From: Stappia sp. TSB10P1A | GTDB lineage: Bacteria > Pseudomonadota > Alphaproteobacteria > Rhizobiales > Stappiaceae | DNA length: 64,000 nt | Reading direction: 5' to 3' | NCBI RefSeq assembly: GCF_900185725.1 | Contig: NZ_FYAU01000018.1 | Coordinates: 62,001-126,000 of the forward strand | Part shown: in pieces, positions 1 to 64,000 of the stretch | Position numbering within the stretch: position 1 is the stretch's first letter | Layout of the letters: each line of letters opens with the position of its first letter | The notes under the pieces: model-generated | Told to the model about the DNA's origin: nothing | The model's database searches: none | Seen by the model: only the letters and a program-made list of their open reading frames with translations | Made by a program: the position numbers and the translations under genes

Positions 1-1
1 G

Positions 2-883
2 GCGATGTCGCGGCTCGGACCGGTGACGCCGAACATGCTCGACGAGCTGTTCATCGACTTCGTGCGCAAGATCTCCAGCAACGGCGCGCTGAACGGCAAT
101 GTCGACGTGACCGAGCGGCTGCTGTCGAGCTTCCTGCCGCGCGAGCGCGTGTCGCTGATCATGGAGGAGATCCGCGGGCCGGCGGGCCGCAACATGTGGG
201 AGAAGCTCTCCAACGTGCAGGAGAACGTGCTCGCCAACTACCTGAAGAACGAATACCCGCAGACCGTCGCCGTGGTGCTGTCGAAGATCGAGCCCGACCA
301 TGCCGCCAAGGTCCTCGGCATCCTGCCGGAGGAGCTGGCGCTGGAGGTGATCTCGCGCATGCTGAAGATGGAGGCGATCCAGAAGGAGGTTCTGGAGAAG
401 GTCGAGCAGACGCTGCGGGTCGAGTTCATGTCGAACCTGACCAACACCTCGCGGCGCGACAGCCACGAGATGATGGCGGAGATCTTCAACAATTTCGACC
501 GCCAGACCGAGGCCCGCTTCCTGGCCGCGCTCGAGGAGGAGAACCGCGACTCGGCCGAGCGCATCAAGACGCTGATGTTCACCTTCGACGACCTGATGAA
601 GCTGGACGCGGGAAGCTGCCAGACGCTGCTGCGCAACGTCGAGAAGGATCGCCTCGCCATCGCGCTCAAGGGCGCGTCGGAGGCGGTGCGCGAGTTCTTC
701 TTCTCCAACATGTCCTCGCGCGCGGCGAAGATCATGCAGGACGACATGGAGGCGCTGGGGCCGATCCGCCTGCGCGACGTCGACGAGGCGCAGTCCGGCA
801 TGGTCGCCACCGCCAAGGATCTCGCCGCGAAGGGAGAGCTGATGCTCTCCAAGAGCAAGGGCGACGACGAGATCATCTACTGA
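2..883 (+). CDS. fliG: Flagellar motor switch protein FliG (5'-truncated by window edge)
   Basis: FliG is the rotor protein of the flagellar C-ring; it binds the MS-ring protein FliF and takes torque from the MotA stator. About 293 codons are visible against a usual ~330-340, and the reading frame is open to the window edge, so the N-terminus is missing; the ATG at 5 is internal. Visible marks are the EYPQT variant of the EHPQT motif, the [13 protein letters not shown] segment of the middle domain, and LMFTFDDL, typical of the C-terminal torque domain. It is followed after 12 bases by a FliH/FlbE gene, in the order fliG-flbE-fliN-flbD known from Caulobacter, and is probably cotranscribed from an upstream fliF. 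Confidence 0.96.
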
Positions 884-895
884 GCGGCCTGAACG

Positions 896-1627
896 ATGAC
901 GACAAGGATGGCGAGCACGCACATGAAGGTTCACCGCTTCCTCTTCGACCGCAATTTCGCGGCCATCGAGCTTCCCGACGAGGAAGAGGTGGAGGAGATC
1001 GTCGAGCCGGCCGAGCCGACGATCACGCTGTCGGAGCACAAGGCGCTGCTGGCGATCGCCGAGCAGGCGGCGTTCCAGCGCGGGCGCGCCGAGGCGCTGG
1101 GCGAGCAGCAGCAGAGCGAGGAAGGCCGCCTTGCCGACGAGGCGGGACGGCTGGCCGAATCGGTCTCGGCGCTGATCGGCCAGCTCGACGTCGAGCAGGC
1201 CCGGCACGAGAAGGACGCGGTGGCGCTGGCCTTCCTGGTGGCGCGCAGGATCTGCGCCCATCTGATCGCCCGCGAGCCGCTCGGCGAGATCATCGCGCTG
1301 ATCTCGGAATGCCTCGGGCCGCTGCGGCGGGCGCCGCATCTGGTGATCCGGGTGCGCGACGGCGACATGGCCGAGTTGAAGCGGCGGCTCGATCCGCTGG
1401 TCGCGGAAAAGGGCTTCGACGGGCGGCTGGTGCTGCTCGGCGAGCCGGACATCGCCGCCGGCGACTGCCGCATCGAATGGGCGGATGGCGGCATCGTGCG
1501 CGACCGCAAGGCGATCGAGCGGCAGGTCGACCAGGCCGCCAAGCGCTATTTCGAGGGCCGGCGCGCCGGCAAGGGGCACAGAGCGGCCCTCAACCAGGAG
1601 GCCGCCGAGGGGCGGAATGACGGATGA
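896..1627 (+). CDS. FliH/FlbE-type flagellar assembly protein
   Basis: A 243-residue protein in the position of Caulobacter flbE and of fliH elsewhere: between fliG and fliN, overlapping fliN by 4 bases (ATGA). FliH proteins bind the export ATPase FliI and dock it at the C-ring. An acidic N-terminal stretch (about residues 25-45) is followed by an Ala/Glu-rich helix with the small-residue spacing typical of FliH (about 50-110) and a C-terminal domain ending near 'CRIEWADGGI', a form common in FliH/HrpE proteins. Starts at 896, 908 or 923 are possible; the conserved part begins at MKVHRF (923). Assignment rests on context and general pattern, because the family diverges quickly. Confidence 0.8.
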   Translation: MTTRMASTHMKVHRFLFDRNFAAIELPDEEEVEEIVEPAEPTITLSEHKALLAIAEQAAFQRGRAEALGEQQQSEEGRLADEAGRLAESVSALIGQLDVEQARHEKDAVALAFLVARRICAHLIAREPLGEIIALISECLGPLRRAPHLVIRVRDGDMAELKRRLDPLVAEKGFDGRLVLLGEPDIAAGDCRIEWADGGIVRDRKAIERQVDQAAKRYFEGRRAGKGHRAALNQEAAEGRNDG

Positions 1628-1971
1628 GCGATCCCAACGAGATGCAGGAAACCGGCTTCCAGCTCGCCGACATGGAGGCGCAGGAACCCCATCGCGAGGT
1701 CGAGCGCGACCATTCGCAGGCGCGCAGCGCCGCGGACCTCGAAGCCGTGTTCGACGTGCCGGTGCAGATCTCGGCCGTGCTCGGCCATTCTCGCATGCAT
1801 GTGTCGGAACTGCTGCGGCTGGCGCCGGGAACGGTGCTGAAGCTCGACCGCAAGGTCGGCGAGGCGATCGACATCTATGTCAATGACCGGCTGGTGGCGC
1901 GCGGCGAAGTCGTCCTCGTCGAGGACAAGCTCGGCGTGACCATGACGGAAATCATCAAGTCCGATCGCTGA
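1624..1971 (+). CDS. fliN: Flagellar motor switch protein FliN
   Basis: FliN forms the lower C-ring with FliM and takes part in rotation switching and export. The 115-residue product has a short charged N-terminal tail (about 1-35) and a SpoA/FliN domain (about 40-112), with the diagnostic pattern VFDVPVQISAVLG, then LAPGTVLKLD and the VARGEVVLVEDKLGVTMTEI ending. Length is normal for FliN. The start overlaps the preceding gene by 4 bases (ATGA), which suggests translational coupling. The next gene, flbD, begins 17 bases downstream after a GGAAGGAG ribosome site. Confidence 0.96.
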   Translation: MSDPNEMQETGFQLADMEAQEPHREVERDHSQARSAADLEAVFDVPVQISAVLGHSRMHVSELLRLAPGTVLKLDRKVGEAIDIYVNDRLVARGEVVLVEDKLGVTMTEIIKSDR

Positions 1972-1988
1972 TCGGAAGGAGAAGACCC

Positions 1989-3362
<1,374 letters not shown>

Positions 3363-3421
3363 GGGCGGAACGGGTCGGGTGACGGCCGGCTCCGGCCGGC
3401 GGGTGCGATGAAGGGCATGGC

Positions 3422-5632
3422 ATGAGCGATGTGACGGTGAGCGGGGGCGAGGGCGCCCCAGGTCGTTCCCAGGGTGTGAGCCAGATCTCGGCGGCGGCTT
3501 CGGGCGCGGCGGGGGGCGTGACGGGCGGCGGCGGCTTCCGCCTGCCGGCGGGCATGCCGACGCTGGCGGCGATGTGGGATACGGTCCGGCGCGGCGACAT
3601 CGCCCTGGCGCTCGGCGTCATGATCATCCTGGTCGTGCTGATCCTGCCGATGCCGGCAATGATGCTCGACCTGTTCCTGGCGATCTCGATCATCTTCTCC
3701 GTGCTGATCCTGATGACCGGCCTGTTCATCCAGAAGCCGCTGGAATTCTCGTCCTTCCCGACGGTGCTGCTGATCGCCACCATGTTGCGGCTGGCGCTGA
3801 ACCTTGCCTCCACCCGCCTGATCCTGGCCAATGGCCACGAGGGCACCCATGCCGCCGGCGAGGTCATCCAGGCCTTCGGCAACTTCGTCATGGGCGGCAA
3901 TTTCGTCATCGGCCTGATCGTCTTCGCGATCCTGGTGATCGTGAACTTCGTCGTCATCACCAAGGGTTCGGGCCGTATCGCGGAAGTCGCGGCGCGCTTC
4001 ACCCTCGACGCGATGCCGGGCAAGCAGATGGCGATCGACGCGGATCTGTCGGCCGGCCTGATCGACGAGGCGACCGCCCGCCGCCGCCGCCGCGAACTGG
4101 AGGACGAAAGCTCCTTCTTCGGCGCCATGGACGGTGCCTCGAAATTCGTGCGGGGCGATGCCATCGCCGGCCTGCTGATCACCTTCATCAATGTCATCGG
4201 CGGCATCATCATCGGCGTCGCGCAGATGGACCTCAGCTTCTCGCAGGCAGCCGCGTCCTACACGCTGCTGACGGTGGGCGACGGCCTCGTCTCGCAGATC
4301 CCGGCGCTGATCGTCTCCACGGCGGCCGGCCTGCTGGTGTCGAAGGCCGGTGTTGCCGGCTCGGCCGACAAGGCGCTGGGCCAGCAGCTTTCCGGCTATC
4401 CCAAGGCGCTCGGCATGTCGTCCTTCGTGATGGTGACGCTGGCGATGCTGCCGGGCATCCCGATGCTGCCGTTCCTGAGCCTTGCCGGTCTTGCTGGCTA
4501 TCTCGCCTATCGCTCCAGCAAGTCGCAGACGGTGGCGGCGGAGGAAGTGCGCATCGCCGAGGTGGCGGCGGCCGAGCCACCGCCACCAAGCGAGCCGCCG
4601 GTGACGGATTCGCTGAAGATGGACGAGCTGCGCATCGAACTGGGCTATGCCCTGCTGTCCCTGATCAACGGCCAGAGCGGGGAGGGCGACCAGCTCACCG
4701 AGCAGATCAAGGCGCTGCGCCGCCAGCTCGCCGCCGATCTCGGCTTCGTGATGCCGCCGGTGCGCATCCTCGACAACATCCAGCTCGGCGCCAACGACTA
4801 TGTCATCAAGGTCAAGGAAGTGCCGGCGGGCAACGGCCAGCTCTTCCCGAGCCACTACATGGTGATGGACCCGAGCGGCGGCCAGGTGAAGCTGCCGGGC
4901 ACCCATACGACGGAGCCGACCTTCGGCCTGCCGGCGACCTGGGTCGAGGGGCAGTATCGCGAGGACGCGGCGCTGCGCGGCTATACGGTGGTCGACCCGG
5001 CGACGGTGCTGGCAACGCACCTGACCGAGACGATCCGCGGCAATGTCTCCGAACTGCTGACCTATGCGGACGTGCAGAAGCTGCTGAAGGAAATCACCGG
5101 CGAGCAGGCGAAGCTGGTGGAGGACATCGTGCCGGGGCAGATCACCGTCTCCGGCATCCAGCGGGTGCTGCAGGCGCTGCTGGCCGAACGGATCTCGATC
5201 CGCGACCTCGGCACGATCCTGGAAGGCATCGCCGAGGCGACCGGCTTCACCCGCAACCCGGCGACCATCGCCGAGCATGTGCGCTCGCGGCTGGCCCGGC
5301 AGATCACCGCCGCCAACCAGTCGCCCGGCGGCTATCTGCCCTTGATCGCGCTGACGCCGCAGTGGGAACAGGCCTTCATCGAGGCGATCGTCGGCGAGGG
5401 CGAGGAACGCTCGCTGGCCATGGCGCCGTCGAAGCTGCAGGACTTCGTCCGCCTGGTGCGCGACGCCTTCGAACAGGCGGCGCAACTGGGCGAGGTGCCG
5501 GTGCTGCTGACCTCGCCGCAGACCCGGCCCTTCGTGCGCTCGATCGTCGAGCGGTTCCGCGCCCACACGACGGTGATGAGCCAGAACGAGGTGCATGCCC
5601 GCGCGAGGCTGAAGACGGTCGGAACGGTGTGA
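3422..5632 (+). CDS. flhA: Flagellar export gate protein FlhA
   Basis: FlhA is the large inner-membrane subunit of the flagellar type III export gate and docks chaperone-substrate complexes through its cytosolic domain. The 736-residue product has a Gly/Ala/Ser-rich N-terminal extension (1-45), about eight membrane segments (roughly 58-360), the FHIPEP signature RLALNLASTRLIL (123-135), and a cytosolic domain (about 395-736). It is somewhat longer than the usual ~690 residues, mainly because of the N-terminal extension. It lies 59 bases downstream of flbD, across a short GC-rich hairpin (GCCGGC repeated around tccg), and is probably cotranscribed with or reinitiated from the fliG operon. Confidence 0.97.
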   Translation: MSDVTVSGGEGAPGRSQGVSQISAAASGAAGGVTGGGGFRLPAGMPTLAAMWDTVRRGDIALALGVMIILVVLILPMPAMMLDLFLAISIIFSVLILMTGLFIQKPLEFSSFPTVLLIATMLRLALNLASTRLILANGHEGTHAAGEVIQAFGNFVMGGNFVIGLIVFAILVIVNFVVITKGSGRIAEVAARFTLDAMPGKQMAIDADLSAGLIDEATARRRRRELEDESSFFGAMDGASKFVRGDAIAGLLITFINVIGGIIIGVAQMDLSFSQAAASYTLLTVGDGLVSQIPALIVSTAAGLLVSKAGVAGSADKALGQQLSGYPKALGMSSFVMVTLAMLPGIPMLPFLSLAGLAGYLAYRSSKSQTVAAEEVRIAEVAAAEPPPPSEPPVTDSLKMDELRIELGYALLSLINGQSGEGDQLTEQIKALRRQLAADLGFVMPPVRILDNIQLGANDYVIKVKEVPAGNGQLFPSHYMVMDPSGGQVKLPGTHTTEPTFGLPATWVEGQYREDAALRGYTVVDPATVLATHLTETIRGNVSELLTYADVQKLLKEITGEQAKLVEDIVPGQITVSGIQRVLQALLAERISIRDLGTILEGIAEATGFTRNPATIAEHVRSRLARQITAANQSPGGYLPLIALTPQWEQAFIEAIVGEGEERSLAMAPSKLQDFVRLVRDAFEQAAQLGEVPVLLTSPQTRPFVRSIVERFRAHTTVMSQNEVHARARLKTVGTV

Positions 5633-5638
5633 CGATAC

Positions 5639-5680
5639 GGCGGGCACCCGGAGCCCCGCGGGCGCCGAACAGCGTTTTTT
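5639..5680 (+). terminator. Possible terminator after flhA
   Basis: An interrupted GC-rich stem (GGCG/CGCC outside, CCCG/CGGG inside) is followed, eight bases later, by six Ts at 5675-5680. The stem has a bulge, so this is only a moderate intrinsic terminator candidate. It sits between convergent genes, flhA and the minus-strand gene at 5719. Confidence 0.35.
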
Positions 5681-5718
5681 GAAACGAAGTGTCGGGGGAA
5701 CGTCGGGGGAATCGGCGC

Positions 5719-6048
5719 TCAGACCTTGATGTCGACGCCTTTGGCCTTTTGCTCCTCGATGGTGCCGAGGGCCTTGTCGATGGTGTCGGCCTGCTCCGCC
5801 AGCTTGGCCTTGGCTTCCTTCTTGACCCGGGCCGCGACGTTGTTGAACAGCATCTCCGTCGCGGTCTGGGTCTCGCTGACGCCGACGGCGAAGAGGTTGG
5901 CACCGATCGCGTTCTGCCGCTCGAGCATCTCGGTGCGCTGGCGCTGCTTGGTTCTCCATTGCTGCATCTGCTGATAGGCGGACAGCTTCTTGGTGCTGCC
6001 GAAGCCGCTGCCGATCCTGCTGCCTGATGTCTTGCCGATGAGCGACAT
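5719..6048 (-). CDS. Small flagellar-locus hypothetical protein
   Basis: A 109-residue hydrophilic protein convergent with flhA. It starts MSLIGKTSGS, then has a Gly/Ser segment and a Gln/Arg-rich segment (about 20-45, YQQMQQW and RQRTEML). A long alanine/lysine-rich helical region follows (about 65-105) that may form a coiled coil. No signal peptide or membrane segment is visible. The ATG at 6048 is chosen because the only upstream start is a TTG at 6081. I do not recognise the family. Proximity to flagellar genes suggests, but does not show, a motility role; helical content of this kind also occurs in rod and chaperone proteins. Confidence 0.65.
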   Translation of the reverse strand: MSLIGKTSGSRIGSGFGSTKKLSAYQQMQQWRTKQRQRTEMLERQNAIGANLFAVGVSETQTATEMLFNNVAARVKKEAKAKLAEQADTIDKALGTIEEQKAKGVDIKV

Positions 6049-6206
6049 GGTGACGGAGTGCGATCCCTGATGCTTGGCCAAAGCCAGAGTTGCTGTGCCG
6101 AAAGACCTCTCCAGTGTCCCAGCCGGGGGTTAACAATTCCTTAGCGACGCGCTCTGCCGCAGCGGCAGCCTGTTGCGAAATGCAAGCGAACCGGCCGGCG
6201 GGCGGG

Positions 6207-7319
6207 TCAGGCCGGCACCTGCTGGGTGATGCAATGGATGTTGCCGCCGCCGAGCAGGATTTCGCGCCCCGGAACGCCGACGATCTCGCGGCCCGGAAAC
6301 AGCTCGGCGAGGAGGGCGGCGGCCTCGCCGTCGTGCCGCTCGTCGAGCAGCGGAAACACCACCCGGGTGTTGGCGATGTAGAAATTGGCATAGCTGCCGG
6401 CCAGCCGCTCACCGGCACTGCGCACCATGCCGGTGTCGCCGGCGGCGATGCCGGCGGCCTCCTGCGCGCTCATATTGAGCGGGCCGGGCATCGGCAGGCG
6501 AATGACGCGCAAGCGGCGGCCGCGCGCGTCGACGCAGGTGGAAAGCAGGTCGAGCGCCTCCGCCGAGCGCTGGTATTGCGGATCGCCCCTGTCGTCCGTC
6601 CAGGTGAGGGCGACGGTGCCGGGCGCGCAGACATGCAGCAGGTTGTCGACATGGCCGTCGGTCTCGTCGAGATGAACGCCGCGCGGCAGCCAGACGACGG
6701 CGGTCGCGCCGAGCCAGTCCTTCAGCCCCTGTTCGATCTCTGCCTTGGTCATCTGCGGATTGCGGCCCGCCGACAGCAGGCATTCGGCGGTGGTGAAGAC
6801 GGTGCCCTCGCCATCGACATGGATGGCGCCGCCCTCCAGCACGAAGGGCGCGCGGTAGCGCTGCACCCCCTCCACCTCGGCGACATGCGCGGCCATGGCA
6901 TCGTCCCGGTCCCAGGGCGCATAGAGGCCGTTCGCCGCGCCGCCCCAGGCGTTGAAACGCCAGTCGACCGCGCGGACCTCGCCGCCCGGACCGGTCAGGA
7001 AGGTCGGGCCGATGTCGCGCATCCAGCAATCGTCGGAGGGAATGTCCAGAATGCGGATGCCGGCGGGCAGCAGCGCCTGCGCGCTCGCGCGCCCCTCAGC
7101 CGAGGAAACGGTGACGGTGACCGGCTCGCTGGCATGGATCGCGGCGGCAACGGCGGCGAAGGCGCGGCGCGCCGGGGCGGCGCCCTCGCGCCAGTTGTCG
7201 GGCCGCTCGGGCCAGGCCATCCAGCAGCCGGAATGGGGCGCGAACTCGCCGGGCATGCGGAAGCCTTCTGCGGAGGGGGTGGCGGCGGGGGTGGTGGCAA
7301 GGGGAGCCTGCGGCATCAC
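6207..7319 (-). CDS. aguA: Agmatine deiminase
   Basis: Hydrolyses agmatine to N-carbamoylputrescine and ammonia, a route from arginine to putrescine. The 370-residue protein matches the porphyromonas-type peptidyl-arginine deiminase/AguA fold: WMAWPERPDNW near residue 35, LEGGAIHVDGEGT in the middle, the DGHVDN histidine motif, and the catalytic cysteine in GGGNIHC near the C-terminus (Cys363). Length fits AguA (~365-375). No agmatinase or N-carbamoylputrescine amidase gene is adjacent. The gene appears to be a single transcription unit, with a small hairpin (CTGCCG/CGGCAG, about 6150) downstream. Confidence 0.93.
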   Translation of the reverse strand: MMPQAPLATTPAATPSAEGFRMPGEFAPHSGCWMAWPERPDNWREGAAPARRAFAAVAAAIHASEPVTVTVSSAEGRASAQALLPAGIRILDIPSDDCWMRDIGPTFLTGPGGEVRAVDWRFNAWGGAANGLYAPWDRDDAMAAHVAEVEGVQRYRAPFVLEGGAIHVDGEGTVFTTAECLLSAGRNPQMTKAEIEQGLKDWLGATAVVWLPRGVHLDETDGHVDNLLHVCAPGTVALTWTDDRGDPQYQRSAEALDLLSTCVDARGRRLRVIRLPMPGPLNMSAQEAAGIAAGDTGMVRSAGERLAGSYANFYIANTRVVFPLLDERHDGEAAALLAELFPGREIVGVPGREILLGGGNIHCITQQVPA

Positions 7320-7452
7320 GGGTCCTGCGATAGGGCGAGGGCGTGGGCGAGCCTATCGCAAGGTGCGCCGCAGGCCAACGCGAGGCGCTTGATCGTTGCC
7401 GCCGGAGCGGGTACCTCAAGCCGTGCCGCATCGCATTGCGCAAGGAGCGAGT

Positions 7453-8088
7453 ATGTCGTCGTCGATCACTGTTGACCTTGCGGGCTACACCGACTTGCCG
7501 GCCGGCAAGGTCGCGACCATCGTCACCTATCTGGAAATGCGCGCCCGGCCGCTGGCGCGGCGGGCCGAGCGGCCCGACCTGTCGCTGGAGCGGATCGAGC
7601 GGCCCGACCCGGCCGAATATCGCGCCCTGTTCCGCCGGATCGGCGACGACTGGCTGTGGTTCGGCCGGCTGACGATGGGCGATCAGGATCTCGCCGCGGT
7701 GCTGACCCGGCCGGGATACGAGGTCTATTTCTGCCGCAAGGCGCGCGAGAGCGCGCCGGTCGGCCTGCTGGAACTCGACTTCACCGATCCGGCCGAGGTG
7801 GAGCTTGCCTATTTCGGGCTGGTGGCGGAGGAGATCGGCAACGGCGCCGGGCGCTGGCTGATGAACGAGGCGCTGTCGCGGGTGTGGTCGCGGCCGCAGA
7901 CGCGGCGTCTCTTCGTGCATACCTGCACCGCCGACAGCCCGCAGGCGCTCGGCTTCTACCGGGCGAGCGGCTTCACGCCCTACAAGCGGGCGATCGAGAT
8001 CGCCGACGACCCGCGCCTGGCCGGCGTGCTGCCGCGCGAGGCGGCAGGCCATGTGCCAGTGATCGCGCCGGTGATCGAGGGCGAGTGA
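7453..8088 (+). CDS. GNAT family N-acetyltransferase
   Basis: A 211-residue protein. The second half carries a GNAT acetyl-CoA fold: VGLLELDFTD, the VELAYFGLVAEEIGNGAGRW strand-loop with the acetyl-CoA-binding segment, and AASPQALGFYRASGF-like C-terminal motif (TADSPQALGFYRASGF). The start at 7453 is supported by AAGGAG at 7442-7447. Substrate cannot be told from sequence; small-molecule or protein N-termini are both possible. It diverges from aguA across about 130 bases and is convergent with the YbaK-like gene after 7 bases. Confidence 0.85.
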   Translation: MSSSITVDLAGYTDLPAGKVATIVTYLEMRARPLARRAERPDLSLERIERPDPAEYRALFRRIGDDWLWFGRLTMGDQDLAAVLTRPGYEVYFCRKARESAPVGLLELDFTDPAEVELAYFGLVAEEIGNGAGRWLMNEALSRVWSRPQTRRLFVHTCTADSPQALGFYRASGFTPYKRAIEIADDPRLAGVLPREAAGHVPVIAPVIEGE

Positions 8089-8095
8089 GGCCGGA

Positions 8096-8569
8096 TCAGG
8101 CCGTCATGCGGATGACGGCGGCGCCGGTCGCCCGCAAAAGATCCGACGCAGTTGTGGCAAACACCGCATTTGGTGCGCCCGCAGCCGCCCAGATGCCTTC
8201 GAATCGGGTAAGATCCTCGTCGAGATAGACCTTGACCGGCGCCAGATGGCCGATCGGGGCGACGCCGCCGATGGCAAAGCCGGTGCGTTCGCGCACGGTG
8301 CGCCCGTCGGCGCGGCCGAGCTCCTCGCCGATGCGCTGGGCGACGGCGGCTTCATCGACCCGGTTGGAGCCGCTGACCAGCAGCAGGACGATCTCGCCGC
8401 TGGATTTGCCGAGGAAGACGAGGGACTTGCAGATTTCGGAGACGGAGCAGCCGCAGGCCTTGGCCGCATCCTCCGCCGTGCGGGTGGAGGAGGGCATGTC
8501 GCGGATGTCGATGGTGAGGCCGGCCTCAGCGGCGGCCTGGCGGACACGGTCTGTACTGCTGATTGCCAT
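8096..8569 (-). CDS. YbaK/aminoacyl-tRNA deacylase domain protein
   Basis: Members of this family hydrolyse mischarged aminoacyl-tRNA, such as Cys- or Ala-tRNA(Pro). The 157-residue protein has the family marks ACGCSVSEICKSLVF (with the conserved lysine), a LLVSGSNRVDE segment, and GFAIGGVAPIGH. Length is that of free-standing YbaK/ProX proteins rather than the ProRS insertion domain. The amino-acid specificity is not determinable here. The ribosome site is weak. An AT-rich divergent intergenic region separates it from the gene at 8712. Confidence 0.88.
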   Translation of the reverse strand: MAISSTDRVRQAAAEAGLTIDIRDMPSSTRTAEDAAKACGCSVSEICKSLVFLGKSSGEIVLLLVSGSNRVDEAAVAQRIGEELGRADGRTVRERTGFAIGGVAPIGHLAPVKVYLDEDLTRFEGIWAAAGAPNAVFATTASDLLRATGAAVIRMTA

Positions 8570-8578
8570 GGAGAAGAC

Positions 8579-8593
8579 TTAATCTCCGTTAAC
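8579..8593. promoter_or_regulatory. CtrA-like motif with N6 spacing
   Basis: TTAA, six bases, then TTAAC, in AT-rich DNA next to the YbaK start. The CtrA consensus is TTAA-N7-TTAA(C), so this copy is one base short. It is a tentative site only. Confidence 0.25.
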
Positions 8594-8677
8594 TATAACT
8601 CGTTGTTTGTCCGTGGACGACTCGCGAACGACTGCCCACGATGCTGCGGTTAATGCCTGTCTATGGTACAGGTTTTA

Positions 8678-8693
8678 TTAAGGGTTCGTTTAC
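8678..8693. promoter_or_regulatory. CtrA-like motif with N7 spacing
   Basis: TTAA, seven bases (GGGTTCG), then TTTAC; one mismatch to the consensus TTAA-N7-TTAAC. It lies 19 bases before the ATG at 8712 and next to an inverted repeat CTGT-N7-ACAG near 8657. A cell-cycle regulator site is plausible but unproven. Confidence 0.35.
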
Positions 8694-8711
8694 CTCGCTC
8701 GAATCGGAATC

Positions 8712-9332
8712 ATGATGCCCAGAACGCGTGACAATGTCGTACCGCACGCCAAGGTGCGCAGCCTTCGGGAGGCCATCCGGAAGGTCAAGTTCGCCGAGGT
8801 CGAGCGCACCGATGTGGTGGTGGAGTTGCAGGAATCGGAGCGGGCCCGTCTGGAACTCCTCGCCGAGGAGCTGCAGGACGTCTTCAAGGAAGTGCCGGAG
8901 GACGACGACCAGTTCTCCTTCCAGATCGTGCCGGGCAACCTGCCGCGGCTGTGGATCGACATCACCAGCCACGTAGCCATGGGCCGCGACAAGCGCACCT
9001 ATCGCTTCCTGAAGGACACGAGGCTCGGCCGCACCGTCATCCTCGAGACGACCGAACTCGACGACATGGCCGACTGCATCACCGAATATATCGCCGAGCG
9101 GGTGCTGGAGCGCGAGCGGGCGGTGGAAGGCGACTGGCTGAACAAGCGCCTGAAGGAGGCGCCGCGCACGACGCAGCCGGAGGCCGCCGTGCAGCCGCAG
9201 CCGGCCGCCCAGCCGGTCAGCGTGCCGACGGTGCGCGGCCTGTGGGGACCGTTCGCGGCCTTCGCCATCGGCATCCTGGTCGGCGTCGCGGCGCTGGTCG
9301 GCTATGCCTGGTTCGCCAATCCCCTGAACTGA
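8712..9332 (+). CDS. C-terminally anchored membrane protein of unknown function
   Basis: A 206-residue protein with a mixed alpha/beta cytosolic part (about 10-145, with LRLLAEELQDVF-like helix and WIDITSHVAMGRDKRTYRFL), a Pro/Ala/Gln linker (about 155-172) and one C-terminal membrane helix (about 178-202, FAAFAIGILVGVAALVGYAW). This is the layout of a tail-anchored protein facing the cytoplasm. I recognise it only as a conserved alphaproteobacterial hypothetical; no catalytic motif is seen. Two CtrA-like motifs precede it, which could point to a cell-cycle or polar role. ATG at 8712 and 8715 are equivalent candidates. Confidence 0.8.
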   Translation: MMPRTRDNVVPHAKVRSLREAIRKVKFAEVERTDVVVELQESERARLELLAEELQDVFKEVPEDDDQFSFQIVPGNLPRLWIDITSHVAMGRDKRTYRFLKDTRLGRTVILETTELDDMADCITEYIAERVLERERAVEGDWLNKRLKEAPRTTQPEAAVQPQPAAQPVSVPTVRGLWGPFAAFAIGILVGVAALVGYAWFANPLN

Positions 9333-9404
9333 CTTTTCTTCACCAGAGACAGGCCGGCGGAAAAGCCGGTGCCCGGTGCCTGGTGCCCGGGACGCGGCCT
9401 TGCG

Positions 9405-10316
9405 TCAGCCGGGGATTTTCAGTTCGTGGCTGGCAAGGCTGACGATCTCGGCCGGGTCGTGCCTGTGGGCATCGGCGTGGAGGCCGCGCTCCTCCATCCG
9501 GCAGTGCCAGGCGCCGGGGCTTCCCGAGATGGAAAAGAGATTGTAGCGGGCCGCCGGGCGCTTGTGGCCGGGAGCGTTGGAGGCCGAGGGCACGCCGATC
9601 ACCGGCACGGGGCCGTTCGGTCCCTCGATCTCGCTGCGGGTGGCAAGGTGGGTGTGGCCGTGCAGCACCAGTTCGCAGCCGGAGCGCTTGACGGCGGCGC
9701 GCACGCGCGAGGCATCGGTGAGGCGCTTGTTCCACGAGGTGGCGCCGCGCTGCGGCGGATGGTGGATCAGCAGCACGCGGAAGACGCCCTCCTCGCCGAG
9801 GCGGCCGAGATGATCGCGCAGGCGGCGGGACTGGCCGCTGCCGAGCCGGCCGGTGGCGAACCACGGGCCGCTGGCTCTTGCGCTGGAGGCGCCGACAAGG
9901 GCGATGTCGCCGCGGCGGCGGAGGAAGGGAAAGCCGGGCTCGGCCGGCGGGTCGCCGACCATGTAGGGACCCCAGGCATGCACCGCGCGGCGCAGGGCGC
10001 CGGGCACATAGGCGTCGTGATTGCCGGGCACCACGGTCAGCTCTTCCGGCAGGCCGAGCGCGTCGAGCCAGTGGCGGGCCGCCGAAATCTCCAGGTCGAG
10101 CGCGATGTTGACGAGGTCGCCGGTGACGGCGATGTGGTCGGGGACCTGCTGGCGGACATCGTCGAGCAGCAGGTCGAGCCAGGTCGCCGTCATCGAGCGG
10201 GCGCGCGAACGGTGCCAGTTGAGATAGCCGAGCACCCGCTTTGACACGAGATCGCGAAGCCGGGCATCGGGCAGGGGACCCAGATGCGGGTCGGAGAGAT
10301 GGGCGAGGCGGAACAT
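9405..10316 (-). CDS. Calcineurin-like metallophosphoesterase
   Basis: A 303-residue phosphoesterase of the class III cyclic nucleotide phosphodiesterase/ICC type. All metal-binding blocks are present in order: LSDPHLG, TGDLVN, GNHDAYV, IHHPP and LHGHTHLA. Substrate is not predictable; cyclic nucleotides or phosphodiesters are options. No signal peptide is seen, so it should be cytoplasmic. A 72-base gap separates it from the preceding gene, and a terminator belonging to a small gene lies upstream at 10354-10425. Confidence 0.9.
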
Positions 10317-10353
10317 GCGCCCACATCAGGAACAGGAGGGCGGGCGGTCAAGC

Positions 10354-10425
10354 AAAAAGCGCCGCGGAGGATCCGGGCGCTTCCATCCGTCCCTTGCGGA
10401 CGGTGCTCACAAAGGCTCCGCGGCG
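10354..10425 (-). terminator. Nested-hairpin intrinsic terminator (minus strand)
   Basis: On the minus strand a 10-bp stem (CGCCGCGGAG with CTCCGCGGCG, positions 10360-10369 and 10416-10425) encloses a second hairpin (CCGTCC/GGACGG, 10387-10392 and 10398-10403) and is followed by five Ts (plus-strand A run 10354-10358). This is a convincing rho-independent terminator for a short minus-strand transcript, since it lies upstream of the metallophosphoesterase gene on the same strand. Confidence 0.75.
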
Positions 10426-10454
10426 GCGCGATGCGCGCCCTGCCGGGAGGCCTG

Positions 10455-10568
10455 TCAGTTGCTGCTGAACGTGGTCAGCACCGCGGCGATGCGCGGGTTG
10501 GTCAGGTCGACCGCCGGGCGCCAAACGAAACGGCGACGGGCGAAGGCCGGGAACAGGGCCGAGAACAT
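10455..10568 (-). CDS. Candidate 37-residue small protein
   Basis: A 37-codon reading frame, [13 protein letters not shown] then FVWRP and ending TTFSSN. It is preceded by AAGGAGA with six bases to the ATG, a near-ideal ribosome site, and followed by a strong intrinsic terminator starting 30 bases after the stop. The N-terminus is hydrophobic and aromatic, the middle has three consecutive arginines, and the rest is neutral. It is not DUF1127 by eye, although size and Arg content are reminiscent of such small regulatory proteins. An alternative is that the region makes a small RNA whose reading frame is incidental. No family is recognised. Confidence 0.5.
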
Positions 10569-10823
10569 GGATCTCTCCTTCGAGACGGCGGCTTGGAGAC
10601 GGGCTGGGTCCGGCGCTCGGGTCTTGAGCTCTTGTCCGGGTGCCGCTCCTTCGGCCGCGATGGCACACTCGTCGAAGTCGGTCGTGCGAACAAGCGCGAT
10701 TCGGGCAGTGCTCCCATGCGGGAGGCGCATGGTGGGTTAAGGGAAATTAGCCATATTCCGGCGGTGGAGCGGGCCATGGAGCGGCCATGGAGCGGGGTGG
10801 AGCGATGGGAAAGGGGCGGTGAG

Positions 10824-11297
10824 GTGAAGCGAAGCCTGCCGGGCATGACGGCGCTCAGACGGCTGGTGCTGGCCGCCACCCGCTATCAGCGGGCGATGAC
10901 GCTCGGCGTGCGCGTCGCGGCAACCGACGCCGAAGGCCGGCTGCTGCTGGTGCGCCACAGCTATCTTGCCGGCTGGTATCTGCCCGGCGGGGCGGTGGAT
11001 GTCGGCGAGACGCTGGCCGAGGCGGCGCTGCGCGAGTTGCGCGAGGAGACCGGCGTGAGCGGCGGCGCGCCGGTGCTGTTCGCCGTCTATCACAACCGGC
11101 GCAACCATATCCGCGACCATGTCGCGCTTTACCGCGTCGCCGTCGCCGAGGTGCCGGAGGCGGCCTTCACGCCCACGCGCGAGATCCGCGAGGCGGAGTT
11201 CTTCGCGCCGCAGGCGCTGCCGCCGGACACCAGCCCGGCGACGCTGAGGCGGATCGCGGAGCTTGCCGGAGACAGCCCGCCATCACCCTTCTGGTAG
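10824..11297 (+). CDS. Nudix hydrolase
   Basis: A Nudix pyrophosphohydrolase of about 157 residues. The Nudix box is complete: [20 protein letters not shown] followed by ETGV, fitting GX5EX7REUXEEXGU. It probably acts on a nucleoside diphosphate derivative; the substrate cannot be named. Preceding WYLPGG and following [15 protein letters not shown] are typical of the fold. Three starts are in frame: ATG 10776, GTG 10824 and ATG 10845; GTG 10824 has AAGGGG at a 7-base spacing and is preferred. It ends three bases from the convergent GST-family gene. Confidence 0.88.
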
Positions 11298-11300
11298 GCG

Positions 11301-12308
11301 TCACGCCTTCGGGAGCGCGTCGCGGCCATGCGGGCGCTCGAGGTCCAGCACCGGGCCGAGCGGCACGATGCCGGTCGGGTTGATGGTGCCGTGCGAGCCG
11401 TAATAGTGCTGCTTGATGGTGGCGAGGTCGCAGGTGCCGGCGACGCCCGGATGCTGGTAGAGCTCGCGCAGAAAGCCGGAGAGCGCCGGATAGTCGGCAA
11501 TGCGGCGGATGTTGCACTTGAAATGGCCGACATAGACCGGATCGAAGCGCAAAAGCGTGGTGAACAGCCGCCAGTCCGCCTCCGTCAGGCGGCCGCCGAC
11601 GAGATAACGCTGGCGCGACAGGCGATCCTCCAGCCAGTCGAGCGCGGCGAAGAGGGTCGTCACCGCCTCCTCATAGGCCTCCTGCGTGGTGGCGAAGCCG
11701 GCCTTGTAGACGCCGTTGTTGACCTCGTCATAGACGCGGGCGTTGACCGCCTCGATCTCCTCGCGCAGGTCTTGCGGGAAGAAGTCGAGCCCGCTGTCGA
11801 CACCCGGCAGGGCGTCGAAGGCGGAATTGAACATGCGGATGATCTCCGCCGATTCGTTCGAGACGATGGTCTGCGTCTTGCGGTCCCACAGGATCGGCAC
11901 GGTGGCGCGGCCGGTGTAGTGCGGATCGGCCTTCACATAGACCTGCCAGGCGGTCTTGGCGCCGGTCTCCGCTTCCGCTTCCGCGAAGGTCCAGCCGTTT
12001 TCCAGCATCAGGGGCTCGACCGCGGCGAGCGAGATCGTGTCCTCCAGCCGCTTGAGCTTGCGGAAGATCAGGGTGCGGTGCGCCCAGGGACAGGCGAAGG
12101 AGACGATGAGGTGGTAGCGGCCGCTTTCGGCGGCAAAGCCGCCCTTGTCTCTGGTTTCGGCGGCAAAGCAGCCTTGGCCGCTGGGGCCGGGGGCGCCGTC
12201 GCGGGTGATCCAGTTGCGGAAGGAGGACTCCTTGCGCTCGAACCGGCCGCCGGTCGACCCGGTGTCGTACCACACGTCCTTCCACACTCCGTCCACCAGC
12301 ATGCCCAT
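11301..12308 (-). CDS. Glutathionyl-hydroquinone reductase (xi-class GST, YqjG type)
   Basis: Reduces glutathionyl-hydroquinones using glutathione. The 335-residue protein has the N-terminal thioredoxin fold with the catalytic cysteine in FACPWAHRT (Cys73) and a C-terminal all-helical GST domain with LVGGRLTEADWRLF. Length is normal. The start is the ATG at 12308 (MGMLVDG) with GGAAGGA upstream. Just before the active site there is an unusual insert in which a 10-residue unit containing GCFAAE is repeated as GGFAAE; the DNA shows a 30-bp imperfect tandem duplication around 12125-12175. Confidence 0.92.
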   Translation of the reverse strand: MGMLVDGVWKDVWYDTGSTGGRFERKESSFRNWITRDGAPGPSGQGCFAAETRDKGGFAAESGRYHLIVSFACPWAHRTLIFRKLKRLEDTISLAAVEPLMLENGWTFAEAEAETGAKTAWQVYVKADPHYTGRATVPILWDRKTQTIVSNESAEIIRMFNSAFDALPGVDSGLDFFPQDLREEIEAVNARVYDEVNNGVYKAGFATTQEAYEEAVTTLFAALDWLEDRLSRQRYLVGGRLTEADWRLFTTLLRFDPVYVGHFKCNIRRIADYPALSGFLRELYQHPGVAGTCDLATIKQHYYGSHGTINPTGIVPLGPVLDLERPHGRDALPKA

Positions 12309-12734
12309 GTCGCGTGTCCTTCCCGTCCGATTTTGTTTGCGTCCTTGTGCGTCACATGGGGCCCTGCGGTCAGGCTTCAACGTCGCGAATGGACCGTTCA
12401 CCCTGAGTAAACGATGCGGGCGGGGCGCAAAAGCGCTTTACGCACCGCATATTGCATGATACCGACGCGCTCCTGTCGTGGCACCCTCCCGAGTGCGGGG
12501 CGCGGGCCGGACGGACACAGCTTGCGGCTTGCCCAGAACGACAGGCCGCACGCCAGAGCAGGATGCGATGCACAGGATCGAACGGCAGCGACGACGAGAC
12601 TTGCGACGAGGCCAGCCCTCGCGCGTCGTCACACGTGTGCCTTGAGATCCGGCTAGAGCGTTGGGCATGACCCGGCGGAGCGGATCGAAGGCGCAAGGTT
12701 CCGCCTGACCGTCCCGACTTTCCGAGATCCGATC
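12309..12734. other. Divergent intergenic region, no gene seen
   Basis: 426 bases between the divergent GST-family and acetyltransferase genes. Open frames here are short or are antisense extensions without ribosome sites. No hairpin with a T run or good promoter was identified; it presumably carries both promoters. GC composition resembles the coding regions, so a degraded gene cannot be excluded. Confidence 0.4.
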
Positions 12735-13271
12735 ATGCTTGCACTGTCCTGGCTTATCCGGAACGAACTTCCGTCCGACCTCCCCGCCATTCTCGATCTG
12801 CAGGCCGAGGCCTTCGGTCCCGGCCGCTTCGCCAAGACGGCCTTCCGTCTGCGCGAGGGAGTGGAGCATGACCGCCGGCTCAGCTTCGTCGGCATGAGCG
12901 GCGATGTCTTTGCCGGCTCGGTCTGGCTGACGCCGATCACCATCGGCGAGGAGCCCTCGCAACTGCTCGGCCCGCTGGCGGTGGCGCCGGCCTTCAAGAA
13001 TCAGGGGCTCGGCCGGCTGCTGGTCAACCAGGCGCTGAAGAGCGCGCGGGCGCTGGGCGAAAAGACCGTGCTGCTGGTGGGCGATGCGCCCTATTACGGG
13101 CCGCTCGGCTTCGCGCCGGTGCCGCCGGGTCGGATCACCCTGCCGGGACCGGTGGATCCGGCGCGGCTGCTGATCGCCAATCTGGCGCCGGACAGCGCCT
13201 TGCCGGCGGGCAAGGTGCGCGGCGGCCGCGATGCGCGGTTCGCGATCTGCACCGATCCGGTCGAGGCTTGA
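12735..13271 (+). CDS. GNAT family N-acetyltransferase (YhbS-like)
   Basis: A 178-residue acetyltransferase. The acetyl-CoA-binding segment appears as LLGPLAVAPAFKNQGLGRLL, with QGLGRL as the Q/RxxGxG/A motif, followed by VLLVGDAPYYGPLGF, a form typical of YhbS-like proteins. Substrate is unknown. The gene is monocistronic and is convergent with the operon ending at 13382. Its 3' flank contains a 44-bp tandem repeat carrying hairpins that could terminate transcripts from both sides. Confidence 0.88.
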   Translation: MLALSWLIRNELPSDLPAILDLQAEAFGPGRFAKTAFRLREGVEHDRRLSFVGMSGDVFAGSVWLTPITIGEEPSQLLGPLAVAPAFKNQGLGRLLVNQALKSARALGEKTVLLVGDAPYYGPLGFAPVPPGRITLPGPVDPARLLIANLAPDSALPAGKVRGGRDARFAICTDPVEA

Positions 13272-13274
13272 CGC

Positions 13275-13405
13275 CCCAGCGAGGGGACGCGCCTCAGCGT
13301 CCCTCGCGGTACCAGAGACCCAGCGAGGGGACGCGCCTCAGCGTCCCTCGCGGTACCAGAGACCCAGCGAGAGGACGCGCCTCAGCGCCCCTCGCGATAC
13401 CACAG
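13275..13405. repeat. 44-bp tandem repeat, three copies, with hairpins
   Basis: Copies begin at 13275, 13319 and 13363 (period exactly 44). Copies 1 and 2 are identical; copy 3 has several substitutions and its second half is the end of the minus-strand gene stopping at 13382. Each unit therefore repeats that gene's last codons (WYREGR and stop, read on the minus strand). Copies 1 and 2 contain an imperfect hairpin GCGAGGGGACGC / GCGTCCCTCGC. Since copies 1 and 2 lie outside the gene, this looks like a duplication of the gene end that multiplied a terminator-like stem. Confidence 0.9.
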
Positions 13406-15457
13406 AAACGACAGGCCACCGAGCAGCAGCGCAAGGCCCAGCAGGCCGTGGAACAGCGGGTAGCGGTCGATGCCGCGCAGGAGGCTGGCCTCGGTGGTGC
13501 GGAAGCCGATCCAGCCGTCGCCGGCAAAGCTGGTGGCGCGGCGCATCGGCACGACGCGCGGAACGATGACGCCGCCATCCGCCCCGGCAAGGCGGCGGAC
13601 GCTGCCGCCGGTCGCTGCGGCGATGGGGGCGAGGGGCCCGGTCGTCGACAGGACGTCGGTGAACTCGCGCGGGTTCGGCGGGCCGACATGGACGAGCGCC
13701 TTGCGGGTGCCGTCATCGACCGAATAAAGCCCGAGATCCGGCGCCGGAGCGGTGGCGCGCCACAGGCCGGGCGAGACTTCCGTCGGAGCGAGGGTACGCG
13801 TTTCGCCGCCCGGCAGGGTCAGCGTCAGGCTGCCGACGGCCTCGCCGATGGTCTGGCGCTCGGCGACGACCTCCGTGCCGCGGGCGGTGAGGCGCAGGGC
13901 CTCCTCCTCCAGATCCGGTTCCTTCATCAGCCAGTGGGCGAGACGGCGCAGCAGGTCGACATGCGGGCCGCCGCCCTCATAGCCGCGCGCCCATAGCCAG
14001 ACATGGTCCGACAGCAGCACGGCGACGCGGCCCTCGCCCTCGCGGCTGAGCACCAGGAGCGGCTTGTCGTCGACGCCGGTCATCAAGGTTTCGCCGTTGC
14101 GCACGCTGGCATCGACCAGACGGAACCAGCGGCTCCAGGCCGGCGGCTCGGAACTCGAGCCGGGCAGGGCGCGGGTCACCGGGTGGCGGGAGCCGATATC
14201 GGAGATGCCGGCATGGAACGGCTCCTCGTAGATCATGCCGCTGGGCTCGGCCGGCAGCACCGGCGCCAGCGGCGTGCGGTAGAGGCTGCCGGCTTCCGCG
14301 TAGTCGGGACCGCCGGCGACCAGCACGGCGCCGCCATCGCGCACATAGCGGGCGATGTTGTCGAAATACAGCAGGGGCAGCACGCCGCGCTGCTCGTAGC
14401 GGTCGAAGATGATCAGGTCGAACTCGTCGATCTTCACCGAGAACAGCTCGCGCGTCGGAAAGGCGATCAGCGACAACTGGTTGATCGGCGTGCCGTCCTG
14501 CTTGTCGGGCGGGCGCAGGATGGTGAAGTGGACGAGATCGACGGAGGCGTCGGACTTCAGCAGGTTGCGCCAGGTGCGCTCGCCCGCATGCGGGCTGCCG
14601 GAGACGAGCAGGACGCGCAGGTTCTCGCGGATGCCCTCGATGGTGACGACGACGCGGTTGTTGATGTCGGTGAGTTCGCCGTCGAGCGCCTCGGCGGAGA
14701 ATTCGAAGATGTTGTTGCCGCCATGGGCGATGGTGACCGGAATGTCGATGCTGGCACCGGGCTGGGCCATCTGCTGCGACACGACCTCGCCGTCGCGGCG
14801 CACCACGATCGGCACCCGGCTACTGGCGCTGTGGCCGTGATCCTGGAGCTGCAGGGTGACGATCTGCTGCGAGCCGACCAGCGCGAAGCGCGGCGCGCGG
14901 GCAATGGCGAGGCGGCGGTCGACCTCGTCGGCGCGCCCGGTGATCAGCGCATGGAGCGGTGCGTTGAAGCCGAGGTCGGCGGTGCGGGCAGGAATGTCGT
15001 GAACCTGGCCGTCGGTGATCATCACCGCGCCGCCGATGCGGTCGGGCGGCACGTCGGAGATGCTGTCGGCAAGGGCCGAGAACAGGGCGGTGCCGTCGGC
15101 GGTGGCGCCGTCGCCGCGGCCGGCGCGGACGATGCGCAGCTCGTAGCCGGACAGGCCGGCAAAGCGCTGTTCGAGGGCTGCCAGCGCCTGGGCCGTGACG
15201 CTGGCGCGGTCGGCGAGGCGCTGGCTCTGGCTTTCGTCGACGATGACGGAGACGACGCTGGAGAGCGCCTCGCGGTCCTCCCGCTCCAGCGCCGGGCCGG
15301 CCAGCGCGAGAAGCAGCAGCGCCATGGCGAGCGCCCGCAAGGGCCAGGCCGGCAGGCGCAGCACCAGGGCGCCGGCGACCAGCAGCACGGCCACGACTGT
15401 GGCGGCGGCGAGCAGCCAGAGCGGCACGAGCGGGGCAAAGGAGAGGGACCAGATCAC
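13382..15457 (-). CDS. Large membrane protein of MoxR/DUF58 operon (GATase-like core)
   Basis: A 691-residue protein with two N-terminal membrane helices (about 8-60), a von Willebrand-like segment with VIVDESQSQ and VMITDGQVHD (about 75-160), beta-rich segments, a class I amidotransferase-like region (LIIFDRYEQRG ... GGAVLVAGGPDYAE, about 350-400), and one membrane helix close to the C-terminus ending WYREGR. Catalytic Cys-His residues of true amidotransferases are not evident. It is the last gene of the operon and starts with GTG 11 bases after the DUF4159 gene stop, with AGGAG at the right spacing. Such proteins accompany MoxR ATPases in alphaproteobacteria; the precise role is unknown. 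Confidence 0.85.
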   Translation of the reverse strand: MIWSLSFAPLVPLWLLAAATVVAVLLVAGALVLRLPAWPLRALAMALLLLALAGPALEREDREALSSVVSVIVDESQSQRLADRASVTAQALAALEQRFAGLSGYELRIVRAGRGDGATADGTALFSALADSISDVPPDRIGGAVMITDGQVHDIPARTADLGFNAPLHALITGRADEVDRRLAIARAPRFALVGSQQIVTLQLQDHGHSASSRVPIVVRRDGEVVSQQMAQPGASIDIPVTIAHGGNNIFEFSAEALDGELTDINNRVVVTIEGIRENLRVLLVSGSPHAGERTWRNLLKSDASVDLVHFTILRPPDKQDGTPINQLSLIAFPTRELFSVKIDEFDLIIFDRYEQRGVLPLLYFDNIARYVRDGGAVLVAGGPDYAEAGSLYRTPLAPVLPAEPSGMIYEEPFHAGISDIGSRHPVTRALPGSSSEPPAWSRWFRLVDASVRNGETLMTGVDDKPLLVLSREGEGRVAVLLSDHVWLWARGYEGGGPHVDLLRRLAHWLMKEPDLEEEALRLTARGTEVVAERQTIGEAVGSLTLTLPGGETRTLAPTEVSPGLWRATAPAPDLGLYSVDDGTRKALVHVGPPNPREFTDVLSTTGPLAPIAAATGGSVRRLAGADGGVIVPRVVPMRRATSFAGDGWIGFRTTEASLLRGIDRYPLFHGLLGLALLLGGLSFLWYREGR

Positions 15458-15467
15458 GGGCGCGCTC

Positions 15468-18296
15468 CTATTGTCCGAGCCGTTCCAGCAGCGCCGGAAC
15501 ATGCACCTGGTCGGCCTTGTAGTTGCCGGTCAGGGCGTACATGACGATGTTGACGCCGGAGCGATAGGCATATTCGCGCTGCATGGCGTCGTTCGGCACG
15601 GTGGGGAAGAGGGGGCTGCCCGCCTCGTCCACCGCCCAGGCGGCGGCGAAGTCGTTGCCGGTGATCAGCAGCGGCGAGACGCCGTCGCCGGCGCGCACCG
15701 GCCGGTCGGCGCTGTTCTGCGCGTCCGTCGCCTCGACCCAGAGCGGTCCGTCGGCATAGCGGCCGGGGAAGGTCTCCAGCAGGTAGAAGGCCTTGGTCAG
15801 CACATGATCGGCCGGCACCGGCTCCAGCGGCGGGATGTCGAGCCCGTCGAGAACCTGGCGCAGGCGCAGCACCGCCGGCGAGGTGCCGAAGCCGGAAATG
15901 CCGGCGGCGAGCTGGTCGGCGGTGTCGAACAGGATGGTGCCGCCGTTGCGCATATAGGTGTCGATCCGGGCCAGCGCATCGGAGGAGGGCACGGGCGTCG
16001 TCTCGGTGATCGGCCAGTAGAGGATCGGGAAGAAGGCGAGCTCGTCGCGGGCGATGTCGACGCCGACCGGGGCTTCCGGCTCCAGCGCGGTGCGGCTGGC
16101 GAGGTAGCGGCTGAGGCCGAGCAGGCCCTGGCGGCTGGTGACGTCGCGGTCCGGCTGGCCGGTGACCACATAGGCAAGGCGGGTGTCGAGCGTTGCCTCC
16201 AGCGCGGCGAGATCGTCGGAGGTCTCCTGCGCGAGGGAGGCGTGCGGCAGCGCGGCGGCGGCAAGGCCGGCGATCAGCAGCACGGTCGCGCCGCGCGCCA
16301 GCCGGGCGCGCAGGCCGTTGCGGTCGCCGCGCAGCGCCATCATCGCAATCGCATCGGCGAAGAGCAGCAGGAGCGCGGCGAGGAACAGCAGCGGCCGCAG
16401 GTCGGTCGCCTCGGAGGTCGGATAGGTCACCACGCGCGCCGAGCCGCCCAGGCCGGCGAGATCGAGCGGCAGCACCTGCCCCGGCGCGGTGAACAGGTTG
16501 ATGGCGCGGAAGGCGTCGTCGCTGCCGTAAAGCCCCGGCGGATGGCGCCGGGAGGCGGCAACCTCGCCGCCGCGCGCCGAGATCGGCAGGGCGGAGGCGG
16601 GCGGCGGGCCGAGACGGCCGCGCCCGTCGAGCACGCGCACGGGCGGCAACAGCACCTCGGCCGGCTCCTGCAGCCTGCCGCCGGCCGCCGTGCCGGCGCC
16701 GTTTTCGGCACGCGAGCCGGAGGCCGAGGAGACGGCGACGATGCGCCGGAGCATGGAGACGAAGGCGCCGGAGAGCGGCAGGTTCGACCAAGCGGTGTCG
16801 GCGGTGACATGGAAGAGGACGAGGGTGCCGCGCCCGCGCGCGGCGGCGGTGACGAGCGGCGTGCCGTCGGCGAGCGAGGCCCAGGTGCGGTCGGAGAGAT
16901 CCGGGCCGGGCTCGGCCAGCACCTGCCGGTTGACGGTGACGTCGGCGGGAACAGGGAGGCGGGCGAAGGGCGAGCCTTCGGAGAAATTCGCCAGCGGCTG
17001 CGGCTGCTCCCAGGAGAGGCTGCCGCCGAGCGTCCTGTCGCCGGCGCGCAGGGAGGTCGGCACCAGATCGTCGGTGCCGCCGGCCATGCGCGGACCGGCG
17101 AAGCGCAGCAGCACGCCGCCCTGCTCGACCCAGGCGGCGACGCTGGCCTGCGCCTCTTCCGGCAGGCGGCCGACATCGGCGAGGATGATGACCGAGACGC
17201 CCTGCTCGATCAGGTCCGGCAGGGCCACGGCGAGGTTTTCCTCGCGCGGGCGGCGCAGTTCGGCAAAGGGCGAGAGCGCCCGTTCCAGATAGTAGAGCGG
17301 CGACAGCAGCGGCTGCGCCTGATCGGCGGAGGCGCCGGAGACGAGGCCGACGGTGCGGCGCTGCCAGCGGTCGTCGAGAAGCTGGACGCCGGCGGCGCTG
17401 TCCTCGCCGACCAGCTCCAGCCGGGCGACGTCGTTGCGCAGTTCGACCGGGAAATCGAACTCGGCCGAGCCGCTCACCCCATCCTCGCCGAAGCGGGCCG
17501 CCGTCTCGCCGAGGGTGAGGCCGCGCATGTCGAGGGCGCGGATGGTGCGAGGCGCCGCGGCCGGACGGTCGGCGAGCACGGAGACGGTCAGCGCCTCGAT
17601 GTCGTTGCGGGCATCTGCCAGGACAGTGGGGCGGCCGAGCCCGGTCATGACGGTCAGCTCGGTCTCGCCGACGAGGGCGCGAAGATCCTCGATGAAGCGC
17701 GGCGTGCCGGCGTCAGCGGCGTCCTCGGCGAGCCAGACGATGGCGCCGGGGCGGGTCTCCTGCGCCGCCGCGGTCAGGCCGGGGGTCAGTTCGCCGCGAT
17801 TGACCGGCCAGGGGCGGGGCTCCAGCACGCGCAGCCGCTCCAGCGCGACGCGGGCGTTCTGCGGCACCAGGGGCTGGTCGGCGCCCTCCGCCGTGGCGGC
17901 GAGCAGCACCGGCCGGCCGCTGTCGGCGGCGGTCTCGATCAGCCGTTCGGCGCCGCGCTGGCGGGTCTGCCAGCCGGCCGAGGAGGCCCAGCCATTGTCG
18001 AGAAGGATCCATAACGGGCCGCGGCCGGAGGGCGCTTCGGCGAGCGGACGCCAGATCGGCCCGGCCAGCGCGAGAATGATCGCAGCCGCCAGCAGCAGGC
18101 GCAGCAGGGTCAGCCACCAGGGACTGTTGTCGGGCGTCTCCTCGCGCTTGTCGATGTCGGCAAGCAGGCGTGCGGGCGGGAAGGCGACGCGGCGCGGGCT
18201 CGGCGGGATCAGCCGCAGCAGCCACCAGATCACCGGCAGCAGCAGCAGGGCGGCGAGCATCAGCGGCGCGGTGAAGCCGAGGGGGAGGAAGGTCAT
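15468..18296 (-). CDS. BatA-N / DUF4159 domain membrane protein
   Basis: A 942-residue protein beginning MTFLPLGFTAPLML, with the aerotolerance-regulator (BatA) N-terminal pair of membrane helices and the LPPSPRRVAFPPARLL-type loop (LIPPSPRRVAFPPARLL). A long periplasmic or cytoplasmic middle follows, then further membrane helices around residues 640-700, and a C-terminal DUF4159 domain (about 720-942) with LAYVVTGQ, FFPILYWPI and YMRNGGTILFDTADQ. The start overlaps the DUF58 gene stop (ATGA). Role: likely a partner of the MoxR ATPase in envelope or metal-cofactor maturation; inference from operon structure only. Confidence 0.88.
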   Translation of the reverse strand: MTFLPLGFTAPLMLAALLLLPVIWWLLRLIPPSPRRVAFPPARLLADIDKREETPDNSPWWLTLLRLLLAAAIILALAGPIWRPLAEAPSGRGPLWILLDNGWASSAGWQTRQRGAERLIETAADSGRPVLLAATAEGADQPLVPQNARVALERLRVLEPRPWPVNRGELTPGLTAAAQETRPGAIVWLAEDAADAGTPRFIEDLRALVGETELTVMTGLGRPTVLADARNDIEALTVSVLADRPAAAPRTIRALDMRGLTLGETAARFGEDGVSGSAEFDFPVELRNDVARLELVGEDSAAGVQLLDDRWQRRTVGLVSGASADQAQPLLSPLYYLERALSPFAELRRPREENLAVALPDLIEQGVSVIILADVGRLPEEAQASVAAWVEQGGVLLRFAGPRMAGGTDDLVPTSLRAGDRTLGGSLSWEQPQPLANFSEGSPFARLPVPADVTVNRQVLAEPGPDLSDRTWASLADGTPLVTAAARGRGTLVLFHVTADTAWSNLPLSGAFVSMLRRIVAVSSASGSRAENGAGTAAGGRLQEPAEVLLPPVRVLDGRGRLGPPPASALPISARGGEVAASRRHPPGLYGSDDAFRAINLFTAPGQVLPLDLAGLGGSARVVTYPTSEATDLRPLLFLAALLLLFADAIAMMALRGDRNGLRARLARGATVLLIAGLAAAALPHASLAQETSDDLAALEATLDTRLAYVVTGQPDRDVTSRQGLLGLSRYLASRTALEPEAPVGVDIARDELAFFPILYWPITETTPVPSSDALARIDTYMRNGGTILFDTADQLAAGISGFGTSPAVLRLRQVLDGLDIPPLEPVPADHVLTKAFYLLETFPGRYADGPLWVEATDAQNSADRPVRAGDGVSPLLITGNDFAAAWAVDEAGSPLFPTVPNDAMQREYAYRSGVNIVMYALTGNYKADQVHVPALLERLGQ

Positions 18297-19249
18297 TGGC
18301 CGGCGCCTCCCGGTCCGTTGAGCGGCAGGCCGCTGAGCCGGCTGTGCAGCAGCAGCATCGGCTCGGAGGCCGGGCGATCCGTATGATGGACGACGAAGGT
18401 CCAGCCGGCACGGCGGGCGGCATCCGACAGCGCCTGGCGATGCGCCTCCAGCCGGTCGCGATAGGCGCGGCGCCACTGTTCCGCCTTGCCGCTGGTGAGC
18501 TTGAAGCCGGTCTCCGGATCGCGGAACTCGGTGCGGCCGGAAAAGGGGAAGGTCTCCTCGATCGGGTCGAGCACCATGACCACATGGGCGCGGGCGCCGG
18601 TGGCGGCGACCTTGCGCATCCAGGCCAGCGTCTCCTCGACGGGATCGAGCAGGTCGCCGATCAGCACCACTTCCGAAAAGCGGCGGATGTCCTCAGTCGG
18701 TGGCAGGCTCACGGGATCGGCCAGGTGGCCGAGCGTGTCGGCGATGCGCTCGGCCGCATGGCGGTCGGCGGAGGGCCGGCGCAGGCCGGGCAGGCCGATG
18801 CGCTCGCCGGTCTCGGCGAGAAGGTCGGCCAGCGCCAGCAGCAGCACCAGGGCGCGGTCGCGCTTCAGGACCTGCGACAGATGCGAGCGAAAGCCCATGG
18901 ACGGCGACAGATCGGCCCAGAGCCAGACGGTGTGGGCCGCCTCCCATTCCCGCTCGCGGACATAGAGATGGTCGTCGCGGGCCGAGCGGCGCCAGTCGAT
19001 GCGCTTGACCGGCTCGCCGGCATTGAAGGGGCGGAACTGCCAGAAATTCTCGCCGGTGCCGGCGCGGCGGCGGCCATGCCAGCCGGCATTGATCGTCATC
19101 GCCACCTGGCGGGCCTCGACCAGGAGGTCGGGCAGGGCCTCGGCGAGCGCGCGGGCGCCGGCGACGACCTGCGGCCAGGCGGCTCCCTGATGATCGTCCA
19201 AGGCCGAGGAACCCGGCGAGGACAGGCCGAAACGCCCGAGGCGGCTCAT
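18293..19249 (-). CDS. DUF58 domain protein
   Basis: A 318-residue DUF58 protein. The family core is seen as FRPFNAGEPVKRIDWRRSAR followed by LYVREREWE and a VWA-like WADLSPSMGF (about 85-140). DUF58 proteins pair with MoxR AAA+ ATPases and are thought to bring clients to them. It lies 6 bases after the MoxR gene and overlaps the next gene by 4 bases, so the four genes form a coupled operon. No membrane segment is evident. Confidence 0.92.
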   Translation of the reverse strand: MSRLGRFGLSSPGSSALDDHQGAAWPQVVAGARALAEALPDLLVEARQVAMTINAGWHGRRRAGTGENFWQFRPFNAGEPVKRIDWRRSARDDHLYVREREWEAAHTVWLWADLSPSMGFRSHLSQVLKRDRALVLLLALADLLAETGERIGLPGLRRPSADRHAAERIADTLGHLADPVSLPPTEDIRRFSEVVLIGDLLDPVEETLAWMRKVAATGARAHVVMVLDPIEETFPFSGRTEFRDPETGFKLTSGKAEQWRRAYRDRLEAHRQALSDAARRAGWTFVVHHTDRPASEPMLLLHSRLSGLPLNGPGGAGQ

Positions 19250-19255
19250 GAGGCG

Positions 19256-20260
19256 CTATCCGATCCGGCTCTTGATGCGGCCGATCAGCCCGCGAATGGT
19301 CTGGCCGTCCGCCCGCGCGCCGAAGGTCAGCGCCATGCGGTGCTGCAGCACCGGCTCGGCCAGGGCCAGCACGTCGTCCACCGACGGCGCGAGCCGCCCG
19401 TCGACGAGGGCACGGGCGCGGACGGTGAGCATCAATGCCTGGCTGGCGCGCGGTCCGGGGCCCCAGGCGATCTGGCTGGTGATCTCGTCGTCGCTCTCGC
19501 CGGGACGGGCGGAGCGGACGAGCTCGAGGATCGCCTCGACGACGCTCTCGCCGACCGGCATGCGGCGCACGAGCTGCTGGCAGGCGGCAAGGTCCTGCGC
19601 CGTCATCACCGCGCTCGCCTGCGCGTCCTGGGCGCCGGTCGTCTCCATCAGGATGCGCCGTTCCGCCTCGCGGTCGGGATAATGCACGTCGATCTGCATC
19701 ACGAAGCGGTCGAGCTGCGCCTCGGGCAGGGGATAGGTGCCCTCCTGCTCCAGCGGGTTCTGGGTCGCCAATACATGGAAGGGGCGCGGCAGATCGTAGC
19801 TCTGGCCGGCGACGGTGACCTGGTATTCCTGCATCGCCTGCAGCAGGGCCGACTGGGTGCGCGGGCTGGCGCGGTTGATCTCGTCGGCCATCAGGACCTG
19901 CGAGAAGATCGGCCCCTTGATGAAGCGGAAGGCACGGCTGCCGTCGCGGCCCTGGTCCATCACTTCGGCGCCGAGAATGTCGGAGGGCATCAGGTCGGGG
20001 GTGAACTGGATGCGGCGGGCGTCGAGGCCGAGCACCGTGCCGAGGGTTTCCACCAGCTTGGTCTTGGCAAGGCCGGGGACGCCGACCAGCAGGCCGTGGC
20101 CGCCGGCCAGCAGCGTCACCAGCGCGCGCTCCACCACGCTTTCCTGGCCGAAGATGATGCGGGAGATCTCCGTCCGGGCGGCGGTGATCGTCTCCATCGC
20201 CGCTTCCGCGTCGCGGGCGACCCGTTCGTGATCAACTTCCGGTGAAGTGACGGCACTCAT
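19256..20260 (-). CDS. MoxR family AAA+ ATPase
   Basis: A 334-residue MoxR-type ATPase, the presumed chaperone motor of the operon. Walker A is GVPGLAKTKLVE (a MoxR variant with A in place of G before KT), Walker B is LMADEINRASP, and the sensor segment VLATQNPLEQEGTYPLPEAQ is characteristic of MoxR. A C-terminal lid domain follows. It is the first gene of a minus-strand operon; its promoter must lie in the 202 bases shared with the divergent DUF1285 gene. Confidence 0.95.
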   Translation of the reverse strand: MSAVTSPEVDHERVARDAEAAMETITAARTEISRIIFGQESVVERALVTLLAGGHGLLVGVPGLAKTKLVETLGTVLGLDARRIQFTPDLMPSDILGAEVMDQGRDGSRAFRFIKGPIFSQVLMADEINRASPRTQSALLQAMQEYQVTVAGQSYDLPRPFHVLATQNPLEQEGTYPLPEAQLDRFVMQIDVHYPDREAERRILMETTGAQDAQASAVMTAQDLAACQQLVRRMPVGESVVEAILELVRSARPGESDDEITSQIAWGPGPRASQALMLTVRARALVDGRLAPSVDDVLALAEPVLQHRMALTFGARADGQTIRGLIGRIKSRIG

Positions 20261-20462
20261 GGTCGAATTATCCTTCCTGATCGCGCGGCGGTTCCAGCAT
20301 CACCCGAAACGCCCGAGTCGGCCAGCGGTTGCCATCGGCCGCCTCGCCGTTGCAGTCTTCCGCGGGGACTGGCCCGAGACTCACGCCGGCACGGCAATGG
20401 TAACCCATGTCATGACAGGGTATGGGCCAAATGATGGCGACGACAATGGGAACGCGACAGCG

Positions 20463-21083
20463 ATGACGCAGGGACAGGCCATGGATGGGGCCAAAATGCC
20501 CGCCGGACTGGCCGATCTCGTCGCCCGCGCCGGCAAGACGCGGGGCACGCCGCCGGTCGAGCGGTGGAACCCGCCGTTCTGCGGCGACATCGACATGCGG
20601 ATCGCCGGCGACGGCCGCTGGTACTACATGGGCTCGCCGATCAACCGCGAGGCGTTGGTGCGCCTGTTCGCCTCGGTGCTGCGGCGGGACGAGGACGGGC
20701 GCCACTATCTGGTGACGCCGGTCGAGCGGGTCGGCATCACCGTCGAGGACGCGCCGTTCCTGGCGGTGGAGATGCATGCGCAAGGCGAGGGCCGCGAGCA
20801 GCGGCTGACCCTGCGCACCAATGTCGGCGACGTGGTGACGGCGGATGCCAGCCATCCGCTTCGCTTTGAACGGGAAACTGGCACGGACGGACTTAAACCC
20901 TATATCAGGGTACGAGGCGCGCTGGATGCGCTGCTGGCGCGGCCGCTGCTCTACCAGCTTGCCGAGCTTTTCGAGGAACAGGACATGGGTGGCCGCTCCG
21001 TGCTCGGCGTGTGGAGCGGGGGCGTCTTCTTTCCGGCGGTTGCGGCCGGCGAGACGGATATGGAAACGGGCGGGGCAGGGTGA
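20463..21083 (+). CDS. DUF1285 domain protein
   Basis: About 206 residues. The family signature WNPPFCGDIDMRIAGDGRWY is complete, followed by MGSPINREALVRLFASVLRRDEDG and YLVTPVEKVGI-like text. DUF1285 proteins have a beta-rich fold of unknown function and sit next to Nudix CoA pyrophosphatase genes in many alphaproteobacteria, as here (GTGA overlap). Starts at ATG 20463 and ATG 20481 are both plausible; AGGGA stands six bases before 20481. Confidence 0.88.
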   Translation: MTQGQAMDGAKMPAGLADLVARAGKTRGTPPVERWNPPFCGDIDMRIAGDGRWYYMGSPINREALVRLFASVLRRDEDGRHYLVTPVERVGITVEDAPFLAVEMHAQGEGREQRLTLRTNVGDVVTADASHPLRFERETGTDGLKPYIRVRGALDALLARPLLYQLAELFEEQDMGGRSVLGVWSGGVFFPAVAAGETDMETGGAG

Positions 21084-21754
21084 GCCTGGAGATCGAGCAG
21101 GATCGTGCGGAGCGGATGATGAAGGGGGCGGCCGCCGTGATCGATTCGGCGGAAGCCTTCGCCGAGCAGGCGCGGCTGCGCCTGGCGCTGGCCGCGATGG
21201 ACGAGGTCGGCGACCACATCCTCAATCCGGACATGGGACCCTTCGCCTTCGCCAAGCGGCCGCCGCGCGATGCGGCGGTGCTGATCCCGGTGGTGGACCG
21301 GCCGGCCGGGGCCTCCGTCATCCTCACTCAGCGCACCGACCATCTGACCAGCCATGCCGGGCAGATCTCGCTGCCGGGCGGCAAGATCGACCCCGAGGAC
21401 GAGGGGCCGGTCAGCGCGGCGCTGCGCGAGGCACGCGAGGAGATCGGCCTGTCGCCGCGCGCGGTGCAGCCGGTCGGCGTGCTGCCGACCTATCTCACCG
21501 GCTCCGGCTACCGGGTCGCGCCGGTAATCGGCCTGGTCTCGCCGAGGGCGCGGATCGTCGCCAACCCGGACGAGGTGGCCGATGTCTTCGAGGTGCCGCT
21601 GCGGTTCCTGATGGACGATGCCAATCACCGCCGGCAGTCCCGGATCTTCGCCGGAAAGCCCCGCTATTTCTATGCCATGCCCTATGGCGAACGCTACATC
21701 TGGGGCGTTACCGCCGGGATCCTCCGGCTTCTCTATGACACGGTGTGCCGCTGA
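21080..21754 (+). CDS. Nudix CoA pyrophosphatase
   Basis: Cleaves CoA and derivatives to phosphopantetheine and 3',5'-ADP (YeaB/NudL group). The protein has the CoA-specific motif LTSHAGQISLPGG immediately before the Nudix box GGKIDPEDEGPVSAALREAR, then EEIGL. The GTG at 21080 overlaps the DUF1285 stop (GTGA), giving about 224 residues; an ATG at 21116 is an alternative. The C-terminus carries the usual RYFYAMPYGERYIWGVTAGIL region. Confidence 0.93.
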   Translation: MSLEIEQDRAERMMKGAAAVIDSAEAFAEQARLRLALAAMDEVGDHILNPDMGPFAFAKRPPRDAAVLIPVVDRPAGASVILTQRTDHLTSHAGQISLPGGKIDPEDEGPVSAALREAREEIGLSPRAVQPVGVLPTYLTGSGYRVAPVIGLVSPRARIVANPDEVADVFEVPLRFLMDDANHRRQSRIFAGKPRYFYAMPYGERYIWGVTAGILRLLYDTVCR

Positions 21755-22014
21755 TGTTGCGTATCATTCTCACCCAGCTCCTGCTGTTCTCGCTGCCCTT
21801 CATCGGATTTGCGATCTGGCTGTTCATCAACAAGAAGGCACAGACCTCGGAGAACTGGCGCAAGGGGCCGATGCTGTGGCTGGTGATCGCCGGCGGCGCG
21901 CTGGTGATTGCCGGGCTGGTGACGCTGACCCTGCGCGAGGGCCTGCCGGAGGGGCAGACCTACCGGCCGGCGGAGATGCGCGACGGCCAGTTCATCCCCG
22001 GCCGCTACGAATAG
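21754..22014 (+). CDS. Small DUF6111-like membrane protein
   Basis: An 86-residue protein with two membrane helices (about 5-25 and 42-62) and a short C-terminal tail, PAEMRDGQFIPGRYE. The start codon overlaps the preceding stop (TGATG). A small protein of this type is repeatedly found between the CoA pyrophosphatase and the CCA-adding enzyme in Rhizobiales. Function is unknown. Confidence 0.8.
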   Translation: MLRIILTQLLLFSLPFIGFAIWLFINKKAQTSENWRKGPMLWLVIAGGALVIAGLVTLTLREGLPEGQTYRPAEMRDGQFIPGRYE

Positions 22015-22037
22015 CGGAGCCTCGCGTGGAGGGGCGC

Positions 22038-23282
22038 ATGAGCGAGCGGATCAAGGCCGACTGGCTGGGCGAACCGGCGCTGCAGGCCGTGTTCGACGCG
22101 CTCGAACAGGGCGGCGAGACGGCACGCGTCGTCGGCGGGGCGGTGCGCAACACGCTGTTCGGCCTGGCCGTCAGCGACATCGACATCGCCACCACGGCGA
22201 CGCCTCCCATCGTCATCGAGCGCGTCGAGGCGGCCGGACTGAAGGCGGTGCCGACCGGCGTCGACCACGGCACGGTGACGGTGGTCAGCGATGGCCGCGC
22301 CTTCGAGGTGACCACCCTGCGCGAGGATGTGGAGACGCATGGCCGCCATGCCACCGTGCGTTTCGGCCGCGACTGGCGGCATGACGCGGAGCGGCGCGAC
22401 TTCACCATGAACGCGCTCTATGCGGGACGCGACGGGACGCTGTTCGATCCGGTCGGCGGCCTGGCCGACCTTCACGCCCGGCGGGTGCGCTTCATCGGCG
22501 ATGCGGAGCGGCGCATCCGCGAGGACTATCTGCGCATCCTGCGCTTCTTCCGCTTCCATGCCCAATATGGCGAGGGCGCGCCCGACGCCGAGGGGCTTGC
22601 CGCCGTGACCCGGCTGAAGGACGGCCTTGCGGGGCTTTCGGCCGAACGGATCGGCGCGGAGATGCGCAAGCTCGTCGCCGCGCGCGGCGCGGTCGCGACG
22701 CTGGAGGCGATGGCGGCGAGCGGCGTGATGCCGCAGGTGTTGGTGCCGCGCGCCGGGCTCGGCCCGTTCCGGGCCCTGCGGGCGCTCGATGCTCTTTGCG
22801 CCAACACGCGCGCGCCGGCGCTGGCGCTCGCCGCGCTCAGCGAGGGCGGCGAGGCGGAGCTCGATGCGCTGGCCGACCGGCTGCGGCTCTCCAATGCGGA
22901 GCGGCGGCGGATGAAGGCGGCGCGGCTGGCTGCCGACGCGGTGCGCGCAAAGCCGTGGAGCGCCGATCCCGAGGCGGTGCGTCTCGCCGCGCTGGAACTG
23001 CTCTATCGCCACGGGCGCGAGGCGGCGACCGATGGCGTGCTGCTGGCCGCCGCCGAGGCGGGGCGTGCGGCGGACGACGCGGGGCTGCGGGTGCTGCTGG
23101 AGGCGGTGACGGGGCTCGACATTCCGGTGCTGCCGGTCTCCGGCCGCGACATGACCAGGGCCGGCATCGCGCCGGGACCGAAGGTCGGCGAGGAATTGCG
23201 CCTCGCCGAGAGCCGCTGGATCGACAGCGGCTTTGCGCTCGGCCGGGCGGCGCTGCTTGCCGAGGTCGCCGGGACGGCTTGA
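22038..23282 (+). CDS. cca: CCA tRNA nucleotidyltransferase
   Basis: Adds or repairs the 3'-CCA end of tRNA. The 414-residue class II nucleotidyltransferase has VVGGAVRNTLFGLAVSDIDIA with the catalytic aspartates DID, the RRDFTMNALY motif, GLADLHARRVRFIG and EDYLRILRFFRFHA. A helical C-terminal half follows. The start at 22038 has GGAGGGG upstream. It may instead be annotated as poly(A) polymerase, but the alphaproteobacterial single-copy form is generally CCA-adding. Confidence 0.93.
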   Translation: MSERIKADWLGEPALQAVFDALEQGGETARVVGGAVRNTLFGLAVSDIDIATTATPPIVIERVEAAGLKAVPTGVDHGTVTVVSDGRAFEVTTLREDVETHGRHATVRFGRDWRHDAERRDFTMNALYAGRDGTLFDPVGGLADLHARRVRFIGDAERRIREDYLRILRFFRFHAQYGEGAPDAEGLAAVTRLKDGLAGLSAERIGAEMRKLVAARGAVATLEAMAASGVMPQVLVPRAGLGPFRALRALDALCANTRAPALALAALSEGGEAELDALADRLRLSNAERRRMKAARLAADAVRAKPWSADPEAVRLAALELLYRHGREAATDGVLLAAAEAGRAADDAGLRVLLEAVTGLDIPVLPVSGRDMTRAGIAPGPKVGEELRLAESRWIDSGFALGRAALLAEVAGTA

Positions 23283-23288
23283 CGTCCT

Positions 23289-24410
23289 TCAGTCCTCCTC
23301 GGCGAATTCGCCGGTGATCTTCAACCCTTCGATGCCGGTCGCCCCTTCGGTCTTCACGATCGTGCGCGGCACGGCGCCGGCCTCGCGCGCCAGCGCGTCG
23401 GCGAAGTCCTGCGAATGGGTGACGATCCAGACCTGCGTGCGCTCGCAAGCCCGCGCCACGACGCGGGCGAGCGGGGCCAGCAGCTCCGGATGCAGGCTTG
23501 CCTCCGGCTCGTTCAGCGCGACGAAGGCCGGCAGCCGGTAGGCGAGCAGCGCGCCGGCGAGCGCCAGATAGTTGAGCGTGCCGTCGGAGAGCTCGCGGGC
23601 CGAGAAGTCGCGCGGCATGTCGGCAAAGCGCAGCGACAGGCGGGCGGTGCCCTCAGCCACCTCGACCCGCAGGCGCGCGCCGGGAAAGGCGTCGTCGATG
23701 GCGGCCTCCATGTCGCGGGCATCGCCCCGCACCAGGGTCAGCGTCGCCAGGACGGCGGCAAGGTCCGCCCCGTCGGACGAGAGGGTCGGTGTCGTCAGCG
23801 CAAGCGCGGGCTGGCGCAGCGGCGAGGCCTCGTCGGTGCGAAAGCCATGGTAGAAGCGCCAGTCGGCGAAGGTGCGGCGGACAATGTCGAGTTCGGGAAA
23901 GCGGGCGCCGTCGCGAAAGGCACCGAGCGCGGTTTCAGACCCCAGCAACTCGTTGTCGTAGGTCAGCCGCGTGCCGTCGGCGGCGCGCAGCCAGGCCGTG
24001 GGGCCGCCGCGCTGCATCAAGGTGACCTCGCGGGCGCCGGCGGCGAGCGTCAGGCTCTCCTCCTTGACCAGCGGCTCCAGCGGCAGGGCCGCGTCGGTAA
24101 TGTTGTTCGGCAGGCCGACCTCGATGGCATAGGTCATGTCACCGAGCCGGGCCTTGAGGATCAGCCGCACCGGCGCGCCGCGCTTGCGACCGCCGGCCCA
24201 CAAGACGCTCTCGACGCCGCCTTCCTCGGCGATGGCGCGGGTGATGCGGCCGAAGGCGGCCTGCTGCAGCAGCGAGAGGGCGCGGTAGAGGTTGGTCTTG
24301 CCGGTGCCGTTGCGGCCGACGAAGACGTTGAGCGCGCCGACCGGCATATGCAGCGCGCGCAGGGAGCGATAGCCGGTGACGGAGAGGGATGTCAGCGGCG
24401 GCAGGGACAT
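23289..24410 (-). CDS. AAA family ATPase (RecF/OLD-like)
   Basis: A 373-residue SMC/RecF-type ATPase. Walker A is GRNGTGKTNLYRAL (about residues 32-45), the signature is LSDGTLNYLALA, Walker B reads VALNEPEASLHPEL with Asn in place of the usual Asp/Glu before E, and the switch histidine lies in VTHSQDF. There is no TOPRIM nuclease domain as in OLD proteins, so this is the single-domain form. Role is unknown; such proteins occur both as housekeeping genes and with defence systems. Neighbours (cca, hemF) give no hint. Confidence 0.85.
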   Translation of the reverse strand: MSLPPLTSLSVTGYRSLRALHMPVGALNVFVGRNGTGKTNLYRALSLLQQAAFGRITRAIAEEGGVESVLWAGGRKRGAPVRLILKARLGDMTYAIEVGLPNNITDAALPLEPLVKEESLTLAAGAREVTLMQRGGPTAWLRAADGTRLTYDNELLGSETALGAFRDGARFPELDIVRRTFADWRFYHGFRTDEASPLRQPALALTTPTLSSDGADLAAVLATLTLVRGDARDMEAAIDDAFPGARLRVEVAEGTARLSLRFADMPRDFSARELSDGTLNYLALAGALLAYRLPAFVALNEPEASLHPELLAPLARVVARACERTQVWIVTHSQDFADALAREAGAVPRTIVKTEGATGIEGLKITGEFAEED

Positions 24411-24425
24411 GGGATCAGCCTCGCC

Positions 24426-25373
24426 TCACGGCCATTTCACCAAGGGCGGCATCGACGACAGGATCGAGGCGACATTGCCGCCGGTCCTGAGCCCGAAGAT
24501 CGTGCCGCGGTCGTAGAGCAGGTTGTACTCGACATAACGCCCGCGGCGGATGAGTTGTTCCTCGCGCTCGGCCTCGCTCCACGGCGTGCGGTAGTTGGCG
24601 CGCACCAGCTTCGGGTAGATGTCGAGAAAGGCGAGGCCGACGTCCCGGGTGAAGGCGAAATCGACCTCCCAGTCGCCGGAGTTGAGATAGTCGTAGAAGA
24701 TGCCGCCGACGCCGCGCGGCTCGTTGCGGTGCTTGAGGAAGAAATACTCGTCGCACCAGGCCTTGTAGCGGGGATAGTCGGCGACCGCATGGGGCTCGCA
24801 GGCGCCTCGCATCGCCGCGTGGAAGGCGCGCGTGTCGGCATCCTCCTGGGTGCGGCGGGCCTCCAGCACCGGCGTCAGGTCGGCGCCGCCGCCGAACCAC
24901 TGGCGGGTGGTGACGACCATGCGGGTGTTCATGTGCACGGCCGGCACATGCGGATTGTGCATGTGGGCGATCAGCGAGATGCCGGAGGCCCAGAAGCGCG
25001 GATCCTCCGAAGCGCCGGGGATCTGGTCGCGGAACTCCGGCGAGAACTCGCCGTGGACGGTGGAGACGTGAACGCCGACCTTCTCGAAGACGCGACCCTT
25101 CATCATCGCCATGATGCCGCCGCCGCCCTTCGCCCCGGTCGAATCGATTCGCTCCCAGGGCGTGCGCTCGAAGCGGCCGGCCGGCAGGGCCGCGAGGTCG
25201 CCGGGCAGGGCAGCCTGTTCGGCGGCCTCGTCCTCGATCGCCTCGAAGGCGGCGCAGATGCGGTCGCGCAGGCTCTGGAACCAGGCTTCGGCGCGCAGCT
25301 TCTTGTCGTCGATGCCACCGGGAACCGGGCCGCCGCGCGTCTCGCCCCTGTCGTCCGTCGTCGCTGCGCTCAT
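24426..25373 (-). CDS. hemF: Oxygen-dependent coproporphyrinogen III oxidase
   Basis: Converts coproporphyrinogen III to protoporphyrinogen IX with O2 in haem synthesis. The 315-residue protein has [20 protein letters not shown], the [11 protein letters not shown]-type region ([14 protein letters not shown]), and [19 protein letters not shown] followed by [15 protein letters not shown], the HemF signature. Length is normal. It lies 15 bases from the ATPase gene and about 70 bases from trmL, all on the minus strand. Confidence 0.96.
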
Positions 25374-25442
25374 TCCTGCAGTCCTCCCCCTATGCGTGCC
25401 CGCGCGCCTGATCGGCCTTCTGCCCCGGCTTCATGGCAGAAC

Positions 25443-25934
25443 TCATCCGCCGGTGGAAGGGGACGCGTCCCCCGGACGGGGAAAGGCGCCAGTCTGCCGC
25501 AGGGCCTCGCCCAGCACCATGGCCGCCGCGACGGCGACATTGAGCGAGCGCAGGCCGGCGACCATCGGCACGGTGAGCCGGGCATCGGCCCGGGCGTGAA
25601 CCTCTTGCGGAACGCCGGAGGATTCGCGGCCGAGCATGAGAATGTCGGACGCCTCGAAGGCGTGATCGAGATAGGAGGTCGCCCCGGAGGTGGTCAGCAG
25701 CACCAGCCGGCGGCCTTCTTCCGCGCGCCAGGCCTCGAAGGTGGACATGTCGACATGGCGGACCAGGGCGGCGCGCTCGATATAGTCCATGCCGGCGCGG
25801 CGCAGCGCGTGATCGGACAGCGGAAAGCCGGCCGGCTCGATCACATGCACGGTCACGCCGAGGCAGGCACTGAGCCGCAGGATCGTGCCGGTGTTCTGCG
25901 GAATGTCGGGCTGGAAGAGCGCAAGGTCGGGCAT
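25443..25934 (-). CDS. trmL: tRNA (cytidine(34)-2'-O)-methyltransferase TrmL
   Basis: A 163-residue SPOUT methyltransferase that modifies the wobble base of tRNA(Leu). Motifs: PDIPQNTGTILRL at the N-terminus, LMLGRESSGVP in the knot, and the C-terminal LRSLNVAVAAAMVLGEALRQ, which with the upstream segment makes the trefoil-knot SAM site. Length fits TrmL. Confidence 0.94.
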   Translation of the reverse strand: MPDLALFQPDIPQNTGTILRLSACLGVTVHVIEPAGFPLSDHALRRAGMDYIERAALVRHVDMSTFEAWRAEEGRRLVLLTTSGATSYLDHAFEASDILMLGRESSGVPQEVHARADARLTVPMVAGLRSLNVAVAAAMVLGEALRQTGAFPRPGDASPSTGG

Positions 25935-26077
25935 GGCAGGCGCGGTCCGGGTCTGGAAGCGGGCTTGGAAGCGGGGCAGGGTGTCCCATATGCAGGTGCG
26001 GGCGGCGCACGCATCCCCTCAGCGCCCCTTCTTGCCCGCAGCCCACCCTTCCGGCAACAGCAAAGGACCCGCGTCCC

Positions 26078-27943
26078 GTGATCGAAAGACTGCTTGCCTG
26101 GTTCGAAGGGCGCCTCGATCCACTGGCGCCGCTGCCCGATCGTCCGGTGCCGCGCACCGCCTTCGCCTATCTGTGGTTCTTCGTCTCCCAGGCGCGGCTG
26201 ACCTTTCTGGCGATGCTGGTGCTCGGCGGCCTCACCGCCCTGATCGAGGCGGCGCTCTATGTCTTCGTCGGCGACCTGGTCGACAGGATGCAGGCCGGGA
26301 CGCGGACGGAGTTTCTCGCCGAGCACGGGACGGTTCTGATCCTGATGGCGCTGACCGTGCTGCTGCTGCGCCCGCTCATTGCGACGCTGAATGCGCTGGT
26401 GGAAGAGCAGATCGTGGTGCCGGGCTTCTTCAACCTGGTGCGGATGCAGGGTCACGCGCAGGTGGTGGGCAAGTCGCTGGCCTATTTCCAGGACGAGTTC
26501 GCGGGCCGCATCTCGCAGAAGGTCTGGCAGTCGGGACAGGCGGCCGGCGACTTCATGGTCAGCCTGCTGCAGGTGATCTGGTTTATCGTCGTCTTCGCGG
26601 TGTCGACACTGGCGCTGGTGACCGCGCTCGATCCGTGGTTCGGCCTCGTCGTGGGGCTGTGGCTCGCCGGCTTTGCCGGGCTGGCTTTCCTTTATGTGCC
26701 GCGCATCCGCCGGACCGCAAAGGACAGCGCCCATGCCTCGTCCGGCGTGACCGGGCGCTTCGTCGACACCTATGGCAATATCCAGACGATCAAGCTGTTC
26801 AGCGACACACAGCGCGAGGGGATCGGCACCCGCGAGAGCTACGAGGCGTTCCTCGCCGCGATCCGCCGCTTCACCCGCACGCTGACGGCGGTGCGCTGGC
26901 AGATGAGCGTGCTGTCGGGCGTGATGATCACCGCGATCGGCGGGCTGGCGGTGTTCGCCTGGGAGGCGGGACGGGTGACCACCGGCGACGTGGCGCTGGT
27001 GCTCGGCCTGGTGCTGCGGCTCAACGTGCTGCTGGGGCGGCTGCTCGGCCAGCTCAACGGGCTGTTCCGGGCGCTGGGCACGCTGCAGGACAGCGCCGAG
27101 ACGATCACCCGTCCGGTGACGGTGACCGACCGGCCGGGGGCGCCGGCGCTCGCCGTGTCCAAGGGAGAGATCGCGTTCGAGGGCGTGCGGTTCCACTATG
27201 GCAAGACGGGCGGGGTGATCGAGGACCTGACGACGACGATCCGTCCGGGCGAGCGGGTGGGGCTCGTCGGTCGCTCGGGGGCGGGCAAATCGACGCTGGT
27301 GAACCTGCTGTTGCGCTTCTACGACCTGGAGAGCGGGCGCATCCTGATCGACGGCCAGGACATTGCCGCGGTGACGCAGGCAAGCCTCAGGTCGCAGATC
27401 GGCATGGTGACGCAGGACACGGCGCTGCTGCACCGCTCGATCCGCGAGAATATCGCGCTCGGCCGGGAGGATACGGGCGAGGCGGCGATCCGCGAGGCGG
27501 CGCGGCGGGCGCACGCGCTCGAGTTCATCGAGGCGCTGGCCGACAGCCGCGGCCGCACCGGCTTCGAGGCGAGGGTCGGCGAGCGGGGCGTGAAACTGTC
27601 CGGCGGCCAGCGCCAGCGTATCGCCATTGCCCGGGTGCTCTTGAAGAACGCGCCGATCCTGGTGCTGGACGAGGCGACCTCGGCGCTCGATTCGGAGGTC
27701 GAGGCGGCGATCCAGGACAGCCTCACCGAGCTGATGGCCGGCAAGACGGTGATCGCCATCGCTCACCGGCTGTCGACCATCGCGGCGATGGACCGCTTGA
27801 TCGTGCTGGACGAGGGGCGGATTGCCGAGGAAGGGCGGCATGACGAGCTGGTGGCGCGCGGAGGGCTCTATGCGGAGTTGTGGGCGCGGCAGTCCGGCGG
27901 CTTCATCGCCGTCGAGGACGAGGACACGCAAGAGATGGTGTAG
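26078..27943 (+). CDS. ABC exporter, fused permease and ATPase (MsbA-like), copy 1
   Basis: A 621-residue half-transporter: a six-helix ABC transmembrane domain (about 20-325) and an ATP-binding domain (about 355-610) with Walker A GRSGAGKST, signature LSGGQRQRIAIAR and Walker B ILVLDEATSALD. The likely partner is its paralogue at 28898, with which it may form a heterodimer; many such pairs in alphaproteobacteria export lipids or peptides. A 218-bp stretch of the ATPase domain (27587-27804) is identical in DNA to the paralogue. It ends with a short acidic tail. Confidence 0.93.
   Translation: MIERLLAWFEGRLDPLAPLPDRPVPRTAFAYLWFFVSQARLTFLAMLVLGGLTALIEAALYVFVGDLVDRMQAGTRTEFLAEHGTVLILMALTVLLLRPLIATLNALVEEQIVVPGFFNLVRMQGHAQVVGKSLAYFQDEFAGRISQKVWQSGQAAGDFMVSLLQVIWFIVVFAVSTLALVTALDPWFGLVVGLWLAGFAGLAFLYVPRIRRTAKDSAHASSGVTGRFVDTYGNIQTIKLFSDTQREGIGTRESYEAFLAAIRRFTRTLTAVRWQMSVLSGVMITAIGGLAVFAWEAGRVTTGDVALVLGLVLRLNVLLGRLLGQLNGLFRALGTLQDSAETITRPVTVTDRPGAPALAVSKGEIAFEGVRFHYGKTGGVIEDLTTTIRPGERVGLVGRSGAGKSTLVNLLLRFYDLESGRILIDGQDIAAVTQASLRSQIGMVTQDTALLHRSIRENIALGREDTGEAAIREAARRAHALEFIEALADSRGRTGFEARVGERGVKLSGGQRQRIAIARVLLKNAPILVLDEATSALDSEVEAAIQDSLTELMAGKTVIAIAHRLSTIAAMDRLIVLDEGRIAEEGRHDELVARGGLYAELWARQSGGFIAVEDEDTQEMV
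27587..27804 (+). repeat. 218-bp repeat, copy 1, inside ABC exporter 1
   Basis: Identical base for base to 30395-30612 (offset 2808). The repeat runs from just before the LSGGQ signature past Walker B to the H-loop region. Flanking sequence is only similar, so the block has sharp ends, consistent with recent gene conversion between the two exporter genes. Confidence 0.95.
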
Positions 27944-28164
27944 GGCGGGGCGCGAGAACGTTGCATGAACGCAACAGTCGCATGGCTTCAATCCTTCGGG
28001 TTCGAATTGAGCCTTTGCAACCGCCGGTCATCGTGTATGGTCACCGCATCGGCTTTCGCCATCTTCGGCGCCTCGCGCGCCCGGTGGAGCTTCGCCGATC
28101 GGCGGACGCCCGTCCGTCCTTAACCCGCAGGTCGTCTCAGGTCGCAACAGCAAGGAGGGAGTGC
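27944..28164. other. Intergenic region with no gene seen
   Basis: 221 bases after exporter 1. Holds a short hairpin GTTGC-N6-GCAAC near 27960 and a possible promoter (TTGCAA, then TATGGT near 28035, 15-base spacing), which would serve the downstream small genes. Weak evidence. Confidence 0.3.
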
Positions 28165-28263
28165 ATGATGGCATTTTGCGCAGTCAAGTTCCGCACCTCC
28201 ATGTGCGACCTCGCTCCGCTCGCCGGGGCTTCAACGACCGGATCTGCGGTGCGCGGCGCTTAA
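28165..28263 (+). CDS. Candidate 32-residue small protein with strong RBS
   Basis: A frame of 33 codons including the stop, starting MMAFCAVKF, preceded by AAGGAGG with an optimal spacing of about 6-9 bases to the two adjacent ATGs (28165, 28168). It ends in TAA 168 bases before the next gene. The product has no membrane segment and two cysteines (CAVKFRTSMC). It could be a small protein or a translated leader that affects the downstream membrane-protein/exporter genes. No family recognised. Confidence 0.4.
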   Translation: MMAFCAVKFRTSMCDLAPLAGASTTGSAVRGA

Positions 28264-28431
28264 GCCGCCAGCCTTTCCAACCAGACCCATTTTCCCCTTC
28301 GATCCGGCCCTGGCCGGCTCGTTTTTCGTCCCGTCCCGCACGCAATTCACCGATCCGCGGTGAATGCATGGCGTTTGCGTCCGTGTCTGTCGCGGGACAT
28401 GTCCGATGCCGAGTTCCGCAGGAGCTTACCC

Positions 28432-28914
28432 ATGGACTCCCGTTTTCCGCTCGATCCTTTCGCGCGGCCGCAAACCCCGCTGCCGCAGGACAGCGGTTCC
28501 CTCGACCGCGCCTCCAGCCGTGACACTGGCCGCGATTCTGGCCGCGATACTGGCCGCGATATTGGCAGAGGACGCCTGACCGATGCCGCGCTGGTCGCCG
28601 GCGCGGCGGTGGGGCTGACCCTGTCGCTGGCGCTGGTTCTGTTCGTGCCGCAGGCCTTGCTGGAATTCGACCGCCTGGACGCGGTCGTTTCCGCCGGAAC
28701 CAGCGTGCCCGCCGCGCAGTTCGCCGAACGGCTTTTCACCCTGTTTCTGGGCCTGACGGTGCTTGCCGCCGCCGTGTCCGCGTTCATCCTGTCGGTGCTG
28801 ATGACGCCGGCGGCACAGCAGCCGGTGTTTCCCGCCGGCCGCCATACGGTGACGCGGCGGGCGAACCGGACCCGCAGGACGTATGAGGATCTTCGTCATG
28901 TTCGCCCGCTTTGA
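28432..28914 (+). CDS. Small two-helix membrane protein with DxGR repeats
   Basis: A 160-residue protein. Residues about 20-45 contain four tandem tetrapeptides DTGR, DSGR, DTGR, DIGR, coded by a 12-bp DNA repeat (28522-28569). Two membrane helices follow (about 55-75 and 105-130). The C-terminal tail is basic. AGGAG at 28420-28424 supports ATG 28432 against in-frame ATGs at 28360 and 28399. Its stop lies inside the start region of the next exporter gene, so the two are coupled. No family is recognised; a regulatory or accessory subunit of the exporter is possible. Confidence 0.7.
   Translation: MDSRFPLDPFARPQTPLPQDSGSLDRASSRDTGRDSGRDTGRDIGRGRLTDAALVAGAAVGLTLSLALVLFVPQALLEFDRLDAVVSAGTSVPAAQFAERLFTLFLGLTVLAAAVSAFILSVLMTPAAQQPVFPAGRHTVTRRANRTRRTYEDLRHVRPL
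28522..28569 (+). repeat. 12-bp coding repeat, four copies
   Basis: Four tandem copies of a GAYNCTGGCCGC-like unit, the last diverged. Each copy encodes Asp-X-Gly-Arg. Such short in-frame repeats are prone to slippage and change linker length without a frameshift. Confidence 0.85.
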
Positions 28915-30739
28915 GAAACTCATCGACCCGTTCCGGGAGCAGCCGATCAAGGCGCCCCCGGCCGGGCTTTTCGCCTTCTGCTGGCATTACACGCGGCCGA
29001 TCTGGCCGATCCTGGTGACCATCTGCGTGCTCGGCGCCGCCGTCGCGATCTTCGAGGTCATGGTCTTCGCCTTCCTCGGCGACCTGGTGAACTGGCTGTC
29101 GACGGCGGATCGCGAGACCTTCTTTCAGGATAATGCCGGCCGGCTCGTCTGGATGGGCGTGGTGATCCTGGTGATCATGCCGGTGCTGTCGCTGGCCTGG
29201 GAACTGCTGTTCCACCAGGCGTTGCTCGGCAACTATCCGATGGCGATCCGCTGGCAGGTGCACCGCTACCTGCTGCGCCAGAGCATCGGCTTCTACCAGA
29301 ACGACTTCGCCGGCCGCATCGCCACCAAGGTGATGCAGACGGCGCTGGCGGTGCGCGAGGTGGTGACCCGCGTGCTCGACGTGCTGGTCTATGTGTCGGT
29401 CTATTTCGTCTCGGCGGTGCTGCTGATCGGCGATGCCAACATCCGCCTCGCCCTGCCCCTGGTGCTGTGGTTCTTCGCCTATCTGGCGGTGCTGGTGTTC
29501 TTCGTGCCGCGCCTGAAGAAACTGTCGCAGGTGCAGGCCGACGCGCGCTCGCTGATGACCGGCCGGGTGGTCGACGCCTATACCAACATCACCACGGTGA
29601 AGCTGTTCTCCCATACCGACCGGGAGGAGGAGTATGCCCGCTCCTCCATGTGGGAGTTCCTGAAGACGGTCCACCGGCAGATGCGGCTGGTGACGGTGCT
29701 CAACACCGTGCTGCACACGATCAATGTGCTGCTGCTGTTCGGCATCGGCGCCATGTCGATCTACCTGTGGCGGGCCGAGGCGGTGACCACCGGCGATGTC
29801 GCGGTGGCGGTGGCCCTCGTGCTGCGGCTGCACGGCATGTCGCAGTGGATCCTGTGGGAAGTGTCGGGCCTGTTCGAGAATATCGGCACGGTGCAGGACG
29901 GCATCACCACCATCTCGCGCGAGCGGGAAGTGACGGACCGGCCGCAGGCGCCGGCGCTTGTCGTCTCGCGCGGCGAGATCGCCTTCGAGGGCGTGCGCTT
30001 CCACTACGGCAAGGAGGCGGGCGTCATCGACCGGCTCGACCTGACGATCCGTCCGGGCGAGAAGGTGGGCATCGTCGGGCGCTCGGGCGCGGGCAAGTCG
30101 ACGCTGGTGAACCTCTTGCTGCGCTTCTACGACGTGGAGAGCGGCCGCATCCGGATCGACGGCCAGGACATCGCCGAGGTGAGCCAGGCGAGCCTCAGGG
30201 CGCAGATCGGCGTGGTGACGCAGGACACCTCGCTGCTGCACCGCTCGGTGCTCGACAACATCGTCTACGGCAAGCCCGGCGCGGGCGAGAGCGAGGCGAT
30301 GGAGGCGGCCCGGCGCGCCCATGCGGCCGGCTTCATCGCCGGACTGGAAGATCCGGAAGGGCGCAAGGGGCTGCTGGCGCATGTCGGCGAGCGCGGCGTG
30401 AAACTGTCCGGCGGCCAGCGCCAGCGTATCGCCATTGCCCGGGTGCTCTTGAAGAACGCGCCGATCCTGGTGCTGGACGAGGCGACCTCGGCGCTCGATT
30501 CGGAGGTCGAGGCGGCGATCCAGGACAGCCTCACCGAGCTGATGGCCGGCAAGACGGTGATCGCCATCGCTCACCGGCTGTCGACCATCGCGGCGATGGA
30601 CCGCTTGATCGTCATGGACCGGGGCCGGGTCGTCGAGGACGGGCGCCACGAGGATCTCCTGGCGCGGGGCGGCCTCTATGCCAGCCTGTGGGGGCGCCAG
30701 TCCGGCGGCTTCATCGACAGCGGCCGCGAGGCGGTGTGA
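28898..30739 (+). CDS. ABC exporter, fused permease and ATPase (MsbA-like), copy 2
   Basis: A paralogue of the exporter at 26078, 613 residues from ATG 28898 (MFARFEKL), or 618 from ATG 28883. It has six predicted membrane helices (about 25-325) and an ATPase domain with Walker A GRSGAGKST, LSGGQRQRIAIAR, and ILVLDEATSALD. The two exporters plausibly act together as a heterodimer. The start lies inside the small upstream gene (17- or 32-base overlap). Downstream is a perfect 15-bp hairpin. Confidence 0.93.
   Translation: MFARFEKLIDPFREQPIKAPPAGLFAFCWHYTRPIWPILVTICVLGAAVAIFEVMVFAFLGDLVNWLSTADRETFFQDNAGRLVWMGVVILVIMPVLSLAWELLFHQALLGNYPMAIRWQVHRYLLRQSIGFYQNDFAGRIATKVMQTALAVREVVTRVLDVLVYVSVYFVSAVLLIGDANIRLALPLVLWFFAYLAVLVFFVPRLKKLSQVQADARSLMTGRVVDAYTNITTVKLFSHTDREEEYARSSMWEFLKTVHRQMRLVTVLNTVLHTINVLLLFGIGAMSIYLWRAEAVTTGDVAVAVALVLRLHGMSQWILWEVSGLFENIGTVQDGITTISREREVTDRPQAPALVVSRGEIAFEGVRFHYGKEAGVIDRLDLTIRPGEKVGIVGRSGAGKSTLVNLLLRFYDVESGRIRIDGQDIAEVSQASLRAQIGVVTQDTSLLHRSVLDNIVYGKPGAGESEAMEAARRAHAAGFIAGLEDPEGRKGLLAHVGERGVKLSGGQRQRIAIARVLLKNAPILVLDEATSALDSEVEAAIQDSLTELMAGKTVIAIAHRLSTIAAMDRLIVMDRGRVVEDGRHEDLLARGGLYASLWGRQSGGFIDSGREAV
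30395..30612 (+). repeat. 218-bp repeat, copy 2, inside ABC exporter 2
   Basis: Second copy of the block at 27587-27804, with no differences in 218 bases. The third positions of codons are also identical, unlike the flanks, which argues for gene conversion rather than protein-level selection. Confidence 0.95.
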
Positions 30740-30744
30740 TTGCT

Positions 30745-30779
30745 CCCCACACGCCGCGCCCCTCGCGCGGCGTGTGGGG
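30745..30779. terminator. Perfect 15-bp hairpin after exporter 2
   Basis: Arms CCCCACACGCCGCGC (30745-30759) and GCGCGGCGTGTGGGG (30765-30779) flank a five-base loop. There is no T run after it, so termination may be incomplete; an RNA-stabilising or attenuating stem before the petABC promoter region is an alternative. Confidence 0.6.
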
Positions 30780-31047
30780 GAAATCGAAGTTGACCACGTG
30801 GCCAAAATCGGGCGGCATTGCTGCAATCATTGGGCAAAAAACCGCGACAAAGAGTCGTCTCGTTTCACGATGATCTGGACAAGCGCGGGCAAGGGTGCCA
30901 ATAACAGCCCCGCTTGGAAAGATGCGGAAAGCCGCATCTGCCGCCCAGACGACGCCTTCCGCCGGCCTTCGTCCCCGTTGTTGCCGGGGCAGGGACGGCG
31001 GCGCTTGCCGTTGTCGTCGGGCTTGTAGGTTAAAAGAGGACGCGACC
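30780..31047 (+). promoter_or_regulatory. Upstream region of petABC
   Basis: Contains CCACGTGG (a palindrome) within a possible -35 region TTGACC near 30789, and ATTGCTGCAAT, an odd-length palindrome, near 30819. No clear -10 box or FNR-type TTGAT-N4-ATCAA site was found, and the ORF-like frames have no ribosome sites. The petA start follows AGAGGA at 31035-31040. Confidence 0.35.
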
Positions 31048-31608
31048 TTGGCACAGCAGGATACGGTCGAACCCACTCGCCGCGATTTCCTCTATATCGC
31101 GACCGGTGCGATGGGGGCGGTTGGCGCAGCCGCGCTCGCCTGGCCCTTCATCGACCAGATGAACCCGGATGCGTCCGCCTTGTCGCTGGCATCCATCGAG
31201 GTCGACATCTCGGCCATCGACGAGGGGCAGGAAATCAAGGTGATGTGGCGCGGCAAGCCGGTGTTCATCCGCAACCGCAGCGCCCGCGAGATCGAGGAGG
31301 CCAATGCCGTCGCGATCTCCGATCTCCCCGATCCCTACGCGCGCAATGCCAACCTTGGCGCCGATGCGCAGGCGACCGATGCCAACCGCGGCGTCGAGGG
31401 CCGCGAAGCGCTGATCGTGATGGTCGGCGTCTGTACCCATCTTGGCTGCATTCCGCTCGGACAGGCCGGCGATTTCGGCGGCTGGTTCTGCCCTTGCCAC
31501 GGCTCGCACTACGACACGGCCGGCCGGATCCGCAAGGGACCCGCACCCGAGAATCTCCTGATCCCGCCGTTCGAGTTCATCTCGGACAACGTGATTCAGA
31601 TCGGTTGA
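31048..31608 (+). CDS. petA: Ubiquinol-cytochrome c reductase Rieske iron-sulfur subunit
   Basis: The Rieske subunit of complex III passes electrons from ubiquinol to cytochrome c1. The 186-residue protein has a twin-arginine signal-anchor ([14 protein letters not shown], about 11-30), and the 2Fe-2S ligands CTHLGC (Cys129, His131, Cys134) and CPCHGS (Cys148, Cys150, His151). The start is a TTG with AGAGGA at seven bases; the first in-frame ATG would remove the Tat motif. It is the first gene of petA-petB-petC, spaced by 28 bases from petB. Confidence 0.96.
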
Positions 31609-31636
31609 TACGCGGCATTCCAGAGGAGAGGCAGCC

Positions 31637-32899
31637 ATGGCTGGACATTCCAACTACGTGCCGCAGAGCGCGGCGGCGAAGTGGCTCGAGAGCCGCTTGC
31701 CGGTCATTTCGCTCGTTCGCGGTTCCTTCGTCGATTTCCCGACCCCGAAGAACCTCAATTACTGGTGGACCTTCGGCGGTATCCTGTTCTTCGTGCTGAT
31801 CGCGCAGATCCTCACCGGCATCGTGCTGGTGATGCATTACACGCCGAACACCGCGCTCGCCTTCGCCTCCGTCGAGCACATCATGCGCGACGTGAATTTC
31901 GGCTGGCTGCTGCGCTACCTGCACGCCAACGGCGCGTCGATGTTCTTCATTGCCGTGTTCATCCACATGTTCCGCGGCATGTATTACGGCTCCTACAAGG
32001 CGCCGCGCGAGATCTCGTGGATCCTCGGCGTCGTGATCTTCCTGATCATGATGGCCACCGCCTTCATGGGCTACGTGCTGCCCTGGGGCCAGATGTCCTT
32101 CTGGGGCGCCACGGTGATCACCAACCTGTTCTCGGCGCTGCCGCTGGTCGGCGAGCCGATCGTGAACTGGCTGTGGGGCGGCTTCGCGGTCGACAATCCG
32201 ACGCTGAACCGCTTCTTCTCGCTGCACTATCTGCTGCCGTTCATGATTTTCGGCGTCGTTCTGCTGCACGTGTGGGCGTTCCACACCACGGGCAACAACA
32301 ACCCGACGGGCATCAACCCGAAGACCAAGCAGGACACGATCCCGTTCCACCCGTATTACACGATCAAGGACCTGTTCGCGATCGTGGTGTTCATGATCCT
32401 GTTCGCCTACTTCGTGTTCTACATCCCGAACTACATGGGTCACGCCGACAACTACATCGAGGCCGATCCGCTGGTCACTCCGGCGCATATCGTTCCCGAG
32501 TGGTACTTCCTGCCGTTCTACGCGATCCTGCGCGCGGTTCCGGACAAGCTCGGCGGCGTCGTCCTGATGTTCGGCTCGATCGCGGTGATGTTCGTGCTGC
32601 CGTGGCTTGACACCTCGAAGGTCCGTTCCGGCACCTACCGGCCGCTGTTCAAGCAGTTCTTCTGGATCTTCGTCGCGGTCTGCGTCGGCCTTGGCTATCT
32701 CGGCGCGATGCCGGCGGAGGGCGGCTATGTGATTGCGGCCCGCATCCTGACGACCTATTACTTCGCCCACTTCCTGATCATCCTGCCGCTGCTGGGCTTC
32801 CTGGAGAAGCCGAAGGAGCTGCCGGCCTCGATCTCGGAAGCCGTGCTCAGCGGCGGCGGCAAGCCGGCCGGTGCGGTCGCGGCGCCGGAAACGAAGTGA
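31637..32899 (+). CDS. petB: Cytochrome b of the bc1 complex
   Basis: The haem-bearing membrane subunit of complex III. The 420-residue protein has the cytochrome b N-terminal domain with [20 protein letters not shown] and the haem histidines, a Qo-site PEWYF segment ([14 protein letters not shown]) and the usual eight or so membrane helices. AGAGGAG precedes the ATG. The C-terminal tail, [15 protein letters not shown], is polar and longer than in some relatives. Confidence 0.97.
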
Positions 32900-32928
32900 C
32901 ACACGGACGGGATTGGGAGTTCTCCTCA

Positions 32929-33771
32929 ATGAAGACGATGATCAAATCCGTGCGTGGCGCCCTGCTGGCCGTGGCGGCTCTGGCAGTCGCCGCGCCGGCC
33001 ATGGCCGCCGGCGAAGGGCCGCATATCGAGCGGCAGCAGTGGTCTTTCTCCGGGCCGTTCGGCCAGTATGACAAGGCCCAGCTCCAGCGCGGCTTCAAGG
33101 TGTACAAGGAGGTCTGCGCCTCCTGTCACGGCGCCAATTTCATGGCGTTCCGCAACCTTGCGGAGCCGGGCGGGCCGGGCTTCACCGAAGACCAGGTCAA
33201 GGTGATCGCGGCGGAATACACCGTGATGAAGGGCCCGAACGACGACGGCGAGATGGAGGAGGTCGCTGCGATCCCCTCCGACCGCTGGCCCTCGCCGTTC
33301 CCGAACCAGCAGGCGGCGCGTGCCGCCAATGGCGGCGCCTATCCGCCGGACTTCTCGACGCTGGCCAAGGCCCGCGCCGTGGCGAGCGGGTTCCCGGGCT
33401 TCATCTTCGACATCTTCACGCAGTACCAGGAGCAGGGTCCGGACTATATCTACAACCTGCTGACGGGCTATGAAGACGCGCCGGACGACCTGGATGTGCC
33501 GGCCGGCCAGTACTACAATCCGAAGTTCATCGCCGGACAGACGCTGGCCATGGCGCCGCCGCTGTTCGCCGATGGCGTCGAGTATACCGACGGCACTCCG
33601 ACCACGGTCGAGCAGTATGCCAAGGACGTCTCGGCCTTCATGATGTGGGTCGCCGAGCCGAAGCTCGAGGAGCGCAAGCGGATGGGCTTCCGCGTGATGA
33701 TCTTCCTCATCGTCTTCGCCTCGCTGCTGTACTTCACCAAGAAGTCGGTCTGGCGCGACGTCGATCACTAA
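32929..33771 (+). CDS. petC: Cytochrome c1
   Basis: A 280-residue cytochrome c1: signal peptide (1-24, ending AAPAMAA), haem motif CASCH (Cys63, Cys66, His67), and a C-terminal anchor helix (about 252-270, VMIFLIVFASLLYF). The axial methionine probably lies in the MMWVAEPKLEERKRMG region. A GTG at 32896 overlaps the cytochrome b stop, but the ATG at 32929 directly precedes a good signal peptide and is preferred. A terminator follows at 33800. Confidence 0.96.
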   Translation: MKTMIKSVRGALLAVAALAVAAPAMAAGEGPHIERQQWSFSGPFGQYDKAQLQRGFKVYKEVCASCHGANFMAFRNLAEPGGPGFTEDQVKVIAAEYTVMKGPNDDGEMEEVAAIPSDRWPSPFPNQQAARAANGGAYPPDFSTLAKARAVASGFPGFIFDIFTQYQEQGPDYIYNLLTGYEDAPDDLDVPAGQYYNPKFIAGQTLAMAPPLFADGVEYTDGTPTTVEQYAKDVSAFMMWVAEPKLEERKRMGFRVMIFLIVFASLLYFTKKSVWRDVDH

Positions 33772-33799
33772 GCGACCACGACGAAAATTCTGAACAATC

Positions 33800-33827
33800 G
33801 GCCGCCGGAGCGATCCGGCGGCCTTTT
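33800..33827 (+). terminator. Intrinsic terminator after petABC
   Basis: A 10-bp stem GGCCGCCGGA / TCCGGCGGCC with a GCGA tetraloop, followed by four Ts. It lies 29 bases after the petC stop and before mtnP. Confidence 0.9.
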
Positions 33828-33899
33828 CATGTCCGCCGGGCGGTTGGAACATCGCGGCGGGAATGCTATCGCAGCAGGCAGGGCAGAGGAGTTGCGCGG

Positions 33900-34775
33900 A
33901 TGGTCAAGGCTGTGCTCGGGGTGATCGGCGGATCGGGTCTCTACGACCTGCCGGCGTTGCAGGACGCGGAGTGGGTGCGGGTCGACAGCCCCTGGGGCGA
34001 GCCGTCCGATGCCGTGCGGATCGGCGAGGTGGACGGGCTCAAGGTGGTGTTCCTGCCGCGCCACGGGCGGGGCCACCGCTTCGCCCCGTCCGACATCAAC
34101 TACCGCGCCAATATCGACGTGATGAAGCGCTGCGGCGTCACCTCGCTGGTGTCGGTCTCCGCCGTCGGATCGCTGAACGAGGCGATGGCGCCGGGCCATT
34201 TCGTGCTGGTCGACCAGTTCATCGACCGCACCTTCGCGCGGGCCAAGAGCTTCTTCGGCAAGGGCTGCGTCGCGCATGTGTCGATGGCCGAACCGGTGTC
34301 GCCGCGCCTGGTCGACCATGTCGCGGCGGCAGCGGCCGCGGAGGCGCTGACCTTCCATCGCGGCGGCACCTATCTCGCCATGGAGGGCTCGCAATTCTCC
34401 TCGCTGGCGGAGAGCAACCTCTACCGGAGCTGGAACTGCGACGTGATCGGCATGACCAACATGCCGGAGGCTAAGCTCGCCCGCGAGGCGGAGATCTGCT
34501 ACGCGACGGTGGCGATGGTCACCGACTACGATAGCTGGCATCCCGATCACGGATCGGTCGACATCCAGTCGATCATCAAGGTGCTGCACGACAATGCCGA
34601 CCATGCGCGCCAGCTCGTCGCGCGCCTCGCACGCGACCTGCCGCGCGAGCACGAGGCCTGCCCGATCGGCTCGGACACCGCGCTCGAATACGCGGTGATG
34701 ACGAGCGTGGAGGCGCGCGATCCCGAACTGGTGGCCCGGCTCGACGCCGTCGCCGGCCGCGTGCTCTTCCGCTAA
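33900..34775 (+). CDS. mtnP: S-methyl-5'-thioadenosine phosphorylase
   Basis: Splits methylthioadenosine (from polyamine and homoserine-lactone synthesis) into adenine and 5-methylthioribose-1-phosphate. The 291-residue protein has IGGSGLYDL, FLPRHGRGHRFAPSDINYRAN and the substrate-binding EAKLAREAEICYATVAMVTDYDSWH region of PNP/MTAP family 2. AGAGGAG lies nine bases before ATG 33900. The next gene, apt, converts the released adenine to AMP, which closes a salvage route. Confidence 0.95.
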   Translation: MVKAVLGVIGGSGLYDLPALQDAEWVRVDSPWGEPSDAVRIGEVDGLKVVFLPRHGRGHRFAPSDINYRANIDVMKRCGVTSLVSVSAVGSLNEAMAPGHFVLVDQFIDRTFARAKSFFGKGCVAHVSMAEPVSPRLVDHVAAAAAAEALTFHRGGTYLAMEGSQFSSLAESNLYRSWNCDVIGMTNMPEAKLAREAEICYATVAMVTDYDSWHPDHGSVDIQSIIKVLHDNADHARQLVARLARDLPREHEACPIGSDTALEYAVMTSVEARDPELVARLDAVAGRVLFR

Positions 34776-34898
34776 GGGAAGCCGGCGCGGCGAACGAAAC
34801 CGCTTTGCCGGACCGGCGAATGTGGCAAACTCCCCCACCAAACGGTTGCGCCGTCGCCGGACGGGCAGGCGCGCCGAAACAAGCAAGACGGACGGGCA

Positions 34899-35447
34899 AT
34901 GACGACTGAAACGGTCTCGCAGGAGCTGAAGGCGGCGATCCGCACCATCCCGGACTATCCGAAGACGGGCATCCTGTTTCGCGACATCACCACGCTGCTC
35001 GGCAACGCGCGCGCCTTCCGCCGGGCGGTCGACGCCCTGGTGCAGCCCTGGGCGGGCGCCAAGGTCGACCAGATCGCCGGCATCGAGGCACGCGGCTTCA
35101 TCCTCGGCGGGGCGGTGGCGCATCAGTTGTCGGCCGGCTTCGTGCCGATCCGCAAGAAGGGCAAGCTGCCGCACGAGACGGTGCGCATTGCCTATTCGCT
35201 GGAATACGGGCTCGACGAGATGGAGATGCACAAGGACGCGATCCGGCCCGGCGAGAAGGTGATCCTGATCGACGACCTGATCGCCACGGGCGGCACGGCG
35301 GAGGCGGCCACCAAGCTGCTGCAGCGGATGGGCGCGGACGTGGTAGCGGCCTGTTTTATCGTCGACCTGCCGGATCTCGGCGGGCGGGCGCGACTGGAAG
35401 CCCTGGGCGTTCCGGTGCGCACGCTGGTGGACTTTCCGGGCCATTGA
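34899..35447 (+). CDS. apt: Adenine phosphoribosyltransferase
   Basis: Makes AMP from adenine and PRPP. The 182-residue protein has [35 protein letters not shown] and the PRPP motif [16 protein letters not shown]. Length is normal. It overlaps the next gene by 4 bases (TTGA). PRPP is supplied by Prs, also encoded in this window. Confidence 0.97.
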
Positions 35448-36133
35448 GCGGCGCGGCGCCCCGCGACCCGGCCCGCCGCGCAGACGGGCAAGACGGCGGG
35501 ACGCCGGTGTTCGACGCGGCCTTTCTCGACGGGTTGCAGGCGCTGTTCGTCTGGCGGCGGGACGTGCGCCAGTTCGACCCGCAGCCGCTGCCCGAGGGGC
35601 TTCTGGAGGCGCTTCTGGCGCAGGCGCATCTGTCGCCCTCCGTCGGCAACAGCCAGCCCTGGCGTTTCGTGCTGGTGGACGATCCCGCCCGGCGCGAGGC
35701 GGTGCGGGGCAGTTTCCGCAAGGCCAATGCCGACGCGCTGTCGTCCTACGAGGGCGAGCGGGCCGAGCTCTACGCCCGGCTGAAGCTGGAGGGCTTGAGG
35801 GGCGCGCCGGTGCAGCTTGCCGTCTTCTGCGACGAGGCGACCGACCAGGGCGGCGGCCTCGGCCGGCGGACCATGCCGGAGATGCTGGCCTATTCCTGCG
35901 TCTGCGCGATCAGTACGCTGTGGCTGGCGGCACGGGCGCGGGGCGTCGGCCTCGGCTGGGTGTCGATCCTCGATCCGCAGGAGGTCGCGGCCGCGCTCGA
36001 CGTGCCGGCCGACTGGCGGCTGGTCGCCTATCTGTGCATCGGCTATCCGCAGGAGGAGCAAGACGAGCCGGAACTGGAGCGCGCCGGCTGGCAGGCGCGG
36101 CAGGGGCTCGGCGAACGGCTGTTCCGGCGCTAA
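35444..36133 (+). CDS. bluB: 5,6-dimethylbenzimidazole synthase BluB
   Basis: Cannibalises FMNH2 with O2 to make 5,6-dimethylbenzimidazole, the lower ligand of cobalamin. The protein is a nitroreductase-fold member with the BluB marks [21 protein letters not shown] and [18 protein letters not shown] overlapping the apt stop (TTGA) begins this frame; a GTG at 35507 with GGCGGGA upstream is a good alternative (about 208 residues). No other cobalamin gene is nearby. Confidence 0.9.
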
Positions 36134-36187
36134 TGTGGCTGGCGAATATGGCGGGCGCGCCCGCCCGCGCATCACGAGGACCCGACC

Positions 36188-36670
36188 ATGACGGTTACCA
36201 TTCGCAGCAAGACGGAGGACGACCACGCGGCGGCGGTCGAACTGCTGACCCGGCGATGGACCAGCCCGGAGATCCTGATCGAGGGCGAGATGATCGACGC
36301 CTCACGGCTGCCCGGCTTCATCGCGGTGGACGAAGCGGGCGAGATCGTCGGCCTTGTCACGCTGATCCAGCGCGAGCGGGAATGGGAGATCCTGACGCTC
36401 GATTCGCTGAACCGCTGGGGCGGTGTCGGCACCTTGCTGCTCAAGGCGGTGGCTGGAGCCGCGGTCGAGAACGGCATCCGCCGGCTGCTGGTGCGCACCT
36501 CCAACGACAATCTCGACGCCTTCCGCTTCTACCAGCGCCGCGACTTCCGGCTGGAGAAGGTGGTGCCCGGCGCGATCGACGAGGAGCGCAAGCTCAAGCC
36601 GGAGATCCCGGCGCTCGGCGAATACGGCATCCCGATCCGCGACGAGGTGGTCTTCGCCCGCCGGCTGTAG
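36188..36670 (+). CDS. GNAT family N-acetyltransferase
   Basis: A 160-residue acetyltransferase. After the strand 4 segment (GEIVGLVTLI) comes LNRWGGVGTLLLKAV, the acetyl-CoA loop, and RTSNDNLDAFRFYQRRDF, a RimI-like C-terminal motif. The substrate is unknown. It is convergent with the MaoC gene at 36680. Confidence 0.88.
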   Translation: MTVTIRSKTEDDHAAAVELLTRRWTSPEILIEGEMIDASRLPGFIAVDEAGEIVGLVTLIQREREWEILTLDSLNRWGGVGTLLLKAVAGAAVENGIRRLLVRTSNDNLDAFRFYQRRDFRLEKVVPGAIDEERKLKPEIPALGEYGIPIRDEVVFARRL

Positions 36671-36679
36671 CGGCGGCGC

Positions 36680-37147
36680 TCAGGCAGCAGGACGGCGCGC
36701 CACCAGCACCTTTCCGGTGAAGGAGAACACCGTCACGCCGTCCTGGTTGACGCCCTCGTTGCCATGGATCAGCAGGCCCCATTGCGGCCGCGTGCGCATG
36801 TCGCGCTTCTCCAGCAAGGTCGAGCTGTAGGAGATCGTGTCGCCGGCATAGACCGGGCGGATCCACTTCAGGTCGGTGAAGCCGGGGGAGGGGCCGAGAC
36901 GCGAGGGCGTGCCGAGCCTTTCGCAGTCGGCCCGGATATGGGCGACCATCAGCTTCATCCAGACGGAGGCGGTGTGCCAGCCGGAGGCGCACAGGCGCCC
37001 GAAATGCATCGCGGCCGCACCTTCGTCGGACAGGTGGAAGGGCTGGGGATCATAAGCCTGCGCGAAGCGGACGATCTCCTCCGGCGTAAAATGATAGCTG
37101 CCGAGCTCGCGGCGCTCGCCGACGACCATGTCCTCGAACCAGGTCAT
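36680..37147 (-). CDS. MaoC-type (R)-enoyl-CoA hydratase, copy A
   Basis: A 155-residue MaoC hotdog-fold protein. It has DPQPFHLSDEGAA and FGRLCASGWHT, the catalytic Asp/His region of MaoC dehydratases, then PGFTDLKWIRPVYAGDTI. It overlaps its paralogue upstream by 4 bases (ATGA). The pair probably hydrates enoyl-CoA intermediates; substrate is unknown. No thiolase or dehydrogenase gene is adjacent. Confidence 0.88.
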   Translation of the reverse strand: MTWFEDMVVGERRELGSYHFTPEEIVRFAQAYDPQPFHLSDEGAAAMHFGRLCASGWHTASVWMKLMVAHIRADCERLGTPSRLGPSPGFTDLKWIRPVYAGDTISYSSTLLEKRDMRTRPQWGLLIHGNEGVNQDGVTVFSFTGKVLVARRPAA

Positions 37148-37602
37148 TGCGACACCTCCCGCCTGCCGAAGAGGATCTTGTTGCGCTGGGTCATGACCGG
37201 CGTTCCGGTCTGGTCGGTGACGGTGAACAGGAAGTCGACCATGCCGAGATCCGGGCGGGAGTTGAGCACCCGGCTGGAGATGACCTCGGCGCTGGCGGTC
37301 AATACGTCGCCGGGGCGGACGGGACGCATCCACCGCACTTCCTCGACGCCGGGCGAGCCCTTGCCGCTCGAATTCAGCAGGAGATTGTCGCACAGCAGCC
37401 GCATCAGCATGGCGATCGTGTGCCAGCCGGAGGCGGCAAGGCCGCCGAGCAGGGAGGCTTCGCCCGCCGCATCATCCAGGTGAAACGGCTGGGGGTCGAA
37501 CTCGGCTGCGAAAGCGATGATCTCTTCGCGGGTGACGGTTTTCGAGCCGAGCGCAATGGTCTCGCCCGGCTCGAAATCCTCAAAGCTTCTGAACGTGGTC
37601 AT
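37144..37602 (-). CDS. MaoC-type (R)-enoyl-CoA hydratase, copy B
   Basis: A 152-residue MaoC hotdog-fold protein similar to the neighbour at 36680: FDPQPFHLDDAAGEA, LLGGLAASGWHT and VRWMRPVRPGDVLTA. Two tandem MaoC genes often encode subunits of one enzyme, but each here has its own catalytic motif. The first gene of a two-gene minus-strand unit. Confidence 0.88.
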   Translation of the reverse strand: MTTFRSFEDFEPGETIALGSKTVTREEIIAFAAEFDPQPFHLDDAAGEASLLGGLAASGWHTIAMLMRLLCDNLLLNSSGKGSPGVEEVRWMRPVRPGDVLTASAEVISSRVLNSRPDLGMVDFLFTVTDQTGTPVMTQRNKILFGRREVSQ

Positions 37603-37662
37603 GACGCCGATCTATACGCAGCCGGACGCCGCTGTCGAGAGCCTCCGGCCGCGCGTCGACGC

Positions 37663-38022
37663 TCAGTCGTAATAGATCTCGTTGTCGTCGAGATAGACGT
37701 TGCTGGCCTCGCAGATGTCGATGTCGATCGGATCGTCGAGCACCTCGCCGCCGCTCTCCGCGAGCCAGCCGACCCGGAAGGTCTGGGCGCAGGAGCCGCT
37801 GTCGGCGGTGAACTCGGCGCGCGCCGACTCGTCCGGGCGGATCGGCTGGCTGAGCCAGTTGCTCGACCAGCCGCTGCCGTCGTTGGTGTAGAAGCCGACG
37901 ACGGTGTTGTCGTCCGTGTTGTTGTAGATCTGGAAATAGCCTTCCGAGCCCGTGCCCGCGAGGGCCGTGGACGCGCAAAGGAACAGCGCCGCCGAAGCGG
38001 CCGCGAGCATGCGATGGGACAT
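37663..38022 (-). CDS. Small secreted protein of unknown function
   Basis: A 119-residue protein with a clear signal peptide (about 1-22, LAAASAALFLCASTALA) and a mature part rich in Asp, Ser, Gly, Asn and aromatic residues, with two cysteines (about 75 and 100, SGSCAQ and DIDICEAS). The cysteines could form a disulphide. The start at ATG 38022 has GAGGA at seven to eight bases. No family recognised; periplasmic location is inferred. Confidence 0.7.
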   Translation of the reverse strand: MSHRMLAAASAALFLCASTALAGTGSEGYFQIYNNTDDNTVVGFYTNDGSGWSSNWLSQPIRPDESARAEFTADSGSCAQTFRVGWLAESGGEVLDDPIDIDICEASNVYLDDNEIYYD

Positions 38023-38114
38023 GCGGTTTTCCTCAGGAGAGGCCGCCACGACGACGGCGGCCGGAAGACTAATCCGGCCTTGGGAAAAGCGCGAGTCGCT
38101 TCGCGCGGCCGCTG

Positions 38115-39215
38115 TCAGGTGTTGAACTTGAACAGCAGCACGTCGCCGTCCTTGACCACATATTCCTTGCCTTCGTCGCGGGCCTTGCCCGCTTCCTTGG
38201 CCGCCGTTTCGCCGCCAAGGGTGACGAAATCGTCGAAGGCGATGGTCTGGGCGCGGATGAAGCCGCGCTCGAAATCGCTGTGGATGACGCCGGCCGCCTG
38301 CGGCGCCTTGGTGCCCTTGCGGATCGTCCAGGCGCGGGCTTCCTTCGGGCCGGCGGTGAAATAGGTGATCAGGTCGAGCAGGTCGTAGCCGGCGCGGATC
38401 AGCCGGTCGAGACCCGGCTCCTCGAGACCCATGGTCTCCAGATACTCGGCCTGTTCCGCATCGTCGAGCTGGGCGATCTCGGACTCGATGGCGGCGGAGA
38501 TCACGACGCAGGCGGCGCCTTCCGCCTCGGCCATCTCGCGCACCCGCTCGGACTGGGCATTGCCGGTGGCCGAGCAGGCTTCCTCGACATTGCAGACATA
38601 GAGGATCGGCTTGGTGGTCAGCAGGTTGAGGCCGGCGAGGATCTTGCGCTCGTCCGGGCCCGACACGTCGAGCAGGCGCGCCGGCTTGCCGTCGCGCAAG
38701 AGCTCCAGCGCGCCTTCCATGATCGGGATCACCGCCTTGGCGTCCTTGTCGCCGCCGGTCGCCTTCTTCTTCAGCGGCGCGAGACGGCGCTCGAGGCTCT
38801 CCATGTCGGCGATCATCAGCTCGGTCTCGACGGTCTGGGCATCGGCGATGGGATCGATGCGGCCCTCGACATGGGTGATGTCGTCATCCTCGAAGCAGCG
38901 CAGCACATGGGCGATGGCGTCGACCTCGCGGATATTGGCGAGGAACTGGTTGCCGAGGCCCTCGCCCTTGGAGGCGCCGCGCACCAGGCCGGCAATGTCG
39001 ACGAAGGTGAGGCGCGTCGGCACGATACTGGCCGACTTGGCGATCCGGGCGATGTCCTTCAGGCGCGGATCCGGCACGGCGACCTCGCCGGTGTTCGGCT
39101 CGATGGTGCAGAAGGGATAGTTCGCCGCCTGGGCCGCCGCCGTCTTGGTCAAGGCGTTGAACAGCGTGGACTTGCCCACATTCGGCAGGCCGACAATGCC
39201 GCACTGGAATCCCAT
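38115..39215 (-). CDS. ychF: Ribosome-binding ATPase YchF
   Basis: A 366-residue Obg-family GTPase-fold ATPase. N-terminal IVGLPNVGKSTLFNAL, switch NYPFCTIEPN, and FVDIAGLVRGASKGEG are characteristic; a C-terminal TGS domain completes the protein. It binds ribosomes. It lies 6 bases after pth, in the order rplY-pth-ychF. Confidence 0.97.
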   Translation of the reverse strand: MGFQCGIVGLPNVGKSTLFNALTKTAAAQAANYPFCTIEPNTGEVAVPDPRLKDIARIAKSASIVPTRLTFVDIAGLVRGASKGEGLGNQFLANIREVDAIAHVLRCFEDDDITHVEGRIDPIADAQTVETELMIADMESLERRLAPLKKKATGGDKDAKAVIPIMEGALELLRDGKPARLLDVSGPDERKILAGLNLLTTKPILYVCNVEEACSATGNAQSERVREMAEAEGAACVVISAAIESEIAQLDDAEQAEYLETMGLEEPGLDRLIRAGYDLLDLITYFTAGPKEARAWTIRKGTKAPQAAGVIHSDFERGFIRAQTIAFDDFVTLGGETAAKEAGKARDEGKEYVVKDGDVLLFKFNT

Positions 39216-39221
39216 CTCGTC

Positions 39222-39974
39222 TCAGTCCTTCTTTCCAAACATGCGCGCGAGCTGCTCGGCGAGCCCCGTCTTGGGCGTACTGGTCTTGGGCGTACTGGTC
39301 TTGGGCGCGCTGTCACCGCCGCGCCGCGGCAGCGGCGGGGTCGGATCGCGGGAGGTGCCGCCCATGCCCGCGCCGGGCTCCTTGCGGGGCTTCTGCGGCT
39401 TTGCCGGGGCGAGCGCCAGATGCAGCCGGTTGCAGAATTCCGAGTGGTGGCCGCCGGCCAGCAGGCCGGCCTCCGCGGCGATCTTGTCGAGCAACGGATC
39501 GAGCCAGTCGGCGTCGACCTTTGCGAAATCGCCGAGCACATAGGCGGTGACGCGGTCCTTGTGGCCGGGATGGCCGATGCCGAGCCGCACGCGCGAATAC
39601 TCCTTGCCCAGATGGGCGTCGATCGAGCGGATGCCGTTATGGCCGCCGCTGCCGCCCCCGACCTTGGTGCGAACCTTGCCCGGCGGCAGGTCGAGTTCGT
39701 CGTAGAGCACGATGACGTCGGCGGGCGCGAGCTTGTAGAAGCGGGCGGCGTCGCCGACCGCACGGCCGGACTCGTTCATATAGGTCTGGGGTTTCATCAG
39801 CATCACCTTCTCGCCGTCGAGAAGGCCCTCGCTGACATCCGCGTGAAAGCGGCTCCGCCACGGGCCGAAGGTGGAATTCCGGCCGTGGATCGCGTCCACG
39901 GCCAGAAAGCCGATATTGTGGCGGTTGCGGGCGTATTTCTCGCCCGGATTGCCGAGGCCGACGATGAGGCGCAT
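39222..39974 (-). CDS. pth: Peptidyl-tRNA hydrolase with extended C-terminus
   Basis: Releases tRNA from dropped-off peptidyl-tRNA. The 250-residue protein has [20 protein letters not shown] (catalytic His19) and [13 protein letters not shown]. About 55 residues beyond the usual ~195 form a Lys/Pro/Thr-rich tail. Part of this tail is three copies of a five-residue unit coded by a 15-bp repeat (39268-39312), followed by a basic tail, LARMFGKKD. The tail may bind RNA or be disordered. Confidence 0.95.
39268..39312 (-). repeat. 15-bp tandem repeat in pth tail
   Basis: Three copies of a 15-bp unit at 39268-39282, 39283-39297 and 39298-39312. The third differs at one or two bases. Read on the minus strand it encodes Lys-Thr-Ser-Thr-Pro units (KTSTP). 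Confidence 0.88.
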
Positions 39975-40018
39975 GGGAACTCCCCGTCACTTCTCCGCGC
40001 CGGCCGGCGAGCGGGGGC

Positions 40019-40633
40019 TCAGCCCTCGCTCTCCTCCTCGGCACCGTCTCCAGCCGAACCGGCACCGCCGCCGGGAGCGGCGATCGTCGCGATGGTGAAA
40101 TCGCGGTCGGTGATGGTCGGGGCGCAGCCGGCGGGAATGGCCACGGCCGAAATGTGGATCGAATCGCCGACCTTGGCCTTGGCCAGGTCGATGACCAGCG
40201 CATCCGGAATGGCGTCGCCGGGCACGGTCATCTCGACCGTGTGGCGCACCACGTTGAGCACGCCGCCGGCCTTGATGCCCGGGCACTTCTCTTCGTTGAC
40301 GAAGTGGACCGGCACGTCGACGGTCAGCGTCGCGCCCTTGGACACGCGCAGGAAGTCGACATGGATCAGGTCGTCGCGAACCGGATCGAGCTGGTAGTCC
40401 TTGGCGATCACGCGGTGCGCGACGCCGTCGACCTCGATGGTGCCCAGATGGGTCATGAAGCCGCCGCGATGCAGGGCGATCGTGGACTCCTTGATCGGAA
40501 TCGCGATCGGCAGGGCAGCTTTCTTCTCGCCGTAGATCACGGCGGGGACGAGGCCTTCACGGCGAAGTGCGCGAGCGGCCCCCTTGCCAACCCGATCCCT
40601 CACCGAAGCCTTCAGCACATAGCCTTCAGCCAT
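40019..40633 (-). CDS. rplY: 50S ribosomal protein L25 (Ctc form)
   Basis: A 204-residue long (Ctc-type) L25 with the N-terminal 5S rRNA-binding domain (about 1-90, [20 protein letters not shown]) and a C-terminal domain with [20 protein letters not shown]. The extreme C-terminus is an acidic, Gly/Glu-rich tail. It is the first gene of rplY-pth-ychF; AAGGAG precedes the ATG and a promoter matches at 40735-40763. Confidence 0.93.
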
Positions 40634-40734
40634 GGTAGTTCTCCTTGATGTCTCGTGAAAGGGGAGGGCATTGTCGCCTCGATGCGGCATGCCGACCCGA
40701 TGCGCCGCCTCCAGGGGTGCAGGTGCGCGCGGCT

Positions 40735-40763
40735 GCTATAGCCGAAGGCGCGGAAAAGGGCAA
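40735..40763 (-). promoter_or_regulatory. Candidate sigma-70 promoter of rplY operon
   Basis: On the minus strand, TTGCCC (plus 40758-40763) and TATAGC (plus 40735-40740) are separated by exactly 17 bases. The start of rplY lies about 100 bases downstream. This is a good match for the alphaproteobacterial -35/-10 consensus. Confidence 0.55.
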
Positions 40764-41026
40764 GCGCGGGCGGGGTTTTCGCGGAAAATGCGCTGCCATT
40801 GCGGCAGGCTGCGCGTGTGCCCGCCGGCCCGATTACTCTGCCGCAGCGTCAATTTCAGTGCACGGCCGGGGCCGAGCCGCTTGCATGTTGCCGTCAAAGC
40901 GGATTTCTATGGCGGCATCGCCGCAAGGAAGGTGCGAACCTGCGCTTTCCCCATGAGAGTCTGGTCCGGATAGGGTGCGCCCGCGCACCGGCCGGTGCGG
41001 CGGACCGGGCAATGATGGGGGGGATC
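40764..41026. other. Intergenic region with no gene seen
   Basis: Stretch between the rplY promoter and the PDC-like gene. A hairpin GTGCG/CGCAC occurs near 40975-40990. No coding sequence or clear promoter was identified for the plus-strand gene. Confidence 0.3.
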
Positions 41027-41620
41027 ATGCTGACCAGGGTTTTCAGGCTGATGGCGGTTTCGTTGCTTGCGGCGGCCTTGGCCGGTCCCGCGCAGGGCAC
41101 CGGCCTGAATGTCTTCGAGAGCGATCTCGCCGTGCTGGCAAGGACGCGGCTTGCCGAAGTGGCCCGGTCGCCGCGGGTGATCGCGGCGGTGCGCGAGCAG
41201 AACCGGCAGACCGCGCAATACACCCAGGAGCAGATCACCGAGCTCGACGAGCAATGGATAAGGGAGGCGGAAAGCGGCAGCCACGGCCAGCTCATTGCCG
41301 GTGTGCTGGACCACGAGGTTTCCCGTTATCTGGCAAGGCTGCAGGACGACAGCCAGGGGCTGTTCACGGAAATCATCCTGATGGACGCCGTCGGACTCAA
41401 TGTCGCGGTCAGCCGGGTGACCACCGACTACTGGCAGGGCGATGAGGACAAGTGGCAGAAGACGTTCCTCGTCGGGCCGCACAGCCTGCATATCGGCCCG
41501 CTGGAGGAAGACCTGTCCACCCGCACGGTGCAGAGCCAGGTGAGCGTGCCCGTCGTCGACCCGCAGACGGGAGAGCCGATCGGGGCCCTGACCTTCGGGA
41601 TCGATGTGGAAGAGCTGTAG
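41027..41620 (+). CDS. Periplasmic PDC-like sensor-domain protein
   Basis: A 197-residue protein with a signal peptide (about 1-26, LLAAALAGPAQG) and a soluble domain resembling the PDC/Cache sensor fold of chemoreceptors and kinases: an N-terminal helix, then FTEIILMDAVGLNVAVSRVTTDYW and GEPIGALTFGIDVEEL, the strand pattern of the ligand-binding half. There is no transmembrane or output domain, so this is a stand-alone secreted sensor domain. The neighbouring ABC importer makes a ligand-binding role plausible. Start ATG 41027 follows GGGGGG; ATG 41012 and 41015 are alternatives. Confidence 0.7.
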   Translation: MLTRVFRLMAVSLLAAALAGPAQGTGLNVFESDLAVLARTRLAEVARSPRVIAAVREQNRQTAQYTQEQITELDEQWIREAESGSHGQLIAGVLDHEVSRYLARLQDDSQGLFTEIILMDAVGLNVAVSRVTTDYWQGDEDKWQKTFLVGPHSLHIGPLEEDLSTRTVQSQVSVPVVDPQTGEPIGALTFGIDVEEL

Positions 41621-41806
41621 GCCCGCCGCTGCGATCAACGATAAGACCCTGCACAGATTGACAAGTCGGGCCGGCTGCGGTCACCTGCGCCGGCACATTG
41701 CCGCCCCGCGTCGCCGCTCGACAGGGCTGCGCCGGCAGGCAGGGAACGTCCGCGAGACGGACACAACAGGACCGGCGCGGACGACCGGCCATATCGGGAG
41801 GGTGCC

Positions 41807-42841
41807 ATGAAGGCTTTGACCAAACGCGGATTCGTGAAACTGGCGGCGGCTGCCGGCATTGCCGCCGGCGTGAGCCTCGCGCCGCTGGCCAGCGCCGTCG
41901 CGGCCGACAAGATCACCGTCGGCGCGCTGCGCTTCACCTCGCACGCGCCGAGCTTCATCGCCTTCGAGCGCGGCTATTTCGCCGAGGAAGGCCTCGACGT
42001 CACCTTCGAGTATTTCCAGGCGGCGCAGCCGATGGCGGTGGCGATCGCCTCCGGGGATGTCGACTTCGGCATCACGGCGATTTCCGGCGGCCTGATCAAC
42101 CTTGCCGAGAAGGGCGCGATCAAGGTGGTCGGCGGCGGCCTGCAGGAGGAGCCGGGCGTCGATGGGCAGATGATCCTGGTGTCCAAGGCGGCCTATGACG
42201 CGGGCGTGACCTCGCCGGCGCAGCTCAAGGGCAAGAGCTTCGGCATCACCCAGACCGGGTCGTCGTTCCACTACATCGCCCACAAGATCGCCGACAAGGA
42301 AGGCTTCGACCGCTCGGAACTGACCCTGCGGCCGCTGCAGAAAGTCGGCGCGATCATCGGCGCGCTGAAGACCGGGCAGATCGACGCCTGGGCGATCGTC
42401 CCGCATATCGCCAAGCCGCTGGCCGAGGGGCCGGAGATCGAGGCGATCGGCATGGTCGCCGACTATATCCCGGCCTATCAGGTGACCACGGTCTTCACCT
42501 CGACCGCCAACACGGTGGACAAGCCGGACCTGGTCAAGCGCTTCCTCGCGGCCTTTTCCAAGGGCGCGGCCGACTTCAACGCGGCCCTGATCGACAAGAC
42601 CACGACCGAGGAAGAGGCCGAGGCGCTGGTGCAACTGCTGCACAAATACGTCAACAACGACGAGCCCTACGAGAAGGCGGCACCCTCGATCCGCAGCGGC
42701 GCGATGCGCATCAACGAGGGGGCGAAGCTGAACATGGCCTCGATCGCCGACCAGCTCGCCTGGTTCCAGTCGGAGAAGCTGGTCCCCGCGACGGTGACGA
42801 TGGAACTGCTGGTCGACCCGTCCTTCGTCGAGACGGACTGA
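41807..42841 (+). CDS. ABC importer periplasmic binding protein, NMT1/SsuA type
   Basis: A 344-residue binding protein. The N-terminus carries a basic-plus-hydrophobic leader with the KRGFVKLAAAAGIAAG motif, probably a Tat-type or cleaved leader (first ~32). The body matches the NMT1/SsuA family with LRFTSHAPSFIAFERGYFAEEGL, and SFGITQTGSSFHY in the middle. The family covers taurine, sulphonate, nitrate and thiamine-precursor substrates, so I leave the ligand open. Part of an importer with the two genes downstream. GGGAGG precedes the ATG. Confidence 0.9.
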   Translation: MKALTKRGFVKLAAAAGIAAGVSLAPLASAVAADKITVGALRFTSHAPSFIAFERGYFAEEGLDVTFEYFQAAQPMAVAIASGDVDFGITAISGGLINLAEKGAIKVVGGGLQEEPGVDGQMILVSKAAYDAGVTSPAQLKGKSFGITQTGSSFHYIAHKIADKEGFDRSELTLRPLQKVGAIIGALKTGQIDAWAIVPHIAKPLAEGPEIEAIGMVADYIPAYQVTTVFTSTANTVDKPDLVKRFLAAFSKGAADFNAALIDKTTTEEEAEALVQLLHKYVNNDEPYEKAAPSIRSGAMRINEGAKLNMASIADQLAWFQSEKLVPATVTMELLVDPSFVETD

Positions 42842-42879
42842 CGCCCGACCGGGCGAAGAGCGGGCAAGGAACGCAGCCG

Positions 42880-43653
42880 ATGGATCTCCTGCTGCGCGGG
42901 ATCACGCATCGCTATGGCGCGACCGAGGTGCTGAACGGCATCGACCTCACGGTCAGTGAGGGCGAGATCGTCTGCATCATCGGTCCGTCGGGCTGCGGCA
43001 AGTCGACCCTGCTGCGCTTCATCGGCGGGCTGGAGCGGCCGGACGAGGGCGAGGTGCTGCTCTCCGGCGAGGTGCCTGCCGGGTCGCTCAATCCGCTCAC
43101 CTATGTGTTCCAGGACTTCGCCCTGCTGCCCTGGCGCAGCGTCGAGGCGAATGTCTCCTTGGTGCTGGAGGACCATCCGCTGTCCGCAGCGGAGCGCGAG
43201 ACGATCGTCGCCGACGTGCTGGAGCGCACGGGGCTGTCCGATTTCCGCAAGGCGCTGCCGCGGCAGCTTTCCGGCGGCATGAAGCAGCGCGTCGCCATCG
43301 CGAGGGCGCTCAGCGTGCGCCCGGCGGTGATGCTGATGGACGAGCCGCTGTCGGCGCTCGACAGCCAGACGCGCGAGCTGCTGATGGACGATCTCGTCGC
43401 CCTGTGGCAGCGCGAGCGCTTCACCGCCTGCTACGTCACCCACAATCTGGCCGAGGCGGTGCGCCTCGGCCACCGCATCGTCGTGCTGTCGCGCCGGCCG
43501 GGACGCATCCGCACCGTTGTCGAGATCGACCGCGATCTCGGCGCGCGCGAGGCGGGCGATCCGAAGCTCGATGCCGTGCAGCGCGAGCTGTGGCAGCTCC
43601 TGCGCGACGAGGCGCGTGCCGCCGACAGGGAGATCGCCGATGACGTCGCTTGA
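42880..43653 (+). CDS. ABC importer ATP-binding protein
   Basis: A 257-residue ATPase of the SsuB/TauB group: Walker A GPSGCGKST, FQDFALLPWRSVEANV, signature LSGGMKQRVAIARAL and LMDEPLSALD. It couples ATP hydrolysis to the permease encoded next. The overlap with the permease gene is 14 bases. Confidence 0.94.
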   Translation: MDLLLRGITHRYGATEVLNGIDLTVSEGEIVCIIGPSGCGKSTLLRFIGGLERPDEGEVLLSGEVPAGSLNPLTYVFQDFALLPWRSVEANVSLVLEDHPLSAAERETIVADVLERTGLSDFRKALPRQLSGGMKQRVAIARALSVRPAVMLMDEPLSALDSQTRELLMDDLVALWQRERFTACYVTHNLAEAVRLGHRIVVLSRRPGRIRTVVEIDRDLGAREAGDPKLDAVQRELWQLLRDEARAADREIADDVA

Positions 43654-44494
43654 GCAGTCGTCGCTTGACCAGACGTCCGGCGGCCGGGCAGCCGGGGAGC
43701 AACGCGAGGGTCTGCGCCCGGTTCCCTATCGCGGCGGCGGTTTTCGCCCGGTGCCGATCCGGCTGATCGGGCCCTTCGTGTTCCTGGCGATCGTCGCGCT
43801 GTGGGAGGCGGGATCGCGCAGCGGCGTGATCAGCAACCTGGTGCTGCCGGCACCGAGCGAGGCGTTCGAAGCTTTCAGCTATCTGGTCGAATCGGGGCAG
43901 CTCTGGCGGCATCTGTCGGCCTCGCTGCAGCGCCTCGTCATCGGCTGGACGCTCGGCACCGCCCTCGGCATCACCGTCGGGCTCGCCATCGGCCTGTTCT
44001 CGCTGGCCCGCGCCGGCCTGTTGCCGCTGGTCTCGGCCCTGTTCCCGATCCCGAAGATCGCCCTCTTGCCGCTCTTCGTGATCTGGTTCGGCATCGGCGA
44101 GGGCTCGAAGGTCGCCACGATCCTGTTCGGCACGTTCTTCCCGACGGTGATCGCCACCTATGGCGGGGTCGACAATGTCGACCGCACCCTGGTGCGCATG
44201 GGCCAGTCCTTCGGCCTGTCCTGGCGCTCCATCGTGCGCAAGATCATCCTGCCCGGCGCCATGCCGGCGATCCTGTCCGGCTGCCGGATCTCGGCGTCGA
44301 TCGGCATCATCCTGCTGGTGGCGGCCGAGATGATCGGCGCCGAATACGGCGTCGGCGCCTATATCCTGATGGCCGGCAGCCTGTTCGCCACCGACCAGTT
44401 GCTGGCCGGCGTCGCGATCCTGTCGATGCTCGGGCTGATCGTCAGCTGGCTGATCGGCCGGCTGGAGCGCTGGCTGCTGGCCTGGCGCGGCTGA
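43640..44494 (+). CDS. ABC importer permease (SsuC/TauC type)
   Basis: A 284-residue BPD permease with about six helices. The EAA-like coupling loop appears as MGQSFGLSWRSIVRKIILPG, and IPKIALLPLFVIWFGIGEGSK is diagnostic of SsuC/TauC. The first ~40 residues are polar and poorly conserved. Ends before a bidirectional hairpin at 44519. Confidence 0.93.
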   Translation: MTSLEQSSLDQTSGGRAAGEQREGLRPVPYRGGGFRPVPIRLIGPFVFLAIVALWEAGSRSGVISNLVLPAPSEAFEAFSYLVESGQLWRHLSASLQRLVIGWTLGTALGITVGLAIGLFSLARAGLLPLVSALFPIPKIALLPLFVIWFGIGEGSKVATILFGTFFPTVIATYGGVDNVDRTLVRMGQSFGLSWRSIVRKIILPGAMPAILSGCRISASIGIILLVAAEMIGAEYGVGAYILMAGSLFATDQLLAGVAILSMLGLIVSWLIGRLERWLLAWRG

Positions 44495-44518
44495 TCAGCG
44501 TCAACGGGCAAAAGCAGA

Positions 44519-44549
44519 AACGCCCGGAGCCATGCGGCATCCGGGCGTT
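44519..44549 (-). terminator. Terminator hairpin between permease and prs
   Basis: Arms AACGCCCGGA (44519-44528) and TCCGGGCGTT (44540-44549), with an inner GCC/GGC pair extending the stem. On the minus strand it is followed by TTTCTGCTTTT, a good match for termination of prs; it could also stop plus-strand transcripts. Confidence 0.75.
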
Positions 44550-44574
44550 CGAGAGGCATGGCCCTGGCTGGCGA

Positions 44575-45507
44575 TCAGCCGAAGAGGCTCGACACCGACT
44601 GTTCGAGCGCGGTGCGCGAGATCGCCTCGCCCATCAAGGGGGCGATCGAGACGGTGCGGATGTTCGGCGCGGCAAGCACCGCGGCGGTCGGCTCGATGGA
44701 ATTGGTGATGACCAGTTCCTTGAGCTTCGACGAGGACACGCGCGCGACCGCGCCGCCCGACAGGACGCCATGGGTGATATAGGCGGTGACCGACTTGGCG
44801 CCCTGGTTGAGCAGCGCCTCGGCGGCGTTGCACAGGGTGCCGCCGGAATCGACGATGTCGTCGACGAGGATGCAGTCGCGGCCCGACGGATCGCCGATGA
44901 TGTTCATGACTTCCGACTCGCCAGGCTTGTCGCGGCGCTTGTCGACGATCGCCAGCGGCGCGTCGATGCGCTTGGCGAGCGCGCGGGCGCGCACCACGCC
45001 GCCGACATCCGGGGAGACGACCATGACGTTGTCCGTCGAATAGCGCTCCTTGATGTCGCGGGTCATCACCGGCGCAGCGAACAGATTGTCGGTCGGAATG
45101 TCGAAGAAGCCCTGGATCTGGCCGGCATGGAGATCCAGCGTCAGCACGCGGTGGGCGCCGGCATGGGTGATCAGGTTGGCGACCAGCTTGGCCGAGATCG
45201 GCGTGCGGCCGGAGGCGCGGCGGTCCTGACGGGCATAACCGAAATAGGGCACGACGGCGGTGATGCGCTTGGCGGAGGAGCGGCGCAGCGCGTCGATGAC
45301 GATCAGCAGCTCCATCAGGTGGTCATTGGCCGGAAAGCTGGTCGACTGCAGGACGAAAACGTCCTCGCCGCGTACGTTTTCCTGCAGTTCGACGAAAATC
45401 TCCTGGTCGGCGAAACGGCGCACCTGACACTTTGCCAGGGGCGCCCCGAGATAGGACGAGATTTCCTCTGCAAGCGCGCGATTGGAATTGCCCGCGACGA
45501 TCTTCAT
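44575..45507 (-). CDS. prs: Ribose-phosphate pyrophosphokinase
   Basis: Makes PRPP from ribose-5-phosphate and ATP. The 310-residue protein has [20 protein letters not shown] at the N-terminus and the PRPP loop [15 protein letters not shown]. Start ATG 45507 ([13 protein letters not shown]) has AAGGA upstream. Prs is essential in most bacteria, and the product feeds apt in this window. Confidence 0.97.
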
Positions 45508-45745
45508 GGCCCGCAAGTCCTTTCTTGGGTCCGCCGCCGCACGGGGAACGCAGCGCCGGTACGACAGGGTCACACGGTGGTCTGTCTGGTCTTCTTTCGT
45601 GGCCTAGGTCGAAGCGCGGCAGGCCAGACCGGAGTCCGGCATCGGCGAGCCTTCCTCCAACAGGCGGCGGCGTTTTAACAACGCGTCCCGCCTTGCACAA
45701 CCGGCCAGTGGGCCTGCCGGCAAATTTTCCCGGATCGCGGCGCGC

Positions 45746-46264
45746 TCAGCGGCGCAGCCAGGCGGCGAGTTCGGCCACCGAACGGCGGGCAGCCCGGTTG
45801 AGCGCGGTGTCGTCGACGCCGGACCAGGGATCGCCGGACGAGCCCGGCGCCGATTCCTGGCCGAGGATCCGGTGCAGCCTGTTGCCGCCGGCGTCGACGA
45901 TGTCGAACACATAGAACAGCGTCGTCTGGGACTGGTCGCCGGACGCGGAGAGATAGCCGTTGATGCGATAGGTCGCCGGAGCTCCGACCCGGCGCACCAG
46001 GCGCAGGTTCTGCTCGCGCGCCTCGGTGCCGATCTGCCGCGACAGGGCATCGGCGATGTTGCCGGGAGCGCCGGTGAAGGGTTCGAAGGCGAATGTCGCC
46101 TGATCGGCCGGAACGCTGGGCACCGGCCGGCTCGCCGCAGGAGCGCTCGCGCCGGAGATGGAGGCCGATGGCGTCGGATCGCCGGCGCAGGCGGCCAGCA
46201 GCAGCGCAAGCGCCGGCACGACGGCTCGCAGAGCGGATTTTCTGGTGAGGTGGAACGCGCTCAT
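45746..46264 (-). CDS. Putative lipoprotein
   Basis: A 172-residue protein with a lipoprotein signal: basic start, hydrophobic core and LLLAACAG with the lipid-modified cysteine (about residue 26). The mature part starts with a Ser/Pro/Ala-rich linker (about 30-52), then a compact domain with FEPFTGAPGNIADALSR and YRINGYLSASG. No family is recognised. It should be anchored in the outer or inner membrane. Confidence 0.78.
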   Translation of the reverse strand: MSAFHLTRKSALRAVVPALALLLAACAGDPTPSASISGASAPAASRPVPSVPADQATFAFEPFTGAPGNIADALSRQIGTEAREQNLRLVRRVGAPATYRINGYLSASGDQSQTTLFYVFDIVDAGGNRLHRILGQESAPGSSGDPWSGVDDTALNRAARRSVAELAAWLRR

Positions 46265-46362
46265 CTGGCCTTGCTGGTCCCCGTGTCCGTCGTCGGTGCT
46301 TGCCCGGTGGCCATGGACGACACCCGCCTGCCGCCGGTCATGGCTCCGTTCGGTTTCTTCGT

Positions 46363-47520
46363 TTAGCCCGCCTTGACCGGCAGGTCGAGGGGGAGCTTGG
46401 AAAGACACTCCGCGCCGCCCTCGTGCGTCAGGTAGGTCTGACCGAGCGACATGGCGGCGCCGCTGTCCGAATCCATCAGGATCATGTGGGTGAAGACGAC
46501 CATGCCCGGCACGATCCGCGCCGGATTGCCGCGATAGGCCATCGGCCAGTCCATCCAGCTCGGCGCGAAGCGCGCACCCAGCGAATAGCCGCAGGCGTTG
46601 AGCCGGTGGGCACCTTCGCCGCGCGCGTCGATCTCGCGGGCATGGGCCTCGAAGACCTCGCCGAAGGTGCGGCCCGGCACGAGGCACTCCTCGACCGCGG
46701 CAAGCGCGGAGCGGGCGGCCTCATAGAGGGCGACATGCCGGCCGGTCGGCTCGCCGACGATCACCGTGCGCATGGCGGCGACGTGATAGCGACGGAAGGC
46801 GCCGGCCCATTCCAGGGTCAACTGATCGTTGCGATCCAGCACCCGGCGGCCGCTCTGGTAGCGGCACAGCAGGGCTTCGGGACCGGAGCCGATGATGAAC
46901 TCGTTGCCCGGATAGTCGCCGTCGCCGGCAAAGACCGCGCCCTGCATGGCGGCGAGGATCTCGCCCTCGCGCGCGCCCTCCCGGATCAGCGGCAGGGCGG
47001 CCTCATAGGCGGCATCCGTCAGGCTGGCGGCACGGCGGACATAGGCGATCTCGGCCGGCGACTTGACCGCGCGCAGGTGCTGGACGGTCATCGATGCGTC
47101 TTCGAGGCGCGCGACATCGGACATCAGCGTCGCGATGTCGATGGCGATGCGCCCGGTCATGCCGTGGGTGTCGTATTCGACGCCGATGCGGGCGCCGCCG
47201 AGACCGAGTTCGGAGATGAGGTCGCGCAGTTGCAGCACCGGCGAGGCGCCGTCGCGGTCCTCCCACACGCGGATGTCGTCGATGATCGAGGTGAGCTGCG
47301 CCTGGCGCAGGTCGGCGGAGCGGGTCAGCAGGACGATCCGCCCGTCGCGGGTCACCACCATCGACTGGAAGAAGCAGAAGCCGAACGTGTCGTAGCCGGT
47401 GAGCCAGTACATGCTCTCCTGGGCGAAGAGCAGCAGGGCGTCGTGGCCGGTCTCGGCCATGCGGGCGCGAAGGGCATCGAGGCGGGAGGCGTATTCCTCC
47501 CGCGTGAAGGCGAGCGACAT
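46363..47520 (-). CDS. M24-family protein lacking metal ligands (creatinase/ectoine-hydrolase-like)
   Basis: A 385-residue pita-bread-fold protein. In true M24 aminopeptidases two Asp, one His and two Glu bind metal. Here the first Asp position reads LTLEWAG, the second reads YHVAAMRT, the His site is ACGYSLGARF, and the first Glu region is VVFTHMILM, so the metal site looks absent. The CGYSLG text resembles creatinase and ectoine-hydrolase relatives, which work without metal. The substrate is therefore probably a small amide or amidine rather than a peptide. The start lies 2 bases from the pgeF stop. Confidence 0.82.
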   Translation of the reverse strand: MSLAFTREEYASRLDALRARMAETGHDALLLFAQESMYWLTGYDTFGFCFFQSMVVTRDGRIVLLTRSADLRQAQLTSIIDDIRVWEDRDGASPVLQLRDLISELGLGGARIGVEYDTHGMTGRIAIDIATLMSDVARLEDASMTVQHLRAVKSPAEIAYVRRAASLTDAAYEAALPLIREGAREGEILAAMQGAVFAGDGDYPGNEFIIGSGPEALLCRYQSGRRVLDRNDQLTLEWAGAFRRYHVAAMRTVIVGEPTGRHVALYEAARSALAAVEECLVPGRTFGEVFEAHAREIDARGEGAHRLNACGYSLGARFAPSWMDWPMAYRGNPARIVPGMVVFTHMILMDSDSGAAMSLGQTYLTHEGGAECLSKLPLDLPVKAG

Positions 47521-47522
47521 GA

Positions 47523-48293
47523 TCAGCTTTCCGAAAGGGTGATTGCGGAGACGAGGCGGCCGTAGTCGGGCTCGCCGCGATGGGTGGCGCGGCGGTAGGA
47601 GAAGAACAGATCCTCCTCCGCATAGGTGCAGCGGTCGAGACTGGCGGCGGTGGCAACGCCGGCGGCATCGAGCCGGGCAAGAATGTAGGCCGGCAGGTCG
47701 AACAGCGCATGGCCGGCCTTGTCGGAGGGCGAGAAGAAGCGCTCGTTCGCCCCGTCGGCATCGAGGAAGCGGGCGCGGAACTCCTCGCCGACCTCGTAAT
47801 TCGCGCCGGAGATGGTCGGGCCGAGCACGGCGATCACCCTTTCGTTGCGGGCGCCGAGCCGCTGCATGGCGGCAAGCGTCGCCTCCAGCACGCCGGTGAG
47901 GGCGCCGCGCCAGCCGGCATGGGCCGCGCCGACGACGCGGGCTTGCGGATCGGCGAAAAGCACCGGGCCGCAATCGGCGGTGGAGATGGCGAGCGCAAGG
48001 CCCGGGCGGTCGGTCACCAGCGCGTCGCCGCGCGGCTGGGTGCCCGGCTCGAAGGGCGCATCGACCACGATCGCATCCGGCGAATGGTGCTGGTAGGGCG
48101 ACAGCAGCGCGCCGGGAGCAACCCCGAGCAGGCTGGCGACGCGGGCGCGGTTTTCCGTGACGGCGGCGCGCTCATCCTTCGAGCCGAGGCCGATGTTGAG
48201 CGAGGCATAGAGGCCGCCGGAGACGCCGCCCCGCCGGGTGAAGAAGCCGTGCGAGAGACCGGGAAGGGCGGAAAGATCCGGGGAGGTGAGCAT
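47523..48293 (-). CDS. pgeF: Peptidoglycan editing factor PgeF (YfiH/laccase-domain)
   Basis: A 256-residue YfiH-family enzyme, known as a purine nucleoside phosphorylase/deaminase-like laccase-domain protein and as a peptidoglycan editing factor in E. coli. Catalytic Cys and His lie in STADCGPVLFADP and AAHAGWRG. ATG 48293 is chosen; a TTG at 48365 overlapping the upstream stop is less likely. Part of lgt-MidA-pgeF-M24. Confidence 0.92.
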   Translation of the reverse strand: MLTSPDLSALPGLSHGFFTRRGGVSGGLYASLNIGLGSKDERAAVTENRARVASLLGVAPGALLSPYQHHSPDAIVVDAPFEPGTQPRGDALVTDRPGLALAISTADCGPVLFADPQARVVGAAHAGWRGALTGVLEATLAAMQRLGARNERVIAVLGPTISGANYEVGEEFRARFLDADGANERFFSPSDKAGHALFDLPAYILARLDAAGVATAASLDRCTYAEEDLFFSYRRATHRGEPDYGRLVSAITLSES

Positions 48294-48361
48294 GGGCCTG
48301 TCGGACTGTTGCGTGGCGGGCGGGATGTTCGCCGGGATGGTGGTTTGAAGCGGGGCGGCTG

Positions 48362-49480
48362 TCAAACGCCATCGAAAAGCGGCAGGACGACGTCCGGCCC
48401 GGCGACGGCCAGCACCTTGAAGAGCTCGCCCATTTCCTGCGGCGCGGCGAGCCGCTCGACCTCGCCGCGGATCCGCTCCTGCTCCTGCGGCGAACGGCCG
48501 GCGCCGACCTGGCCGGCCCGTTCCAGCAGGCCGAGGCCGAGCAGGAAGTCGCCTTGCGTCGTCAGGGCACGCGGGCGCAGTCCGCCTGCGCGGGCAGCGC
48601 GGGCCAGCGCCTCGAAGTTGACATGGGCGGTGAGATCGGCGCGGCCGGGTTCGGCAAGCACCTCGACAGGGCGATGGGCGCGCAGAGCCTGCAGCGTGTC
48701 GCCGGGCGCGGTGCGGGCGTAGCCGTAGTCGATGGCGAGCAGGAGGCCGCCCTGGCGGGCGATGCGAGCGCCAAGCTCCTCCATCAGCGCATTGGCAAGC
48801 GGCTGGGTCTCCAGGATCGTGCCCTCGGCGGCGCCCGCAAGGCCGGCCGGCAGCTCTGCCGCATCAAGGCTGCCGGTGCCGGCGACAAAGCGCAGCGCGC
48901 CCTGTTCGTCGAGCCCGACGGCCCGCTCGCGCCAGCCTTGCGCGGTCTTGACGTATTGGCGGATCGGCAGGGCGTCGAAGAACTCGTTGGCGACAACGAG
49001 CAGCGGCGCGTCTTCCGGAAGATCGGCGAGGCGGTCGTGCCACCGTGCGGTCGCCGAGGCATCTCCCAGGGTGGCGCGCTGGATCTCGCGCAGCCGCCGG
49101 CTGGTCTCCACGAGATGCAGCGAGGCCGCCTCGCGGAACGCGGGGCGCAGGGCGGCGACGCGCAGCATGTCGGCCATCAAGGTGCCGCGGCCGGGGCCGA
49201 GCTCGACCAGATGAAAGGGGCGTGGGCTGCCGAGCGCCGCATGGGCCGCGACGACCCAGGCGCCGACCAGTTCGCCGAAGAACTGGCTGACTTCCGGCGC
49301 GGTGATGAAGTCGCCATCCGCCCCGAAGGGCTCGGCCCGCATGTAATAGCCGTGCTCGGGGTCAGTGAGGCACAGGCCCATGAAGTCGAAGACCGACAGG
49401 GGGCCGCCGGTCTCGATCAGCGCGCGAATGCGCTCGGCGAGCGGCCCCGTGCCGGAAGGGGAGGCACTGCTCCGGCTCAC
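48362..49480 (-). CDS. SAM-dependent methyltransferase, MidA/NDUFAF7-like
   Basis: A 372-residue member of the MidA/NDUFAF7 group, which in mitochondria methylates an arginine of complex I subunit NDUFS2. Marks: GYYMRAEPFGADGDFITAPE, ELGPGRGTLMADML (SAM-binding) and ANEFFDALPIRQY. Start is a GTG overlapping the lgt stop (GTGA). The bacterial role is often unknown; modification of the homologous NuoD subunit is an inference. Confidence 0.9.
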   Translation of the reverse strand: MSRSSASPSGTGPLAERIRALIETGGPLSVFDFMGLCLTDPEHGYYMRAEPFGADGDFITAPEVSQFFGELVGAWVVAAHAALGSPRPFHLVELGPGRGTLMADMLRVAALRPAFREAASLHLVETSRRLREIQRATLGDASATARWHDRLADLPEDAPLLVVANEFFDALPIRQYVKTAQGWRERAVGLDEQGALRFVAGTGSLDAAELPAGLAGAAEGTILETQPLANALMEELGARIARQGGLLLAIDYGYARTAPGDTLQALRAHRPVEVLAEPGRADLTAHVNFEALARAARAGGLRPRALTTQGDFLLGLGLLERAGQVGAGRSPQEQERIRGEVERLAAPQEMGELFKVLAVAGPDVVLPLFDGV

Positions 49481-50304
49481 GCCGCGCGATCCGCCGGCGG
49501 GTTGCGCAGGGCGCGGGCGATCGCCCACAGGCCGGCGGCGATCATCGGCAGCGACAGCAGGATGCCCATGGTCAGGCCCGGCCCGAGATAGCCGATATGC
49601 GCGTCCGGCACGCGGAAGAACTCGACGAAGGAGCGGGACAGGCCATAGCCGAGCGCAAAGACGCCGGCGACAAGGCCCGGCCGCCGGAAGCCGCCGCGCA
49701 GCAGCACGATGCGCGCGACGACGAGCAGCAGCAGCCCTTCGAGCGCTGCCTCATAGAGCTGGCTCGGGTGGCGGGGCTCCGGTCCGCCATCGGGAAAGAC
49801 GAAGGCCCAGGGCACATCCGTCACCCGGCCCCACAGCTCGCTGTTGATGAAGTTGGCGATGCGCCCGAAGAACAGGCCGATGGGCGCGACGGCGCCGGCA
49901 AGGTCGAACAGGGTCCACAGCGGAATGCCGCGCCGCCAGGCGAAGAGAACCATGGCGAGAACGACGCCGAGGAAGCCGCCATGGAAGGACATGCCGCCCG
50001 ACCACACCTGCAGGATGTCCAGCGGGTTCTGCAGGTAATAGGCCGGTGCGTAGAACAGCACATAGCCGAGCCGCCCGCCGAGGATCGTGCCGATGGTCGC
50101 ATAGACGACGAAGTCGTCGATGTCGGTCAGGGAGGGGCGCGGCGTGCGGCCCCACAGGTCGTCGCGGGCGACCAGTGCGCGCATGTAGTGCCAGCCGAGC
50201 AGCAGGCCGGCGATATAGGCGAGCGCGTACCAGCGGATCGCGAAAGGACCGATCTCGATCAGCACGGGATCGATGGCGGGAAAGGGCAGGGCAAGGATCG
50301 GCAT
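49477..50304 (-). CDS. lgt: Prolipoprotein diacylglyceryl transferase
   Basis: Transfers diacylglycerol from phosphatidylglycerol to the cysteine of prolipoproteins. The 275-residue membrane protein has several helices and the Lgt signature GRIANFINSELWGR followed by RHPSQLYEA. ATG 50304 (MPILALPFPAID) is the standard start. First gene of the lgt-MidA-pgeF-M24 operon. A substrate candidate, the lipoprotein at 45746, is nearby. Confidence 0.96.
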   Translation of the reverse strand: MPILALPFPAIDPVLIEIGPFAIRWYALAYIAGLLLGWHYMRALVARDDLWGRTPRPSLTDIDDFVVYATIGTILGGRLGYVLFYAPAYYLQNPLDILQVWSGGMSFHGGFLGVVLAMVLFAWRRGIPLWTLFDLAGAVAPIGLFFGRIANFINSELWGRVTDVPWAFVFPDGGPEPRHPSQLYEAALEGLLLLVVARIVLLRGGFRRPGLVAGVFALGYGLSRSFVEFFRVPDAHIGYLGPGLTMGILLSLPMIAAGLWAIARALRNPPADRAA

Positions 50305-50645
50305 GGGGGCTCCGGCTCGCCGGCGGACCGGCAGGACATGCGGCGCGACGTTGCCGGTCCCGGCCGCCTGCGTCAAGGCTGCGGCGATTTCTCCTCACCA
50401 GTGTGGCGAATGTGAAATGCGCTCCGGGTTGCTGCCGGAACAGACGCATCTCAGATTCGAAAACCACACTGGAAACATACGCTTGCCGGTCATCTGCTTT
50501 GAACCTGACGTTCCTTCGGTGCCTGCTGCAAGATGTGGCGAACTTCAGGTTCGAATGACTGGGGTGTTTCGCCGCGCATAAAAGCGCACTACCTAGGAGA
50601 AAGTGATATGCGGCCCGGTGGGCCGGCAGCAGGGAAGGACTGGCC
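50305..50645. other. AT-rich intergenic region with dyad symmetry
   Basis: 341 bases between the divergent lgt and ubiK genes, with noticeably lower GC at 50400-50580. It contains an 8-bp inverted repeat GAACCTGA / TCAGGTTC near 50499-50555 and two TTCGAA-bearing segments. No gene is seen. It must carry both promoters; a regulator-binding region is possible. Confidence 0.45.
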
Positions 50646-50930
50646 ATGACACAGGGACCGAACCGGGTTCTCGACGATTTCGCCAAGCTGATGACGGATA
50701 TGGCCGGTGTCGCCCAGGGTGCGCGCCGCGAGGTGGAGACGGCATTCCGCGCCCAGGCGGAGCGGTTTCTCGCCGACATGGACCTGGTCAAGCGCGAGGA
50801 CCACGACGTCGTGAAGGACATGGCGGCGCGGGCGCTCGACCGGCTCGACGAGCTGGAGGCTCGTATCGCCGCGCTGGAGACGTCGGCGGCAAAGCCGCGC
50901 TCGGCCAAGGCCAAGGCGGCGGACGACTGA
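50646..50930 (+). CDS. ubiK: Ubiquinone biosynthesis accessory factor UbiK
   Basis: A 94-residue BMFP-family protein that interacts with UbiJ and promotes ubiquinone biosynthesis. The sequence is helical throughout, with FAKLMTDMAGVAQGARREVE and a coiled coil around LDELEARIAALE (about 68-80), then a basic Ala/Lys tail. Length fits UbiK. Single gene. Confidence 0.88.
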   Translation: MTQGPNRVLDDFAKLMTDMAGVAQGARREVETAFRAQAERFLADMDLVKREDHDVVKDMAARALDRLDELEARIAALETSAAKPRSAKAKAADD

Positions 50931-51232
50931 CATTTCGCGAATCAGGTCACACTGTCACCCTGCGTCCGTTGCGGGGCGAGCCGGCGGCCGGGCGAGCGGT
51001 CGCCGTCCACAGCTTCAAAAGCGTAAAGGAAAAGTGAACATATCCTTGAATTAAGTTCTCCCTATATACTGAAGTCAGGCGGAGATTCGCGGGGCGGCGA
51101 TGCAGAGGGGCATGAAACGCCATCGCGGCTGGCGGACTTTCGCTTGCGGCAGGTCAAGCATCCTGCGGACCGACATGGTGGCCAGGCGCCGCGGCAGCGC
51201 CGCGCATGGCCCGCAAGCCGAGAGGAACCCCC
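50931..51232 (+). promoter_or_regulatory. Promoter region of YbjN-like gene and proC
   Basis: 302 bases with an AT-rich patch at about 51030-51070. A TATACT at 51065-51070 is a good -10 candidate, but no -35 box stands at the ideal distance (a TTGAAT at 51047-51052 is too close). No gene is seen. Confidence 0.35.
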
Positions 51233-51733
51233 ATGAGCCTCATCGACATCGACTTCGAACGGCCCGCCAACCCCGTCGACACGATCGAGCACATCGCCGC
51301 CATCAACGACTGGTCCTTCGAGCGCTCCTGCGACGAGGAGATCACGATTTCGGTCGCCGGCCACTGGTGCGACTATCACGTCTCCTTCTCCTGGATGGAG
51401 GATCTGGAGGCTCTGCATCTGGCCTGCGCCTTCGATCTCAAGGTGCCGGAACCGCGCCGCACCGAGGTCGTGCGCCTGCTCGCGCTGGTCAATGAACAGT
51501 TGTGGATGGGGCATTTCGACCTGTGGAACCGCGAGGGCGTGGTGATCTTCCGCCAGTCGCTGCTGCTGGCCGGCGGCGCGGAAGCGACCTCGAAGCAGAT
51601 CGAGGGACTGCTCACCAACGCGCTCGACTCCTGCGAACGCTACTACCAGGCCTTCCAGTTCGTGGTCTGGGCCGGTAAAAGCGCGTCCGAGGCGATCGAC
51701 ACCGCCTTGTTCGAAACCGCGGGGGAGGCATGA
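51233..51733 (+). CDS. YbjN domain protein
   Basis: A 166-residue YbjN-type protein: alpha/beta fold like type III secretion chaperones, with WCDYHVSFSWMEDLEALHLACAF and GVVIFRQSLLLAGG. E. coli YbjN affects motility and stress, but the function of this group is uncertain. It overlaps proC by 4 bases (ATGA), a pairing common in Rhizobiales. AGAGGA precedes ATG 51233. Confidence 0.88.
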   Translation: MSLIDIDFERPANPVDTIEHIAAINDWSFERSCDEEITISVAGHWCDYHVSFSWMEDLEALHLACAFDLKVPEPRRTEVVRLLALVNEQLWMGHFDLWNREGVVIFRQSLLLAGGAEATSKQIEGLLTNALDSCERYYQAFQFVVWAGKSASEAIDTALFETAGEA

Positions 51734-52551
51734 GTTTTTCCAAGGAGCGCCCGCTCGTCCTTGTCGGTGCCGGCAAGATGGGCGGAGCGATGCTGGCCGG
51801 CTGGCTTGCCGCCGGGACCGATGCCGGAAGCATTCTGGTGATCGATCCGAAGCCGTCGGCGGAGCTTCTCGAGATGGTCTCCGCCTCCGGCATCCGCCAT
51901 GCGGAGGCCGTCACCGACGGGCTGAAGGCCGGCGTGCTGCTGGTGGCGCTGAAGCCGCAGGTGATGGCCGATGTGCTGCCCGGCCTGGCGCCGGCGGTGG
52001 ATGCGCACACGCTGGTGATCTCGGTCGCCGCCGGCACGCCGGTCGCGGCCTTCCGCAAGGCCTTCGGCGACGTCGCTATCGTGCGGGTGATGCCGAACAC
52101 GCCGTCCCAGGTCGGCCGCGGCATGAGCGTCGCCTATGCCAATGACAGGACGGACAGCGCGCAGCGGGCGACCGTCGACCGGTTGCTGACGGCGATTGGT
52201 GCCTCCGACTGGATCGAGCACGAAGAGCAGATCGACGCGGTGACCGCCGTCAGCGGCTCGGGCCCCGCCTATGTCTTCTATCTTGCGGAGGCGTTGGCGG
52301 CGGCCGGCGTCAAGGCCGGGCTGCCCGAGGATCTGGCCATGCGCATCGCGCGCCAGACCGTGTGCGGTGCCGGCGAACTGCTCTATCGCTCCGATCTGCC
52401 GGCGGCGGAGCTGCGACAGAACGTCACATCTCCGAACGGAACGACCGCGGCCGCGCTTGCCGTGCTGATGGAGCCGGACAGCGGTCTGCAGCCGGTGATG
52501 GACAAGGCGGTGGCGGCGGCGCGCAAGCGGTCGCAGGAGCTTGCCGGCTGA
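51730..52551 (+). CDS. proC: Pyrroline-5-carboxylate reductase
   Basis: Reduces pyrroline-5-carboxylate to proline with NADPH. The 273-residue protein has VGAGKMGGAMLAGW at the N-terminus, VRVMPNTPSQVGRGM, and the DAVTAVSGSGPAYVFYL signature. Length is normal. Translationally coupled to the YbjN gene. Confidence 0.96.
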   Translation: MSFSKERPLVLVGAGKMGGAMLAGWLAAGTDAGSILVIDPKPSAELLEMVSASGIRHAEAVTDGLKAGVLLVALKPQVMADVLPGLAPAVDAHTLVISVAAGTPVAAFRKAFGDVAIVRVMPNTPSQVGRGMSVAYANDRTDSAQRATVDRLLTAIGASDWIEHEEQIDAVTAVSGSGPAYVFYLAEALAAAGVKAGLPEDLAMRIARQTVCGAGELLYRSDLPAAELRQNVTSPNGTTAAALAVLMEPDSGLQPVMDKAVAAARKRSQELAG

Positions 52552-52700
52552 CGGGGCGACGGGCGCGATGCGGCACTGCCGCGCATTGCCTGCATTGATG
52601 CTCGAAAATCCGGTGCCGGGTCCCTACATCCGTTGGATGTGTTCGCGATCGGCCATCGCAGGGGTGGCGCAGCGCGGTCCCGCGTGATCCGGAGGAGCCC

Positions 52701-53399
52701 ATGGCTACGGCAAAGACCAGGCAGAAGATCGTTTCCAGCTTCCTGTCCCTGCTGGGAGAGAAGGGCTGGCACGGCTTCGAGATGGCGGATGTCGCCCGCG
52801 AGGCGGGCGTCAAGCTGTCGGTGCTGCGCGCGGAGTTTCCCGGCAAGACGGCCTGCCTGAGGGCATTCCTGTCCGACATCGACCAGACGGTTCTCGATTC
52901 CATCGATCCGGACATGGCGGGCGAGCCGGCGCGCGAGCGCCTGTTCGACGTGCTGATGACCCGCCTCGATGCGCTGTCTCCGCACAGGGATGCGATCCGC
53001 GCCCTGCGCAAGGCGGTGCGATGCGATCCGCAGTTCGCGCTGAAGCTGAACAGGGAGGCGGTGACCTCGCAGCGCTGGATGCTGACGGCGGCCGGTCTTC
53101 CGGCCTCCGGTCCGCGGGCGGCGGTGATGTCGCAGGCGCTGGTCGTCGCCTTCGGACGGGTCGTCGACGTGTGGCTGGACGACGAGGATCCCGGGCTTGC
53201 ACGCACCATGTCGGCGCTTGCCCGCCAGCTCGACGAGGGCGAGGTGTGGATGGGCCGGCTCGACCGGGTCGGCAGGTTCCTGAAGCCGCTGCTGTCGCGG
53301 GCGCGCACGCGGGGTTCGCGGCAGGACACGCCGCCGCCGGGCGCCGACGGGCCGCAAGACGCGGCGGCTCCTTCGGGGGCTTCCCCGAGCGCTGCCTGA
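52701..53399 (+). CDS. TetR-like (COQ9-like) regulator
   Basis: A 232-residue protein with an N-terminal TetR-type helix-turn-helix (KIVSSFLSLLGEKGWHGFEMADVAREAGVKLSVLRAEFPG reduced to its pattern, residues about 8-50). A COQ9/TetR-like C-terminal domain follows. The last ~35 residues are a Pro/Ala/Gly-rich disordered tail. The ligand is unknown. A nested hairpin with TTTT terminates it at 53410-53474. Confidence 0.82.
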   Translation: MATAKTRQKIVSSFLSLLGEKGWHGFEMADVAREAGVKLSVLRAEFPGKTACLRAFLSDIDQTVLDSIDPDMAGEPARERLFDVLMTRLDALSPHRDAIRALRKAVRCDPQFALKLNREAVTSQRWMLTAAGLPASGPRAAVMSQALVVAFGRVVDVWLDDEDPGLARTMSALARQLDEGEVWMGRLDRVGRFLKPLLSRARTRGSRQDTPPPGADGPQDAAAPSGASPSAA

Positions 53400-53409
53400 C
53401 GACTAGAGT

Positions 53410-53474
53410 GGCGGGAGCGCCGCACAACCGCGCCGGCCGAAAGGCCCGCGCGGGTTTTCACACTCCCGCCTTTT
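53410..53474 (+). terminator. Nested-hairpin terminator after TetR-like gene
   Basis: Outer arms GGCGGGAG (53410-53417) and CTCCCGCC (53463-53470), then TTTT; inside is a second GC-rich hairpin (CCGCGC/GCGCGG with a GGCC/GGCC pair around GAAA). The shape resembles the terminator at 10354-10425. Confidence 0.65.
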
Positions 53475-53496
53475 GTCGTTCAGGACATCACCCATC

Positions 53497-53859
53497 ATGA
53501 CGCAAGACCACGCGGCCGTTTCGCCGGTCCTTTCCTTTGACGATTTCCTCAAGGTCGATATCCGCGTCGGCCGCATTGTCGAGGCAGCGCCGTTTCCGCA
53601 GGCGCGCAAGCCGGCGATCAAGCTGGTGATCGATTTCGGAGCCGAGATCGGGCTCAAGAAGTCCAGCGCCCAGATCACCCGGCACTACACGCCGGAAGGC
53701 CTGATCGGCCGGCAGGTGCTGGCGGTCGTCAACTTCCCGCCGCGCCAGATCGGCCCGATGATGTCGGAAGTCCTGACGCTCGGGGTGCCCGATGCCGATG
53801 GCGAGGTCGTTCTGCTGGCGCCCGAGCAGGAGGTGCCGCTCGGCGGCCGGCTGTTCTAG
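53497..53859 (+). CDS. CsaA-like tRNA-binding protein
   Basis: A 120-residue OB-fold tRNA-binding protein: FDDFLKVDIRVGRIVEAAPF, then VNFPPRQIGPMMSEVLTLG, and a C-terminal PLGGRLF. The family includes the protein chaperone CsaA. Its stop TAG lies exactly at the left edge of the MITE-like element: TA is the target duplication and G is the first element base. An upstream TTG at 53473 is a poor start. Confidence 0.9.
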   Translation: MTQDHAAVSPVLSFDDFLKVDIRVGRIVEAAPFPQARKPAIKLVIDFGAEIGLKKSSAQITRHYTPEGLIGRQVLAVVNFPPRQIGPMMSEVLTLGVPDADGEVVLLAPEQEVPLGGRLF

Positions 53860-54122
53860 GGTCAGGACCCATTAATATGGCCGCAATGGTCGTCCTGACG
53901 TGCGCGGATACGCGAAGCAGGGCCGCAGGAAGACATAAAGTCTTTCAAGGCCTTGCGACAAAGTAGCCCGTGCAGGTCGGGACGATCCGCAGGACGTCCG
54001 ATAGACCGGCGACCTGCCGCGTCGAAACCCTTGACCGGGGGGCGACCCCGCTTCTGCGGGCTTCTCCTTGCAGGTCTTGGTCTATCGAACGCCATTGTCG
54101 TCATATGAATGGGTCCTGACCC
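53859..54122. mobile_element. 264-bp MITE-like element with TA target duplication
   Basis: Terminal inverted repeats GGGTCAGGACCCATT (53859-53873) and AATGGGTCCTGACCC (54108-54122) are perfect over 15 bp; with one mismatch they extend to 21 bp. TA flanks both sides (53857-53858 and 54123-54124). Internal arms CGATAGACC/GGTCTATCG (53999-54007 and 54079-54087) and GACCTGC/GCAGGTC add a strong hairpin, with a further CCCGC/GCGGG stem inside. No transposase is encoded; only short reading frames occur. TA duplication within CTAG is known for IS630 and for some IS5 (IS427) elements, so this is probably a non-autonomous relative of one of these. Confidence 0.85.
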
Positions 54123-54742
54123 TAGGTCGGCTCCAGACACCTCGTGGTCCAGGCATCCGCCGCCGGCTCCATGTCGAGGATGCGGGCGGGAACCCTCGCC
54201 CGGCGGAACACATAGACGGTTGCCGGCGGCAGGTTGGCCCAGATCCTGCGCGTGCGCGTGAAGGTGAGCTGGAGCTTCCCGCATATCCCGCGACGGACGG
54301 GAGAGGCAGGGCCGTAGGTGAACTGGATGAAGGCGCCGTCCGGCGCCAGCCGCGCGAACGCAGCATCCAGGATTGCCTCCTGCTCGGCAGCGGTCATCGA
54401 CAGCAGCGGCAGGCCGGAGACGACCGCGTCGAAGGGACCTCCGGCAACCCCTGCCAGTTCCTGGGCCGGCAGACGGTGCAGCACGGCTCGCGGAAAGCGG
54501 TGGGCAAGCAGGTCCGCGAAACGGGGATTGATCTCGAACAGCGTCAGGTCCTGCTCGGCGATGCCGTGGTCGACCAGGCATCGCGTGAAGACACCCGTTC
54601 CCGGGCCGAGCTCGGCAATCCGTTTCGCCCGGTGCGGCACCTGCTCGACCATCGCTTTCGCAAGGGCGCGGGAGGATGGGGCAAGGGCGGCGACCTGCCG
54701 CGGTTTGCGCAGAAACTGAAGCAAGAAGCCGTCTCGACTCAT
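54122..54742 (-). CDS. SAM-dependent methyltransferase (PmtA-like)
   Basis: A 206-residue class I methyltransferase. LRKPRQVAALAPSSRALAKAM is typical of rhizobial phospholipid N-methyltransferase PmtA and similar enzymes, followed by SAM motif ELGPGTGVFTRCL, and SGLPLLSM in the motif IV area. Substrate is uncertain; PmtA makes phosphatidylcholine from phosphatidylethanolamine. The stop TAG uses the element edge (complement of CTA at 54122-54124). ATG 54742 leaves 49 bases after the SDR gene. Confidence 0.82.
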   Translation of the reverse strand: MSRDGFLLQFLRKPRQVAALAPSSRALAKAMVEQVPHRAKRIAELGPGTGVFTRCLVDHGIAEQDLTLFEINPRFADLLAHRFPRAVLHRLPAQELAGVAGGPFDAVVSGLPLLSMTAAEQEAILDAAFARLAPDGAFIQFTYGPASPVRRGICGKLQLTFTRTRRIWANLPPATVYVFRRARVPARILDMEPAADAWTTRCLEPT

Positions 54743-54791
54743 CTGGTGCTCCCGCAGAATGGGGGTGTCCGGCGCGGTATCGGCCGGTCCG

Positions 54792-55550
54792 TCAGCGGCT
54801 CCGCAGGAGCCGATAGGCGAAGGCGGGAGAGATCCGGTGAACAATCCTCAGCAGCCGGGCCTTCTCGACCCAGATCTCCTTCCGGCCTGCCTCCACTCCA
54901 CGCAGCAGGTCGGCGGCCGCGCGTGCGGGCGGGTATTTTCGGGCGGCGGAGGGACGTGACAGGCCGGTATCGACCAGCGTCATCACGACATCGCTGACGA
55001 GGATCCGGCGGTTTGCTGCATGGCACTGGTCCCGCAAGGCACGCGTGAAGCTGCGCAGACCGGCCTTGGTGGCACAATAGACCGGGGCGTCTTTCTTGGG
55101 CGCGACGGCAAGGCCCGAGGTGACGTTGACGATGGCCGCAGACGGGTGGCGTGCCAGCAGGGGCAGGAGGGTGGTCGCCAGTTGAGCGGGAGCCACAAGG
55201 TTGACCGCGGTTTCGCGGGCGATCTCGTCGAGATAGGCGGGCGGAGCGGCGGCAAGCTGCTGATGCAGCATGATCGCGGCATTGTTGATCAGGACGCTGC
55301 AATCGGGATGGCGGGTGGCCACCCAATCGGCGAGGGCACGAACGCCCTCGGTACGGCCGAGGTCGGCCGCGAAGGCGTCGAGCCTGCCGGGATGCGCCTG
55401 GGCCAGATCGTCGAGCGGTGTGATGTCGCGCGCGGTTGCAAGGACGCAGGCGCCTCGGGCGAGCAACTGGCGCACCAGCTCCAGTCCGATGCCGCGGGAG
55501 CCGCCGGTCACGAGAACGGTGCGGGAGGCAAGGTTGAAGGGGTTTCTCAT
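54792..55550 (-). CDS. Short-chain dehydrogenase/reductase
   Basis: A 252-residue SDR of the classical type: Rossmann motif TGGSRGIGLEL, NNAAIM, and the catalytic Tyr-Lys in VYCATKAGL, with Ser in VTSGLAVA. NAD(P)H-dependent oxidoreductase of unknown substrate. Divergent from the TetR gene at 55638 across an operator-like palindrome, so it is probably repressed by that protein, together with the methyltransferase downstream. Confidence 0.88.
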   Translation of the reverse strand: MRNPFNLASRTVLVTGGSRGIGLELVRQLLARGACVLATARDITPLDDLAQAHPGRLDAFAADLGRTEGVRALADWVATRHPDCSVLINNAAIMLHQQLAAAPPAYLDEIARETAVNLVAPAQLATTLLPLLARHPSAAIVNVTSGLAVAPKKDAPVYCATKAGLRSFTRALRDQCHAANRRILVSDVVMTLVDTGLSRPSAARKYPPARAAADLLRGVEAGRKEIWVEKARLLRIVHRISPAFAYRLLRSR

Positions 55551-55592
55551 CTGCGTGGTCCGGGTGAGGGGAAATCGCTTCGCGTGTCGCCT

Positions 55593-55610
55593 CAATTATG
55601 CGAATAATTG
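55593..55610. promoter_or_regulatory. Operator-like palindrome between SDR and TetR genes
   Basis: A perfect inverted repeat CAATTAT-GCGA-ATAATTG (18 bases, 7-bp arms). It is located 28 bases upstream of the TetR ATG and 43 bases from the SDR ATG. AT-rich palindromes of this size in a divergent region are typical TetR operators. Confidence 0.7.
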
Positions 55611-55637
55611 CTCACATTCACACTCGCATTGGGCGCC

Positions 55638-56255
55638 ATGACCGAGCCGGAACTCAGACCGCGCAAAACTCCGCTTCAGACGCGCAGCAAAGCGACATGC
55701 GCGGCCGTTCTTGAGGCCGCTGCTCGCATTCTGGAGGCCGAGGGAAGCCACGCCCTGACCACCAACCGGGTTGCGGAGCGGGCGGGCGTCTCGGTGGGCT
55801 CGCTCTACCAGTATTTCCCCGGCAAGGAGGCGATCCTCGCCGAACTGATCCGCGGCCTGCGGCGCGATATGGTTCTGACCATGCGCCGGGCGGCGGATCT
55901 CGGACGTGAGGAAAGTCTGGCTTCGACGGTGGAACTCATGGTGGCGGCCGCTCTCGAGCACCATCTCACCCGCCCTGAACTTGCCCGGGCACTGGAACGT
56001 GTCGAGGCGGAGCTTCCGGTCGATGCGGAAACCCGAGAGCTCAAGGGAGAGTTGCGGAACATTGTAGCGGATGTGCTGGCCGGGCACGGGATCGCCGATG
56101 CGGAATCCGTGGCCTTCGATCTCGTCGCGCTGTGCCACGGATTGTCGAGCGCGGCAATCGAGGCGGGGGAGAAGGACATCAACGGGCTGACACTGCGTCT
56201 GAAGCGCGCGGTGCTGGGATACTTAGTAGCGGAGCCCGCCGGGACGAGCCGCTGA
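55638..56255 (+). CDS. TetR family transcriptional regulator
   Basis: A 205-residue TetR regulator with helix-turn-helix around residues 15-60: RSKATCAAVLEAAARIL, NRVAERAGVSVGSLYQYFPG, KEAILAELI. The C-terminal ligand domain is helical. It is divergent from the SDR-methyltransferase genes, with an 18-bp palindrome in between. The ligand is unknown; the regulated enzymes suggest a lipophilic compound. It ends two bases from the convergent histidine kinase stop. Confidence 0.92.
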   Translation: MTEPELRPRKTPLQTRSKATCAAVLEAAARILEAEGSHALTTNRVAERAGVSVGSLYQYFPGKEAILAELIRGLRRDMVLTMRRAADLGREESLASTVELMVAAALEHHLTRPELARALERVEAELPVDAETRELKGELRNIVADVLAGHGIADAESVAFDLVALCHGLSSAAIEAGEKDINGLTLRLKRAVLGYLVAEPAGTSR

Positions 56256-56256
56256 G

Positions 56257-57684
56257 CTAAACCGGAATGCGGACGCGGGCGCGCAGGCCGCCCAGCGTCT
56301 CGCTTTCGCCCAGCACGATGTCGCCGCCATGGGCGCGGACGATGTCGCGGGCGATGGCGAGGCCAAGGCCGCTGCCGCCGCTGTCGCGATTGCGTGCGTG
56401 GTCGAGCTGGTAGAACGGGCGGAAGACGTTCTCCCGTTCCTCGACCGGCACGCCGGGGCCGTCGTCCTCGATGGTGATCGTCAGCCAGCCATCGGCGTTG
56501 CGGCCGTCGATGTTCAGCCTGTCGCCGTGCCTTGCGGCATTGGTCACAAGGTTGGTGAGCGCCCGCTTGAAGGCGCTGGGCCGCAGCGTCACCTCGGGCG
56601 GACCTTGCAGATGCGAGGTCACCGCCGCGCCGAGGATCTCCGCCTCCGCCTCCAGTTCCTCGAACATCAGGCCGATATCGGTGGGCTGCGCCTGTTCGTC
56701 GCCTTCACCGCGGGCGAAGGCGAGATAGTCCTCCAGCATCGTCTTCATCTCGTCGACATCACGCTGCAGGGCGCGCACTTCCTCGCTGGCGGGGAACAGC
56801 GCGAGCTGCAGGCGAAAGCGCGTCAGCACCGTGCGCAGGTCGTGGCTGACACCGGCGAGCATCGTGGTGCGCTGCTCGATCTGGCGCTCGATGCGCCGCC
56901 GCATCTCGATGAAGGCTTGGGCGGCGCGGCGCACCTCGCGTGCGCCGCTGGGGCGGAAATCCTCGATCGGGCGCCCCTTGCCGAAGCTTTCCGCGGCGGT
57001 GGCGAGGCGCTCGACCGGGCGCGTCTGGTTGCGCAGGAACAGCAGCGCGATGACGACGAGGACGAGCGAGGTCGAGACCATCCAGACGATGAAGAAATGC
57101 GAGTTGGAGGCATAAGTCTGGCTGCGGCGGGCGATCACGCGCAGCACGCCGTTCTCCAGCTTGATGCGCAGTTCCACGAAGCTGGAGCGGCCGACCGTGT
57201 CGATCCAGAAGGGTTTGCCGATCCGCGCGGCGACCTGCTGCGACAGGTAGCGGTCGACGATGTCGAAGAAGGGCTTGGGGCGCGGCGGCGGCAGCGGCTC
57301 GGGAGGCAGCAGGGTGATCGCAAGGCCAAGGTCGCTCCGCGCCATCTGGGCGAGGCGCTGGAACTCTTCCTCGCCGGCGCTGCTCTCCGTCAGGCGAACG
57401 ATCAGCGAGATGTCGCGGACGACCGCGTCCGACAGGCGCTGGGTGACGAGGTTGTAGTGCCGTTCCAGGAACACGAAGGCGAGCACCGCCTGCATCACCA
57501 CCAGCGGGATGACGATGATCAGCAGGGTGCGGGTGAACAGCCCCTTCGGCATGCGCCGGTAGAGCGCGCGCGCCAGCGCCTGATACGGCGTTGCCACAAG
57601 CGCGCCGGCCCGGCGCAGCACGCCGGGAACGGGAAGCTTCGGGAGGCGGGCGAGGGCGCCGCGAAACGCCTGTTTCAATCGCAT
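56257..57684 (-). CDS. EnvZ-like sensor histidine kinase
   Basis: A 475-residue membrane kinase. Two transmembrane helices (about 52-72 and 208-228) enclose a periplasmic domain. A HAMP linker is followed by the H-box AGVSHDLRTVLTR (His281), the N-box TNLVTNAARHG, and GSGLGLAI. The gene overlaps the upstream regulator by 10 bases (57675-57684), which implies translational coupling. It is the cognate partner of the OmpR-type protein, in a MarR - regulator - kinase operon. Confidence 0.93.
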   Translation of the reverse strand: MRLKQAFRGALARLPKLPVPGVLRRAGALVATPYQALARALYRRMPKGLFTRTLLIIVIPLVVMQAVLAFVFLERHYNLVTQRLSDAVVRDISLIVRLTESSAGEEEFQRLAQMARSDLGLAITLLPPEPLPPPRPKPFFDIVDRYLSQQVAARIGKPFWIDTVGRSSFVELRIKLENGVLRVIARRSQTYASNSHFFIVWMVSTSLVLVVIALLFLRNQTRPVERLATAAESFGKGRPIEDFRPSGAREVRRAAQAFIEMRRRIERQIEQRTTMLAGVSHDLRTVLTRFRLQLALFPASEEVRALQRDVDEMKTMLEDYLAFARGEGDEQAQPTDIGLMFEELEAEAEILGAAVTSHLQGPPEVTLRPSAFKRALTNLVTNAARHGDRLNIDGRNADGWLTITIEDDGPGVPVEERENVFRPFYQLDHARNRDSGGSGLGLAIARDIVRAHGGDIVLGESETLGGLRARVRIPV

Positions 57685-58412
57685 ACGAGCCGGTAGCCGA
57701 TGCCGCGCACGGTCTGCAGATAGAGCGGGTTGCCGGGATCGGTTTCGATCTTGCGGCGCAACCGGTTGATCTGCACGTCGACCGTGCGCTCGCCAAGGCC
57801 GCTGTCGTCGCCGACGATCTCGGTGCGTGGGACGGTCTCGTTGGGCTTTTCGGTGAAGAGGACGAGGATCTCCTTCTCCCGGTCGGTCAGGCGGATGATC
57901 TCGTCGCCGCGCCGCAACTCGCGACGGGTCGGATCGAAGACATAGGGGCCGAAGCGGATGTCGGTCGGCACGGCGACATCGGTGGCGGAGCGGCGGCGCA
58001 GGATCGCGCGGATGCGCAGCAACAGTTCGCGCGGCTCGAACGGCTTCACCAGATAGTCGTCGGCGCCCGCCTCCAGTCCGGCGATCCGGTCGGCGGCATC
58101 GGAACGGGCGGTCAGCATCAGGATCGGCACGTCGGAGCGGGCATGCAGGTCGGCGGCCAGCTCCAGTCCGCTTTCGCCCGGCATCATCACGTCGACCACG
58201 AGGAGGTCGAAGGCCAGCCCGTTCATCCGCCGCCGCGCCTCGGCGGCGGAGGCGGCGACGGTGATGCGGAAGCCGTGCTCGGCAAGGAAGCGCTTGAGCA
58301 GGGTGCGGATGCGGGTGTCGTCGTCGACCAGGAGCAGGTGCGGCGCGTCATCCTGCACGCCCGCCACCGGCGGCGTGCCGTCTGCCTGGGTCTCGGTGCT
58401 GTCCAGCGTCAC
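57675..58412 (-). CDS. OmpR-family response regulator (PetR-like)
   Basis: A 245-residue OmpR/PhoB regulator: receiver with LLVDDDTRIR at the start and the phospho-acceptor Asp74 in DLLVVDVMMPG, and a winged-helix effector (about 150-240, LRRKIETDPGNPLYLQTVRG and IGYRLV). It overlaps the MarR gene by 4 bases (ATGA). In Rhodobacter, petP (MarR-like) and petR (OmpR-like) are needed for cytochrome bc1 formation, and the same order is found here. The name PetR is tentative. Confidence 0.9.
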   Translation of the reverse strand: MTLDSTETQADGTPPVAGVQDDAPHLLLVDDDTRIRTLLKRFLAEHGFRITVAASAAEARRRMNGLAFDLLVVDVMMPGESGLELAADLHARSDVPILMLTARSDAADRIAGLEAGADDYLVKPFEPRELLLRIRAILRRRSATDVAVPTDIRFGPYVFDPTRRELRRGDEIIRLTDREKEILVLFTEKPNETVPRTEIVGDDSGLGERTVDVQINRLRRKIETDPGNPLYLQTVRGIGYRLVCD

Positions 58413-58936
58413 GGGCTCACCCTCGTTGGGATCTGGCTGTCGATCAGCCGGGCGACGTCGCCGCGCTGATCCGGATCGATCATATGATACAGGAACTGCC
58501 GGGCAATATCGTGGCTCTCCGGCGGCATTGCGGCGAGCGCGCGGCGGATGCGGCGGGCCTGCAGATCGGTGAGGCGCGCGGCCAGTTCCTCGCCCTTGGC
58601 CGTGGCGAAGAGCAGGCGCTCGCGCCGGTCCTGCGGTCCCGGCTCCTGCAGGATATAGCCTTCCTCGACCAACTGTTTCAGCACCCGGGCAAGGCTCTGC
58701 TTGGTGATCTTCAGGATCGCCAGCAGGTCGGTGACCCGCAGGCCCGGATTGCGGTTGACGAAATGCAGCACGCGGTGATGGGCCCGGCCGAACCCGAATT
58801 CGGCCAGCGCCGCGTCCGGGTCCGCCGTGAAGTCGCGATAGGCGAAGAACAGCAGCTCGATGAGGTCGATCGGGATCGCCATCGCAGGGGCCGGCTGCCC
58901 CTCATCCGAGTCCTGCGAGAAATTTACGTCAGCCAT
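58409..58936 (-). CDS. MarR-family regulator (PetP-like)
   Basis: A 175-residue MarR winged-helix protein: helix LRVTDLLAILKITKQSLARVL, then LVEEGYILQEPGPQDRRERLLF, the wing typical of MarR. It precedes the response regulator with an ATGA overlap, like petP before petR in Rhodobacter, and divergent from ilvE over 317 bases. Ligand and operator are not identified. Confidence 0.9.
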   Translation of the reverse strand: MADVNFSQDSDEGQPAPAMAIPIDLIELLFFAYRDFTADPDAALAEFGFGRAHHRVLHFVNRNPGLRVTDLLAILKITKQSLARVLKQLVEEGYILQEPGPQDRRERLLFATAKGEELAARLTDLQARRIRRALAAMPPESHDIARQFLYHMIDPDQRGDVARLIDSQIPTRVSP

Positions 58937-59253
58937 ATTGACTTATTTCCGACTGATTGTTACACGTATCCAGTCTGCTGCGAAACGATCGTACGTCATC
59001 GCCGTTCAAGCATGGTAGATGTTGTCCATCGGCGTTGCAGACCGTGGCTTTCCGGGCCAGGCGTGCGACTCCGGTGTCGCGCGTGGTCAGGCGCCGAGGG
59101 GCCCGTCACCATACAAACAGTTGGCGGGCCGCGCAAAGCCGCGAGGCGGAAGCATATTGCAGTCGTGACGGTGCCGGCGGACCGGCATCTCATTCAAACA
59201 CAACGCAAACGCAAACGGGACCGAGCCCGTTGCCTGTTTCGGGAGTAGTTCAT
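58937..59253. other. Divergent intergenic region, petP-like/ilvE
   Basis: 317 bases with an AT-rich segment near 58937-59010, where the marR promoter is expected. A possible plus-strand promoter pair TTGACT then TACACG (17-base spacing) falls near 58938-58967. No leader peptide rich in Ile, Leu or Val and no attenuator stem was seen before ilvE. Confidence 0.35.
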
Positions 59254-60156
59254 ATGGCGCAGTTGCCCTTTGACCAACGCGAAGGCCACATCTGGTATGA
59301 TGGCGTGTTCGTGCCCTGGGCCGAAGCCAAGCTCCACGTACTGAGCCACGGCCTGCATTATGCCAGCAGCGTTTTCGAGGGCGAGCGCGCCTATGGCGGC
59401 GAGGTGTTCAAGCTGGGCGAGCACACCGAGCGCCTGCACGAGTCGGCCCGGATCCTCGGCTTCGAGATCCCCTACAGCGCCGAGACCATCAACCAGGCGA
59501 CGCGCGAACTGCTGGCAAAGGGCAATCTGGTCGATGCCTATGTCCGCCCGGTGGCCTGGCGCGGCAGCGAGATGATGGGCGTGTCGGCCCAGTCCAACAC
59601 CATCCACCTGGCGATCGCCGCCTGGGAATGGCCGAGCTATTTCAAGCCGGAAGAGCGGCTGAAGGGCATTCGTCTCGACATGGCGGCCTATCGCCGTCCG
59701 GACCCGATGACCGCGCCCTCGCGCTCCAAGGCGGCCGGCCTCTACATGATCTGCACGATCTCCAAGCACGAGGCCGAGCGCAAGGGCTATGCCGACGCCC
59801 TGATGCTGGACTGGCGCGGCCAGGTGGCCGAGGCGACCGGCGCCAATGTCTTCTTCGTGAAGGACGGCAAGATCCACACGCCCAAGCCGGACTGCTTCCT
59901 CGACGGCATCACCCGCCGCACGGTCATCGACCTGGCCAAGCGGCGCGGCTTCGAGGTGATCGAGCGGGCGATCCTGCCGGAGGAGATGGCGGGCTTCGAG
60001 GCCTGCTTCCTCACCGGCACGGCGGCGGAAGTGACCCCGGTGTCCGAGGTCGGGCCGTATACGTTCACGGTCCATCCGATCACCAAGACCCTGATGGAAG
60101 ACTATCACCTCGAGGTGCAGCCGAAGGCAGCGGTGAAGGTCGCAGCCGCCGGCTGA
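59254..60156 (+). CDS. ilvE: Branched-chain amino acid aminotransferase
   Basis: A 300-residue class IV aminotransferase that catalyses the last step of Leu, Ile and Val synthesis. It has VLSHGLHYASSVFEGERAYG, the PLP lysine in SRSKAAG (Lys159), VAEATGANVFFVKDGKIHTP and FLTGTAAEVTPV. Length is typical. A rho-independent terminator follows. Confidence 0.95.
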   Translation: MAQLPFDQREGHIWYDGVFVPWAEAKLHVLSHGLHYASSVFEGERAYGGEVFKLGEHTERLHESARILGFEIPYSAETINQATRELLAKGNLVDAYVRPVAWRGSEMMGVSAQSNTIHLAIAAWEWPSYFKPEERLKGIRLDMAAYRRPDPMTAPSRSKAAGLYMICTISKHEAERKGYADALMLDWRGQVAEATGANVFFVKDGKIHTPKPDCFLDGITRRTVIDLAKRRGFEVIERAILPEEMAGFEACFLTGTAAEVTPVSEVGPYTFTVHPITKTLMEDYHLEVQPKAAVKVAAAG

Positions 60157-60190
60157 GACCGTCAGGTACCCCTCATTGAGCGACACTGCG

Positions 60191-60216
60191 AAGGGCGGCC
60201 GGCGGGCCGCCCTTTT
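60191..60216 (+). terminator. Intrinsic terminator after ilvE
   Basis: A 10-bp stem AAGGGCGGCC / GGCCGCCCTT around a GGCG loop, then a T-rich tail (TT, with four Ts in the sequence 60213-60216). Lies 34 bases after the ilvE stop, before a convergent transporter gene. Confidence 0.9.
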
Positions 60217-60231
60217 GCCTTTGAAGGGGGG

Positions 60232-61467
60232 CTAGACGGCGAACATCCGTCCGCGTTCGGTCCAGGCGACGACGGCAAGGCCCGACAACGCGAAGCAGGC
60301 GAAGCCGAGGGTCAACGGCAGCACCGAGCCGTCGAAGCGGCTGGAGACGAGGTAGCCGAGCGCGGCGCCGCCGCTGGTGGTGACGAAGCCGACCATGGCC
60401 GAGGCGGCGCCGGCGATGTGGCCGAGCGGCTCCATGGCGATGGCGTTGAAGCTCGGGCCGATCAGTCCGAAGGAGAAGATGCCGAGCACCAGCAGAGAGG
60501 TGAAGACGAAGACGTTGGAGCCGAGGGTCAGTGCGGCGATCACCTGGACGATGTTGAGCAGGGCATAGGCGACCAGGGCCCAGTGCGAGAGCGGCCGCAG
60601 GCCGATGCGCTCGACCAGGGAGGCGCTGAGGAAGGACGCGGCGGCGAGCGCCAGACCCATCAGGGCGAAGACAAGCGGAAAGGCCGGGCCGAGGCCGAAC
60701 AGGTCGACATAGACCTGCTGCGCCGAGGCGATGAAGGAGAACAGCGCCCCGAAAATCAGCGTCGTCGCCAGCATGTAGCCGAAGGTCACCCGGGTGGCGA
60801 GCGTGGCGCGGTAGGCGCCGAGAACGGTGGAGACCGAAAGCGGCCGGCGCTCCTCCACGGGAAGCGTCTCGCGCAGCCGCAGCGCGCACCAGCCGAGCAT
60901 GGCGAAGCCGCCGAAAGTCAGCATCAGGAAGATCGCCCGCCAGGGCGCGACAAGGAGGATCACCTGGCCGATCGACGGGGCGATGATCGGCACGCTCATG
61001 AACACCATCATGACGAGCGACATGACCCTGCCCATGCGCGCGCCGGAATAGCAGTCGCGCACCGCCGACACCGCCACCACGCGCGGCGCGGCACAGCCGA
61101 TGCCCTGCAGCAGGCGGGCGAGCAGCATCTGGTCCATCGAGGCGGCGACGACGCTGAACAGGCCGGCGGCGGCATAAAGCGCCAGTCCGCCGAGCAGGAC
61201 GGGACGGCGGCCGAAGCGGTCGGACAGCGGGCCGCAGACCAGTTGCGCCGAGCCGAAGCCGATCAGGTAGACGATGACGATCTTCTGGCGTTCGTTGGGA
61301 TCGGTGATGGCAAAGGCCCGGCCGATGTCGCCGAGCGCGGGGAGCATCACGTCGATGGCGAGGGCATTCAGCGCCATCAGCGCCGCGACGATGGCGACGA
61401 ATTCCTTGAAGCCGAGGCCATGGCGCGGGCCGTCGAGCGTCGCGACGGGCGTTGCTGTGGAGGTCAT
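60232..61467 (-). CDS. MFS exporter, Bcr/CflA type
   Basis: A 411-residue major facilitator with 12 membrane helices: GPLSDRFGRRPVLLGGL in the first cytoplasmic loop and ARLLQGIGCAAPRVVAVSAVRD, a motif of drug:proton antiporters such as Bcr/CflA. The substrate is unknown. The preferred start is ATG 61467 with AGGAG-like text nearby; the frame extends further upstream without a ribosome site. A run of two G7 tracts near 61497-61530 lies between this gene and moaE. Confidence 0.9.
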   Translation of the reverse strand: MTSTATPVATLDGPRHGLGFKEFVAIVAALMALNALAIDVMLPALGDIGRAFAITDPNERQKIVIVYLIGFGSAQLVCGPLSDRFGRRPVLLGGLALYAAAGLFSVVAASMDQMLLARLLQGIGCAAPRVVAVSAVRDCYSGARMGRVMSLVMMVFMSVPIIAPSIGQVILLVAPWRAIFLMLTFGGFAMLGWCALRLRETLPVEERRPLSVSTVLGAYRATLATRVTFGYMLATTLIFGALFSFIASAQQVYVDLFGLGPAFPLVFALMGLALAAASFLSASLVERIGLRPLSHWALVAYALLNIVQVIAALTLGSNVFVFTSLLVLGIFSFGLIGPSFNAIAMEPLGHIAGAASAMVGFVTTSGGAALGYLVSSRFDGSVLPLTLGFACFALSGLAVVAWTERGRMFAV

Positions 61468-61588
61468 GAGCGGTCCGGTCGCGGCCTCCGGACGATGGGG
61501 GGGCGCGCCTGTTGGGGGAGACGGGGGGGCGCAGGCCTGTGGAGCGCCTGCGAGGATGGACAAGACATCCTCCCTTATCGGCGGCAGG

Positions 61589-62083
61589 TCAAGCCTTCCA
61601 GCGGTCGGCGTCGCGCGTGTCGCTGTCGCGGGCATCGACCCAGGTGCCGCTGGTGCCGTCCTTCAGGTGCTCCTTCTTCCAGAACGGAGCACGGGTCTTG
61701 AGATAGTCCATCAGGAATTCGGCCGCCTCGAAGGCGGCGCGGCGATGGCGGGAGGCGGCGACGACGAGCACGATGTTGCCGCCGGGCTCGATGCGGCCGT
61801 GGCGGTGGATCGCCGTCAGCCCGTCGAGCGGCCAGCGGGCGCAGGCCTCACGGGCGATGCGGGTGATCTCCGCCTCGGCCATGCCGGGATAGTGCTCGAG
61901 TTCCAGCGCGGCGAGGCGCCCGCCCTCGTCGCGGCACAGGCCGGTGAAGGTGACGACGGCGCCGATGTTCGGATGGCTCTGCCGCAGCCGTTCGATCTCG
62001 GCGGCTACGTCGAAATCGCCGCTCTGGATGCGGACGTCCACCGGCGGCGAGGTGTCCTGGTATGACTTCGGCGTGCTGGCCAT
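61589..62083 (-). CDS. moaE: Molybdopterin synthase catalytic subunit MoaE
   Basis: With thiocarboxylated MoaD, converts precursor Z to molybdopterin. The 164-residue protein has GAVVTFTGLCRDE, LELEHYPGMAEAE, IHRHGRIEPGGNIVLVVAASRHR, and the conserved Lys-containing FWKKEH. It begins 7 bases after moaD. GAGG precedes ATG 62083. Confidence 0.96.
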   Translation of the reverse strand: MASTPKSYQDTSPPVDVRIQSGDFDVAAEIERLRQSHPNIGAVVTFTGLCRDEGGRLAALELEHYPGMAEAEITRIAREACARWPLDGLTAIHRHGRIEPGGNIVLVVAASRHRRAAFEAAEFLMDYLKTRAPFWKKEHLKDGTSGTWVDARDSDTRDADRWKA

Positions 62084-62090
62084 GGCTGCC

Positions 62091-62342
62091 TCAGCCACCG
62101 GTCATCGGCGGGAAAAAAGCCGCCTCGCGCACGCCGGCAAGCGGCGCGTCGTGCTCGGCATGCTCCTGGTCAAGGGCGACGCGGATGATCTCCCGCTCGG
62201 CAAAGGCGCTGGCATAACCCTCGTCGCGGGAGGCGAGCCAGTCGAGCAGATCGGCGACGGTGGCGATGCCGCCCGGCAGGTCCACGATCTCGGCATCGAG
62301 GCCGATGCGCTCGCGGACCCAGGCGAAATAGCGCAGTTGCAT
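62091..62342 (-). CDS. moaD: Molybdopterin synthase sulfur carrier subunit MoaD
   Basis: An 83-residue ubiquitin-like protein ending in the required Gly-Gly (PPMTGG). The N-terminus QLRYFAWVRERIG is typical of MoaD. The C-terminal glycine is thiocarboxylated by MoeB (not in the window). It pairs with moaE downstream and follows pgsA. Confidence 0.94.
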   Translation of the reverse strand: MQLRYFAWVRERIGLDAEIVDLPGGIATVADLLDWLASRDEGYASAFAEREIIRVALDQEHAEHDAPLAGVREAAFFPPMTGG

Positions 62343-62373
62343 GGTGTGCTCCGTCCTCGCGCCGGCTTGCGGT

Positions 62374-62946
62374 TCAGTCCCGCACCAGATGGCCGATGCC
62401 GGCCCGGAAATAGTCGTAGCCCGTATATAGCGTCAGCAGGGCGGCGATCCACAGGGCGATCAGCCCGAGCAACTGGGTGCCGGGAAGCACGGCCTCGCCG
62501 GCCGGGCCGGCCAACAGGAAGGCCATGGCGACAAGCTGGACCGTCGTCTTCCACTTGGCGAGCCTGGTCACCGGCACGCTGACCCGCAGTTCCGCCAGAA
62601 ATTCGCGCAGGCCCGACACCAGGATCTCCCGGCACAGGATGATCGCGGCAGCGATCATCGACCAGCCGGCGATGTCGCCCCGACCGGCCAGCAGCAGCAG
62701 GCACACGGCGACCAGCAGCTTGTCGGCGATGGGGTCGAGCATCTGGCCGAGGCGCGACTGCTGCTGCCAGGCGCGGGCCAGGTAGCCGTCGAAGAAATCC
62801 GTGATCGCGGCGACGATGAAGATGCCGAGGGCGATCCAGCGCGGGCCATGGCCGGGAAAATAGAAGCAGATCATGACCGCGGGCACCGCAAGGATGCGGC
62901 CGTAGGTCAGGATGTTGGGAAGGCTCCAGACATGGGATTGAGACAT
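62374..62946 (-). CDS. pgsA: CDP-diacylglycerol-glycerol-3-phosphate 3-phosphatidyltransferase
   Basis: Makes phosphatidylglycerophosphate, the committed step to phosphatidylglycerol. The 190-residue membrane protein has the CDP-alcohol phosphotransferase motif in FFDGYLARAWQQQSRLGQMLDPIADKL (DG...AR...G...D...D pattern, about 44-70). Order pgsA-moaD-moaE is common in Rhizobiales. Phosphatidylglycerol is the donor for Lgt, also in this window. Confidence 0.95.
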   Translation of the reverse strand: MSQSHVWSLPNILTYGRILAVPAVMICFYFPGHGPRWIALGIFIVAAITDFFDGYLARAWQQQSRLGQMLDPIADKLLVAVCLLLLAGRGDIAGWSMIAAAIILCREILVSGLREFLAELRVSVPVTRLAKWKTTVQLVAMAFLLAGPAGEAVLPGTQLLGLIALWIAALLTLYTGYDYFRAGIGHLVRD

Positions 62947-63153
62947 GTCGCTTCAGGGTCTCGCACTGCATGAGTGGCAGGGATTGCTCTGGTCCTTGAA
63001 GCATGCGGACCCCATCGCGTCAATCGGCCCTCGGTGCCGCAGGGCCTTGCAAGCCTCTCACCGGTGCCGTGAAACTGCGTGCGGGCGGTGCTCGCATGGG
63101 TGTGCGGGCGCGGTATATCTGGGTGCGGTCCAGACAGGTGGCGGGGCGTTGGA

Positions 63154-63867
63154 ATGATCGAGCGGCGGAACGAATTCGGGCAGGCGATCGGGCCGGAGGT
63201 TGCGGGCTGGACGGCGCGTCCAAGGCCGCCGCGCGCGGCGATGGGAGGCAGGGCCTGCCGTCTTGAGCCTTTTGAGCCGCGCCATGCGCCCGGTCTTTTT
63301 CAGGCCTATCGGGAGGATCGGGAGGGGCGCAACTGGACCTATCTCGGCTACCGCCCCAGCGAGACCGAGGACGAGTTCCAGCGCTTTGCCGAGGCGACTT
63401 ATTCCGGGGAGGATCCGCTGTTCCATGTGGTGGTGGACGCGGCGACCGGCCGCGAACTGGGGGTCGCCAGCTATCTGCGGATCGACCCGGCCAACGGCGT
63501 CATCGAGGTCGGGCACATCAACTTCTCGCCCTTGATGCAGGGCAGCGTGCAGTCCACCGAGGCGATGTATCTGATGATGCGGCGGGTGTTCGACGAGCTC
63601 GGCTATCGCCGCTACGAGTGGAAATGCGACGCGCTCAACGCGCCGTCGCGGCGCGCCGCCGGGCGTCTCGGCTTTTCGTACGAGGGCACGTTCCGCCAGG
63701 CGATGATCTACAAGGGCCGCAACCGCGACACCGCCTGGTTCTCGATCCTCGACAGCGAATGGCCGCGCCTGCGCGCCGCGTTCGAGGCCTGGCTTTCGCC
63801 GGAGAATTTCGATCTGAACGGCCGCCAGATCCAGCGGCTGGAAGACCTCCGCTCGCAGGGCCGATAG
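63154..63867 (+). CDS. RimJ/RimL-type GNAT acetyltransferase
   Basis: A 237-residue GNAT protein with a ~50-residue N-terminal extension. The core has HINFSPLMQGSVQSTEAM and WKCDALNAPSRRAAGRLGF, then FRQAMIYKGRNRDTAWFSIL, which is the RimJ/RimL pattern. Substrate: perhaps an aminoglycoside-like compound or a protein N-terminus; undetermined. ATG 63154 is chosen because MIERRNEFGQ begins the conserved extension. Confidence 0.88.
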   Translation: MIERRNEFGQAIGPEVAGWTARPRPPRAAMGGRACRLEPFEPRHAPGLFQAYREDREGRNWTYLGYRPSETEDEFQRFAEATYSGEDPLFHVVVDAATGRELGVASYLRIDPANGVIEVGHINFSPLMQGSVQSTEAMYLMMRRVFDELGYRRYEWKCDALNAPSRRAAGRLGFSYEGTFRQAMIYKGRNRDTAWFSILDSEWPRLRAAFEAWLSPENFDLNGRQIQRLEDLRSQGR

Positions 63868-63892
63868 GCGCGGCCGACGGGTCGCGGCGCGT

Positions 63893-64000
63893 TCAGCCGA
63901 ACAGGCGGTCGCCCTGCTCGTCGATGATCTGGCGGGCCTTGCGCGCGGCGAACTCCGCCGCCTGTTCCTCGCTCGGCATCAGATCGGCGCGGATGAAGTC
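63893..64000 (-). CDS. C-terminal part of an unidentified gene (cut by window edge)
   Basis: The last 35 codons and stop of a minus-strand gene, reading as a helical, charged end with EEQAAEFAARKARQI and DEQGDRLFG. Too short to identify. It is convergent with the acetyltransferase after 25 bases. Confidence 0.55.
   Translation of the reverse strand, partial: DFIRADLMPSEEQAAEFAARKARQIIDEQGDRLFG

Follow-up and report, generated by a model that had tools for sequence, protein, structure and literature searches.

A MITE at the stop codons of two convergent genes in Stappia: target sites, candidate partner transposases and a conserved core

The csaA–pmtA junction and its element

In the 64,000-nucleotide stretch of DNA analysed here (the window, with a GC content of 68%), two genes converge on a non-coding MITE of 264 bp, located at 53859..54122 (plus strand) by reading of the sequence and by family comparison. 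The plus-strand gene (53497..53859) is taken from a chosen ATG at 53497 within a mechanically listed ORF beginning at 53473, and it ends in TAG at 53857-53859. The minus-strand gene (54122..54742), with the chosen ATG at 54742 in an ORF spanning 54122-54844, ends in TAG at 54124-54122. The designations CsaA-like and PmtA-like are putative names given in the initial annotation; Pfam supports the domains, tRNA_bind (PF01588, E=2.9e-15) in the former and Methyltransf_25 (PF13649) in the methyltransferase.

The element is flanked by the duplicated target TA at 53857..53858 on the left and at 54123..54124 on the right. Its left terminal repeat, GGGTCAGGACCCATT, occupies 53859..53873 on the plus strand, and the right one, GGGTCAGGACCCATT as read on the minus strand, occupies 54108..54122. 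These ends are 15-bp perfect inverted repeats with 19 of the 20 outermost bases in agreement, and an imperfect stem continues to about 53889, so that the terminal stem reaches ~31 bp (bases 1-31 against 234-264, 87% identity in a blastn self-match). Between the stems lies the conserved core, for which folds and covariation suggest two self-folding arms of approximate limits, arm 1 at 53890..53985 and arm 2 at 53995..54091, separated by a small central hairpin, TCC-GCA-GGA, seen in the folds at 53986..53994 (all plus strand). The predicted fold of the whole element has an energy of -161.5 kcal/mol (z = -12.9), which was equalled by none of 200 dinucleotide shuffles; the other strand likewise folds far beyond the shuffle range (z -10.3). 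No ORF of at least 60 aa lies wholly within the element, while flank ORFs of the mechanical list do enter it. The length, the perfect ends, the duplicated TA and the strong internal dyads claimed initially are thus confirmed; the range given at that time, 53856-54125, corresponds to the 264-bp element plus CTA and TAG on either side.

Both stop codons are completed by the element. The element begins with the G that completes the CsaA-like TAG, and its last C, at position 54122, supplies the final base of the PmtA-like TAG on the minus strand. Removal of the element with one TA gives ...TTCTAGGTC..., in which both genes end in a single CTAG, so the site before insertion was probably exactly CTAG. 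Every insertion creates a second TA next to an element whose first base is G and whose last is C; a TAG is therefore read from either side, and both window proteins are left unchanged. TAA stops at the target are also preserved, being converted to TAG. The proposal that this arrangement makes the insertion neutral proved correct and general, as G stands first and C last in all 80 TA-flanked copies of the family described below. For the further proposal, an insertion exactly in a CTAG shared by two convergent stops, the TAG codons at both edges of the element are plain and the ancestral CTAG is a reconstruction.

An orthologous locus without the element was found in genome G003 (locus L085), where the convergent csaA–pmtA pair overlaps by 7 bases at ...CTCAGTAG... 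and the stops are TGA for csaA and TAG for pmtA. The comparison consists of this single orthologous element-free pair; a contig scan for PmtA yielded two distant loci, which were left unused. Judged from the sequences, the pair supports an insertion at the window site without revealing a CTAG there. The initial annotation had anticipated an empty CTAG in an orthologue: the empty locus exists, and its junction contains no CTAG.

A clean empty site was obtained for another family copy. In G002 (L250) this copy lies in the stop codon of an FAD-oxidase gene, and in G005 the same stop of this gene, 98% identical to that of G002 over the 240 residues compared, lies in an empty CTAG. The flanks of the two align on both sides, with a 15-base gap four bases beyond the TAG. 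In G003 (L255) a copy of a different terminal-repeat class occupies that same stop codon; evidently, the insertions of G002 and G003 are independent events. Among the 13 loci listed for FAD-oxidase orthologues, two carry an element and 11 do not. That the window repeat is a native intergenic inverted repeat, with no insertion behind it, is hardly credible: it would agree with the single full copy found in the window genome, but it is contradicted by the dispersed copies, the TA duplication, the element-free orthologous pair and the empty CTAG of the FAD-oxidase gene.

Family, target choice and stop codons

Searches with the window element gave matches at E<=0.001 in 15 of 61 genomes, its own included, and several of these have full-length copies. 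With another family member as query, 38 of 397 genomes of the order were matched, many of the matches being short. Full-length copies are carried by two Nitratireductor plasmids and one Phyllobacterium plasmid, which may point to Nitratireductor or a near relative as the source of the window. The copies are thus dispersed across genomes, as MITE copies are, while the window genome itself holds a single full copy together with a lone end (C40:340479-340503), the remnant of a second copy. Next to this lone end (L126:2480-2504), a long ORF begins on the minus strand, aldehyde dehydrogenase-like by eye. The initial annotation had suggested a search of the genome and its relatives for the 15-bp ends; copies with similar ends were found in the relatives. 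On the chromosome of G002 (C1) the GGTCGTG end was matched 24 times forward and 26 times reverse, mostly paired at MITE spacing.

The family set was compiled from 98 sources (97 loci and the window slice), 89 of which contained an element, with 92 elements in total. The 80 elements that were counted have TA on both sides and no more than five mismatches in 16 end bases; the remaining 12 have TA on one side (8) or on neither side (4). The length is nearly fixed, at 264 bp in 51 of the 80, 263 bp in 22 and another value in 7. Since the element, once inserted into a CTAG, has this motif at both of its ends, adjacent or tandem copies are to be expected; such elements were observed at L185:679-1208, at L189:1010-1372 and at C1:2456784-2457066 of G002.

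The targets of the 80 copies are CTAG (51), CTAA (13), TTAG (10), TTAA (3), GTAA (2) and ATAA (1). The preferred target is rare in the window, where CTAG occurs 7 times; base composition would predict 186 occurrences and a Markov estimate 52. Insertions in gene-like stops were scored by a rule devised by us, which accepts an ORF of at least 80 codons ending at the site with the last 100 codons scoring at least 10 bits. By this rule 40 of the 80 copies lie in gene-like stops, including 28 of the 51 at CTAG, and the controls in the same flanks gave 23 of 72 for CTAG, 54 of 291 for YTAR and 133 of 3485 for NTAN. That stop insertions are common in the family is mostly due to the rarity of CTAG and its frequent location in stops.

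It is accordingly quite possible, though we lean against it, that the placement in stops is a matter of target choice alone, CTAG being targeted and happening to fall in stops with no need for selection. About one third of the control CTAGs are gene-like stops, and an earlier, smaller count showed no clear difference (13 of 32 copies lay in stops, as did 11 of 30 control CTAGs); those 32 copies were what remained of 41 listed after 9 without TA at one or both sides were set aside under a first boundary rule. In the larger set, by contrast, the CTAG copies exceed their controls (28/51 against 23/72, Fisher p=0.016, a rough and weak value since related copies are not all independent). This excess suggests that insertions within genes have been lost.

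Gene-like ORFs enter the elements by both faces, 19 by one and 25 by the other. When 10 of these 44 ORFs, from 7 sites, were compared with Pfam, a domain was found in 7. Four copies (those of the window, L042, L241 and L228) have gene-like stops on both sides by score. In L042, L241 and L228 a Pfam domain was found for just one ORF of each pair, so that the window is the sole double case supported on both sides.

A mobile element whose target is scarce outside stop codons, and whose ends rebuild the stop, would cost its host almost nothing. For GC-rich genomes that harbour CTAG-targeting elements, stop codons would in that case be safe sites.

Candidate transposase partners and known systems

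Full IS elements whose ends resemble those of the MITE were found in other genomes. One is L124, from a genome of the same genus (G010) that is rich in MITE copies: it is a full IS of 840 bp with MITE-like ends, TA on both sides and two overlapping frames. The frames overlap at an A/G run, where frameshifting probably joins them. Its second frame scores 151.7 bits against NCBIfam transpos_IS5_3 (cut-off 110) and the first frame alone scores 104.9, below the cut-off; the second transposase frames of L114 and L122 likewise exceed the cut-off of this model (NF033580), and L114 shows the Pfam domains DUF4096 and DDE_Tnp_1. The second frame of L124 shares 59.6% identity with a transposase annotated as ISPam4, an element that PMC3281130 assigns to IS5/IS427 with a duplication of 2 bp.

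Three further elements extend the comparison. L131 (G053), recognised as IS5-type by tblastn alone, measures 825 bp with TA on both sides; its left end, GGGTCTGGACTCATA, is of the GGGTCTG type and its right end, GGGTGAGGACCCATA, differs. The other two, likewise with TA on both sides, are longer IS5-type elements with MITE-type ends: L122:1042-3118 (G042), of 2077 bp, has extra ORFs of 186 and 141 aa before the transposase, and L114:4-1655 (G050), of 1652 bp with its right flank meeting N, has an extra ORF of 192 aa that gave no Pfam match. These extra ORFs, between the left end and the transposase, are possible cargo. The MITE and the full elements agree in their ends over ~15-18 bases.

The presumed partner has the two-frame DDE transposase of the IS5 family, and L124 and L131 combine TA on both sides with a length near 840 bp, which L122 and L114 exceed. 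Corresponding traits are described for the IS427 group (IS711 of Brucella; ISPam4 and IS1248 of Paracoccus) in the portions of PMC3281130 drawn upon, namely ~840 bp, with group lengths of 832-865 bp, two overlapping frames and TA duplication. IS711, with 842 bp and TA duplication at YTAR in the corresponding portion of PMC3163539, is also like the full elements observed here. The MITE differs from this group in having no transposase and in its core, which is unlike the full elements.

Taken together, the dispersed copies alike in ends, length and TA, the full IS5-type elements with similar ends and the orthologous locus without the element substantiate the view that the window element is MITE-like: it is short, has terminal inverted repeats and a TA duplication, carries no transposase and has its ends in common with autonomous elements. 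Very probably, it is a non-autonomous mini-transposon mobilised in trans by IS427-type transposases of the IS5 family, with stops preserved. In such a mechanism, an IS427-type transposase would bind the inverted ends of the 264-bp element and insert it into CTAG, or more loosely YTAR, with duplication of the central TA. The G...C ends would leave a TAG from both sides, so that a TAG or TAA stop whose TA is the target would remain a stop. As these GC-rich genomes avoid CTAG and roughly a third of the few CTAGs seen are stop codons, and as in-gene insertions would presumably be purged by selection, half of the surviving copies would come to lie in stops. The window CTAG would have served two convergent genes, both of which retained their stops.

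In a search of eight genomes for the L124-type transposase, the other seven were matched and the window genome was not. The window copy was presumably moved by a transposase of this type; with no match in its genome, and with one full copy and a lone end, it is either immobile there now or arrived from elsewhere. A pattern search of eight genomes, which covered the GGTCGTG class of ends, gave MITE-spaced pairs and single ends, and no full IS was recognised among them. In a named IS5 copy of Phyllobacterium (L270) no TA-flanked repeat was found by the end-finding rule used. At L119:1353-6187, in G008 of the same genus, a span of ~4.8 kb bounded by IS5-type ends contains two separate fragments of transposase, apparently an interrupted IS of the same type.

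Brucella belongs to the same order as Nitratireductor. Its palindromic intergenic repeats Bru-RS1 and Bru-RS2 are tied, as the elements are here, to a TA-duplicating IS at YTAR, according to excerpts of PMC2267715 and PMC3163539. Compared by description, they are less than half as long as the MITE (103-105 bp), and Bru-RS1 is the insertion site of IS711 (PMC2267715, PMC3163539). Bacterial MITEs in general, as presented in the passages of PMC10969869 relied upon, are likewise short and non-coding, with inverted ends, direct repeats and a stable stem-loop, and they are thought to be derived from IS elements and moved by them. They are typically AT-rich and situated in AT-rich intergenic DNA, whereas the present family occurs in GC-rich DNA; unlike the MITEs of those passages, half of its counted copies lie in stops, and its length is nearly fixed at ~264 bp with a conserved core. 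A link between TA-duplicating insertion and stops is also known from ISPsp10 of the IS427 group, for which the target TAA supplies the stop of its own transposase in the text taken from PMC4133298. There the host site gives the IS its stop, whereas the window MITE returns stops to the host genes.

A MITE moved by an IS5/IS427-type transposase is an already known kind of element. In the open PMC papers, within the portions of text accessible to searching, no description of this family was found, also by its terminal-repeat strings, nor of a stop-codon niche with statistics or of a conserved core with changing ends.

The conserved core and its changing ends

The pairing of the core was assessed in 39 copies over 101 pairs, in which 93.0% of the cells pair and 59 of the pairs change on both sides. 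The covariation score of 0.267 exceeds those of slid structures (0.047-0.075) and of shuffles (0.120), an excess that is inflated since the structure was derived from the same sequences. Such a fold raises the idea that the element is, or became, a structured RNA (a 3′-end stabiliser, a terminator or a small RNA) and was retained for that function. The wobble counts by arm are uneven, as an RNA might show, G-U : A-C in arm 1 being 23:13 for 39 copies and 41:36 for 37 elements, and in arm 2 20:41 and 12:39, respectively. Nevertheless, the folds of the two strands share 92 pairs, and these contain 79 G-U against 86 A-C cells, as is expected of a DNA palindrome, so that no transcript strand is favoured overall. 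Moreover, gene-like ORFs enter both faces in comparable numbers (19 and 25), and searches against the Rfam covariance models returned no match, either with the window stretch or with sets of 7 and 6 family loci. An RNA function is, on this evidence, quite improbable.

The arms were suspected to be inverted homologues of each other, by eye and from reverse-strand profile matches. When 37 elements were compared with a profile of arm 1, no match to arm 2 was reported, whichever orientation was taken, and the suspicion was dropped; the profile may be too insensitive a test, as just 24 of 740 shuffles were themselves reported.

In contrast to the core, which is conserved across genera, the terminal repeats vary. 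Among 37 elements chosen for diversity, the end classes were GGGTCAGGAC, GGGTCTGGAC, GGTCGTGGAC, GGGTG(T/C)GGAC, GGTCACGG/GGTGATGG and variants, with the core alignable throughout. The two ends of one element differ by 0-1 base in 18 in 29 of the 37. On a tree of the core the end classes are scattered, and one class A element stands inside a class B clade with a support of 0.994 (FastTree with mid-point root; some nodes are weak, and the class rule places some degenerate ends in class A). This scatter indicates that the ends changed more than once, whether because elements exchanged them or because they changed in parallel.

These observations bear on a simpler origin, in which the element would have arisen from an IS5-type element by internal deletion, with a core that is nothing special. 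The match of the ends to full IS elements over ~15-18 bases is what such a deletion would leave, but the family profile (nhmmer, E<=1e-6) reported none of L114, L122, L124 and L131, so that no resemblance of the core to them was seen, and one core is common to elements with different terminal repeats. We consider this origin unlikely. More tentatively, and with rather less than even confidence, we propose for the mobilised MITE that a 264-bp core was passed through the order by successive IS5/IS427 partners; both ends would have been swapped repeatedly and in step while fold and length stayed fixed, and the core would have survived in CTAG-avoiding genomes through the stops that its ends always rebuild. 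A conserved core with changing ends raises the question of what purpose a two-armed non-coding structure of nearly fixed length, 264 bp, might serve.

On a plasmid of Nitratireductor rhodophyticola, the copy at L132:3001-3264 lies between two annotated toxin-antitoxin-like pairs, with PemK/MazF on one side and RES/Xre on the other. Elements alike in shape and only weakly similar in sequence were observed in G047 (264 bp), G056 (266 bp) and G043 (276 bp), and these may belong to the family of the window element.
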